Source of the DNA: Deltaproteobacteria bacterium
GTDB lineage: Bacteria; Desulfobacterota; Desulfobacteria; Desulfobacterales; Desulfobacteraceae
DNA: 43,076 bases
Reading direction: 5' to 3'
Assembly: GCA_027858995.1 (NCBI GenBank)
Contig: JAQIBP010000106.1
Location: 1 to 43,076 of the forward strand
The position numbers and the translations under genes were made by a program. Below are positions 1 through 43,076 of the stretch, one piece after another. Position 1 is the first letter of the stretch. Every line of letters begins with the position of its first letter. The notes under the pieces are model-generated. The model made no database searches. It saw nothing but the letters and a program-made list of their open reading frames with translations, and was not told the DNA's origin.

Positions 1-2
1 AA

Positions 3-53
3 GAGCAATATCAGGCAAAAGATATCCTGCAAGAAAATATTTTGGGAAATTAA
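3..53 (+). CDS. possible 3' tail of an upstream gene (partial)
   Basis: Reading from base 3, an open frame of 16 codons ends at TAA 51-53 and the residues (EQYQAKDILQENILGN) look like an ordinary protein C-terminus. It is far too short to identify and the other frames are also open here, so this is only a possibility. Confidence 0.25.
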   Translation, partial: EQYQAKDILQENILGN

Positions 54-77
54 CCCCAAAATTAATGGTAGGATAAA

Positions 78-407
78 GTTGAAGCAATTTTTGAGCTCCG
101 ACTTTTTACAGGGGCATCACTGTTGACTCTTGTAATTTCTGAAACTCTTAAACATGATATTAAATCTGGCGTAAAAGTTGCCATCGCTCCAATTATCACT
201 GATTTGCCTATAATCATTTTAACTCTTTTCATTTTGGCAGAGTTATCCAATTTCCATAACATATTAGCAATAATTTCGCTGGCTGGCAGTTTATTTATTT
301 TATTTATGGGCTACGAAAGTATACGTTCGAAAGGAGTTGAGCTCAATCTTCAAGAAAAAAAGGCAAAATCCTTAAGAAAAGGGATATTAGCAAATGCAGC
401 GACTTGA
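78..407 (+). pseudogene. LysE-family transporter remnant
   Basis: The frame from 78 to the TGA at 405-407 encodes an amphipathic, membrane-type sequence (LLTLVISETLKHDIKSGVKV, then a hydrophobic stretch and LFILFMGYESIRSKGVEL) typical of the LysE/RhtB amino-acid exporter superfamily. The family is about 200 residues long. Here the N-terminus is collapsed (VEAIF runs into an unrelated stretch before LLTLVISE, so the usual glycine/proline-rich first helix is missing). The C-terminal half is lost after KGILANAAT. No normal start codon is available: an in-frame stop lies at 69-71 and the only candidate is TTG at 123, inside the domain. A functional exporter is unlikely. The neighbouring minus-strand gene converges on it and ends at 411. 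Confidence 0.7.
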
Positions 408-410
408 TAT

Positions 411-1199
411 CTACACTATAATCTGATTGATGGAATCAAGGATATGGGAAAAGCGCTGGCCATTTTTTGAATTGGCTTTATAGAATTTCAAACATTTTTT
501 TACAATTGAAATGACCTGGTCATGGGAGTGGAGTCCCGGTATTTCCATGGCAAGTCTGGGGTGCCTCCCCAATCTTCCGCCAAGCATTATGCGAAAGCCT
601 TCTTCTTTTTTTTGGATGGTTTCTGTGGGGCAGGCGGTTATGCATTTGGCGCACATAATACATTTTGAATAATCAATTAAAGGAAGGGTATTTTCTTTAT
701 CAAGTTCAATTGCGTTTTCTTGGCAGGCTTCCACGCAGGCATTACAAAGCGTACAGGTTTCATTTGATAATCCCGGTAGCATTGATCCAATTATACCTAT
801 ATCAACAATCTGTGGTCTTGAGCATGCATTTGGGCAATCTGACAGGGCCACTCTGAATTCATGGTGAAATTTTAAGTCTTCTTTTACATTTTCTTTTAGA
901 AAAGAGATAAGATTTTCTTTTTTAATTACCCTTTCAATCTCTTTTGCAAGCAGGGTGCAGGAATTTGCCACATTAGGACATCCTGCACCCCCAAAACAGG
1001 TGGAAACTTCATATCCTTTGATCTCTTTTTCCATCCCGCCTTTGGATAAAAATTTTTTCTTTAATTCATTTACATCTGATACTTGAACAGAGGTTTTCTC
1101 TCTCTGCTCAGCAAAAGCCTCAACTTTTTTTTTAACTTTTTTCCTGACAAAAAAGGGAACTTTTTTTATGGCTTTCTCTGCATTTTCAGACCACTTCAT
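411..1199 (-). CDS. small siroheme-type sulfite/nitrite reductase with 2x[4Fe-4S] ferredoxin insert
   Basis: 262 aa. Residues 1-30 resemble the short PCP-reductase-like domain (MKWSENAEKAIKKVPFFVRK). C68-x5-C74 and C122-x3-C126 are the paired cysteine motifs that bind a coupled siroheme/[4Fe-4S] centre in sulfite and nitrite reductases. Between these and the C-terminal part are two classic CxxCxxCxxxCP clusters (C149-C159 and C180-C190). The start ATG overlaps the stop of the upstream ferredoxin gene by four bases (ATGA), so the two are translationally coupled. Substrate cannot be told from sequence. Position at the end of an hcp cluster suggests a nitrogen-oxide or sulfite detoxification role, but low-potential electron-transfer roles are equally possible. 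Confidence 0.75.
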   Translation of the reverse strand: MKWSENAEKAIKKVPFFVRKKVKKKVEAFAEQREKTSVQVSDVNELKKKFLSKGGMEKEIKGYEVSTCFGGAGCPNVANSCTLLAKEIERVIKKENLISFLKENVKEDLKFHHEFRVALSDCPNACSRPQIVDIGIIGSMLPGLSNETCTLCNACVEACQENAIELDKENTLPLIDYSKCIMCAKCITACPTETIQKKEEGFRIMLGGRLGRHPRLAMEIPGLHSHDQVISIVKKCLKFYKANSKNGQRFSHILDSINQIIV

Positions 1200-1969
1200 A
1201 ATATGGACAATTTCGGTTTAATAATTTTTCCCTGATAACCAACAACAACTTCTTTGTAAGGTATATCAACACCTGATTGTTTAAGAGCTTTTTTGATAAT
1301 TACTGGCAAAGCAGAACAGCATGGTACTTCCATAATTGCAGCTGTAATACTTTTAATTCCGGAAGTTTTAAAGACCTGGGCAAGTTTTTCAACAGTCTCT
1401 TCGGGATTATCAAATTTCGGGCAGCCAATCATCACAGTGTTACCCTTTAAGAAATCTGCATGAAATGATGGATATGCCACAGGCACACAATCAGCTGCAA
1501 TTAGCAGATTAGAGTTTTTAAGAAATGGTGCGCCTGCAGGAACTAGTCGAATCTGAACCGGCCAGTGACCAAGGTAGGATTCTCCGCCTGCTGGCTGTGA
1601 AGTGGGTTTATTGGCACTTGCACAGAAGCCATCTCCTGCAGTTGGAAAAGCCTGAAGTGTTGTGGAAGAACATCCACCACAACCACAGTCTGATGATTCT
1701 GTCTGTTTTTCTGTCTCTTTTTTCTGCTGTTTTAAAAGCTCTTCAACTGCCTCTTCATCAAAATCCTCCGCCTCTCTCTCTATAATTTTTAAAGCATCCT
1801 GGGGGCAGTCACCAATACAGGCGCCAAGACCATCGCAATATTTATCTGCAATTACTTTTGCCTTGCCGTTTATTATTTGGATTGCACCTTCTGCACAGGA
1901 GAGTACACAGTTCCCGCAGCCATCACACAACTCTTCATCTATCTCTATAATTTTTCGCATTATTTTCAT
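1196..1969 (-). CDS. 4Fe-4S ferredoxin-domain protein of the hcp cluster
   Basis: 257 aa from the ATG at 1969, which has a GAGGTGG ribosome site five bases upstream; the GTG three codons earlier lies inside that site. Counting from that GTG, C18-x2-C21-x2-C24-x3-C28 is a full [4Fe-4S] motif. The second motif is degenerate (C48, C54, C58 with Leu at the second cysteine position), a pattern seen in a family of ferredoxin-like proteins encoded beside hcp in anaerobes. A CGCGGC cluster follows near residue 98, then a globular domain with paired cysteines (EVPCCSALP). Likely an electron donor or iron-sulfur chaperone-like partner for Hcp or the downstream siroheme protein; the function is inferred from context. 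Confidence 0.75.
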   Translation of the reverse strand: MKIMRKIIEIDEELCDGCGNCVLSCAEGAIQIINGKAKVIADKYCDGLGACIGDCPQDALKIIEREAEDFDEEAVEELLKQQKKETEKQTESSDCGCGGCSSTTLQAFPTAGDGFCASANKPTSQPAGGESYLGHWPVQIRLVPAGAPFLKNSNLLIAADCVPVAYPSFHADFLKGNTVMIGCPKFDNPEETVEKLAQVFKTSGIKSITAAIMEVPCCSALPVIIKKALKQSGVDIPYKEVVVGYQGKIIKPKLSIL

Positions 1970-2002
1970 TGTTACCACCTCGTTTAATATTATATTATGA
2001 AA

Positions 2003-2070
2003 GTAGTGAGATATGAGTTTTGAGATATGAGAAACAAATAGTTTATGTCGTTTTTCTCACTCCTCACCAC
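2003..2070. repeat. imperfect inverted repeat (GTGAG family)
   Basis: The gap between the ferredoxin-domain and HD-domain genes holds two direct GAGATATGAG units and a partly complementary right arm (TTTCTCACTCCTCACCAC), forming an imperfect hairpin. A tighter version of the same sequence occurs at 2881-2923. Confidence 0.45.
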
Positions 2071-2089
2071 TTTTGATTATGCTATTTTT

Positions 2090-2824
2090 TTAACTTGTCT
2101 CTATTAAGGTTTTTTTTGCCAGCTTGTTTCCAGCGTTGGTTAGAAAAAGTTTGTCAAGCTTGGCTGAAAACTCTTTGTTGTCAACACCGTTTTTCCCTTC
2201 ACACGTAACCATTCGAGTGAGCAGATCAGCATCATGAAGAATCCTGCGGGTTAAGCTGTCTTTTTTATCAGGACGATTATGATGCCCTACAATATCAATG
2301 ACTTCATTGATGAGTACCTCTTTCGCACTCAATTTTTCCATAAGTTCTTTTGCTACTTTTTGGCTCTCTTTTGCTATATCTTCAGGTTTGGTTGAATCTT
2401 GTTGTTCCAGGGTGTTTTTTGCTCCTATATCATATAAATATGCTGCGCTTAGAACCACGGCAAGATTTGCTTTTTCCTCTTTGCCAATTTTTTCTGCAAA
2501 GTTTGCAACCTTTATAGTATGACCTATACGTTTAAAATCAGTTCCAAGATATCTTTTTACCTCAACTGCCACCCGGTCCTTAAAAAGATCTTCTCTTTTT
2601 GCAACAAATTCTTCTGGCAGGCTTCCAAGACACTCTTCTGCAAACTGGCAATAGGAGGCACAGCCAAAATCCATCTTGGGATTTACAATTTTTTCTTTGC
2701 AGTTCGGGCATCTTCTTGTGGCATCATCCTTGAAAAATTCCATGGGATGATCACATTCAGGGCAGGTTGTCTCATAAATGGCATCTTGATTCCAGAATTG
2801 GGTGTCTTGTCCAGGGCATTTCAT
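2090..2824 (-). CDS. zinc-ribbon plus HD-domain protein
   Basis: 244 aa with a strong ribosome site (run of six G) before ATG 2824. The N-terminus carries C21-x2-C24 and C39-x2-C42, a zinc-ribbon-like pair, followed by C55, C59 and C65. Residues from about 95 to 215 form an HD-phosphohydrolase-like domain: H102 in RIGHTIKVANFA, D132 in YLYDIG, H181-H182 in VGHHNRP, and a later HDADLL motif. The usual His of the HD pair is Tyr131, so catalysis is doubtful unless a neighbouring residue substitutes. It lies between hcp and the ferredoxin gene on the same strand, so it is probably co-expressed under anaerobic or nitrosative stress control. The exact role is unknown. Confidence 0.7.
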   Translation of the reverse strand: MKCPGQDTQFWNQDAIYETTCPECDHPMEFFKDDATRRCPNCKEKIVNPKMDFGCASYCQFAEECLGSLPEEFVAKREDLFKDRVAVEVKRYLGTDFKRIGHTIKVANFAEKIGKEEKANLAVVLSAAYLYDIGAKNTLEQQDSTKPEDIAKESQKVAKELMEKLSAKEVLINEVIDIVGHHNRPDKKDSLTRRILHDADLLTRMVTCEGKNGVDNKEFSAKLDKLFLTNAGNKLAKKTLIETS

Positions 2825-2880
2825 TTTAGGCCCCCCTTTTTGTTAATTTTAAGTTTCTGACCTTTAGGTTATGTTGAATG

Positions 2881-2923
2881 GTGAGATTTGAGAAATATAC
2901 AGTAGTGTTCTCTCAAATCTCAC
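2881..2923. repeat. perfect 13-bp inverted repeat
   Basis: GTGAGATTTGAGA (2881-2893) and TCTCAAATCTCAC (2911-2923) are exact reverse complements around a 17-base loop. It lies between hcp and the HD gene. It lacks a U-tract on either side, so it is more likely a repeat or processing hairpin than a classical terminator. Confidence 0.7.
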
Positions 2924-2941
2924 ATATTTACAATTTCACTG

Positions 2942-3085
2942 TTTGGTTGAAGATTTGCCCATATGTGAGGCGCAAGGCTCGAAGAGATGCGCCTGCATAC
3001 CATTTTGCAACCGGAGTGTACTTGTAGTACATGGGGATTGCAAAATGTCGCAGCAACGAAGCAGATGGGTGAATCTTCATTCAAA
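2942..3085 (-). repeat. long palindromic 3' element, copy A
   Basis: Read on the minus strand this begins two bases after the hcp stop codon. Outer arms GAAGATT...AATCTTC enclose CCCAT...ATATGGG, a CGTTGCTGC block, and an inner hairpin TTTTGCAATCC...GGTTGCAAAA whose tip is ATGTACT/AGTACAC. The same architecture in the same orientation follows etfA at 40441-40560 and, with different arms, bamF at 30570-30693. Confidence 0.85.
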
Positions 3086-3087
3086 TA

Positions 3088-4731
3088 TTATTTACCCTGC
3101 ATCATGGCTTCTATATCAGCCTCAGGTTCTGTAATGGGTTTAATATCAAAATTCTCAACAAGTACATTCAACACTGCTGGTGAAACAAAAGCCGGCAGTG
3201 TTGGTCCAAGACGAATACCTTTTATTCCAAGATGAAGAAGTGCAAGAAGAACAATAGCAGCTTTCTGTTCATACCATCCAATATCAAAGGAGATAGGCAG
3301 GTCGTTGATATTGTCAAGACCAAATACTTCCTGGAGTTTAAGGGCAATAACAACAAGAGAATAGCTGTCATTACACTGTCCTGCATCAAGTACTCTTGGA
3401 ATGCCGCCGATATCACCAAGATCCAGTTTGTTATATCTGTATTTTGCACATCCGGCAGTAAGGATTATTGTATCTTCGGGCAGTTTTTCAGCAACTTCTG
3501 TAAAATAATTTCTTCTCTTTTGACGGCCATCACATCCTGCCATGACAATAAAACGTTTGATTGCACCTGATTTAACCGCATCAACAACTTTGTCTGCAAG
3601 GGCAAGTACCTGGTTGTGGGCAAATCCACCGACAATTTTACCTGTTTCAATCTCAGTCGGAGCAGAACATGTTTTGGCTTTTTCGATAATTGCAGAAAAA
3701 TCTTTGGCTCCGCCATCTACTCTATCAGCAATATGTGTTGTATCAGGAAACCCGACTACACCAGTTGTAAAAACTTTGTCCTGATAAGTGTTTTTCTTTC
3801 TCAAGGGGATAATACAGTTTGTGGTCATGAGAATCGGCCCGTTAAAAGATTCAAAATCTTCATTCTGACTCCACCAGGATCCTCCATAGTTACCTATAAG
3901 GTTGCTATATTTTTTAAATGCAGGATAATACTGTGCAGGAAGCATTTCACCATGGGTATATACATCAACGCCTGTACCTTCAGTCTGTTTTAAAAGTTCT
4001 TCCATATCTTTAAGATCATGGCCGGAAATTAATATTCCAGGATTTGAACTAACTCCGAGGTTAACTTCAGTCAGCTCCGGGTGGCCATAGGCAGTTGTAT
4101 TAGCTTGATCAAGAGTAGCCATGGTGGTTACACCTACTTCGCCGGCTTTCAATACCAGACCAACCATCTCATCCACACTAAGGTCTTGAGTGGTAGATGC
4201 AAGGCCTTCGAAGAAGAAATCCAAAATTTCATCTTTTTGAACTCCAAGAACAGCTGCATGATCTGCATAGGCAGCAATTCCTTTTAACCCAATAATAAGC
4301 AGCTCACGAAGGGATCTTACATCTTCATTTTCTGTGGCAAGGATACCTACTGTTTCGGCTTTAGCCTGAAACGAAGCCACATCATCTGAATACCATGTAG
4401 CGCTTTCATGAAGATCTGTACCAACTTTGTCTTTGACACTTTCATAAAGCTCTTTTTTAACTTTCTGAGCCTGCTGAACCCATTCAACCAGCTTTTCTTT
4501 ATCAAAATTTGCATTTGTGATAGTGGTAAAAAGAGCCTGGCAGACAAACATGCCCGCTTCTCTATTGATTGGTGCGCCATTTGCCTTTGCAGCACTGGCA
4601 ATAACACCGATTCCTTTAAGATTAAAAATCAGCAAGTCCTGAAGATTTGCTGTCTCACCATCTTTCCCGCAAACACCTTTTACTGTACACCCTTGATTTT
4701 TAGCAGTTTCCTGACATTGAAAACAAAACAT
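3088..4731 (-). CDS. hcp: hybrid cluster protein (hydroxylamine reductase / NO reductase)
   Basis: 547 aa, full family length. The N-terminal motif C3-x2-C6-x8-C15-x5-C21 is the anaerobe-type cluster ligand set, and the C-terminal blocks [30 protein letters not shown] and [13 protein letters not shown] carry the conserved cysteines around the hybrid Fe-S-O cluster. Hcp reduces hydroxylamine in vitro and nitric oxide in vivo in the cytoplasm. The start ATG has an AAAGGAG site. It is the first gene of the minus-strand cluster, preceded by an FNR-type box (4829-4842) and divergent from a Crp/Fnr-type regulator. That is the arrangement expected for regulation by an HcpR/DNR-like sensor. Confidence 0.95.
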
Positions 4732-4805
4732 CTTGATTTCTCCTTTAGTTATGGTTAACGAACAATTAAACTTTACAATTAATCTTTACTTCTGGGCTTT
4801 AACTT

Positions 4806-4811
4806 ATTATA
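4806..4811 (-). promoter_or_regulatory. putative -10 of the hcp promoter
   Basis: TATAAT on the minus strand, 75 bases before the hcp start. The FNR-type box at 4829-4842 would cover the -35 region, so binding there could either activate or block this promoter. Confidence 0.5.
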
Positions 4812-4828
4812 AAAAAGAGTGTAAATCC

Positions 4829-4842
4829 TTGATCTGGATCAA
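4829..4842. promoter_or_regulatory. FNR-type operator, perfect palindrome
   Basis: TTGATCTGGATCAA matches the TTGAT-N4-ATCAA consensus of FNR-family regulators exactly, and the dyad extends one base further on each side. It lies in the intergenic region shared by hcp (minus) and the Crp/Fnr-type gene (plus). The adjacent regulator carries the E-x2-S-R recognition-helix signature that reads TTGA half-sites. Confidence 0.8.
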
Positions 4843-4990
4843 GTATTTAAACTTTTTTTGATTTTTTTTGCAGTTTGATAAATAATTTAAACTTTTTTCA
4901 ACGCTGAAATTGGGGCTTAAAGAGGAGAATAGGCTCACAATTTGCATTTTTGCAACAGTCTGTTGAACATTAACTGGAGAATTATATAAT

Positions 4991-5665
4991 ATTAAAAAGC
5001 TAAAAACAATACCTCTTTTTTCAGGACTTTCAGATGAATATCTGGAAAAAATATCTTTTATCTCTACAACCCTGCAGTTTAACAGAGGTCAGATCATTTT
5101 CCAGGAAGGAGACAAAGCAGACGGGTTTTATATGGTTGAAAAAGGAAAAATAAAGGTTTTTAAACTCTCCTATGAAGGAAAAGAGCAGATTCTCCATATT
5201 TATGGTCCCGGTCACAGTTTTGGAGAAGTCCCTGTTTATGAGGGAAAGAATTTTCCTGCCTCTTCCATGGCTCTTGAAAAATCTGAGATTATTTTTCTTC
5301 CAAGGGATAAATTTGTTGATATCATTACCCAAACCCCGGGACTTGGAATGAACCTTCTGGCAGATCTTTCAAGGCGGCTTAGAGAATTTACCATACAGAT
5401 TGAAAATTTAAGTTTAAAAGAGGTGCCGGCAAGACTTGCAGCTTATGTTCTAACACTCTCCAAGGAACAGAAAAATGAAAAAAAGGTTGTTCTTCCCATA
5501 TCAAAGGCACAACTCTCTAACCTGATTGGAACCACCCCTGAAACTGTTTCCAGAGTTTTAAAAAAAATGATGGATTCTTCATATATAAAAGTTGAAACCA
5601 AAACCATTTTAATTGAGGATTATGAAGGATTGCTTGAATTATCTGATTCAGGAAATCTTTCTTAA
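4991..5665 (+). CDS. Crp/Fnr-family transcriptional regulator
   Basis: Homology-like sequence extends upstream of the first ATG (5132): the in-frame peptide LKTIPLFSGLSDEYLEKISF at 5000 is the standard N-terminus of this family. There is no ATG, GTG or TTG between the stop at 4964 and 5132, so I place the start at ATT 4991, eleven bases after a GGAG site (4976-4979); this gives 224 aa. The N-terminal beta-roll (GHSFGEVPVYEG) is followed by a long helix and a helix-turn-helix near residues 171-195 (SKAQLSNLIGTTPETVSRVL). Glu184, Ser187 and Arg188 match the FNR TTGAT-reading residues. There are no N-terminal cysteines, so it is not an Fe-S FNR; a haem-dependent HcpR/DNR-like NO sensor controlling hcp is the best guess. 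Confidence 0.85.
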   Translation: MKKLKTIPLFSGLSDEYLEKISFISTTLQFNRGQIIFQEGDKADGFYMVEKGKIKVFKLSYEGKEQILHIYGPGHSFGEVPVYEGKNFPASSMALEKSEIIFLPRDKFVDIITQTPGLGMNLLADLSRRLREFTIQIENLSLKEVPARLAAYVLTLSKEQKNEKKVVLPISKAQLSNLIGTTPETVSRVLKKMMDSSYIKVETKTILIEDYEGLLELSDSGNLS

Positions 5666-5750
5666 ATTACAGACAGTATTTTTTATTAACCGCCGCGGTG
5701 GATGGCTTGTAACAGTCACTGCCTCAATAACCTAAATGTTACACGCAAAA

Positions 5751-5781
5751 CATGAAAGAATCTAAAATCAGTTCTTTCATG
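5751..5781 (+). terminator. hairpin between regulator and AOR gene
   Basis: CATGAAAGAA (5751-5760) pairs perfectly with TTCTTTCATG (5772-5781) around an 11-base loop and is followed by a short T-run. It sits 22 bases before the AOR start, so it may terminate the regulator transcript or act as an attenuator for the AOR gene. Upstream, TGTAACA (5708) and TGTTACA (5737) form a separate widely spaced dyad. Confidence 0.5.
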
Positions 5782-5803
5782 GAATTTTTGCAAAGGAGGA
5801 ACA

Positions 5804-7531
5804 ATGGGAAAACTTTTAAGGATTAACACTAAAGAAAAGACTTTTAATTTTGAAGAAGTGCCACAGGATTATGAAGGTCTTGGGGGCCGGGCATTAACTT
5901 CTAAGATGATTCTCGATGAAGTACCGCCTACCTGCCATCCGCTTGGAAAAGCAAACAAATTAATCTTTGCGCCGGGAATTCTTGCAGGCTCTCCTGCAGC
6001 AGATTCAGGGCGACTTTCTGCCGGAGCTAAATCTCCTTTAACAGGAGGCATTAAAGAGAGTAATGCAGGCGGCCTGGTATCCCAGAAGCTTGCAAAACTT
6101 GGAATAACCGCACTTATTCTTGAGGGCAAACCTGAAAATGATGATTACAGCATGATTGTAATCAATAATGACGGAGTTGAAATCCTGCCTGTCGGTGATC
6201 TTGCTGGTAAAGGGAATTATGAGGTCATGGAAAATTTGTGGGCTAAATATGGAAAAAATACAGGGGTTTTAAGTATTGGCCAGGCAGGTGAACAGTGTCT
6301 TAAAAGTGCAAGCATTCAACAAGCTGATATGAGTGGCAAACCTGGCAGGGCACACGGTAGAGGTGGTCTGGGCGCTGTAATGGGAGCAAAAAAAATAAAA
6401 GCCATTGTTGTTGATGATAAAGGTGCTTCCCGTGTTGAGATTAAAGACAAAGATGCTTTTAAAGCTGCCAATAAAAGATGGGTTGATATGTTAAGAAAAC
6501 ATCCTGTTACAGGAGAAGGCCTTCCAGCCCTTGGTACGGCAGTTCTGGTTAATGTAATCAATGAAGCCGGAACTTTTCCCACCAAGAATTTCAGGACCGG
6601 TCGTTTTGAACATGCCCAGGATATCAGCGGTGAAAAAATGGCAGAAAATATTGAAGCAAGAGGCGGTATCACAACAGAACCATGCCATCCGGGCTGTGTT
6701 ATTAAATGTTCCAATGTTTACCATGATAAAGATGGAAAATATCTTACCACAGGGTTTGAGTATGAAACAATCTGGGCTTTTGGTGCCCATACCACTATTA
6801 AGGAACTTGATGATATTGCCATGCTGGACAGGCTTTGCGATGATTTTGGCCTTGATACCATTGAAACAGGTGTAACCCTTGGAATTGCCATGGAAGGCGG
6901 CATGATTCCCTGGGGAGACGGCAAGGCAGCCATAGATCTTCTATCCAAAGTTGGTGATGGAGCACCCGAGGGCAAAATTATTGGCAGTGGAGCTGCATTC
7001 ACGGGCGAAGCCCTTGGTGTAGACAGAGTACCTGTCGTTAAAAAACAATCCATGCCCGCCTATGATCCAAGATCCTGCAAAGGTGTTGGAGTTACTTATG
7101 CAACAACTCCAATGGGTGCAGATCATACTGCAGGCTATGGTGTTACAGCAAATATTCTTGGTGTTGGCGGAACTGTTGATCCCCATAAAAAAGAGGGAAA
7201 TGTAGAACTGTCCCAGGGTCTGCAGATTGCAACAGCAGCCATAGATGCAGCTGGGTTATGCCTTTTTGTCGCCTTTGCAGTTCTTGACAATGAAGACGGG
7301 CTTCCCACCATTGTAGCGATGATTAATGCACAATATGGATTATCTCTTACACCGGATGATTTTCTTGAACTTGGTAAATCAATTTTGAATAATGAAAAAG
7401 AGTTTAACAAAAGAGCAGGATTTACAAAAGTTGATGATAAACTTCCTGAAATGTTTGATGAAAAATTTCCACCCCATGATACTACCTGGGATTTTACATT
7501 GGAAGATCTGGCAAAAACCCTTGATTTTTGA
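5804..7531 (+). CDS. aor: tungsten-containing aldehyde:ferredoxin oxidoreductase
   Basis: 575 aa, the normal size for AOR. It oxidises aldehydes to carboxylic acids using W-bis-pyranopterin and one [4Fe-4S] cluster. The N-terminal domain has the typical GGRALTSKMILDEV and GRLSAGAKSPLTG blocks and the cofactor-binding AHGRGGLGAVMGAKKIKAIV segment. The cluster ligands are C294-x3-C298-x3-C302 and C486 (AGLCLFV). A strong AAAGGAGG site precedes ATG 5804 and a terminator follows at once, so it is probably a single-gene unit. With a bam operon nearby, aromatic aldehydes such as benzaldehyde are plausible substrates, but specificity cannot be read from sequence. It is only distantly related to BamB in this window. 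Confidence 0.92.
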   Translation: MGKLLRINTKEKTFNFEEVPQDYEGLGGRALTSKMILDEVPPTCHPLGKANKLIFAPGILAGSPAADSGRLSAGAKSPLTGGIKESNAGGLVSQKLAKLGITALILEGKPENDDYSMIVINNDGVEILPVGDLAGKGNYEVMENLWAKYGKNTGVLSIGQAGEQCLKSASIQQADMSGKPGRAHGRGGLGAVMGAKKIKAIVVDDKGASRVEIKDKDAFKAANKRWVDMLRKHPVTGEGLPALGTAVLVNVINEAGTFPTKNFRTGRFEHAQDISGEKMAENIEARGGITTEPCHPGCVIKCSNVYHDKDGKYLTTGFEYETIWAFGAHTTIKELDDIAMLDRLCDDFGLDTIETGVTLGIAMEGGMIPWGDGKAAIDLLSKVGDGAPEGKIIGSGAAFTGEALGVDRVPVVKKQSMPAYDPRSCKGVGVTYATTPMGADHTAGYGVTANILGVGGTVDPHKKEGNVELSQGLQIATAAIDAAGLCLFVAFAVLDNEDGLPTIVAMINAQYGLSLTPDDFLELGKSILNNEKEFNKRAGFTKVDDKLPEMFDEKFPPHDTTWDFTLEDLAKTLDF

Positions 7532-7556
7532 AACTTGAATCTTAAATAATATTGGG

Positions 7557-7588
7557 AATAAGGGCAGTTTTTGCTGCCCTTATTTTTT
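7557..7588 (+). terminator. Rho-independent terminator of the AOR gene
   Basis: AATAAGGGCAG and CTGCCCTTATT form a perfect 11-bp stem around a short T-rich loop, followed by a T-tract, 25 bases after the AOR stop. Confidence 0.9.
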
Positions 7589-7744
7589 GTATTTGTAACT
7601 TAAATCAGTAATTATTATAGTAGTAGTATGATATTTTTAACAGTTTCCTTTTTTTGTTCTGCCTTTGTTTTTCCCGTGATATTTCAATTGTTTTCTCATC
7701 GCATACAATATTCAAAATAGAGAAAGGCTAACAAAGGCTTAACC

Positions 7745-7756
7745 AGTCTTAAGACT
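7745..7756. promoter_or_regulatory. 12-bp perfect palindrome upstream of the MscS gene
   Basis: AGTCTTAAGACT lies about 125 bases before the likely MscS start, in a 290-base region that holds no other recognisable gene. It could be an operator; no regulator family can be assigned. Confidence 0.35.
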
Positions 7757-7880
7757 TGGAACATTTTCTGAAATAACCTTCTCTGTTCAATTTTATTTAA
7801 TGGATTTCCAGGTTTGTTTTTGTTATAAAAAAGACAAAAAAATTAATAGGGTCTTCCACACACACAAAGGAAAATTTTTC

Positions 7881-9728
7881 ATGGCTTTTATTTCAAACAA
7901 AATAACATTCATAGTAATATTTTTTTTAATACTTATTCTTCCTTTAAAGTCATTTGCAGAAACCAAATCCCAATGCATCACAACAAATTTAAAAAAGATA
8001 AAAAATTTAAATACAACCATATTGAAAGTTTCTGATGAAGAACCTTTAGACAAAATAATAGATGAAAAAAATACCCTGCTCACAGATCTTTTTATTTGTA
8101 TAGAGGAAAACCCTGATGAGATAATCAACACACCTGAATTGTCCAGCAGAATAAGATTTCTTAAAACCAGGATATCAACCAATAGATCTCTGAACAATAT
8201 AATGGCTGTTCAGCGTGACCAAATGGAGATAAATACAGTCAAAATAAAACAACATCTGGCAGGATTTCTATTATTTATTATGCGTTCTATTGAGACCCAT
8301 GCTGATCAGGACATGATCATTACAAGAGCTGAGATAGAATGGTCATTTCTTGAACAATTACCACCAGTAGAAACACGGAAAGAGGTTGAATCAGGCAAAA
8401 TTGCAAATGAACTAAAGGGAAAAATTTTTGAATTGCGGGTTTTATCTGCGACATATTCAGACATTATCTTCTTCACCATGGAAAATATCACCACTATATT
8501 CACAAAAAGCTGGTTGTATTATATACACATGGAAACATCAATAGACACAATTAACAAGTTGAAGTCAATGAGAAATATCAACCGGGTTATCAGTCCATTC
8601 GGTCTGAATATGGGACGGCTTGTTGCGGTTAGCGTAATACTACTGGTACTGCTTCTTTTTATATATCCTCTCTTTTTTAAATGTAGTGATCTGGCTGCTG
8701 CAGCTATTGCAAAGCGTCAAGATTCATCAAACAGCAAAATTTTTCATACGCAAATAAGAAGACCATTTAGAATGGTTATACTTTTTATTGGTATTGATAT
8801 TGCCCTTCAAACATTTTTTTATCAAACAGGCGGGAGAATATATATTCTACCCCTTATTTATTGTGTTTATTCACTGCTCTGCCTCTATTTCTTCTTTAAT
8901 CTCATTGATGCTATAGCAATAATACAATTGAAAAAACATGAGAGTAGAAATTTAAGAGATGAAATTATAAACATCCTGATAAAGCTGACTAAATTCGTTG
9001 TCTTTATCATAATACTTTCAATTGTTTTAAACCATTTTGGAATAAAAATGACAGCCATTCTCTCAACACTTGGTATTGGCGGTCTTGCCTTTGCCCTGGC
9101 TGCAAAGGATTCTTTGTCCAACCTATTTGGCGGCATCACAATACTCCTGGATGACCTTTTCAGACAGGGAGAGTGGATAAAAATTCAGGATATTGAAGGC
9201 ACTGTTGTTGAAGTAGGTGTGCGGAGTACCACAGTGAGGACTTTTGCAAATGCTCTTGTTACAGTGCCAAATGCAACTATTGCCAATTTTCATGTAGTGA
9301 ACTGGAGCAGAAGAGACATTGGCAGACGTATTAAAATGCATATAGGTGTGACATATGAAAGTGCAATACAGGATGTAAAAAATGCAGTTAAAGATATTCG
9401 ACACATGCTTGAACAGCACCCTGATATTGAAAATCCTGGTTATAATCGGAAGAGCAGCTCTCACAGACGCTATTCAGCAAAACGGGTTTCAGAAAATGAT
9501 TTAGAAGGGATAAAAAATGCTCAAATGGTCTATTTTGACAGATACAGTGATTTTTCCATGGATATTTTTATTTACTGTTTTTCAACAATAACTAATTGGC
9601 AAAAATGGCTTGAAGTTAAAGAAGATATTCTTTATAAAATCCATGAAATATTAAAAGATAATAATCTGGAGTTTGCATACCCTACTGAGGTACATATAAA
9701 CAAACGCCCTGAAAAAAAGGGGGAATAA
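7881..9728 (+). CDS. MscS-family mechanosensitive ion channel
   Basis: I start at ATG 7881 (615 aa): it follows an AAAGGAAA site and opens with a signal peptide (MAFISNKITFIVIFFLILIL, then LKSFAET). An upstream ATG at 7800 would put 27 charged residues in front of the signal. The first 230 residues are a periplasmic helical domain, then several membrane helices from about residue 250. The pore helix STLGIGGLAFALAAKDSLSN begins near residue 394, followed by the MscS beta domain (GEWIKIQDIEGTVVEVGVRS, TVPNATIANFHVVNWSRRD). The role is osmotic safety valve in the inner membrane. The C-terminal domain contains a serine/arginine-rich insert (RKSSSHRRYSAKR). It ends 10 bases before hisD; this is probably read-through rather than a functional operon. 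Confidence 0.88.
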   Translation: MAFISNKITFIVIFFLILILPLKSFAETKSQCITTNLKKIKNLNTTILKVSDEEPLDKIIDEKNTLLTDLFICIEENPDEIINTPELSSRIRFLKTRISTNRSLNNIMAVQRDQMEINTVKIKQHLAGFLLFIMRSIETHADQDMIITRAEIEWSFLEQLPPVETRKEVESGKIANELKGKIFELRVLSATYSDIIFFTMENITTIFTKSWLYYIHMETSIDTINKLKSMRNINRVISPFGLNMGRLVAVSVILLVLLLFIYPLFFKCSDLAAAAIAKRQDSSNSKIFHTQIRRPFRMVILFIGIDIALQTFFYQTGGRIYILPLIYCVYSLLCLYFFFNLIDAIAIIQLKKHESRNLRDEIINILIKLTKFVVFIIILSIVLNHFGIKMTAILSTLGIGGLAFALAAKDSLSNLFGGITILLDDLFRQGEWIKIQDIEGTVVEVGVRSTTVRTFANALVTVPNATIANFHVVNWSRRDIGRRIKMHIGVTYESAIQDVKNAVKDIRHMLEQHPDIENPGYNRKSSSHRRYSAKRVSENDLEGIKNAQMVYFDRYSDFSMDIFIYCFSTITNWQKWLEVKEDILYKIHEILKDNNLEFAYPTEVHINKRPEKKGE

Positions 9729-9738
9729 TTAAAAAACC

Positions 9739-11034
9739 ATGAAAATATATCAATATCCATCCAGGGAAGCTGAACAAAGGGTGCAGGATACCATAGAGCG
9801 GGGGTTGGGATTTTCAAAAGAAGATTATCAGAATGTTGAAACTTTTCTTGAAGATATAAAGACAAGAGGTGATAAAGCTCTTGTTGAATACACAAATAAA
9901 TTTGATTCCCAAAAAGTTAGTATTGAATCTTTAAAAGTAACAAAAAAAGAGTTTGATGATGCCAGAAAAAAAGTTGATGCCTCTTTCTTAAATGCTCTTG
10001 AACGCTCTGTAAACCAGGTGACCTCTTTCCATGAAAAACAAAAAGAAAACTCCTGGATTGATACTCCAAGAGATGGTGTCATGGTGGGACAGCTTGTAAA
10101 ACCTCTGAATGCTGCCGGGATTTATGCGCCAGGAGCAAAGGGAGGGAAAACCCCTCTTGTATCATCTGTTTTAATGGGGGGTATTCCTGCAAAAACAGCC
10201 GGAGTCAAATCTATTAGCCTTATGACTCCACCCATGGAAAACGGCGAAATAAGTCCCCATATTCTTGTGGCAGCCCAAAAAATTGGAATTGACAGTGTTT
10301 TCAAGGCTGGCAGCGCCTGGGCCATTGGAGCTCTTGCCTATGGGACTAAGCAGGTTCCAAAGGTAGATATAATTGTAGGGCCGGGAAATATTTATGTAAC
10401 CCTTGCAAAAAAGATTATCTCGGGCAGTGTTGGTATTGACATGATCGCAGGACCCAGTGAAATATTGATCATTGCAGACAAAGATGCAAATCCAGACTTT
10501 CTTGCCGCAGATCTTCTCTCCCAGGCAGAACATGATATCATGGCTTCTTCTATCCTTGTTACAGACTCACAAAGCCTTGCTGACAAAACTTTAACTGCCC
10601 TTGAAAAACAGATTGAAAAACTTTCCAGAAAGGATATAGCAAAAAAATCCATTGAAAATTTCGGTGCTGTTATGAAGGTACCGGATATTAAGACAGCAAT
10701 TGAACTCTCCAACCGTTTAGCGCCTGAACATCTTGAATTAATAGTCAAGGAGCCATTTGACTACATCGACCAGATAGAGAATGCAGGAGCTCTGTTCTTA
10801 GGCCCTTATACTCCTGAACCCATGGGAGATTATATTGCAGGCCCCAACCACGTCCTTCCCACTGCAGGCACTGCAAGGTTCTCTTCGGCATTAAGTGTTG
10901 AAAATTTTATAAAAAAAACCAGCTTGATTCACTATTCCAGAAAAGCCTTTCAAAAAGAGGCTGATGATGTGGTAAAACTCGCTGAAATTGAAGGTTTAAC
11001 CGCCCATGTCAACTGCATAAAGATCAGGCAATAA
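9739..11034 (+). CDS. hisD: histidinol dehydrogenase
   Basis: 431 aa, normal length. It catalyses the last two steps of histidine synthesis, oxidising L-histidinol to L-histidine with two NAD+ and a zinc ion. Diagnostic blocks are VKPLNAAGIYAPGAKG, VDIIVGPGNIYVTLAKK, GIDMIAGPSEILIIADKDA, the zinc-binding SQAEHD, and NRLAPEHLEL with the catalytic Glu-His pair. It closely follows the MscS gene, and no other his biosynthesis genes are near. hisS occurs 1.2 kb downstream but is separated by a minus-strand pair. Confidence 0.97.
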   Translation: MKIYQYPSREAEQRVQDTIERGLGFSKEDYQNVETFLEDIKTRGDKALVEYTNKFDSQKVSIESLKVTKKEFDDARKKVDASFLNALERSVNQVTSFHEKQKENSWIDTPRDGVMVGQLVKPLNAAGIYAPGAKGGKTPLVSSVLMGGIPAKTAGVKSISLMTPPMENGEISPHILVAAQKIGIDSVFKAGSAWAIGALAYGTKQVPKVDIIVGPGNIYVTLAKKIISGSVGIDMIAGPSEILIIADKDANPDFLAADLLSQAEHDIMASSILVTDSQSLADKTLTALEKQIEKLSRKDIAKKSIENFGAVMKVPDIKTAIELSNRLAPEHLELIVKEPFDYIDQIENAGALFLGPYTPEPMGDYIAGPNHVLPTAGTARFSSALSVENFIKKTSLIHYSRKAFQKEADDVVKLAEIEGLTAHVNCIKIRQ

Positions 11035-11038
11035 ATTT

Positions 11039-11080
11039 ATATGAAAGAGTAACTTAAATTTTATAATTCTTTCATATTTT
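11039..11080. terminator. bidirectional terminator between hisD and the nitroreductase gene
   Basis: ATATGAAAGA (11039-11048) pairs with TCTTTCATAT (11068-11077) and is followed by T residues on the plus strand and by T-rich sequence on the minus strand. It sits between convergent genes. The stem resembles the hairpin before the AOR gene (ATGAAAGA core). Confidence 0.65.
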
Positions 11081-11149
11081 GTTACGGCAAACATTAGCGA
11101 AAGACCAAGTCTGCCCGTGGCAGTTTAGTGCAAAAGCGATATCCTGGAT

Positions 11150-11776
11150 TTAAACAATATATTCCACAATATTGTCAAAGGGAAATCTGCGCCTTTCAGG
11201 CTGCTCTTTGGCTCTATAACCCAATGCAACAATTACAGAAACCTCATACAGATTTGTATCTATATTGAGAATTTTTTCAACTCCATCTTTTTCAAAACCT
11301 TCAATGGGGCAGGTATCAATCTCTTCTGACGCAGCAGTTGTCATAATATTTGCAAGTGCTATATAGCATTGTTTAGAAGCCCATGCATATGAAGTCATCC
11401 TTGGATAAACTTCAGTTTCCATATGATTTTTATATTTTTCAATATATGCTTTTGTTAACTCATCTGATAAGCCCCGTCTTTTGAAATTTTGTGTAACATA
11501 TTTATTTGATGGAACAGTCAGACCTGGCTTTGCCATGAGGACTATAACATGGCTTGCCTGGGTAATCTGAGGCTGATCCCAGCAGAAAGGTCTGAGTCTC
11601 TTTTTTACATCGTCAGAACTTATGACCATGAATCTCCATGCTTCAAGCCCGAATGATGAGGGTGACAGATGTGCTGCTTTCATGATTAAATCCATGGCAG
11701 CTTTTTCAATCTTTTTTTCAGGGTCAAATTGTTTGCAGGCATGACGAAAATTGATTGCTTTAATGACTGGATTCAT
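11150..11776 (-). CDS. nitroreductase-family FMN oxidoreductase
   Basis: 208 aa, the usual size for this fold. Family signatures include the N-terminal FRHACKQFDPEKKI (FMN phosphate contact), AAHLSPSSFGLEAWRFMVIS and the C-terminal SVIVALGYRAKEQPERRRFP. These enzymes use NAD(P)H or reduced rubredoxin/ferredoxin to reduce nitro groups, quinones or related acceptors. The rubredoxin gene ends 63 bases upstream on the same strand, suggesting that rubredoxin is the electron partner. The physiological substrate is unknown. Confidence 0.9.
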   Translation of the reverse strand: MNPVIKAINFRHACKQFDPEKKIEKAAMDLIMKAAHLSPSSFGLEAWRFMVISSDDVKKRLRPFCWDQPQITQASHVIVLMAKPGLTVPSNKYVTQNFKRRGLSDELTKAYIEKYKNHMETEVYPRMTSYAWASKQCYIALANIMTTAASEEIDTCPIEGFEKDGVEKILNIDTNLYEVSVIVALGYRAKEQPERRRFPFDNIVEYIV

Positions 11777-11839
11777 TTTCTCTCCTCATTAGATCCGTGC
11801 AGCAGCTGGAAAAGTTGCTGCACGAATTTATATGCTGAT

Positions 11840-12001
11840 TTATTCCTCTTTTGAGAAGTCTTCTTTACCTGCACCGCAGATAGGACATTCCCAATCATCG
11901 GGAAGATCATCAAAACTTGTTCCTGGATCAACACCATTGTCAGGGTCGCCCTGGGCAGGGTCATAAACATATCCACAAAGATCGCATACATACTTGTCCA
12001 T
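11840..12001 (-). CDS. rubredoxin
   Basis: A 53-residue protein on the minus strand, starting [19 protein letters not shown] and ending [16 protein letters not shown]6-x2-C9 and C39-x2-C42 bind one Fe; the sequence matches classic clostridial and Desulfovibrio rubredoxins throughout. It is a cytoplasmic one-electron carrier. Located directly upstream of the nitroreductase gene and probably co-transcribed with it. Confidence 0.97.
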
Positions 12002-12084
12002 ACTAAATCTCCTTAAATTTCAAATTGTTATCCATAATATCTACCTGTTACACCACACTGAATTTGATTATAAATAAAAAACCT

Positions 12085-12120
12085 GTCCATTGCAATGGAC
12101 TATTTTTGTAGTCAAAAATA
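12085..12120. promoter_or_regulatory. two adjacent perfect palindromes between rubredoxin and hisS
   Basis: GTCCATTGCAATGGAC (12085-12100) is immediately followed by TATTTTTG-TAGT-CAAAAATA (12101-12120). Both lie in the 237-base divergent region that must hold the rubredoxin and hisS promoters. They could be operators, or the first could be a stem followed by a T-run. Nothing else recognisable is in this gap. Confidence 0.5.
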
Positions 12121-12238
12121 ATTTGTCTTCCTGCTATCAAAAAAATATTTTTCATATTGACTAAAACTCTGATTTTAAAGTATATATATCGGTTGTGTTA
12201 ATTTGTAGATATTAATTATAATTTAAAGAAAAAAGACA

Positions 12239-13492
12239 ATGCAGACCATTAGAGGGTTTAGAGATATACTGCCGGAACATATTGCTTTGTGGCAGAAGGT
12301 GGAAAAGGTAGCAATAGATTTATTTGAAGCATTCGGATTTAAGGAAATAAGAATTCCTGTCCTGGAAAAAACACAGCTTTTTGCAAGAAGTATTGGAGAG
12401 GCCACCGATATTGTAGAAAAAGAGATGTACACTTTTGCTGACAGAAAGGGGGATAAACTGACCCTGCGGCCGGAAGCGACAGCATCTATTGTCAGATCTT
12501 ATATTCAGCATAAAATGTATGCCACAGATCCTGTGAGAAAATTTTTCATGACAGGCCCCATGTTCAGGCGGGAAAGGCCACAGAAAGGCAGGTATCGTCA
12601 ATTTTATCAAATTGATGCAGAAGTTTTTGGAGTTGAATCAGGTTTTATTGACAGCCAGTTGATTTACCTTTTAAATGAATTGTTCAAACGCCTTGGTCTG
12701 ACAGGGCTTTCTGCCCATATTAATTCCCTTGGCTGCCCAAAATGCAGACCATCCTTTCAAAAGGCTCTTTTAGAATTTCTTGAATTAAAAAAAGATAAAC
12801 TTTGTGATAACTGTTTGAGAAGAATTGATAAAAACCCATTGAGAATTCTTGACTGCAAGGGGCAGGATTGCCATGCAGCCATTAAGGATGCTCCTGCAAC
12901 CCTGGATTATTTATGCAATGATTGCTCTGAACATTTTGATCTGGTGAAAACAACTCTTGAGGAGCAGGGTGTTGATTTTATTGTGGATAAAACTCTGGTA
13001 AGAGGCCTTGATTATTACACAAGGACTGCCTGGGAGATTTTAACTGATTCCCTTGGTGCACAAAGTGCTGTTGCAGGCGGCGGCAGGTATGATGGCCTTG
13101 TAAAGGAGCTTGGAGGTCCTGATACTCCTGCAATTGGATTTGCAATTGGATTTGACCGGCTTGTTGAAGTTATGGAGCAAATTAGTCAGAATCCATCAGA
13201 CAGTGGTCTTGATCTGTTTATTATATCCATTGGCGATATTGCCATGAAGAAGGGCTATCTGTGGTCTTGCGAGCTGAATCAGGCTGGAATCAGCACTGAA
13301 ATAGATTATAGAGGAAAAAGTCTTAAAGCCCTCATGAAAAGGGCAAATAAATTTAATGCCCGCTATGTGTTGATTGTAGGGGAGACAGAAATCAACCAGA
13401 ATGCTGCTGTTTTAAGAAATATGAATACAAAAGATCAGGATTCCATTGATATTGACACCCTGATCCCGGAACTGATTAAAATATTTAAATAA
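12239..13492 (+). CDS. hisS: histidyl-tRNA synthetase
   Basis: 417 aa, class II synthetase that charges tRNA-His. Class II motif 1 lies near IRGFRDILPEHIALW, motif 2 at FRRERPQKGRYRQFYQIDAEV, the histidine-binding block at LVRGLDYYTRTAWEI and motif 3 at GGGRYDGL with PAIGFAIGFDRL. The C-terminal anticodon-binding domain follows (SLKALMKRANKFNARYVLIV). A C-x2-C and further cysteines near residues 165-225 sit in the insertion domain. It is followed after 19 bases by aspS, a common hisS-aspS pair. Confidence 0.97.
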   Translation: MQTIRGFRDILPEHIALWQKVEKVAIDLFEAFGFKEIRIPVLEKTQLFARSIGEATDIVEKEMYTFADRKGDKLTLRPEATASIVRSYIQHKMYATDPVRKFFMTGPMFRRERPQKGRYRQFYQIDAEVFGVESGFIDSQLIYLLNELFKRLGLTGLSAHINSLGCPKCRPSFQKALLEFLELKKDKLCDNCLRRIDKNPLRILDCKGQDCHAAIKDAPATLDYLCNDCSEHFDLVKTTLEEQGVDFIVDKTLVRGLDYYTRTAWEILTDSLGAQSAVAGGGRYDGLVKELGGPDTPAIGFAIGFDRLVEVMEQISQNPSDSGLDLFIISIGDIAMKKGYLWSCELNQAGISTEIDYRGKSLKALMKRANKFNARYVLIVGETEINQNAAVLRNMNTKDQDSIDIDTLIPELIKIFK

Positions 13493-13511
13493 AATATAGA
13501 GGATTTACTAC

Positions 13512-15302
13512 GTGACTGATTTACTTGGAAATTTAAAAAGAACACATCATTGCTGTCAGTTAAGGGATTGTGATATTGATCAAAATGTTGTTTTAATGGG
13601 CTGGGTTCAGCATCGCCGTGATCATGGCGGAGTTATTTTTATTGATTTAAGAGACAGGGAGGGTATCACCCAGATTGTTTTTAATCCTGAGTTTGCAAAA
13701 GATACCCATGAAAAAGCCCAGGATATCAGAAATGAATATGTCCTTGGTGTAAAAGGAAAAGTTATTGCAAGACCCGCTGATATGTTAAATAAAAATATGA
13801 AAACCGGTGCCATTGAAGTGATGGTAGAGGAACTCTATATTTTTTCCAAGGCAAAAACACCGGCTTTCCAGATTGAAGACAGAATAGAAGCTTCTGAATC
13901 CATACGCCTGCAGTACAGGTACCTGGATTTAAGACGGCCTCAGATTAAAAATAATATTCTGGCAAGGCATAAAGCCACCATGGCCATACGAAATTATCTT
14001 GATGATAATGGGTTTATTGATATTGAAACACCTTTTTTGACCAAAAGCACGCCGGAAGGTGCAAGGGATTATCTTGTTCCCTCACGTGTCAATCAAGGAG
14101 AATTTTATGCATTGCCACAGTCTCCCCAGCTTTTCAAGCAATTATTAATGATATCAGGGTTTGATAAATATTATCAGGTTGTCAGATGTTTCAGAGATGA
14201 AGATTTAAGAGCTGACAGGCAGCCGGAGTTTACACAGATTGATATGGAGCTCTCCTTTGTTGATGAAAAACAGATTATGAAAGTTTCTGAAGGCCTGATT
14301 ACTGCGATTTTCAAAAAAGTATTGGATATTGATCTTGTTACTCCTTTTGCCCGGCTTACCTATGAAGAAGCCATGACAAGATTTGGCCTGGACAGGCCTG
14401 ATATGCGTTTTGGTCTGGAATTATGTGATATTTCAGATATTGTAAAAAATGCAGGTTTTAAAGTTTTTGCCAATGTTGTAAAAAATGGTGGTCTTGTTAA
14501 AGCCATTAATGCAAAAGGGTGTGCCGGCTTTTCCAGAAAACAGATTGATGATCTGACTGATTTTGCATCAGTTTATCAAGCCAAGGGCCTTGCATGGATC
14601 AAAATCAAGGATGATTCATCATGGCAGTCACCCATAGCAAAATTTTTTACTGATGAAGAAAAACAAGCCTTAAAAGAGCGGCTTGATATGGAACCGGGCG
14701 ATATTATTTTCTTTGTGGCAGACCAGGCAAAAATAACCAACGAAGCTCTCGGGCAATTGAGAAATGAGCTTGCAAGACGACTTGAATTGATTGATGAAAA
14801 CAGTTATGAATTTATCTGGGTAACCCATTTTCCCCTGCTTGATTATGATGAAACGGAAAAGCGTTATCAGGCTTTGCATCATCCTTTTACAGCACCGTTG
14901 GAAGAAGATATTGAAAAATTAGAGACAGATCCCCTTGCTGTTAAGTCAAGAGCTTACGACCTTGTGCTGAACGGAATTGAAATCGGAGGTGGAAGTATTC
15001 GTATCCATGATTCAAAGCTACAGGAAAAGGTCTTAAACTCTCTTGGAATTGATGAAAATCAAGCCAAAGAAAAATTTGGATTCCTTTTAGAAGCATTGGA
15101 ATCAGGCGCACCACCCCATGGTGGGATAGCGTTTGGACTGGACAGACTTATGATGCTCATATGCAAGGAAGATTCCATCAGAAATGTCATTGCATTTCCA
15201 AAAACACAAAAAGCCACATGTCCTTTAACTGAAGCACCGTCAAAAACTTCAACAGCACAGCTTCAGGAGCTTGGGATTAAGATATCGAGAATAGCGGAGT
15301 AG
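13512..15302 (+). CDS. aspS: aspartyl-tRNA synthetase (bacterial type)
   Basis: 596 aa with a GTG start at 13512 after a GAGG site. The N-terminal OB-fold anticodon-binding domain (VLMGWVQHRRDHGGVIFIDL) precedes the class II core: motif 2 CFRDEDLRADRQPEFTQIDM, the bacterial GAD insertion domain (about residues 290-420) and motif 3 at GGIAFGLDRLMMLI. Many anaerobes use a non-discriminating form that also charges tRNA-Asn; I cannot decide that here. Co-transcribed with hisS. Confidence 0.97.
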   Translation: MTDLLGNLKRTHHCCQLRDCDIDQNVVLMGWVQHRRDHGGVIFIDLRDREGITQIVFNPEFAKDTHEKAQDIRNEYVLGVKGKVIARPADMLNKNMKTGAIEVMVEELYIFSKAKTPAFQIEDRIEASESIRLQYRYLDLRRPQIKNNILARHKATMAIRNYLDDNGFIDIETPFLTKSTPEGARDYLVPSRVNQGEFYALPQSPQLFKQLLMISGFDKYYQVVRCFRDEDLRADRQPEFTQIDMELSFVDEKQIMKVSEGLITAIFKKVLDIDLVTPFARLTYEEAMTRFGLDRPDMRFGLELCDISDIVKNAGFKVFANVVKNGGLVKAINAKGCAGFSRKQIDDLTDFASVYQAKGLAWIKIKDDSSWQSPIAKFFTDEEKQALKERLDMEPGDIIFFVADQAKITNEALGQLRNELARRLELIDENSYEFIWVTHFPLLDYDETEKRYQALHHPFTAPLEEDIEKLETDPLAVKSRAYDLVLNGIEIGGGSIRIHDSKLQEKVLNSLGIDENQAKEKFGFLLEALESGAPPHGGIAFGLDRLMMLICKEDSIRNVIAFPKTQKATCPLTEAPSKTSTAQLQELGIKISRIAE

Positions 15303-15346
15303 CCAGATAGTGATAAGAAGAGACAATAAAATTACAGGGGGTTGCC

Positions 15347-15925
15347 ATGTCAACTTATATTCCTACAAGAGATGATGCATTTAAGTTATTAAAAAAATAT
15401 AATAAAAAAGATGGGTTAATTCGGCATGCTCTTGCTGTTGAATCAGTTATGAGGCATTTTGCTCAACGCTTTAATGAAGATGAAGAAAAATGGAGGGTCA
15501 TTGGATTGGTGCATGACCTTGATTATGAACAGTTCCCTGAAGAGCACTGTCACAAATGCGTTGAATTGTTCAAAGAACACAACTGGCCTGAAGACTATAT
15601 AAGGGCGGTTATCAGTCATGGTTTTGGAATATGTACAGATGTGAAACCTGAAACCAATCTGGAAAAAACACTCTATGCCATTGATGAGCTTACAGGTCTT
15701 GTGGCAAGCGCTGCCCTGGTAAGGCCGTCAAAAAGTATTCTTGATATAAAGGCAAAATCTGTAAAAAAGAAATTTAAGGATAAAAGGTTTGCTGCGGGGG
15801 TTGACAGGGAGGTTATTAAAAAAGGTGCTGAATTTTTAAATATAGAGCTTTCAGAGCTGATCACACAGGTAATTCTGGGAATGCGGCCAGCAGCAGAAAA
15901 GATTGGTTTAAAAGGGAATTTGTAA
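15347..15925 (+). CDS. HD-domain (HDIG) phosphohydrolase-like protein
   Basis: 192 aa with a GGGGG ribosome site. An HD domain fills most of the protein: His in IRHALAVESVMRHFA, the paired VHDLDYEQFPEEHCHKC motif, ISHGFG and a conserved ALYAIDELTGLVASAALVRP block. This arrangement is common in small HDIG hydrolases of unknown substrate found near aminoacyl-tRNA synthetase or tRNA genes. It follows aspS by 44 bases and is likely in the same transcript. It ends near the convergent DUF3047 gene. Confidence 0.85.
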   Translation: MSTYIPTRDDAFKLLKKYNKKDGLIRHALAVESVMRHFAQRFNEDEEKWRVIGLVHDLDYEQFPEEHCHKCVELFKEHNWPEDYIRAVISHGFGICTDVKPETNLEKTLYAIDELTGLVASAALVRPSKSILDIKAKSVKKKFKDKRFAAGVDREVIKKGAEFLNIELSELITQVILGMRPAAEKIGLKGNL

Positions 15926-16015
15926 TTTTAACTCTAAAACAGAAATTTGTAAGTTAAGAGAGTGTCCTCTTTATAAATTTGTAGAAAAATATTTTCAGAT
16001 TTGCTAATCGTGAAA

Positions 16016-16684
16016 TTATTGCTTTGAAAAATATATGTCACCGTAATATGCAGTCACCTCCTTGTGGGTATTGTCTGTATCACTCATAAGAACAACTGCA
16101 TCTGTAAATTGGATTTCTCTGCCAAATAGTTTTTTAAAATCTTTACGGATATTTCGTTTTTCCCAATGCCATTTTGACACCGGCGCTTCAGAAGAGCGCA
16201 GTGACACCATCATAGAATTTTCTGTGGCAAATGCACTGGGCCATGTTTCCCCTTTTATAGCATTTTTGGACCATACATAATTGAGTGCAATTGTATTCCA
16301 GAAGGCAATACCCCCGGAGACCACAATGTAAATCCTGGCAGCATAATCATCTCCATGTTTCTGTTTTTCATCAAAGGTACCGGCAAGCTGGTTCTCAATT
16401 CTCCAGCTCCAGTTCAAGAAAGGATATTCTTTAATATCGACTCTGATTTTTTTTATCAGTCCGGAAGCACTGTTTTGACTTACAGCCCTCAGTACTGTAT
16501 TCTTACCAACCTTTATCAAAGAGTATGAAGTCTCATTGACAAATTTTTTAGGGAGCCATTCATTCAGTTTTCCCTTGGAAAATTCTCCGGCAGGAATAAT
16601 GCTCACTTCATCTGCATGGGAAAAATTAATTGGAAAGAGATATAATCCCAACATTAACAGATTAATTAATTTTAACAGTTTCAA
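16016..16684 (-). CDS. DUF3047-family exported protein
   Basis: 222 aa with a signal peptide (MKLLKLINLLMLGLYLFPI, then NFSHA). The body has the DUF3047 hallmarks: FLNWSWRIENQLAGTFDEKQ, GDDYAARIYIVVSGG, TIALNYVWSKNAIKGETWPS and VVLMSDTDNTHKEVTAYYGD. It is probably a periplasmic beta-sandwich protein; its function is unknown. It lies 23 bases downstream of the degenerate minE fragment on the same strand. Confidence 0.85.
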   Translation of the reverse strand: MKLLKLINLLMLGLYLFPINFSHADEVSIIPAGEFSKGKLNEWLPKKFVNETSYSLIKVGKNTVLRAVSQNSASGLIKKIRVDIKEYPFLNWSWRIENQLAGTFDEKQKHGDDYAARIYIVVSGGIAFWNTIALNYVWSKNAIKGETWPSAFATENSMMVSLRSSEAPVSKWHWEKRNIRKDFKKLFGREIQFTDAVVLMSDTDNTHKEVTAYYGDIYFSKQ

Positions 16685-16707
16685 ATCAATAAAATTTCTT
16701 GAATAAA

Positions 16708-16935
16708 TTATGCTCTTGTCCTTTTTACATGAAGAATTGGTGTGTTAAAAACCAGGGCTGATACATTATCATCTCTTCTAACCTTAAGCTCAAGACTCTC
16801 TTTATCAATTTCAAAATAATTTGAGATCACTGCAACAATATCTTTTTGAAGATCAGTTAATGTCGTGTCATTTACCTCAAGTTTGTCATATATTAAGGAA
16901 AACTGGAGTCTTTTTTTGGCAGCATCTTTACTGGC
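16708..16935 (-). pseudogene. minE: minE remnant (C-terminal part)
   Basis: The minus-strand frame ending at TAA 16708-16710 reads SKDAAKKRLQFSLIYDKLEV and continues through VISNYFEIDKESLELKVRRD to the stop: the anti-MinCD and topological-specificity parts of MinE. The N-terminal amphipathic helix and any start codon are missing; an in-frame stop directly precedes the fragment at 16936-16938. It joins the end of the minD fragment within a few bases, as expected after a deletion spanning minD and the start of minE. Confidence 0.85.
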
Positions 16936-17149
16936 TTATTTTACATTTTCCATGAACAACATCAACAATATTAAACACTATTCTATTTTCAAGCCCCATT
17001 ACAACATCAAGATTTCTCAATCCAATATCCATGTCAACCATGGCAACTCTTTTACCCTCAAGAGCAAGGGCCGCACCAATGGAAGAAGTTGCTGTTGTTT
17101 TTCCAACACCTCCTTTTCCTGATGTTATTACAATTACTTTACCTTCCAA
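16928..17149 (-). pseudogene. minD: minD remnant (N-terminal 73 residues)
   Basis: Encodes the deviant Walker A motif (VIVITSGKGGVGKTTATSSI) and MVDMDIGLRNLDVVMGLENR, typical MinD, then stops after VVHGKCKISQ where intact MinD continues for about 195 more residues. The only start is TTG at 17147-17149, inside the end of the minC fragment. The Walker B region, catalytic parts and membrane-targeting helix are gone, so it cannot form the oscillating ATPase. Confidence 0.9.
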
Positions 17150-17561
17150 TTTTCACATCTCCTGTAATCACAATATGTCTTCTTGATTCAATTTTCTGGC
17201 CGGATCGTACTCTGCCCCTGAGCATCAGCACATCATTTTTATGATGATTCCAGCCCTTTGAGAGATCCCGCTGGCGGATACTTTGTGTTGGAATTGATCT
17301 TTTTTCAGGAGGTGTGGATACTTTTGCAACTTCAAATTGAGTTTTCAAGTATGATTTTATATTTTCCATTAACCCATGTCCTTTGGCTTTACCCACGTCA
17401 ATAATGACGCTTGAGTTTGCGACAAGATGTTTTAAATTTTTAAACAGTTTGTTGATTTCTAATTTTATGACATCTTCAGAGTGTAAAGGATCAAGTGTAA
17501 TCCAGAAACCATCACCAACCCCTTTTAATTTAACCGGTACAGAATTATCAAAGTTAATCAT
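17139..17561 (-). pseudogene. minC: minC remnant lacking most of the C-terminal domain
   Basis: 140 aa. The N-terminal septum-inhibitor domain appears complete (residues 1 to about 100), then a linker and only the first strands of the C-terminal beta-helix (MLRGRVRSGQKIESRRHIVI). The frame breaks off at GDVKIGR, merging with the start of minD. Intact MinC would continue for roughly 80 residues (the MinD-binding surface). It could still be translated, but it lacks the part that needs MinD. Confidence 0.8.
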
Positions 17562-17588
17562 TTTATAATTTATTGGAAAAGCGCAAAC

Positions 17589-18731
17589 TTACGACGCTAA
17601 AACTTCTCTTAATTTATGGGAAAAATCAATTACATTATATGGTTTAAGAATATACCCTTTGCAACCATTTTTAAGCATTGCCTGGGCTTTTGCATCAATG
17701 GAGTATCCTGTTGACAGCAGTACCTTGATATCAGGATTTAATTTTTTTAGTTCCACAAAAGTCTCAAGCCCATTCATTTCAGGCATTATCATGTCAAGGA
17801 TAACAAGATTAATACTCTCTTGCTTGGCTTTATATATTTTCAAGGCTTCTTTGCCAGAAGTCACTGTTATTACACTGTATCCAAGTGTCCTGCATATCTC
17901 TTCTCCAACGGTGAGAACTCTTTGCTCATCATCAACCAGAAGCACTGATTCATTGCCCAGAACCAGTTTTTCAGTCTCTGTTGAGATATCAATACTGTCT
18001 GGTTTCTCTTCTAATGGCAGAATAATAGAGAAGGAAGACCCGGTATTGGGCGAGCTCCACACATCAATGATACCGTTGTGGTTTTGAACAATCTCCCTGG
18101 CAAAAGTCAGTCCCAGACCCTTTTTTTCAGGATGAGCTCTATGATCAGCAGAATAAAAAGGGATAAAAATGTTTTTTAATACATCATCGTCCATTCCAAT
18201 GCCGGAATCTGTTATTGTTATTTTTACAAAAAAACCTGTGTTCAGACCATAAGCATCAGCAGTTCCATTTAAAATAGCAGCGTATTCCGTGACAACAGAA
18301 AGTTTCCCTTCCCCGGGCATTGCCTGTATGGCGTTATGAATAATTGCCATCAAAACCTGGTTGATTTTATCCGGGTCTGCTTCAATAATCAGAGGTCTTG
18401 AATCAAGTTCAACATCAAGCACAATATTTTTTTTAAGATCAAGATTTTTTACGGCTTTTCGTACCAGGTTGTTTACATCGGTTAAGCTTGTATAGTATTC
18501 ATCAACTTTGGCAAAGCCAAGCAGTTGGTTTGTGATATCAGAGCCCTGGTCAATACAACGGATAATTTCCAATATATGTTTGTATAATGGATCAGCTGGT
18601 TTTATACTGTTGAGCATCAAAGATGCCCTGCCTTTAATAGCATACAGAAGATTATTAAAATCGTGGGCTATCCCTCCTGCAAGAGCTTCTACTGCATCTG
18701 GAGCCTCATTTTTTAATTTTATATATTCCAT
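17589..18731 (-). CDS. hybrid histidine kinase (HisKA-HATPase-receiver)
   Basis: 380 aa without a sensor or membrane domain. H23 in GGIAHDFNNLL is the phosphorylated His; the N-box (IIHNAIQAM, about 131-139), DSGIGM (175-180) and GLGL (205-208) complete the ATPase. A C-terminal receiver has the acidic pair DD at 267-268, the phospho-acceptor D313 in VILDMIMPEMNG and K363. The absence of an N-terminal input domain suggests that it starts downstream of a lost sensor or relies on a partner. No response-regulator output gene is adjacent. It is upstream of the min fragments on the same strand, with 27 bases between. Confidence 0.88.
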   Translation of the reverse strand: MEYIKLKNEAPDAVEALAGGIAHDFNNLLYAIKGRASLMLNSIKPADPLYKHILEIIRCIDQGSDITNQLLGFAKVDEYYTSLTDVNNLVRKAVKNLDLKKNIVLDVELDSRPLIIEADPDKINQVLMAIIHNAIQAMPGEGKLSVVTEYAAILNGTADAYGLNTGFFVKITITDSGIGMDDDVLKNIFIPFYSADHRAHPEKKGLGLTFAREIVQNHNGIIDVWSSPNTGSSFSIILPLEEKPDSIDISTETEKLVLGNESVLLVDDEQRVLTVGEEICRTLGYSVITVTSGKEALKIYKAKQESINLVILDMIMPEMNGLETFVELKKLNPDIKVLLSTGYSIDAKAQAMLKNGCKGYILKPYNVIDFSHKLREVLAS

Positions 18732-18925
18732 CGTTAAACCTTATATAAAAAATAATTAATATTCAATATTAATTTAAATAAATTTTAGCGCCACACTCTA
18801 CCCTGCACTCCTGTGAAAAGCAATAAATAATTTTAATTTATTATATTTTTCAGGTAAAAATATCCTGGTTTTTATGTTGCCCTAAAGCTCTAATACTGAT
18901 ACAAAACCTGAAGCGGAGGGAATTT

Positions 18926-19738
18926 ATGTCATTAGTAAAATTTGTAAGTCGGGAATATAAATCAGAAAATACAATAATTGAAGTTGGTGACGTAGTTTTT
19001 GGCAATGGAAAATTTCCTGTTATTGCAGGTCCATGTGCTGTTGAAACTGAGAACCAGGTTCTATCTATTGCACAATCTGTTAAAAAAGCAGGCGCACAGA
19101 TATTTCGAGGTGGTGCTTTTAAGCCAAGGACATCTCCCTACTCTTTCCAGGGCCTTGGCAAACAGGGCCTCCATTTATTGGGAAAAGTCAGAAAAGAGAC
19201 TGGTCTGCCCATTGCAACGGAAGTATTGGATGTTGAGAATTTTGATCTTGTTGAAGAGTATGCTGATCTTATTCAGATAGGCACCAGAAATATGCAGAAC
19301 TTCTCTCTTTTAAGACGGGCAGGAAGATCAAAAAAACCTATACTTTTAAAAAGAGGCATGTCAGCAACGTTAGAAGAGTGGCTTATGGCTGCTGAATATA
19401 TTATGCAGGAAGGCAATAAAAACATAATCCTTTGTGAGCGGGGTATAAGAACCTTTGTAAAGCACAGCAGAAATACATTGGATCTTTCTGTTATTGCTGC
19501 TGTGAAAAAAGAGAGCCATCTTCCTGTTATTGCAGATCCAAGCCATGCAGCCGGAGTAAGGGATCAGATCATATCACTTGCCTATGCAGCAGCTGCTGTA
19601 AATGCTGATGGTTTAATGATAGAAGTTCATAATAACCCGGAAAAAGCACTTAGCGATGGTCTGCAGTCTTTGTATCCGGACCAGTTTACAGCTCTTATGG
19701 GAAAAATTCATTCCATCCATGCAATTGCTGGAAGCTGA
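18926..19738 (+). CDS. aroF: 3-deoxy-7-phosphoheptulonate (DAHP) synthase, type I-beta
   Basis: 270 aa catalytic core only. It condenses phosphoenolpyruvate and erythrose-4-phosphate, the first shikimate-pathway step. Diagnostic blocks: FPVIAGPCAVETENQVLSIA, FRGGAFKPRTSPYSFQGLG, IQIGTRNMQNFSLLRRAG, ILLKRGMSATLEEWLMAAEY, CERGIRTF and PVIADPSHAAGVRDQI with metal ligands. There is no fused regulatory ACT/FL or chorismate mutase domain, so feedback control, if any, must come from elsewhere. A GGAGGG site precedes ATG 18926. aroB follows after 13 bases, forming an aro operon. Confidence 0.95.
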   Translation: MSLVKFVSREYKSENTIIEVGDVVFGNGKFPVIAGPCAVETENQVLSIAQSVKKAGAQIFRGGAFKPRTSPYSFQGLGKQGLHLLGKVRKETGLPIATEVLDVENFDLVEEYADLIQIGTRNMQNFSLLRRAGRSKKPILLKRGMSATLEEWLMAAEYIMQEGNKNIILCERGIRTFVKHSRNTLDLSVIAAVKKESHLPVIADPSHAAGVRDQIISLAYAAAAVNADGLMIEVHNNPEKALSDGLQSLYPDQFTALMGKIHSIHAIAGS

Positions 19739-19751
19739 CAAGAGAAAATTG

Positions 19752-20798
19752 ATGGAAAATTTAAAAAAGATAAAAACTTTTTCCATACAACACAACTCAG
19801 GGTTTTCATCCATTTATGTGGGAGAAAAGCTTAAAAATCTGGAACAATACCTGCCTTCCACCCAGGTTATCATAATAACCGATGAGAATATTAAACACTT
19901 TTATCAAAAAGATTTTCCAGATGTACCTATCATAACCATTGGAACCGGAGAAAAAATTAAAACCCTTGCAACTGTTGAAACCATTTTAAAAGAACTTCTT
20001 CATTACTCCTGTGATCGCTCAAGTTTTATTGTGGGAATAGGCGGTGGAATTGTATGTGATATCACAGGATTTGCAGCATCTGTTTTTTTACGGGGTGTGA
20101 ACTTTGGTTTTGTATCCACTTCTCTGTTATCCCAGGTTGATGCAAGTGTTGGCGGGAAAAACGGTGTTAACCTGGTTTCATATAAAAATATGGTTGGAGT
20201 TTTTAATCAGCCTCAATTTGTAATCTGTGATATCGATCTTTTAAATACTTTGCCGGAGAATCAGATCTCCAACGGACTTGCCGAGATTGTAAAGCATGCA
20301 CTTATTTTGGATGAAAATCTGTTTGAGTTTATTGACCAAAACGCCAGAAAAGCACTTAAACTTGATTATGATACAATTTTTAAGCTTGTTTCTGATTCTG
20401 TAAAAATCAAGTCAGAAATAGTGCAGGGAGATGAAAAAGAATCAGGGGAAAGGCGAAAGCTTAATTTTGGGCACACCATTGGCCATGCCATTGAAAAACT
20501 TGGCAGGAGGGGACATGGCAGTGCTGTCTCCATAGGCATGGTTGCCGCAGCAAGGTTTTCACAGAAAAAAGGTCTGATAACCAGCAAAGATGTTGAGCAA
20601 ATCATTGATCTTTTAACAGATCTTAATCTTCCAACAGGCCTTGAATACAGTGCATATGATATTATAAATGCTGCTGCAAAAGATAAAAAAAAACAGGGCG
20701 GCAATCTTTTTTATGTTTTTCTTGAAAAGATTGGCAAAGCAAAGGTCAAAAAAATAAGTTTCAATGAAATGAACACTTTGATTAAATCAATTATATAA
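19752..20798 (+). CDS. aroB: 3-dehydroquinate synthase
   Basis: 348 aa from ATG 19752, just after the aroF stop; the in-frame ATG at 19656 lies inside aroF and is unlikely. It converts DAHP to 3-dehydroquinate with NAD+ and a divalent metal. Motifs: VGIGGGIVCDITGFAASVFL (NAD binding), TSLLSQVDASVGGKNGVN, NGLAEIVKHALILDE and the metal-binding FGHTIGHAIEK. In the same unit as aroF and the CYTH gene (3 bases further on). Confidence 0.96.
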   Translation: MENLKKIKTFSIQHNSGFSSIYVGEKLKNLEQYLPSTQVIIITDENIKHFYQKDFPDVPIITIGTGEKIKTLATVETILKELLHYSCDRSSFIVGIGGGIVCDITGFAASVFLRGVNFGFVSTSLLSQVDASVGGKNGVNLVSYKNMVGVFNQPQFVICDIDLLNTLPENQISNGLAEIVKHALILDENLFEFIDQNARKALKLDYDTIFKLVSDSVKIKSEIVQGDEKESGERRKLNFGHTIGHAIEKLGRRGHGSAVSIGMVAAARFSQKKGLITSKDVEQIIDLLTDLNLPTGLEYSAYDIINAAAKDKKKQGGNLFYVFLEKIGKAKVKKISFNEMNTLIKSII

Positions 20799-20801
20799 AT
20801 T

Positions 20802-21266
20802 ATGGGTATAGAAATAGAGAGAAAATTTCTCCTTAAAAATGATGTCTGGCGCGATCTTGCAGAAGGTGTATATTATCGTCAGGGATATTTGAATTCTGCC
20901 AGGGAACGAACTGTTCGTGTTAGAACAATTAATGGAAAAGGTTTTCTCACAATCAAAGGCGTTGCAGATGGAGCAACGCGCCTTGAATTTGAATATGAAA
21001 TTCCAAAAGATGAATGCAATATTATGCTGGATGATCTTGCTGAAAAACCTGTTATAGAAAAAAACCGTTACAAGGTCGATTATAAGGGGCTTGTATGGGA
21101 AATTGATGAATTTTTCGGAGAAAACCGAGGATTGATTGTTGCTGAATTGGAGCTTGAATCAGAAGATCAGAAATTTGAAATACCTGAGTGGATCGGTGAA
21201 GAAGTAACAGATGATTCCAGGTATTTTAATTCAAACTTGATTAATCACCCCTATACAAAATGGTAA
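20802..21266 (+). CDS. CYTH-domain protein (class IV adenylate cyclase / triphosphatase-like)
   Basis: 154 aa. It opens with the ExExK signature (GIEIERKFL) that gives the CYTH tunnel fold its name, followed by alternating charged strands (RVRTINGKGFLTIKG, RLEFEYEIP, WEIDEFFGENRGLIVAELEL). Bacterial short CYTH proteins mostly hydrolyse inorganic triphosphate; cyclase activity is rarer. It is the third gene of the aroF-aroB transcript by position, with no evident link to shikimate metabolism. Confidence 0.9.
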   Translation: MGIEIERKFLLKNDVWRDLAEGVYYRQGYLNSARERTVRVRTINGKGFLTIKGVADGATRLEFEYEIPKDECNIMLDDLAEKPVIEKNRYKVDYKGLVWEIDEFFGENRGLIVAELELESEDQKFEIPEWIGEEVTDDSRYFNSNLINHPYTKW

Positions 21267-21269
21267 TGG

Positions 21270-21386
21270 CTTTTGCAATTCAAACTGGCTGAAGAGATCA
21301 CCAGCCACCTCTATCCAAAAGAAGCATCAGACTTTTTAGAAACATTAAGAAAAATAAACAGGACTATTTTACATGCTGGAATCTAA
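21270..21386 (+). pseudogene. short remnant resembling a MarR-type regulator C-terminus
   Basis: In the 106-base gap after the CYTH gene, in the same frame, a peptide FKLAEEITSHLYPKEASDFL followed by ETLRKINRTILHAGI ends at TAA 21384-21386, overlapping the transporter start. The helix-break-helix pattern with PKEASDFLETLRKI looks like the end of a MarR-family repressor. A TTG at 21273 would give only 37 residues, so at best this is a residual fragment of a regulator for the exporter. Confidence 0.35.
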
Positions 21387-22296
21387 TTGCAATACACAAA
21401 AGCAGGCACTACAAACACAGAAAAATGAAAAAGTCACATTAATTGTGGTTATCATAACACTCTTAACCATGTTTGCCGAAATTATTGCAGGCATTATGAG
21501 CGGCTCCATGGCGCTTTTATCCGATGGAATTCACATGGGAACACACTCAATTGCATTGTTTATTACATTGGCAGCCTATATTTTTGCCAGAAAACATATC
21601 CATAATCCCAAGTATAGTTTTGGTACAGGCAAAGTAGGGGTGCTGGGTGGATACACCAATGCAATACTTCTACTGATTGCAGCTGGTGCAATGGCAATTG
21701 AATCCATAGAACGGATTATCACTCCAGTAAATATCCTTTTTAATCAGGCAATTATTGTTGCCGTGATTGGTTTGATTGTTAACATAATGTCTGCGTTTAT
21801 TCTGAGATCTGGCGGCGTAGAGCAAAACCATGATCATCCGGGAAATCACCACTCTCATTCCCATGACCACCATCATGATCATAACCTGAAAGCTGCCTAT
21901 CTTCATGTTATTACCGATGCCATGACATCTGTATTAGCAATTTTTGCGCTGTTGACAGCCAAGTATTTTGGTTTTACCTGGGCAGATCCTGCTGTTGGCA
22001 TACTCGGGGCAATTGTGGTAACAAAATGGGCAATTGGTCTATTGAAGCAGACCAGCAGCGTGCTGCTTGACAAAGGTGACTATTCCGAGGAAATAAAATC
22101 AATCCGATCACAAATTGAATCCAGCTCAACACATGTGAAGGATCTCCATTTATGGCAGATTTCTGAAAATGAGCGTTCATTGATTCTCTGCCTTGAATCT
22201 ACAACAGACAACCCCCCTGAATACTATCATGAACTGGTTAAAGCAATTGGCAAATATGAGCATGTAACTGTTGAAGTAAATAAGAAGATTGAATAA
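21373..22296 (+). CDS. cation diffusion facilitator, DmeF-like (Co/Ni/Zn efflux)
   Basis: 307 aa with about six membrane helices and a His-rich cytoplasmic loop (residues 153-170, ten histidines). Transport-site residues are H54-x3-H58 in helix 2 (DGIHMGTHSIALF) and H178-x3-D182 in helix 5 (HVITDAMTSVLAI). The HMxTH form in helix 2, rather than HxxxD, is typical of the DmeF branch, which exports cobalt and nickel. The C-terminal domain (about 225-307) is the usual CDF ferredoxin-like regulatory domain (VKDLHLWQISENERSL). It has its own short upstream region and is not clearly part of the aro operon. Confidence 0.85.
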   Translation: MLESNCNTQKQALQTQKNEKVTLIVVIITLLTMFAEIIAGIMSGSMALLSDGIHMGTHSIALFITLAAYIFARKHIHNPKYSFGTGKVGVLGGYTNAILLLIAAGAMAIESIERIITPVNILFNQAIIVAVIGLIVNIMSAFILRSGGVEQNHDHPGNHHSHSHDHHHDHNLKAAYLHVITDAMTSVLAIFALLTAKYFGFTWADPAVGILGAIVVTKWAIGLLKQTSSVLLDKGDYSEEIKSIRSQIESSSTHVKDLHLWQISENERSLILCLESTTDNPPEYYHELVKAIGKYEHVTVEVNKKIE

Positions 22297-22462
22297 AATA
22301 AGCAAAAAGAACCTGTGAATACACATCCAACAGCATTAATTTTTTTCAGCATCTGCCAAACTGTTTTTTCAAACATTGTTATAACAAGCTGACTCCAAAG
22401 TAAATCGGGCAGAGACAGCAATGCCTAAAGATAAAATTGCGTTAAAAAAAACCTTTTTCTCC

Positions 22463-22502
22463 TTGACATGTAGTTATATTATAGCTTATAAATAGTTACA
22501 TT
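22463..22502 (+). promoter_or_regulatory. promoter/operator module of the bam operon
   Basis: TTGACA (22463-22468), a 17-base spacer and TTATAA (22486-22491) form a good sigma-70-type promoter. Two direct repeats, TAGTTATATT (22471) and TAGTTACATT (22493), lie 22 bases apart, about two helical turns, overlapping the spacer and the start site. Almost the same sequence lies before fdhD at 37616-37655. The rest of the 320-base gap after the metal exporter shows no other gene apart from a small possible leader ORF. Confidence 0.75.
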
Positions 22503-22514
22503 GTATTGAATAGC

Positions 22515-22598
22515 ATGGATAATTTTTACCTGCCAAAAGCAGTCAGCGAAAAATCGGGTTATTCAAAAGTTTACAAAAGATGCCATGGAATCAAGTAA
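22515..22598 (+). CDS. possible 27-aa leader ORF before bamB
   Basis: ATG 22515 opens MDNFYLPKAVSEKSGYSKVY plus seven residues, ending TAA 18 bases before bamB. It starts about 16 bases after the predicted transcription start and has no clear ribosome site, so translation is uncertain. It may be a leader peptide, a remnant, or chance. Confidence 0.25.
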   Translation: MDNFYLPKAVSEKSGYSKVYKRCHGIK

Positions 22599-22616
22599 TA
22601 TGAAGGGGAAAAGAAT

Positions 22617-24623
22617 ATGAGGTATGCAGAAACAGGGTTTAATCTCGAAGTTGATCTTTCTCGGGGGAATATTGAGAAGGTCGCAACTGACCCAAAAGAT
22701 ACCGAGCTCTATCTCGGGGGTCTGGGCACTAACACCAAGATATTTTGGGACAGGGTTTCTCCAGAAGTTGATGCCTTTTCTCCTGAAAATCTTTTAATAT
22801 TCGGCACAGGACTTTTATGCGGTACGCCTGCAACCGGTTGCAATCGTACCATTGTAACCACTATTTCTCCCCAGACAAAATTGATGGCATTTTCAATGAT
22901 GGGAGGATACTGGGCGCCGGAATTGAAATATGCCGGGTACGATAAAGTTATTCTTCGCGGTAAATCCAAAGACCTGGTTTATTTATGGATAAACAATGAC
23001 AAGGTGGAAATACGTGATGCCTCCCATTTAAAGGGTAAAGGAGCTATTGAGACTGCTGAACTGATTCGCAAGGAGCTCAAACAGCCAAAAGCCCAGGTAT
23101 CTGCAATCGGTCTTGCCGGTGAAAACAGGGTTTTTTATGCCTCTGTGGAACAGGGCAGATCCAGTGCAAGCCGGGGTGGCATAGGGGCTGTTATGGGAGA
23201 TAAAAAGATAAAAGCCATTGTTGTTCGGGGAACAAAGGATATTCATATTGCAAAGCCCGAAAAATTCATGGAGCTTTGTTATGAAGTGATGGATTATATA
23301 AAATGGAGGGAAGATCATCCGATCCCGGGCGTAACACCTATCCTCGCAATTCTTGGTTCCCCCCAGGAGATGGCTATCCATGATGAAAAATGGCATACTG
23401 AAAATTTTTCATGGGGTAATGCCCGCACAAGAAGAAGAGATTTCTGGACAGATGATGTTTCAGAAGAGTGGCTGGAAACCATGACCAAGGCAAGAACAAG
23501 GCTGATTTCCTGCTACAATTGCTCCATTGCATGTGGGGCAACTATCTCCATGCCTGGTCTATCCACATATATGATGAAATGTTTTACAAAACTTACCTAT
23601 ACAATGGCAGCTTTTTCAAACCTGGAATTTGGTTTGACAATAGCCCACCATGCTACAGAGTACGGTGTGGATGGTTATTCAGCACCCCAGACAATGGCAT
23701 TTGCCCTTGAACTTCTGGAAAATGGAATACTGACCGATAAAGATTTTCCTGATATGCCCGAAGACAATGAGGGAAAGTTTTTCTACCTGCTTGACAAAAT
23801 TGTCAGGCGTGAAGGTATAGGAGATATTCTGGCAGATGGTACCTACTGGGCAGCAAAAAGGATTGGCAATGGTGCTGAAGAGTATGCCCATAATAATATT
23901 AAAAAATCAGAGCAGCTGCCCCTTAAGCTTTCAATGCTCAATCCCATCTATTTTCTCATGTACTGTACCGGTGAAAAGATGAATATCACCCAGATTGAAG
24001 GGCAGTTCCCTCAGGCAGCTTTTCCGAAAAAAGAACACAGGGAAAAATTTGTAAAGGACTGGTTCCAGGTTCCTGATGAAAAATTTAAAAAATACTTTGT
24101 GGACTGGGAACCCAGGGGAGAAAATTCAAATCCCTACTATCCAACACCTGAAATAACCTGTGATATTGTGGACTGGCAGGAGAAGATGCACTATATTGAT
24201 GATGCTCTTGGGATGTGCGCAGGCCTGTCATCATTCCATCTGAAACCACCATATCATATCCATAATATTCCAAAAATGATGGCAGCAGCTGCCGGAATTG
24301 ACATGGATGAAGAAAAACTGTCCCAGGGAGCCAAGAGATACCGAACTCTGGTCAGGGCTGTAAATATGAGCAGAGGCATGAAAAGGAAGGATGAAAAGCC
24401 ACCTGAGGATCATTGGAAGAAAAGATTTCCTGAACTTGAAAAAGAACTTCTTGACACCTATTACAAATATAAAGGGTGGAACAACGATGGTGTTCCAACA
24501 AAAGAATCCCTGCATGATCTGGGTTTGGATTACGTGGCAAAAGAGTTGATAGCAAGAGGATTTTTATCAGATGACGAATACAGCTCCGGTAAAGAGACTT
24601 CAAAGGTTAGAGAGACAAATTAG
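22617..24623 (+). CDS. bamB: benzoyl-CoA reductase class II, tungsten catalytic subunit
   Basis: 668 aa. BamB is an AOR-family protein that reduces benzoyl-CoA to cyclohexadienoyl-CoA without ATP, using a W-bis-pyranopterin. The N-terminal AOR domain is clear (GRSSASRGGIGAVMGDKKIK). Cluster ligands C299-x2-C302-x3-C306 (CYNCSIAC) and a later GMCAGLSS cysteine bind [4Fe-4S]. Residues E251, H255, H260 and C322 fall at positions that, as I recall it, correspond to active-site residues of Geobacter BamB. AAGGGGAA precedes ATG 22617. It is first in an eight-gene bam operon whose order matches the Geobacter metallireducens cluster. Confidence 0.95.
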   Translation: MRYAETGFNLEVDLSRGNIEKVATDPKDTELYLGGLGTNTKIFWDRVSPEVDAFSPENLLIFGTGLLCGTPATGCNRTIVTTISPQTKLMAFSMMGGYWAPELKYAGYDKVILRGKSKDLVYLWINNDKVEIRDASHLKGKGAIETAELIRKELKQPKAQVSAIGLAGENRVFYASVEQGRSSASRGGIGAVMGDKKIKAIVVRGTKDIHIAKPEKFMELCYEVMDYIKWREDHPIPGVTPILAILGSPQEMAIHDEKWHTENFSWGNARTRRRDFWTDDVSEEWLETMTKARTRLISCYNCSIACGATISMPGLSTYMMKCFTKLTYTMAAFSNLEFGLTIAHHATEYGVDGYSAPQTMAFALELLENGILTDKDFPDMPEDNEGKFFYLLDKIVRREGIGDILADGTYWAAKRIGNGAEEYAHNNIKKSEQLPLKLSMLNPIYFLMYCTGEKMNITQIEGQFPQAAFPKKEHREKFVKDWFQVPDEKFKKYFVDWEPRGENSNPYYPTPEITCDIVDWQEKMHYIDDALGMCAGLSSFHLKPPYHIHNIPKMMAAAAGIDMDEEKLSQGAKRYRTLVRAVNMSRGMKRKDEKPPEDHWKKRFPELEKELLDTYYKYKGWNNDGVPTKESLHDLGLDYVAKELIARGFLSDDEYSSGKETSKVRETN

Positions 24624-24640
24624 AGTGGAGGGCAAGAACC

Positions 24641-25186
24641 TTGAGTGATAATATAGAAAAGAAAATTATTAAAACAATTAAAATTGATGTTGATAAATGC
24701 CATGGATGCCGGGCATGCGAGTTAATATGTTCTGCTGTCCATGCAATACCTAAATACTCCAGCAATAATCCTGCAAGGTCCCGCATCAGAATTATCCGTG
24801 ATCCGATGAGAGATATATATGTACCTGTATTTGCAGGTGAATATACTGTAGCTGAATGTGCAGGCAGAGATGTATATACCATTGATGGAAAAGAGTATGA
24901 TGAGTGTTCCTTTTGCCGGGCTTCATGCCCTTCCCGGGATGAGTTTAAAGAACCGGATTCAGGACTGCCCCTTAAATGCGATATGTGTGAAGAGGAAGAT
25001 GAACCTTTGTGTGTAAAATGGTGTACTGTGGATGCCTTGATTGTTGAAGAGAGAGAAGAGGAAGTTGAAGAGCCTGATGAGGTTCAAGAGCAGGAAGAGC
25101 TTGAGTTAGGACTTGGTTCTCTTGCTGACAAATATGGTCTGGATAAACTTATGGACACTGTTGCAAGATTGTCAGAGAAGGAATAG
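24641..25186 (+). CDS. bamC: benzoyl-CoA reductase class II, ferredoxin-like subunit
   Basis: 181 aa with a TTG start at 24641 after GGAGGGC. C20-x2-C23-x2-C26-x3-C30, C89-x2-C92-x3-C96 and C113-x2-C116 with C124 and C128 indicate three [4Fe-4S] clusters in the pattern of DMSO-reductase/AOR electron-transfer subunits. From about residue 135 the protein has a highly acidic tail (EEREEEVEEPDEVQEQEELE), probably a docking surface. It passes electrons to BamB in the BamBC core. Confidence 0.92.
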   Translation: MSDNIEKKIIKTIKIDVDKCHGCRACELICSAVHAIPKYSSNNPARSRIRIIRDPMRDIYVPVFAGEYTVAECAGRDVYTIDGKEYDECSFCRASCPSRDEFKEPDSGLPLKCDMCEEEDEPLCVKWCTVDALIVEEREEEVEEPDEVQEQEELELGLGSLADKYGLDKLMDTVARLSEKE

Positions 25187-25189
25187 TCA

Positions 25190-26341
25190 ATGGAAACTTT
25201 AGCCCCCTTCAAAGAAGTAATAGATGAGATCAAAGAGGCTGGCGGAGATATCTTTAAATTATGTTTCCAGTGTGGATTGTGCGATGCAGTCTGCCCATGG
25301 AACAAGGTTCGCCAATTTTCCATGCGTAAATTAATCAGGGAAGCGGCCTTTGGATTAACTGAGATAGAAGAGGAAGATTTATGGCGCTGTACAACCTGCG
25401 GCACCTGCCCTGACCAGTGCCCGAGAGGCGTAAAACAGATAGATTTAAGTGTAGCCCTGAGAAGAGTTGCAACTGAATATGAAGTTTTCCCAGCTTCTGT
25501 TAAATCAGCACGCACAGCAAGGGCAAGCCTGATTTCTGAAGGCAATCCTATCCAGGGAGAGAGGGCAAAACGTGCTGACTGGGCAAAGGATTTGTCTGTA
25601 AAACCTTTTACAGATGATATGGAAGTTTTGTATTTTGTGGGATGTTATTTAAGCTATGACCCAAGAATGAAAAAGGTAGCCGCTGCAACTGCTAATATCC
25701 TTAAAAAAGCAGGAGTTGAATTTGGCATACTCGGAGAGAAGGAAAACTGCTGCGGGGAAAGCATAAGAAAAACAGGCAGTGAAAAGGTTTTTAAAGATCT
25801 TGCCAAAAAAAATATTAAAACCTTTATTGATAAAGGGGTTAAAAAAATTATAGTATCCTCACCTCACTGTTACCACACCTTTAAAAATGAATATCCTGAA
25901 TTTATGGTACACTTTGATGTTGTACATATGTCCGAGTATATCCTGGAACTTATCAATGATGGAAGACTTGAACTTAAAGGTGAATTTGAACACAGAGTAA
26001 CCTGGCATGATCCATGTTACCTTGGGCGGCACAACAATATTTATGAAGAGCCAAGAGAGGTGTTAAAAAAGATTTCAGGCCTTAAATTAATTGAGATGGA
26101 AGCCCATGGCAAGAAAAGTCTTTGCTGTGGAGGCGGAGGCGGCAGGATCTGGATGGATACGCCCCAGGAAGAGAGATTTTCCGATATCAGGATTAAACAG
26201 GCAATTGAAGTTGACGCAACCATCCTTGCAACAGCATGTCCGTACTGCATTACCAACTTTGAGGAGAGCCGTCTGAACCTGGAATATGAAAATACCATAG
26301 AGATTAAAGATATTACCGAAATTGTAAGTGAAATGATATGA
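25190..26341 (+). CDS. bamD: HdrD/HdrBC-like FeS oxidoreductase subunit of the Bam complex
   Basis: 383 aa. N-terminal C25-x2-C28-x2-C31-x3-C35 and C67-x2-C70-x2-C73-x3-C77 correspond to HdrC. Two CCG domains follow as in HdrB: VGCYLSYD...ENCCGES and HDPCYLGRHN...SLCCGGGGG, which bind non-cubane [4Fe-4S] clusters. In heterodisulfide reductase such a subunit is where electrons meet a disulfide; in Bam it links BamE to BamBC. It starts 4 bases after bamC. A 243-base structured gap separates it from bamE. Confidence 0.92.
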   Translation: METLAPFKEVIDEIKEAGGDIFKLCFQCGLCDAVCPWNKVRQFSMRKLIREAAFGLTEIEEEDLWRCTTCGTCPDQCPRGVKQIDLSVALRRVATEYEVFPASVKSARTARASLISEGNPIQGERAKRADWAKDLSVKPFTDDMEVLYFVGCYLSYDPRMKKVAAATANILKKAGVEFGILGEKENCCGESIRKTGSEKVFKDLAKKNIKTFIDKGVKKIIVSSPHCYHTFKNEYPEFMVHFDVVHMSEYILELINDGRLELKGEFEHRVTWHDPCYLGRHNNIYEEPREVLKKISGLKLIEMEAHGKKSLCCGGGGGRIWMDTPQEERFSDIRIKQAIEVDATILATACPYCITNFEESRLNLEYENTIEIKDITEIVSEMI

Positions 26342-26442
26342 AAAGCCCAAATGTTTGTTGTAACCTCCAGTGGAAGGATGTTTATCTGGAAGGAGCATTA
26401 TGGATCTTTGCAATACAAGCTCTTGATGAATGAAGCGTTAAG

Positions 26443-26478
26443 ACCGTCAATTGTTTGAGCGTAGCGAGTTTTGACGGT
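26443..26478. repeat. inverted repeat in the bamD-bamE gap
   Basis: ACCGTCAA (26443-26450) and TTGACGGT (26471-26478) are exact complements. Further out, GATGTTTATC and GATAAACATTC form a second, wider imperfect pair. The whole 26342-26584 stretch has no credible gene and seems to be a structured intra-operon spacer. Confidence 0.6.
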
Positions 26479-26584
26479 TAGCGGAATGAATCTTAGAGAT
26501 TGTTGCAATGTCCATCCAGCGAATGGAAGATAAACATTCTGGAACGGGTATAGTAAACGTTGTTAAAAATTTAGGAGATAGAAA

Positions 26585-29500
26585 TTGAAAAACGAAGTAT
26601 TGCCAACAGAAACAATTCAAGAATTTTCTAAAGGCCTTGTTTCTAAAAATTCGGGAAATCAAAATTTTGGAGATGTAATGGTTGTTGGTGGAGGTGTCAG
26701 CGGCATTCAGGCCTCTCTCGATCTTGCAACTGCCGGGTTTAAGGTCTACCTGATTGAGAAAGGAGCCAGTATTGGCGGCCACATGGCCCAGCTTGACAAG
26801 ACCTTTCCCACAAATGACTGTTCAATGTGAATTCTCTCTCCTAAACTGGTCGAGGTCGGCCGGCATCCAAACATAGAGGTTTTGACATTCACTGAAGTTG
26901 ATCAGGTGGAAGGTGAACAGGGTGATTTTAAAATACGCCTGAAAACTAAACCAAGATACATCATAGAAGAGAAGTGTACTGGCTGTTCAACCTGTACGGA
27001 ATACTGTCCTGTTCAATATCCCGATGCATTTAACCAGGATATTTCAGGCAATAAGGCTGTCCATGTATATTTTTCCCAGGCAATCCCGCTTGTTGCATAT
27101 ATTGATGAATCATGCCTCTATCTTAAAGACAAAAAATGTGATATCTGCCGGGGTATATGTAAGACTGGTGCCATAGATTTTAACCAGACCGTTCAGAAAA
27201 CAGATATCAACGTAGGTGCAATCATTTTGTCCTATGGTATTGAGCCCTTTGATCCCGGTGTCAAGGATGAATATGGTTACGGCAGACTGCAAAATGTCGT
27301 AACAAGTATGGATTATGAAAGACTTTTATCCTCCACAGGTCCCTATGAAGGTCAGGTCAGGCGCACTTCAGACAGAGAACACCCCAAAAAAATAGCCTGG
27401 ATTCAATGTGTTGGTTCAAGAAGGGTCACTGAAGGTGATAACAGCTATTGCTCCGGTGTTTGCTGCACCTATACACAAAAACAGGTAATTTTAACAAAAG
27501 ATCATTATCAGGATGCTGAATGTACAATTTTCCACAACGATATCCGCTCCTTTGGTAAGGATTTTGAACGATATTATCAGCGGGCAGAAGCGTATGACGG
27601 CGTTCGGTTTATAAGAAGCTATGCATCAATTGAGAAGGAAAACCCAGAAAATAACAGTGTGGTTATAAGATATTCCACCTTTGATGACGGTGTTAAAGAG
27701 GAAGAGTTTGACATGGTGGTACTCTCTGTTGGTTTAAATCCACCTGCTGATTCCAGAATGCTTGCTGATAAATTTGGCATTGAATTAAATGCCCATGGAT
27801 TTAATAAAGAAATTCATTCTAATCCGGTTAAAACATCAAAACCCGGAGTATTTGTAAGCGGAGCTTTCCAGGGTCCCACAGATATCCCGGAATCTGTATT
27901 TACTGCCTCGGGAGCGGGTTCCCAGTGCGGCGAATTGCTTGATTACAGACGGGGAAACCTTTCAAGAGAGAGGATATATCCGCCGGAAACAGATGTTTCC
28001 CAGGAAGAGCCGAGAATCGGTGTTTTTGTCTGCCATTGCGGTGCCAATATCTCAAGCGTTGTAGATGTTCCCTCCACGGTTGAATATGCCTTGACACTTC
28101 CCAATGTGGTTTATGCCAAGGAACAGCTTTTTTCATGTGCAACAAACTCTGCCCAGGAGATTACAGAGCTTGCAAAGGAAAAAGGCCTTAATCGTGTAGT
28201 TCTTGGAGCATGTTCGCCAAGAACTCTTGAACCTTTGTTCAGGGATACCCTTAGAGAAGCCGGTTTGAATCAATATTATCTTGATATGGCAAATATCAGA
28301 GAGCACTGCTCCTGGGTTCACTCAAAACAGAAGGAAGATGCAACTAAAAAGGCCCAGGACATCATCAGAATGTCAGTGGCAAGAGCAGCCTGGCTTGAAC
28401 CGCTGCAGGAATTTGATCTGCCTGTAAACAAAACAGCTCTTGTGGTTGGTGGCGGTATCGGCGGCATGACATGTGCGCTCTCCATCGCAGCCCAGGGTCA
28501 TGAAGTTCAACTTCTGGAAAAAGAGAAAGACCTTGGCGGGATAGCAAGGCGGCTTGATACCACCATAGAGGGAATGGATGTCCAGAAACATCTGAATGAC
28601 CTCATAACCAAAGTTTATCAGAATCCACGCATTCATGTATCCCATGAAGCTACTATTACTGATGTCTCTGGGTATGTGGGAAGTTTTGTCACCACCGTTG
28701 AAACCGAAGGGCAAATAAAAAAAATAAAGCATGGCGCTTCTGTTCTTGCAACAGGTGCAACAGAGTATGAGCCTGAAGAGTATCTTTATAAGGAAAATGA
28801 TGCAGTCTATACCCATCTTGAACTGGGAGAAGAGATTGCAAAAAAAGAGGAAAAAGTAGTAAATGCTGAAACCCTGGTGATGATTCAATGTGTCGGCTCC
28901 AGAGATGAGAAGAGAAATTACTGCTCCAGGGTCTGTTGCTCCCACGCTGTGAAAAATGCGATCAAGCTCAAAAAAATTAATCCTGATATGAATATCTATA
29001 TCCTTTTCAGGGATATGAGAACCTATGGGTTAAGAGAAGATTATTACAGAGAAGCTGCTGATATGGATGTGAAATTTATCCGCTATGAACCCGAAGAGAA
29101 ACCACAGGTTGAAGCTGTTGAAGAGGGCGGCCGATCCATTTTAAGAGTTACACTCCCAGATCCTGTTCTGGGTTACGGTCTTGAACTGGATGCTGATGTT
29201 GTCTCCCTTGCTGCTGCTGTGATTCCCAGTGAAACAACCACTAAAATTGCAGGTCAGTTCAAAGTAACCTTAAGCCCGGATGAATTTTTTAAAGAGGCTC
29301 ATGTCAAATTAAAACCTGTTGAGTTTGCAGCAGACGGTGTTTTCCTCTGCGGGACAGCCCACTATCCAAAGCATATACAAGAGACTATTAACCAGGCTTA
29401 TGGCGCTGCCGGCAGAGCATTAACACTGCTGTCACACGATACTGTTGTAGCTTCCGGTTCTGTCTGCGTGGTAAATGAGTATGATTGCGTTTCATGCGGT

Positions 29501-29737
29501 GCCTGTATTACAGCCTGTACCTACGGTGCCATTGAGTTTAAAGAGACTCCAAAGGGTAAGAAAGCGTGGGTCAATCCGGTTCTCTGTAAAGGAGACGGTG
29601 TCTGTAATGCAAAATGTCCGACAGATGCCATAGTGTTAAAGCATTTCACCGATGAAGAGATTTTTGGCCAGATTGATGCAGCTGTTACAGATGAAGAAAT
29701 TAGAAAACAGATGGATGCAGCATTTGAAGACGCATAA
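26585..29737 (+). CDS. bamE: HdrA-like FAD/FeS subunit of the Bam complex, selenoprotein
   Basis: 1050 aa when UGA 26828-26830 is read as selenocysteine (U82). TTG 26585 follows an AGGAG site. The N-terminal Rossmann motif [13 protein letters not shown] (residues 35-47) binds FAD. The context [18 protein letters not shown] is the HdrA motif that has Cys in most homologues and Sec in some methanogens. Ferredoxin-type clusters follow ([12 protein letters not shown] near 131, CDICRGIC, then [11 protein letters not shown] near 968 and [12 protein letters not shown] near 1000). A second Rossmann block, [14 protein letters not shown], lies near 620, so two HdrA-like FAD modules are fused. Likely the flavin electron-bifurcating/confurcating centre of BamDEFGHI. 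Confidence 0.93.
26846..26863 (+). promoter_or_regulatory. SECIS-like hairpin for bamE Sec82
   Basis: CUGGUC pairs with GGCCGG (six pairs including two G-U) around the loop GAGGUC, 15 bases after the UGA. The loop carries the GGU typical of bacterial SECIS elements and resembles that of E. coli fdhF. It lies within coding sequence, as bacterial SECIS elements do. Confidence 0.7.
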
Positions 29738-29802
29738 ACATAAATTGATAAATAAAGAGAAAATGGCAATATACAGCATGTTTCCAACATGGGAGATCAA
29801 GA

Positions 29803-30561
29803 ATGGATGAATTTAAACCAAAAATACTGGGTTTTGTGTGTCACTGGTGAGCATACGGTGCTGCTGACCTGGCTGGAGTTTCCAGACTACAATATGCTAA
29901 TGAGATGAGGCTTATCCGTGTCATGTGTTCGGGAAGAGTTGATCTTGAATTTATATTCAGATCCTTTGCCAAGGGACAGGATGGAGTATTTATTGGCGGT
30001 TGCAAATTAGATGAATGCAATTATACAACCCATGGTAATTATGATGCCCTTGCCAATACATATATTGCAAAAAGACTGTTAAAGCATATAGGCATTAACC
30101 CCAAACGCCTTCGTACTGAATTTATGTCAGGAGCCGACGGCCATCTCCTTGCTGAATATACAGATAATTTTTCAGGAGAAATCAGAGAGCTTGGCCCCCT
30201 TGGTACAAGTGAAGGCTTGAGCCGTGGTGAATTGAAAATCAAGCTTGAATCTGCAAGAAAACTTATTCCCTATTTAAGACTTGTGGAGAGAGAAAGACTG
30301 AGGGTTCCTGAAAAAACAAAAAAAGCATATACCAGTTTTTTTGAAAGCTATGAGACAAAAAATCTGTTTGATAAAATAGTATCAGATAAACTTGCAATAA
30401 GTCAGATTTTGCTGCTTTTAAAAGATAAAGCCCTTTCAACAAGCGATATTGCACAAAACCTGGATTTAAATCCTTCAGATGTTTCAAAACATATGAATAC
30501 ATCATCCAGGCAGGGTTTGATAAAATATGATACTAACAGCAACTGCTACGCACTAGCCTGA
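29803..30561 (+). CDS. bamF: MvhD-like FeS subunit of the Bam complex, selenoprotein with C-terminal wHTH
   Basis: 252 aa when UGA 29848-29850 is read as selenocysteine (U16). Without read-through the conserved N-terminus would be lost. The peptide KILGFVCHW-U-AYGAADLAG and then VSRLQY matches MvhD, where Cys occupies the U position; C41, C67 and C72 are the remaining [2Fe-2S] ligand candidates. MvhD transfers electrons between hydrogenase and HdrA; here it would link BamE with the NADH module. Residues about 195-252 form a winged-helix-like segment (STSDIAQNLDLNPSDVSKHM). Copy C of the palindromic element follows 9 bases after the stop. Confidence 0.93.
29873..29885 (+). promoter_or_regulatory. 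SECIS-like hairpin for bamF Sec16
   Basis: CUGG (29873-29876) pairs with CCAG (29882-29885) around the loop AGUUU, 22 bases after the UGA, with a GU in the loop. It is short but well placed for SelB recognition. Confidence 0.6.
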
Positions 30562-30569
30562 ACAGGAGA

Positions 30570-30693
30570 TACAAAATGCTAATTTCCCCAACTTCTTCGT
30601 TAGGACAAAATTTTAATCCTCGGAATACTATGGTGTATACCTGTGGTTAAAATTTTGTCCTGCCTTGAATTTGGGAAAATTTTCTATTTTGTA
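30570..30693 (+). repeat. long palindromic 3' element, copy C
   Basis: Begins 9 bases after the bamF stop. Outer arms TACAAAAT...ATTTTGTA and TTTCCC...GGGAAA enclose a CTTCGTT block and a perfect 15-bp inner stem, AGGACAAAATTTTAA (30602-30616) with its exact complement (30647-30661); the loop holds TCCTC...CCTGTGG. The layout matches copies A and B, although the stem sequence differs (AAATTTT instead of TTTTGC). It fills the gap between bamF and bamG. Confidence 0.75.
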
Positions 30694-30760
30694 CGCACCT
30701 GTTTTAAAGTTATAAAATAATAAAAGGTATTTGATTAGATAAATTCATAGGAAAGCTTTT

Positions 30761-31213
30761 ATGGAAATTGATAAAGTAGATAAGATTATTGATAAACATG
30801 GTGGAGATGCGAGTTCTCTGCTTCAAATCATGCTGGATGTTCAAAGTGAAAACAATTGGCTTCCCAAACAGGCTTTAGACAGGATTGGTGAAAAATTAGA
30901 AGTTCCCATGAACCGGATTCAGCATATAGCCACATTTTATAAAGCTTTCAGCCTGGTTCCCAAGGGGCGGCATAATGTCCATGTCTGTGTTGGTACAGCC
31001 TGTCATGTCAGAGGGGCTACCCGTATTCTTGACAGTGTGGAAGAATCAACAGGAATCAAGTCAGGGGAGACTGACCTTGATTTAAAGTTCAGCGTGGAGA
31101 CAGTCAATTGTCTTGGCTGCTGTGCTCTCGGACCGGTTGTGGAAGTTAATGGCAAGGTTCATGGTAAGATGACACCTGTTAAAACATCAGAAGCTTTAAA
31201 ATTATATGAGTAG
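30761..31213 (+). CDS. bamG: NuoE-like [2Fe-2S] subunit of the Bam complex
   Basis: 150 aa, normal NuoE length. The thioredoxin-like domain has C76-x4-C81 (CVGTAC) and C117-x3-C121 (CLGCC) binding [2Fe-2S] cluster N1a. The N-terminal helical part carries LQIMLDVQSENNWLPKQALD and IQHIATFYKAF, family landmarks. With BamH and BamI it forms a soluble NADH-dehydrogenase-like module. bamH follows after 9 bases. Confidence 0.93.
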   Translation: MEIDKVDKIIDKHGGDASSLLQIMLDVQSENNWLPKQALDRIGEKLEVPMNRIQHIATFYKAFSLVPKGRHNVHVCVGTACHVRGATRILDSVEESTGIKSGETDLDLKFSVETVNCLGCCALGPVVEVNGKVHGKMTPVKTSEALKLYE

Positions 31214-31222
31214 GGGAAAATT

Positions 31223-33157
31223 ATGGCGCGGTTAAATACGCCTGAAGAGTTATCAGACTTCAGACAGGAAATATTATCAAAAAGAGATCCTGACAATCCT
31301 TGTATTTCAGTATGCGCAGGAGCAGGTTGCGTTGCTTCCGGGGCAGACGAAGTTATAAAAGCTTTTAAAGAGGAAATTGAAAAACAGGATTTAACAGCAA
31401 AAGTAGATACAAAGGGAACCGGATGTCCGGGATTCTGCGAGCAGGGCCCAATTGTTGTTATTTACCCGGAAGAAATCTGCTATGTCCAGGTGAAGGCAGA
31501 GGATGTTGAGCAGATTGTTGCCGAGACCATAAAAGAGAACAAGGTGATTGACCGTCTGCTTTTTGCAGACCCCATCACAGGTGAAAAAGCAGTTAAAGAG
31601 TCTGATATCACATTTTATAAAAGCCAGGAGAGGACAGTCCTCTGCAATAACATTAAAATTGATTCCAAAAGTATTGATGATTATCTGGCTCTTGAAGGTT
31701 ATTCTGCCCTTGGCAAAGCTCTTGGAGAGATGACCGGTGCTGAAGTTCTCGAAGAGGTTAAAAAATCCAATATCAGAGGAAGGGGAGGTGCAGGTTTTCC
31801 TGCAGGCAGAAAATGGGAAGGCACACGTAATGCCAAAGACCCGGTCAAATATGTAATTGTCAATGCAGATGAGGGTGATCCCGGAGCATTTATGGACAGA
31901 GCCCTGCTTGAAGGCAATCCCCACTCCATTCTTGAAGGCTTAATCCTTGGCGGATATGCCATAGGTGCCAGTGAAGGCTATTTTTATGTTCGCCAGGAGT
32001 ATCCCCTTGCAGTGGATAATATCAACCTTGCCATAGAACAGGCTGAACATTATGGTCTTCTTGGAGAGAATATTCTTGGTTCCGGATTTAATTTCAAGGT
32101 CATTGTGCACCAGGGAGCAGGAGCCTTTGTCTGCGGCGAATCAACAGCTTTGATGGCTTCACTTGAAGGCCGGGTGGGTGAACCCAGGCCTAAATATATC
32201 CGTTCCAATATTAAAGGGTTGTGGCAAAAACCCTCTGTTTTAAACAATGTTGAAACATGGGCAAATATACCACTTATAGTTAATAATGGTGGTGAGTGGT
32301 TTACAAAGGTTGGAACTGAAACAAGCAAGGGTACAAAGATTTTTTCCCTTGTTGGGAAAATTAATAATACAGGTCTTGTTGAAGTACCCATGGGCATGAC
32401 GCTGCACGATATTATCTATAAAATCGGCGGCGGCATTCCTGGAGGCAAAAAATTTAAAGCAGTACAGACAGGAGGTCCTTCCGGCGGATGTATTCCCGAA
32501 GGGCAGCTGGATTTACAGGTGGGGTTTGATGAACTGACCAAGGCCGGCTCCATGATGGGCTCCGGCGGGATGATTGTCTTGGATGAAGATACCTGCATGG
32601 TGGATGTTGCAAGGTATTTTATTAATTTTCTCACTGAAGAGTCCTGCGGTAAATGTGTGCCATGCCGTGAGGGACTGCGCCAGATGCACAGAATTTTGAC
32701 CAATATTACAAAGGGAAGAGGCAGAGAGGGCGATATCGAACTTCTTGAAGATATTTCAGAAACTACTGTTGAAGCCTCTTTATGCGCCCTTGGTAAAAGC
32801 GCTCCAAATCCGTTCTTGAGTACTCTTCGTTATTTCAGGGATGAGTATGAAGCTCACATAAAAGAGAAACGATGTCCGGCTCTTGCCTGCAAAGAATTGA
32901 TTGTTTTCCATATAGATCCTGCTAAATGCCAGGCATGTGGCATGTGCCTTAAAAAGTGTCCTGCCGATGCCATTGACGGTGGCAAGAAAAAAATTCATAT
33001 CATTGATCAGGATAAATGTACAAATTGCGGAACCTGTTTTGAAGTCTGTCCTGATAAGTTTGGCGCAGTAACAAAGATTTCCGGAGAGCCTGTTCCAGAT
33101 CCTCTACCTGAAGAGAAGAGAATGATTGCCAAAAAAAGCCCTAAAAAGAAAAAATAA
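31223..33157 (+). CDS. bamH: NuoF-like NADH:acceptor oxidoreductase subunit of the Bam complex
   Basis: 644 aa. Domain order: N-terminal [2Fe-2S] thioredoxin-like part (CAGAGCVASGADEVI, GCPGFCEQGP), the NuoF core with FMN/NADH motifs (SNIRGRGGAGFPAGRKWEG, NADEGDPGAFMDR, GAGAFVCGESTALMASLEG), the N3 cluster ESCGKCVPCREG near residue 472, and two C-terminal [4Fe-4S] motifs (CQACGMCLKKCP near 568, CTNCGTCFEVCP near 597). The fusion is the same as in HndC/HydB-type bifurcating enzymes, and it would exchange electrons with NAD(H). The last bases carry a lysine-rich tail (KKSPKKKK). Confidence 0.93.
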   Translation: MARLNTPEELSDFRQEILSKRDPDNPCISVCAGAGCVASGADEVIKAFKEEIEKQDLTAKVDTKGTGCPGFCEQGPIVVIYPEEICYVQVKAEDVEQIVAETIKENKVIDRLLFADPITGEKAVKESDITFYKSQERTVLCNNIKIDSKSIDDYLALEGYSALGKALGEMTGAEVLEEVKKSNIRGRGGAGFPAGRKWEGTRNAKDPVKYVIVNADEGDPGAFMDRALLEGNPHSILEGLILGGYAIGASEGYFYVRQEYPLAVDNINLAIEQAEHYGLLGENILGSGFNFKVIVHQGAGAFVCGESTALMASLEGRVGEPRPKYIRSNIKGLWQKPSVLNNVETWANIPLIVNNGGEWFTKVGTETSKGTKIFSLVGKINNTGLVEVPMGMTLHDIIYKIGGGIPGGKKFKAVQTGGPSGGCIPEGQLDLQVGFDELTKAGSMMGSGGMIVLDEDTCMVDVARYFINFLTEESCGKCVPCREGLRQMHRILTNITKGRGREGDIELLEDISETTVEASLCALGKSAPNPFLSTLRYFRDEYEAHIKEKRCPALACKELIVFHIDPAKCQACGMCLKKCPADAIDGGKKKIHIIDQDKCTNCGTCFEVCPDKFGAVTKISGEPVPDPLPEEKRMIAKKSPKKKK

Positions 33158-33191
33158 CCCCAAAAGGAAAAATATAAAGAGAGCAGATAAA

Positions 33192-33773
33192 ATGAGTGAA
33201 ATAAAATTTGAAATTGATGGAATAAAAGTAAAAGCCAAAAAGGGAGAGACTCTCCTTGATGCAGCTCAGGATGCAGGCATATTCATCCCCACACTTTGTC
33301 ATCATGAAAAACTCGAACCTTTTGGCGGATGCAGACTTTGCATTGTAGAAGTAGAAGTAAAAGGCTGGACAAAACTTGTTGTCTCCTGTGTCTATCCGGT
33401 TGAAAAAGATATAATAGTCAGAACCAGATCTGAAAAAATTGATAGAATCCGTAAAACCATAATAGAACTTCTTATGGCTCATGCTCCTGATGCGCCTGAA
33501 CTTAAAAAACTTGCAAAAGAGTATGGAGCAAGCCGTGATCGTTATGAAAAAGATCCTTCATTCTGTATTCACTGCGGATTGTGCGTAAGATATTGTGCCG
33601 AGGTTAAAAAAGCCAATGCCATCGGCTTTGTTGACAGGGGAATTAACAAAGAGATCTGCTTTGTACCTGAAATAGCCTCACAAATGTGTAACGACTGCAA
33701 GGAGTGCTTTCCTCTGTGTCCTACATCCTATCTCCAGGCAGCGTTTGTTTTAACTGAGTCTTTGATAGCATAG
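33192..33773 (+). CDS. bamI: NuoG-like FeS subunit of the Bam complex
   Basis: 193 aa from ATG 33192; upstream in-frame ATGs lie inside bamH. The N-terminal plant-type [2Fe-2S] domain (TLCHHEKLEPFGGCRLCIVE, then CVYP) precedes a His-Cys region and two [4Fe-4S] motifs, CIHCGLCVRYC and CNDCKECFPLCP. It corresponds to only the first part of NuoG, without the molybdopterin domain, as expected for BamI. It is the last gene of the bam operon; no terminator hairpin was recognised in the 200 bases after it. Confidence 0.92.
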   Translation: MSEIKFEIDGIKVKAKKGETLLDAAQDAGIFIPTLCHHEKLEPFGGCRLCIVEVEVKGWTKLVVSCVYPVEKDIIVRTRSEKIDRIRKTIIELLMAHAPDAPELKKLAKEYGASRDRYEKDPSFCIHCGLCVRYCAEVKKANAIGFVDRGINKEICFVPEIASQMCNDCKECFPLCPTSYLQAAFVLTESLIA

Positions 33774-33976
33774 AAACACCAATATTAAGGGGCAAAAAAT
33801 TGAGATTCCGTTTCCCCAGCGGGATATTAATGTTCAAAACCTTTACTAAACTTCACTAATTGGTCTGTCTTGTTCAATTTCTACCTCCTGCATGGTAGAT
33901 TCATAGTTGCATAAAAACTATAAAATGGCTTGACTTTTTTATGCTGCTGATATCTTACTACTATGCGGAGAATGGA

Positions 33977-35434
33977 ATGCTTAAACTGACGGTATATAAG
34001 AAAATAATATTTGGATTTGGTGCTATTATGTTCATAATGATCATCTCCAGTTCCTTTGTATTATTTGAACTGAATACTGTATCAAAAGGGGCAAAAAATA
34101 TCCTTATCTCAAATGTCTGGCTCCAGGAATGGGCGACGCAATTGCAGGATCTCATCCAGAATGAAAATGAATACTTAAAAAAATACCTTGTTTCAAAAGA
34201 TGAGACCTATTTATCTCTATTGAATGAAACAGGCAGACAAATTGATCTGAATTTTAAGATATCGCTTGATAGAAAATCTTCCATGGAAGACCACTCATTA
34301 ATGCTTAATATGCTCAATGCCCACAATGTTATAATAAAAAAAATGAAAGATAAAAATTTTGATTCACCCTCGGATTATGCCAGGGTAATCGATGAAAATG
34401 TAAAAATACTTCTTGACTCCCTTGATATCATGATAAGGGAAAACCATACATTTATTGGAAAGGAGATTGGCAGAATTGAATTCATCACTGTCCGGGCTGT
34501 CCAGGTTGCATTTTTATTAATGGCAGGCACCCTGATTGTTGCAATAACAGCAGCCTTAATTATTACCCAGACTATTACAAGACCCATAGGAGAGCTGATT
34601 AAGGGTACTGAACAGATAGCAAAGGGTAAATTTGAAAAAATTAATGTCTCTTCCAATGATGAAATCACTCTGCTTGCAGATGCAGTAAATGATATGAGCG
34701 CAAAAATCAAAAGTACAAACAAGCTCAAAGCTGAGACCATGCACCAGATTTCCCATGAACTTAGAAACCCTCTTCAGGTAATGCAGTCAGCTCATGATAT
34801 TTTAAAGATATCAAAAGCTGTAAGGCAGGATAAGATAAAAACGCTTGCAATCATCGACACAGGTATAGGGAGAATTGCTGATTTCAGCCAGCAATATCTT
34901 GATCTTGAAAAAATTGAATCCGGTGCAATGCAGTATAATATGGAATTAACTGATCTTATTAAAATTATTGAACCAATTGTAGAGGAGACAAAAATAGTGG
35001 CAGATGCTAAAAACATCTATATGAGTTTGGATTCTGTTACTGTTCCCAATGTTATGGCAGATGCACAAAAAGTTTCAATTGTTATCTATAATTTAATCAA
35101 TAATGCTGTTAAATATACACCAGAGGATGGAGAGATTAAGATTAGTATCATGCCCTGCAAACTGGGAGTTCAAGTAGAAGTTCTGGATTCTGGAATCGGT
35201 ATAGACCAGGATGAGATTAATAATATATTTACACGGTTTTACCAGGCCAGGAATATAAAAAAGATAAAAAGCAGTGGATCCGGGGTAGGACTGGCTATGG
35301 TAAAGGCATATGTAGAAGGACATGGTGGCAGGATTTATGTTGAAAGCAGCCCTGATCACGGTTCATCCTTCAAAGTTGAGTTTCCAGCCGGTAAAGAAAA
35401 ACCCGTCAATACTCCTGGTGACCCTGCAGTTTAA
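33977..35434 (+). CDS. membrane sensor histidine kinase (GlrK/QseE-like organisation)
   Basis: 485 aa from ATG 33977, which has a GGAG site; an upstream in-frame ATG exists at 33941. Helix 1 (FGFGAIMFIMIISSSFVLFE) and helix 2 (AFLLMAGTLIVAITAALIIT) flank a periplasmic sensor of about 150 residues. Then HAMP (TRPIGELIKGTEQIAKGKFE), H260 in the H-box HQISHELRNPL, the N-box IYNLINNAVKYTPEDGE and ATPase motifs DSGIGI and GSGVGL. The following lipoprotein gene makes a pair like glrK-yfhG, but the sigma-54 response regulator normally third is absent. The signal is unknown; control of the bam genes is only a guess from position. Confidence 0.85.
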   Translation: MLKLTVYKKIIFGFGAIMFIMIISSSFVLFELNTVSKGAKNILISNVWLQEWATQLQDLIQNENEYLKKYLVSKDETYLSLLNETGRQIDLNFKISLDRKSSMEDHSLMLNMLNAHNVIIKKMKDKNFDSPSDYARVIDENVKILLDSLDIMIRENHTFIGKEIGRIEFITVRAVQVAFLLMAGTLIVAITAALIITQTITRPIGELIKGTEQIAKGKFEKINVSSNDEITLLADAVNDMSAKIKSTNKLKAETMHQISHELRNPLQVMQSAHDILKISKAVRQDKIKTLAIIDTGIGRIADFSQQYLDLEKIESGAMQYNMELTDLIKIIEPIVEETKIVADAKNIYMSLDSVTVPNVMADAQKVSIVIYNLINNAVKYTPEDGEIKISIMPCKLGVQVEVLDSGIGIDQDEINNIFTRFYQARNIKKIKSSGSGVGLAMVKAYVEGHGGRIYVESSPDHGSSFKVEFPAGKEKPVNTPGDPAV

Positions 35435-35444
35435 TGAAGAGGTT

Positions 35445-36071
35445 ATGAATATGCGACTGATAATAATACTTTCATGTTTTCTGATAACCGGCTGTGTATC
35501 AAAGTATCTTAATTTTGATGTTGAAGCAAAAGCCCGTCGCCATATGGTACTGGCTGCATCAAAAGAAGATTTATCACAATTTCAGGATGCCATAAAAGAG
35601 TATATTCTTATATGTGACAAATATTCTGACACAAGTTATTATAAACCTGCTGTCTGGAAACTCACTCTGCTGAATATTAATCCTGATAACCCTGATTATG
35701 ATTACCTCATTGCCCTGGAATGGCTGAAGATTTATTCAAGCCTGCACCTCACACAGGTTGAAGAGGAAACTGCCCATATTTATACCATATTAATCCAGCA
35801 GACATTTCAGATCCAGGAAGAAAAAGAAAAACTTGCATTAGAAATTATGCAGCAGAGAAATGAGAATGCCGGCCTGACTAACAAGTTGTTACAGACCAGA
35901 ACAAATTCATCAAAAAAAGAGAAAAAACTTAAAAAATTAAGTTCCTGTGAAGCTCAACTATCTATTTTTAAAAACAAGCTTGCCAATATAGAGGATAAAC
36001 TCCGGAAAATGAAAGAGATAGATGTCCAGATGCATGAAACCAGAAAAAACAGTAGCAGCACTCCTGAGTAA
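35445..36071 (+). CDS. lipoprotein, YfhG/QseG-like
   Basis: 208 aa from ATG 35445 after a GAAGAGG site. It has a type II signal with lipobox LITGC (Cys at about position 17). The mature part is a helical domain resembling tetratricopeptide-like accessory lipoproteins paired with GlrK-type kinases. The C-terminus is a predicted coiled coil (ENAGLTNKLLQTRTNSSKKE and KNKLANIEDKLRKMKEI). The start lies 11 bases after the kinase stop. It probably resides in the inner or outer membrane and modulates the kinase. Confidence 0.75.
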   Translation: MNMRLIIILSCFLITGCVSKYLNFDVEAKARRHMVLAASKEDLSQFQDAIKEYILICDKYSDTSYYKPAVWKLTLLNINPDNPDYDYLIALEWLKIYSSLHLTQVEEETAHIYTILIQQTFQIQEEKEKLALEIMQQRNENAGLTNKLLQTRTNSSKKEKKLKKLSSCEAQLSIFKNKLANIEDKLRKMKEIDVQMHETRKNSSSTPE

Positions 36072-36092
36072 TATAACTGAGATTAACAGACT

Positions 36093-37505
36093 TTACTGTT
36101 TTATCTCAAGTGCATTGCGAGCTGCGACTTTATAAGCAGCGCTGAGAGTTGGAAAGTTAAAAACTATTTTAAGAAAATAGTCAATGGATCCATTAAAAGC
36201 AATAACACTCTGTCCAATATGAATCAACTCTGCTGCCGACTGCCCGAAAATATGGACTCCAAGCAATTTATGGGTTTTACTGTGAAATATCAGCTTTAGC
36301 ATTCCCTGCTTGCTGCCGATAATAAGACCGCGTGCCAGATCTTTGAACTGGCAGATTCCAACTCCATAGGGGATTTTTTCTTTTTTTGCCTGCTCTTCGG
36401 TAAGCCCTGTCATGGAAATCTCCGGAATGGTATAAATTCCATAGGGGATATCACTTCCGATTCTTGATACTTCTTTATTGCTGACTGCATGCTGTGCTGC
36501 CATACGTCCTTCTTCATTACTTACTGAAACAAGAGAAGGAAAACCAATTACATCGCCTACAGCATAAATATTGGGGACAGCAGTCTGATAATTTGAATTG
36601 ACCTCAAGTTGATTTCTTGAATTAGTCTGCAATCCACAAACTTTGAGGTTCAGTCCATCTGTCATCCCCTCCCTTCCGCTTGCACATAAAAGAGCTGAAG
36701 TTTTTATTTTTTCTCCATTCATGAGGGTGGTTACAACATGATTATCCAATACCTCTACTTTTTTATAAGCAGTCCCAAGCTTCAGCCTGACCCCATCCTT
36801 CTGCATTTCATCAGCCAGTGCATTGGAAATATCGTGATCAATAAAATTGAGCAGCATCATGTTGGAATCAACAATTGTAACCTCTGTACCCATTTTGGCA
36901 AAAATAGTGGCATACTCACACCCGATAACCCCGCCGCCTATTACAACCAGAGATTCGGGAATATCCTTAAGTTGTAAAATAGTATCTGAATCAAGAATAT
37001 ACTCTGCATCAAAATTTAAATGATCAGGATGATAAGGCTTTGTTCCAACAGCAATTATAATTTTTTCAGCTCGCACAGTTATATCACTTGTCTCTTGTTT
37101 CTTGTTTCCAATCTCTTGATTCTTGTGTATAACCAGCTGGTTTAAAGAGTTGAATTCTGCCATGCCTGCAATAAAATCAATACTGTCTTTCTCATAGGCT
37201 CCCAGGATATCATTAACCCTATGTTCAATTACTCTCTCTTTTCGATACATTAACTCCTGAACAGTTAATTTTCTGTCAAGACATATATCTATCCCGCTGA
37301 TACTGCTTTGAGACAGTGATTCAACATATTTTACCGTCTCTCTTAATGATTTGCTCGGAATTGTTCCTGTAATTAAGCCGGCGCCCCCTGGTTTAACGCC
37401 TTTTTCAATTATAACTGTCTTTGCCCCCAGGCTCGCGGCTTCAATGGCTGCCTTTTCTCCGGCAGGGCCAGATCCTATTACAGCAATATCATATCTTTTA
37501 ATCAA
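36093..37505 (-). CDS. soluble pyridine nucleotide transhydrogenase-like flavoprotein
   Basis: About 470 aa. FAD motif DIAVIGSGPAGEKAAIEAAS, NAD motif VVIGGGVIGCEYATIFAKMG, and C-terminal dimerisation domain with HIFGQSAAELIHIGQ. In the redox-disulfide position (usually CxxxxC, or GGGCTHTGTIPSK in SthA) this protein reads GGAGLITGTIPSKSL, with no Cys, so it is not a dihydrolipoyl dehydrogenase; SthA-type NAD(P) transhydrogenase is the closest fit. TTG starts are available at 37514 and 37505; the latter has AAAGG ten bases upstream. Residues near 134-143 (KNQEIGNKKQETS) form a hydrophilic insert encoded by an AGAAACAAGAGACAAG-type repeat. Confidence 0.8.
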   Translation of the reverse strand: MIKRYDIAVIGSGPAGEKAAIEAASLGAKTVIIEKGVKPGGAGLITGTIPSKSLRETVKYVESLSQSSISGIDICLDRKLTVQELMYRKERVIEHRVNDILGAYEKDSIDFIAGMAEFNSLNQLVIHKNQEIGNKKQETSDITVRAEKIIIAVGTKPYHPDHLNFDAEYILDSDTILQLKDIPESLVVIGGGVIGCEYATIFAKMGTEVTIVDSNMMLLNFIDHDISNALADEMQKDGVRLKLGTAYKKVEVLDNHVVTTLMNGEKIKTSALLCASGREGMTDGLNLKVCGLQTNSRNQLEVNSNYQTAVPNIYAVGDVIGFPSLVSVSNEEGRMAAQHAVSNKEVSRIGSDIPYGIYTIPEISMTGLTEEQAKKEKIPYGVGICQFKDLARGLIIGSKQGMLKLIFHSKTHKLLGVHIFGQSAAELIHIGQSVIAFNGSIDYFLKIVFNFPTLSAAYKVAARNALEIKQ

Positions 37506-37615
37506 TGTTTTCAAACCTTTATTTTACAATAATTTTTTTAATTTTTAACTTGATAAGAGTGTTGAAGTCAAGTAATTTAAGCTCATTGTCCTCCTTTTCG
37601 CAATGCTTTTTTTTC

Positions 37616-37655
37616 TTGACACATAGTTATAATATAGCTTATAAATAGTCACATT
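37616..37655 (+). promoter_or_regulatory. promoter/operator module of the fdhD-etfBA operon
   Basis: TTGACA (37616-37621), a 17-base spacer and TTATAA (37639-37644). Direct repeats TAGTTATAAT (37624) and TAGTCACATT (37646) are 22 bases apart. It differs from the bam promoter at 22463-22502 at only a handful of positions over 40 bases, far beyond chance for a promoter core. Confidence 0.75.
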
Positions 37656-37701
37656 GTGAAGAAACAGGTTCCATGAATTTTACAGGCAGGGAGATACATA
37701 A

Positions 37702-38538
37702 TTGAGTCAGAAAAAGGATACCACGGTTTATAAGGCGCTGCAGTGCCGGCAGGAGAGCCTGGGAAATAAACCCCGTGAAGAGACAATATCCCTTGAATTG
37801 ATAGGGGAAGAGCCTTTTTTGATTAATATTGATGAAAAACCATATTCTGTGGTTATGAGAACTCCGGGAGAAGAGATTTTTCATGCAGCCGGGTTCTGTC
37901 TTGGTGAGGGAATTGCAGGTTCTTCTGACGATTTCAAGACCATAGGATATGATAAAGATCTGGATCCCAATATTATTGATATATGGCTCACTGCTGAAAG
38001 AAAAGAAAAAATTCATGATATTCTTGAAAGAAAAATTTTTGTAAGCCAGACCAGCTGCGGTATTTGCGGCAAGGAAATGGTCAGGGACCTTTATCAGAAA
38101 ATCACACCTGCAAAAGACAGTTTTACTGTTGAAATCGGCAGTATTTTTGATTGTATTAACAAACTCAGTGAAAATCAGAATTACTATCAGAGTACCAGAG
38201 GGTCACACGCTGCAATAATATTTGACTCGCAGTTGGAAAAGCTTTCCTTTGCAGAGGATGTAGGCCGGCACAATGCCCTTGACAAGGCAATAGGCAAAGC
38301 CTTGATGAACAGGCAATTATCCAAAGCCAAAATCCTTGTTTTATCTTCAAGGATAAGTTATGAATTAATTCAAAAATCTGCCAGGGCGCAGATACCTGTA
38401 ATGATAAGTAATTCGCGACCCACTGCCCTTGCCGTGGAAATGGGAAAGCGCTTAAATATGACTCTGGCTTTTCCGGTAAAGGAGTCTGAATTAATAATAG
38501 TATGCGGGAAAGAGCGTATAATAAGAGACAAAAGTTAA
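37702..38538 (+). CDS. fdhD: formate dehydrogenase accessory sulfurtransferase
   Basis: 278 aa with TTG start 37702 after a GGGAG site. C119-x2-C122 (SQTSCGICGKEM) is the FdhD sulfur-transfer motif; VGRHNALDKAIG and SSRISYELIQKSARAQIP are further family blocks. FdhD carries sulfur from IscS to the Mo/W-bisPGD cofactor of formate dehydrogenases. No formate dehydrogenase is in the window. Its place as first gene of an ETF operon sharing the bam promoter suggests a cofactor-sulfuration role in the same metabolic state, perhaps for a tungsten enzyme; that is inference. Confidence 0.93.
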   Translation: MSQKKDTTVYKALQCRQESLGNKPREETISLELIGEEPFLINIDEKPYSVVMRTPGEEIFHAAGFCLGEGIAGSSDDFKTIGYDKDLDPNIIDIWLTAERKEKIHDILERKIFVSQTSCGICGKEMVRDLYQKITPAKDSFTVEIGSIFDCINKLSENQNYYQSTRGSHAAIIFDSQLEKLSFAEDVGRHNALDKAIGKALMNRQLSKAKILVLSSRISYELIQKSARAQIPVMISNSRPTALAVEMGKRLNMTLAFPVKESELIIVCGKERIIRDKS

Positions 38539-38562
38539 AAGAAATAAGCCGGAAAAATGAAT

Positions 38563-38601
38563 TTATATCAGCCAAACTAAAAATTTTTATATCAGCCAAA
38601 C
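38563..38601 (+). repeat. tandem repeat, 24-bp period, fdhD-etfB spacer
   Basis: TTATATCAGCCAAAC occurs at 38563-38577 and 38587-38601, with A/T-rich spacers, and a third partial ATATCAG just before the etfB ribosome site. Confidence 0.7.
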
Positions 38602-38627
38602 AAAAAAATATATATCAGGAGGATCAA

Positions 38628-39413
38628 TTGAAAATTCTTACAACCTTAAAAAAAGTAGTTGATGTGGAGTTGAATATCAACGTGGAAAATGGAGCTATTA
38701 TTGAAGACGGTCTCCAGTATGTCATGAATGCCTGGGATGAGAATGCAGTGGAAACTGCTGTACAGCTTAAAGAGAAGAACAAGGCAGAGACAACCCTGGT
38801 AAATATAGGCGGTGGTGATGATAATACCAAAATTATCCGTAAAGGATTTGCCATGGGCATTGATAATGCAATTCAGATTGATGATCCTGCATTGGAAAAT
38901 TCTGATCCATCAATCTATGCCGGAATAATACAGAAAGTTTATGAGCAGGGAGAGTATGACCTTATTATTACAGGGAAACAGGCCCAGGATACAGACAGCG
39001 GCCAGACCGGAATTATTCTGGCGGAATTTCTTGAATTACCCTGTGTAAGCAATGTTATTGATATTGAAGCGATAGATGACCAGCACATTAAAGTCTCCAG
39101 ACTGGGCGATGCAGGAACAGAAATCCTTGAAATTGAACTGCCTGCAGTGGTAACAGTAAGTGATGGTATTAATGAGCCCCGTCTGCCAGCCATGCGGGGT
39201 ATTATGATGGCAAAGAAAAAGAAAATCAGTGTAATGGACCTTGCAGGTCTTGGAATTTCCTGGGATGAATTAGGGGGAGGATCACCAAAGTCAGAAATTA
39301 CAGAATTCATGAAATCGGAAACACGCCAGGCAGGACAGAAATTTGAAGGTGATGCAGCCGAGATTACAGCCAAAGTAGTAGATCTTCTTGCCAATGAGGC
39401 AAAAGTACTTTAA
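38628..39413 (+). CDS. etfB: electron transfer flavoprotein beta subunit
   Basis: 261 aa from TTG 38628, five bases after a perfect AGGAGG; longer in-frame starts would lie within fdhD. ETF-beta features: MKILTTLKKVVDVELNINVE, YDLIITGKQAQDTDSGQTGI, LPCVSNVIDIE and PRLPAMRGIMMAKKKKISVM. With EtfA it accepts electrons from acyl-CoA dehydrogenases. Non-bifurcating versus bifurcating type cannot be decided safely here. Gene order is fdhD-etfB-etfA-membrane oxidoreductase. Confidence 0.95.
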   Translation: MKILTTLKKVVDVELNINVENGAIIEDGLQYVMNAWDENAVETAVQLKEKNKAETTLVNIGGGDDNTKIIRKGFAMGIDNAIQIDDPALENSDPSIYAGIIQKVYEQGEYDLIITGKQAQDTDSGQTGIILAEFLELPCVSNVIDIEAIDDQHIKVSRLGDAGTEILEIELPAVVTVSDGINEPRLPAMRGIMMAKKKKISVMDLAGLGISWDELGGGSPKSEITEFMKSETRQAGQKFEGDAAEITAKVVDLLANEAKVL

Positions 39414-39480
39414 GGGCTATGTAAAATCATTAAATTTTAACCGGATAGTGTACCGGATTTATATAAGGAAAATTATTATT

Positions 39481-40440
39481 ATGACAAAAATACTCGTAGT
39501 TGCAGACATTAAAGAGGGTGTCTTAAAAGGCAGCACAAAAGAACTATTATCAAAAGCCAGAGCCATTGGTGCCAAAACAGCAGTAGTGGCAGTTGGATCT
39601 GATATTGAATCTTTAAGTGCAGATCTTGCAGATGCAGGATCTGATACCCAGTATATTGCAGATGACAAAAGCCTTGACCTGTTCAGCGCAGCACCATTTA
39701 CATCCTGCGTGGTTGATGCAGCAAAACAGTTTGAAGCCGGCCTTATATGGTTTGGCTTTTCTGAAACAGGTAAGGCTGTTGCTCCAAGGGTTGCAGCACA
39801 ATTAGATGCTGCCTGTGCAAGTGACATAACAGATGCCCAGATTGATGGAGACCAGATTACAATAACAAGACCTGCTATTGCAAATAAAGTAATGCAAAAG
39901 ATCAAAGTAAATACAGAACAATTGGTTGCAGTTGTGAGAGCCGGCGCATTTGAAGCTGATGAAAGCATAAGCGGAACCCAGAATGTTGTTAAACTTTCTG
40001 CTCCTGAGCCTGACCTGAAAGCGGTAATTAAAGAAGTTTTGTCAGATGCAAGCGGTGAAATTGACCTTGGCGATGCAGACATTGTTATTTCAGTTGGTCG
40101 TGGTGTCAAGGATCAGGCAGGAATTGATCTTGTAAAGGGACTGGCCGATGATCTTACTGCAGGTTTTGGATCTTCAAGAGCAATGGTTGATGCAGGGCTT
40201 ATGGCACAAAACAAACAGGTTGGCCAGACCGGTAAAATAGTAGCTCCAAATCTCTATATGGCATTGGGTATTTCAGGGGCAATTCAGCATCTTGCCGGCA
40301 TGACCGGATCAAAAACCATTCTTGCTGTTAATAAAGACCCTGAAGCACCGATATTTAATGTTGCTGATTATGGTATTGTGGGCGATCTTTTTGAGGTGGT
40401 TCCTATCCTCAGAGAAGAAATTAAAAAAATTAAAGGCTAA
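39481..40440 (+). CDS. etfA: electron transfer flavoprotein alpha subunit
   Basis: 319 aa from ATG 39481 (MTKILVVADIKEGVL); the frame is open upstream to 39388 but that extension has no family similarity. The C-terminal FAD-binding domain is clear: VISVGRGVKDQAGIDLVKGL, AMVDAGLMAQNKQVGQTGKI, YMALGISGAIQHLAGMTGSK and NKDPEAPIFNVADYGIVGDL. It partners EtfB. The palindromic element copy B starts at the base after its stop. Confidence 0.96.
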   Translation: MTKILVVADIKEGVLKGSTKELLSKARAIGAKTAVVAVGSDIESLSADLADAGSDTQYIADDKSLDLFSAAPFTSCVVDAAKQFEAGLIWFGFSETGKAVAPRVAAQLDAACASDITDAQIDGDQITITRPAIANKVMQKIKVNTEQLVAVVRAGAFEADESISGTQNVVKLSAPEPDLKAVIKEVLSDASGEIDLGDADIVISVGRGVKDQAGIDLVKGLADDLTAGFGSSRAMVDAGLMAQNKQVGQTGKIVAPNLYMALGISGAIQHLAGMTGSKTILAVNKDPEAPIFNVADYGIVGDLFEVVPILREEIKKIKG

Positions 40441-40560
40441 TTTGAGCGAAAACTCACCCATCTAAGGCGTTGCTGCAAAGTTTTGCAATCCTCATGTACT
40501 ACAGTACACTCCGGTTGCAAAACTTCTTGCGCCTTGTATATGGGCAAGTTTTCACTCAAA
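40441..40560 (+). repeat. long palindromic 3' element, copy B
   Basis: Starts directly after the etfA stop. Outer arms TTTGAGCGAAAACT...AGTTTTCACTCAAA, then CACCCAT...ATATGGG, AAGGCG...CGCCTT, CGTTGCTGC, and inner hairpin TTTTGCAATCC...GGTTGCAAAA with tip ATGTACT/AGTACAC. It matches copy A (2942-3085) in the same orientation relative to its gene, and lies between etfA and the membrane oxidoreductase. Confidence 0.85.
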
Positions 40561-40627
40561 TTCAGAGTTAAATTTAATGGTTGTTTAAAAATTATTATAA
40601 CTAAGAATTAGTACTTAGAGGTAAGTT

Positions 40628-42733
40628 ATGAATCCCATTGTGATGTCCATCCTTCTCATTGTCGGTATAGCAGTTTTCTGCCACACCATGTATTATAAAA
40701 TTCAACTGCTCATGGCTCTTGAACCTCTGGATCGGTTCGGCCGGATAACAGAACGGCTTAAAAATATGGTGATACTAGCCATAGGGCAAAAGCGTCTGGC
40801 AGGAAGAAAAAAAGAGTGGGCAGCAGGAATAATGCATGCTTTTATCTTCTGGGGATTTTGTATTCTTATCATAAGAAGTCTCAATATTTACGGTGAAGGC
40901 TTTATCACGGGTTATCATCTTCCCTTTCTCGGTGATGATTTTCTCTTGGGGTATCTTTATATTGCCCTGAAAGACATCATGGAAGGCATTGTTTTATTGA
41001 TGATTATTTATGCTGTTTTTCGAAGAGCAGTGATAAAACCTGAACGAATGCATCACACACTGGAAGCCTATGTTGTTCTTATTATGATTGGTGTTTTAAT
41101 GATTTCAGATCTTCTTTATGATGGTGCAAGATATAATCTGATTACCCTCTACAGCAACCCTGATCACCTCCATTTTTTCAATAATCCCCAATATGGTTCT
41201 GAATTTGTATGGACACCTGTTTCCGTAGGTGCTGCATCTTTGATCTCCTGGATAAGTGCTGATTCAACTCAAGTTCTAATGGAAGGAATGTTCTGGCTCC
41301 ATGTCATAACCCAGCTTACATTTTTAAATCTTCTGCCCCTTGGAAAACATTTCCATGTTATTACCGCCCTGCCAAATGTCTTTTTAAAATCCCTTGGCTA
41401 TCCCCATGAAAAGACTCAGCTTCTTGATCTTGAAGATGAATCAGTGTGGGAAGATGAATCCCTTGGAATCAATCATATTCACCAGCTCAACTGGAAACAG
41501 GGGCTGGACCTTTATACCTGTACTGAATGTGGCAGATGTAAAGAGGTCTGCCCTGCCTATGTAACAGATAAACCCTTGAGCCTGCATGAATTCAATGATG
41601 ATTTAAAACATGAACTGTTTGCAAATGCAGACAATATTATTAAACGTTCGAAACTGGCAGCCACTCTCACAGAAGAAGATTCTGAAAAGAATGAAGAGAT
41701 AAAAGCCCAAATGGCCGAGCTTAACAGCGATAAAAAGCTTATTGGTGATGTGATTTCTGAAGATACACTCTGGGCATGTACTACTTGCCGCGCCTGTGAA
41801 GAAGTCTGTCCTGTTACCATTGAACAGGTGCCTCGCATAATGGCCATGAGACAGGGCCAGGCCCTCATGGAAGGAGCTTATCCCAAAGAACTGGATACAG
41901 CCCTGAAAGGTCTTGAGCGAAATGGCAATCCCTGGGGCATTGGCTATGATAAACGGGCTGACTGGGCAGATGGCCTTGATGTTAAAATAATGGCTGAGGA
42001 TTCTGAAGTTGACTATCTTCTATGGATCGGCTGTGCCGGCTCCTTTGACGACAGGACCAAAAAAGTATCAATCAGCCTTGTTAAAATCCTTCAGAAAGCC
42101 AATATAAACTTTGCAATTCTGGGTAAAGAGGAGAAATGTACCGGCGATTTTGCAAGACGCGTGGGTAATGAAATGATGTACCAGATGATGGCCCAGGAGA
42201 ATATTGAGACCCTGAACAATTACAAGGTTAAAAAAATCATTGCCGCATGCCCCCACTGCCTGAATACCCTGAAACATGAATATCCGCAAATGGACGGAAA
42301 CTATGAAGTAATCCATCATACCCAGTTTATTCATGATCTCATAAACCAGGGTAAAATCACCTTGAATAAATCCTTAGAAGGCTCTCTGACCTATCACGAT
42401 CCCTGCTATCTCGGGCGATACAATTCAACCTATGACCAGCCCAGATCAATTCTGCAGTCCATGTCAAAGAAAGGCATTCAAGAGCTTGACCGCCACGGCA
42501 AAGAGAGTTTCTGCTGCGGTGCAGGCGGTGGAAGAATGTGGTTAGAAGAGAACATTGGTAAAAGAATCAATGTGGAGAGAGCTGAAGAAATTGTTGATAA
42601 CAAGGCAGACAGTGTTGCAGTGGCCTGCCCTTTCTGCCTGACAATGATTGAAGACGGCATGAAAGAACTTAATAAGGAAGAATCAATCAAAACCTTTGAT
42701 ATTGCAGAACTTGTGGCAGCTAATATGGAGTAA
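40628..42733 (+). CDS. membrane FeS oxidoreductase, ETF:menaquinone oxidoreductase (EMO) type
   Basis: 701 aa. The N-terminal part to about residue 260 has several membrane helices resembling the NarI/HdrE haem-b domain (FCHTMYYKIQ, GIMHAFIFWGFCILIIRSLN). It is followed by two [4Fe-4S] motifs (CTECGRCKEVCP, CTTCRACEEVCP) and two CCG domains; the second is intact (HDPCYLGRYN...FCCGAGGGR), the first is degenerate at its second half (EEKCTGD). Such proteins next to etfBA are known or proposed to take electrons from EtfAB into menaquinone during beta-oxidation-like acyl-CoA dehydrogenation. Its soluble half parallels BamD. Start ATG 40628 has a GAGGTAAG site. Confidence 0.9.
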   Translation: MNPIVMSILLIVGIAVFCHTMYYKIQLLMALEPLDRFGRITERLKNMVILAIGQKRLAGRKKEWAAGIMHAFIFWGFCILIIRSLNIYGEGFITGYHLPFLGDDFLLGYLYIALKDIMEGIVLLMIIYAVFRRAVIKPERMHHTLEAYVVLIMIGVLMISDLLYDGARYNLITLYSNPDHLHFFNNPQYGSEFVWTPVSVGAASLISWISADSTQVLMEGMFWLHVITQLTFLNLLPLGKHFHVITALPNVFLKSLGYPHEKTQLLDLEDESVWEDESLGINHIHQLNWKQGLDLYTCTECGRCKEVCPAYVTDKPLSLHEFNDDLKHELFANADNIIKRSKLAATLTEEDSEKNEEIKAQMAELNSDKKLIGDVISEDTLWACTTCRACEEVCPVTIEQVPRIMAMRQGQALMEGAYPKELDTALKGLERNGNPWGIGYDKRADWADGLDVKIMAEDSEVDYLLWIGCAGSFDDRTKKVSISLVKILQKANINFAILGKEEKCTGDFARRVGNEMMYQMMAQENIETLNNYKVKKIIAACPHCLNTLKHEYPQMDGNYEVIHHTQFIHDLINQGKITLNKSLEGSLTYHDPCYLGRYNSTYDQPRSILQSMSKKGIQELDRHGKESFCCGAGGGRMWLEENIGKRINVERAEEIVDNKADSVAVACPFCLTMIEDGMKELNKEESIKTFDIAELVAANME

Positions 42734-42849
42734 TTAACACCAGGGCTTTTACGGCTGACTCATTCCTGCCTGCATTGTCCATGATCGCAGATACCACAGG
42801 CTGCTCAGATCAGGCAGCAATGCTGCGTTTCCACAATTATTTATCTAAC

Positions 42850-42879
42850 TTGACAAAGAGTGTTTTTCCATCCTAATAT
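42850..42879 (+). promoter_or_regulatory. possible promoter in the right-end gap
   Basis: TTGACA (42850-42855), an 18-base spacer and TAATAT (42874-42879) lie in the 343-base non-coding tail, presumably for a gene beyond the window. Further right, TTGCAATCCTG (near 42912) and CAGGATTGCAA (near 43030) form a distant inverted pair. No gene was recognised in 42734-43076. Confidence 0.35.
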
Positions 42880-43076
42880 CAGTATACAAAATGAATAATT
42901 TCAATAGATTGCAATCCTGGTCTGAAAATCGACCGAGCGGAGCTATGGATTTTCTTTGAAATCAAGATAATACCTTAACCATTTTTTTAAAAATTATACT
43001 TATTTGCTGGAATATTATTTTTCTTCAGCAGGATTGCAAATTTTTTGTAAAATTTTTTGAGGTCTTTTAATCATCA

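Follow-up and report, generated by a model that had tools for sequence, protein, structure and literature searches.

When the 43,076-nucleotide stretch of DNA analysed here (the window) was translated, the gene that we call bamE was found to carry an in-frame UGA at codon 82, and the question raised by this locus is whether the protein ends there or selenocysteine is inserted. The gene is located in an operon of the bamB-I type, with neighbours of the AOR, Fe-S, HdrD, MvhD, NuoE, NuoF and NuoG types (Table 1). This gene complement is that of a class II benzoyl-CoA reductase (bam) operon, in which the genes at 30761-33773 would bear the letters bamI, bamH and bamG. From its sequence the operon may be assigned to the class II (ATP-independent) benzoyl-CoA reductase type with a predicted substrate, and in operons of this kin aryl-CoA thioesters other than benzoyl-CoA may be what is reduced. 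The names bamB to bamH are used in the relevant part of PMC1924859. Another aldehyde ferredoxin oxidoreductase family gene (5804-7531) lies beside a Crp-type regulator about 15 kb before the bam genes. A Desulfobacula-type bacterium is the most likely source of the window, because over the stretch compared the loci of the window's genus group match, without a difference, contigs named Candidatus Desulfobacula maris and Desulfobacula sp. (L025 = L086 and L046 = L112).

Table 1 Features of the bam operon in the window, with the basis of each assignment
Feature	Position	Strand	Description and basis
bamB-like aldehyde ferredoxin oxidoreductase family subunit	22617..24623	+	AFOR_N/AFOR_C
bamC-like Fe-S subunit	24641..25186	+	Weak Fer4 matches; adjoins bamE in many related loci
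bamD-like CCG/Fer4 subunit (HdrD-like)	25190..26341	+	Domain matches
bamE	26585..29737	+	Fused double-HdrA-like FAD/Fe-S subunit of 1050 residues, Sec predicted at 82; translation, Pfam/NCBIfam, PDB HdrA, fold match
HdrA module 1 (residues 31-455)	26675..27949	+	FAD domain with inserted ferredoxin domain and U82, without N-terminal HdrA domain; 8rvu/5odc alignment, boundaries approximate
UGA very probably read as selenocysteine (residue 82)	26828..26830	+	Among 114 distinct loci, counting the window: 104 with TGA, 10 with a Cys codon
Bacterial SECIS-type hairpin	26846..26863	+	7 pairs, loop AGGU, start 15 nt past the UGA; folding and cross-gene comparison
HdrA N-terminal domain heading module 2 (residues 471-627)	27995..28465	+	Invariant C483, C485, C518 and C543 (42 rows)
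HdrA module 2	28466..29734	+	Second FAD domain and C-terminal ferredoxin domain; Cys197 position lacks Cys; boundaries approximate
bamF	29803..30561	+	FlpD/MvhD-like subunit, ArsR-type HTH at the C-terminus; frame continued across the UGA
Second in-frame UGA (bamF residue 16, motif VCHWU)	29848..29850	+	102 distinct bamF sequences compared: 96 with UGA, 6 with Cys
Possible bamF SECIS hairpin (CUGGA-GUU-UCCAG)	29873..29885	+	Fold and codon constancy for; no support from the energy test
bamI, bamH and bamG-like subunits (NuoE, NuoF, NuoG/HoxU type)	30761..33773	+	Profile matches

The bamE reading frame and codon 82 among relatives

Translation of the bamE frame gave 1051 codons with a single internal stop, the TGA at 26828-26830, followed by [12 protein letters not shown]; the initial annotation had likewise described the frame as broken by this UGA only. 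In a random frame of 1050 codons at the G+C content of the window (39.2 %), about 67 stops would be expected and the probability of finding at most one is about 4e-29. The start codon is TTG, with GGAG ahead of it.

A match to the BamE protein was found in all 97 genomes searched (the window's own and 96 relatives), many of the matches being more distant HdrA-like proteins. Codon 82 was read in a set of 133 loci consisting of 50 from the 97 genomes, that of the window among them (30 loci and 20 regions chosen among the matches listed, with rows of that similarity starting after residue 82 omitted), 80 on named contigs, chosen as the best among 294 relatives, and three paralogues from the window's own genome. 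Residue 82 was readable in 131 of these (L068 and L109 gave no reading), and once loci without a difference in the 300 nt starting at the codon had been merged, 114 distinct loci were obtained. The codon was TGA in 104, TGC in six and TGT in four, a 104:10 ratio which over-represents the UGA type because the query was a UGA-type BamE. None of the 114 distinct loci had TAA, TAG or a residue other than Cys at codon 82. From the group of HdrA proteins with 45-50 % identity, many of which have one TGA, the residue-by-residue reading took in the window genome's own paralogue L066.

The ten Cys-type loci include two HdrA paralogues of the window's genome (L066 and L067). L066 is a second full-length HdrA-like gene, 45 % identical and with Cys at the site, and its locus also holds a bamF-like match, likewise with Cys. 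The eight Cys-type BamEs that are close relatives of the window's protein (L053-L056, L058, L130, L148 and L153) all share E84, F88 and an extra C91. This C91 was found in none of the 104 UGA-type genes, 102 of which have Val at position 91. The Cys-type BamEs were placed apart by FastTree (113 rows) and by a quick 66-row tree, where two changes were needed. A careful 31-row tree with unsettled bootstrap did not reject a single Cys-type clade (p-AU 0.31), and we do not argue for a repeated origin of the Cys-type BamEs. Close bamE relatives were also seen in bins named Omnitrophota, Armatimonadetes and Spirochaetes (L092, L153 and L135), as a result of either lateral transfer or mis-binned contigs.

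The downstream hairpin and the decoding of the UGA

A hairpin with the stem 26846-26852/26857-26863 follows the bamE UGA. The initial annotation had described six pairs and a GAGGUC loop beginning 15 bases past the UGA; the start is correct, and the structure folds with one more pair, since the top G-C pair had been left open. By itself the hairpin of the window is weak evidence, because its stability as a single sequence was unexceptional against dinucleotide shuffles (z of -0.34 and -0.68 for two spans), and it is through comparison across genes that it becomes strong. A search of the whole window with Rfam at gathering thresholds gave no match, which speaks neither for nor against a SECIS element.

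For the comparison, synonymous recodings of a 36-nt segment were drawn with the codon usage of the same gene. The natural segment beat the mean of its recodings in all 104 UGA genes (mean z of -2.4 and -2.7 at two offsets), with a mean energy at offset 15 of -10.7 kcal/mol versus -5.7 kcal/mol for the recodings. In the Cys genes, in contrast, three of ten were below zero (mean z of 0.0 and +0.2) and the mean energy was -3.3 versus -3.7 kcal/mol. Control segments of the UGA genes at offsets 102, 192, 282 and 372 gave mean z values of -0.08, -1.00, +0.09 and -0.33, respectively; at 192 nt downstream 74 of 104 were below zero, so the synonymous test has some background.

Each of the seven pairs is retained in 103 or 104 of the 104 UGA genes. 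The first pair is C-G in 101 and A-U in three, and the seventh is G-C in 101, C-G in two and broken in one, so that both show two-sided changes. Codons 88-93 (L V E V G R) appear as CTG GTC GAG GTC GGC CGG nearly without synonymous variation, whereas neighbouring codons such as 83-86 and 95-101 do vary. Among the Cys genes the pairs are retained in two to ten of ten, four of the seven in six or fewer. Stability, paired changes and codon constancy in the UGA genes, with neither the preference nor the conserved stem in the Cys genes, argue for selection at the RNA level that is tied to the UGA, as for a SECIS element. The placement shortly after the UGA, conserved across the UGA genes, is that of a bacterial SECIS, as had been proposed.

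The initial annotation had also held that absence of the sel genes would refute selenocysteine. In the window's genome (97.1 % complete, a draft of 172 contigs) all components were found: tRNA-Sec (75.6 bits versus a cut-off of 47, the next candidate scoring 39) and, above their curated cut-offs, selA (601 bits), selB (350 bits) and selD (366 bits). The selD match (L013, G000:C151:10190-11116) has one TGA within it and is itself probably a selenoprotein gene.

Three other explanations of the UGA were weighed. It could be a nonsense mutation or a sequencing error, the gene being a pseudogene or the contig misassembled, and the draft state of the genome leaves room for such an error. This is extremely improbable, as the identical UGA stands at codon 82 in 104 of 114 distinct loci, which come from many genera and from bins bearing the names of several phyla, and the frame with its 968 open codons past the UGA shares 70-82 % identity with 40 of the 41 relatives aligned. 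A true stop, by which BamE would become two proteins, one of 81 residues and one of 951 residues with a start of its own, would be served by the in-frame TTG at 26882, which opens a 951-codon frame. The break would then lie within the first FAD domain, directly ahead of the invariant P86-K87, all sense codons at the site are Cys, and the downstream hairpin is conserved with the UGA and not in the Cys genes, so that we consider such a split very unlikely.

In the case of decoding as Cys or Trp without selenium, for example under a reassigned code, the exchange between UGA and Cys cannot by itself separate selenocysteine from Cys. The complete set of tRNA-Sec, selA, selB and selD and the termination of the neighbouring bamF at a UGA (30559-30561) make this reading scarcely credible as well. 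The machinery, a codon that alternates between UGA and Cys only, and a hairpin conserved as RNA uphold the original proposal of selenocysteine at residue 82, and bamE is very probably a selenoprotein gene with UGA 26828-26830 as its selenocysteine codon (probability of about 95 %). From these sequences we infer actual insertion in the window's organism: SelA, SelB, SelD and tRNA-Sec would insert selenocysteine at this UGA, and the hairpin 15 nt downstream would direct the insertion.

A second UGA in bamF

A conserved UGA in bamF, absent from the initial annotation, is new here. The open frame listed for bamF begins at 29905, and its FlpD match then starts only at profile position 28. When bamF was read through TGA 29848-29850 from ATG 29803, the VhuD match, which had covered profile positions 31-127, was extended to 2-127 and the score rose from 70.6 to 118.3 bits. 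All 12 UGA rows listed contained the possible hairpin in their fold, and each of codons 24-28 is the identical codon in 85-95 of 96 sequences. The energy test, for which the estimate of codon usage drew on 300 nt or less, gave mean z values of +0.46, +0.67 and +0.43 at offsets 3, 12 and 15, with 17, 11 and 19 of 96 below zero. As this test gave no support, the case for a bamF SECIS is made by codon conservation and the UGA/Cys pattern.

Of the 114 distinct loci, 105 allowed both sites to be read; among these, 96 had UGA in both genes, three had a Cys-type bamE with a UGA-type bamF, and six had Cys in both. No locus combined a UGA-type bamE with a Cys-type bamF, the bamF UGA being present in all 96 readable loci with a UGA-type bamE (Fisher p of 5e-8 for the association, with relatedness of the loci ignored). 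Within this sample, predicted selenium in BamE accompanies predicted selenium in BamF and not conversely. The part of PMC1794560 on Geobacter metallireducens gives eight selenoproteins, with FrhD included and HdrA not, and this set fits the one-way association.

Under a standard reading of the operon, two subunits, BamE and BamF, are truncated. Should both contain selenium, these anaerobes would depend on it for ring reduction at two points of the electron path.

Residue 82 in BamE and comparison with known systems

BamE matches PDB HdrA in three stretches and possesses the FAD domain, the cluster Cys motifs and the Cys197 position of HdrA. Its scores remained below the NCBIfam cut-offs for methanogen-type HdrA (939 of 1100 bits for HdrA2; 742 of 1400 and 690 of 1300 for the HdrA equivalogs), and the protein is therefore classed as HdrA-like rather than as a methanogen HdrA. 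The two modules, each with an FAD domain, agree with its earlier description as a 1050-residue double-FAD subunit, and Cys occupies the motif position in all three PDB alignments listed (8rvu, 8rvv and 5odc), as the same description had it. The 5odc alignment is ungapped from query residue 32 (chain residue 147) to query residue 82, which by hand count places residue 82 at chain residue 197. In the second half, no Cys was found in residues 645-699 in any of the 42 aligned rows. An AlphaFold model (mean pLDDT 76.1) matched HdrA 5odi_A (E-value 6.2e-50) and also 5odc. With values of 58, 42 and 61 for blocks 61-70, 71-80 and 81-90, it is too uncertain around residue 82 to be used for the ligand question.

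In the passages of PMC9012536 on HdrA, Cys197 of the methanogen protein is described as a ligand to the other HdrA copy's N-terminal iron-sulphur cluster, with electron flow towards ferredoxin, and fused or tandem HdrAs are described as splitting Cys197 and the N-terminal domain between their halves. Sec82 would occupy the Cys197 position, which has its residue only in the first half of BamE, and would supply a ligand to the second half, where alone the N-terminal cluster domain is found; in HdrA the ligated cluster lies on the electron branch towards ferredoxin. By this equivalence and the complementary halves we favour, on balance, Sec82 as a selenolate ligand of the second half's N-terminal Fe-S cluster. 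The initial annotation had put a selenol at the cluster/flavin junction; the selenocysteine stands, and its site becomes the more specific one of HdrA Cys197.

Sec82 might instead be a redox-active selenol near the flavin and no cluster ligand, for example in a selenosulfide with C79. C79 and residue 82 do form a CxxU/CxxC pair that does not vary among 42 rows, and in other proteins pairs of the CxxC type act as redox motifs. The ligand role described for methanogen Cys197 (PMC9012536, in the part cited above) and the retention in BamE of the complementary halves needed for such ligation make this rather unlikely. Should Sec82 prove to be a cluster ligand, Fe-Se ligation in a bifurcating flavoprotein could be studied in a natural system, that of BamE and its relatives. 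More tentatively, Sec82 as a ligand across the fused halves and Sec16 of BamF might form a paired selenium relay in the reductase, to which the occurrence of BamE Sec only where BamF has Sec among the loci read, and C91 in the eight close Cys-type BamEs, are pointers. Selenium may also be of some benefit in BamE. In the literature as searched on HdrA Cys197 and on selenocysteine ligands of iron-sulfur clusters, this selenocysteine was nowhere stated as a cluster ligand; the selenocysteine passage of PMC9012536 concerns another enzyme.

Selenoproteins in the benzoate metabolism of Desulfococcus multivorans were reportedly the subject of a 2004 paper. A selenocysteine-containing BamE is not new in kind, since in the genome of that species BamE (dmul_C24500/10) is among five genes given with a UGA upstream of a SECIS (PMC5109826, in its list of such genes), and selenocysteine-containing HdrA has long been known (PMC1794560, in its part on this family). 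That five-gene list is without bamF, in contrast to the UGA observed in bamF here. The same part of PMC1794560 places Sec-HdrA in Deltaproteobacteria, Clostridia and archaea, in some operons with an adjoining gene for a Sec-containing FrhD, and Sec-containing HdrA and MvhD proteins are mentioned for Desulfobacterium autotrophicum (PMC2702500, in part). BamE resembles this family as an HdrA-type protein with a predicted selenocysteine, and differs from it as a fused double HdrA in an operon of the aromatic-ring-reduction type. The closest parallel in architecture described in the cited part of PMC9012536 is with the fused HdrA of ANME archaea (HdrA3/HdrA4), in which each chain has two halves with complementary Cys197 and N-terminal domain, as in BamE. 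In BamE the order is reversed, the Cys197-type half preceding the one that has the N-terminal domain, and the residue would be selenocysteine.
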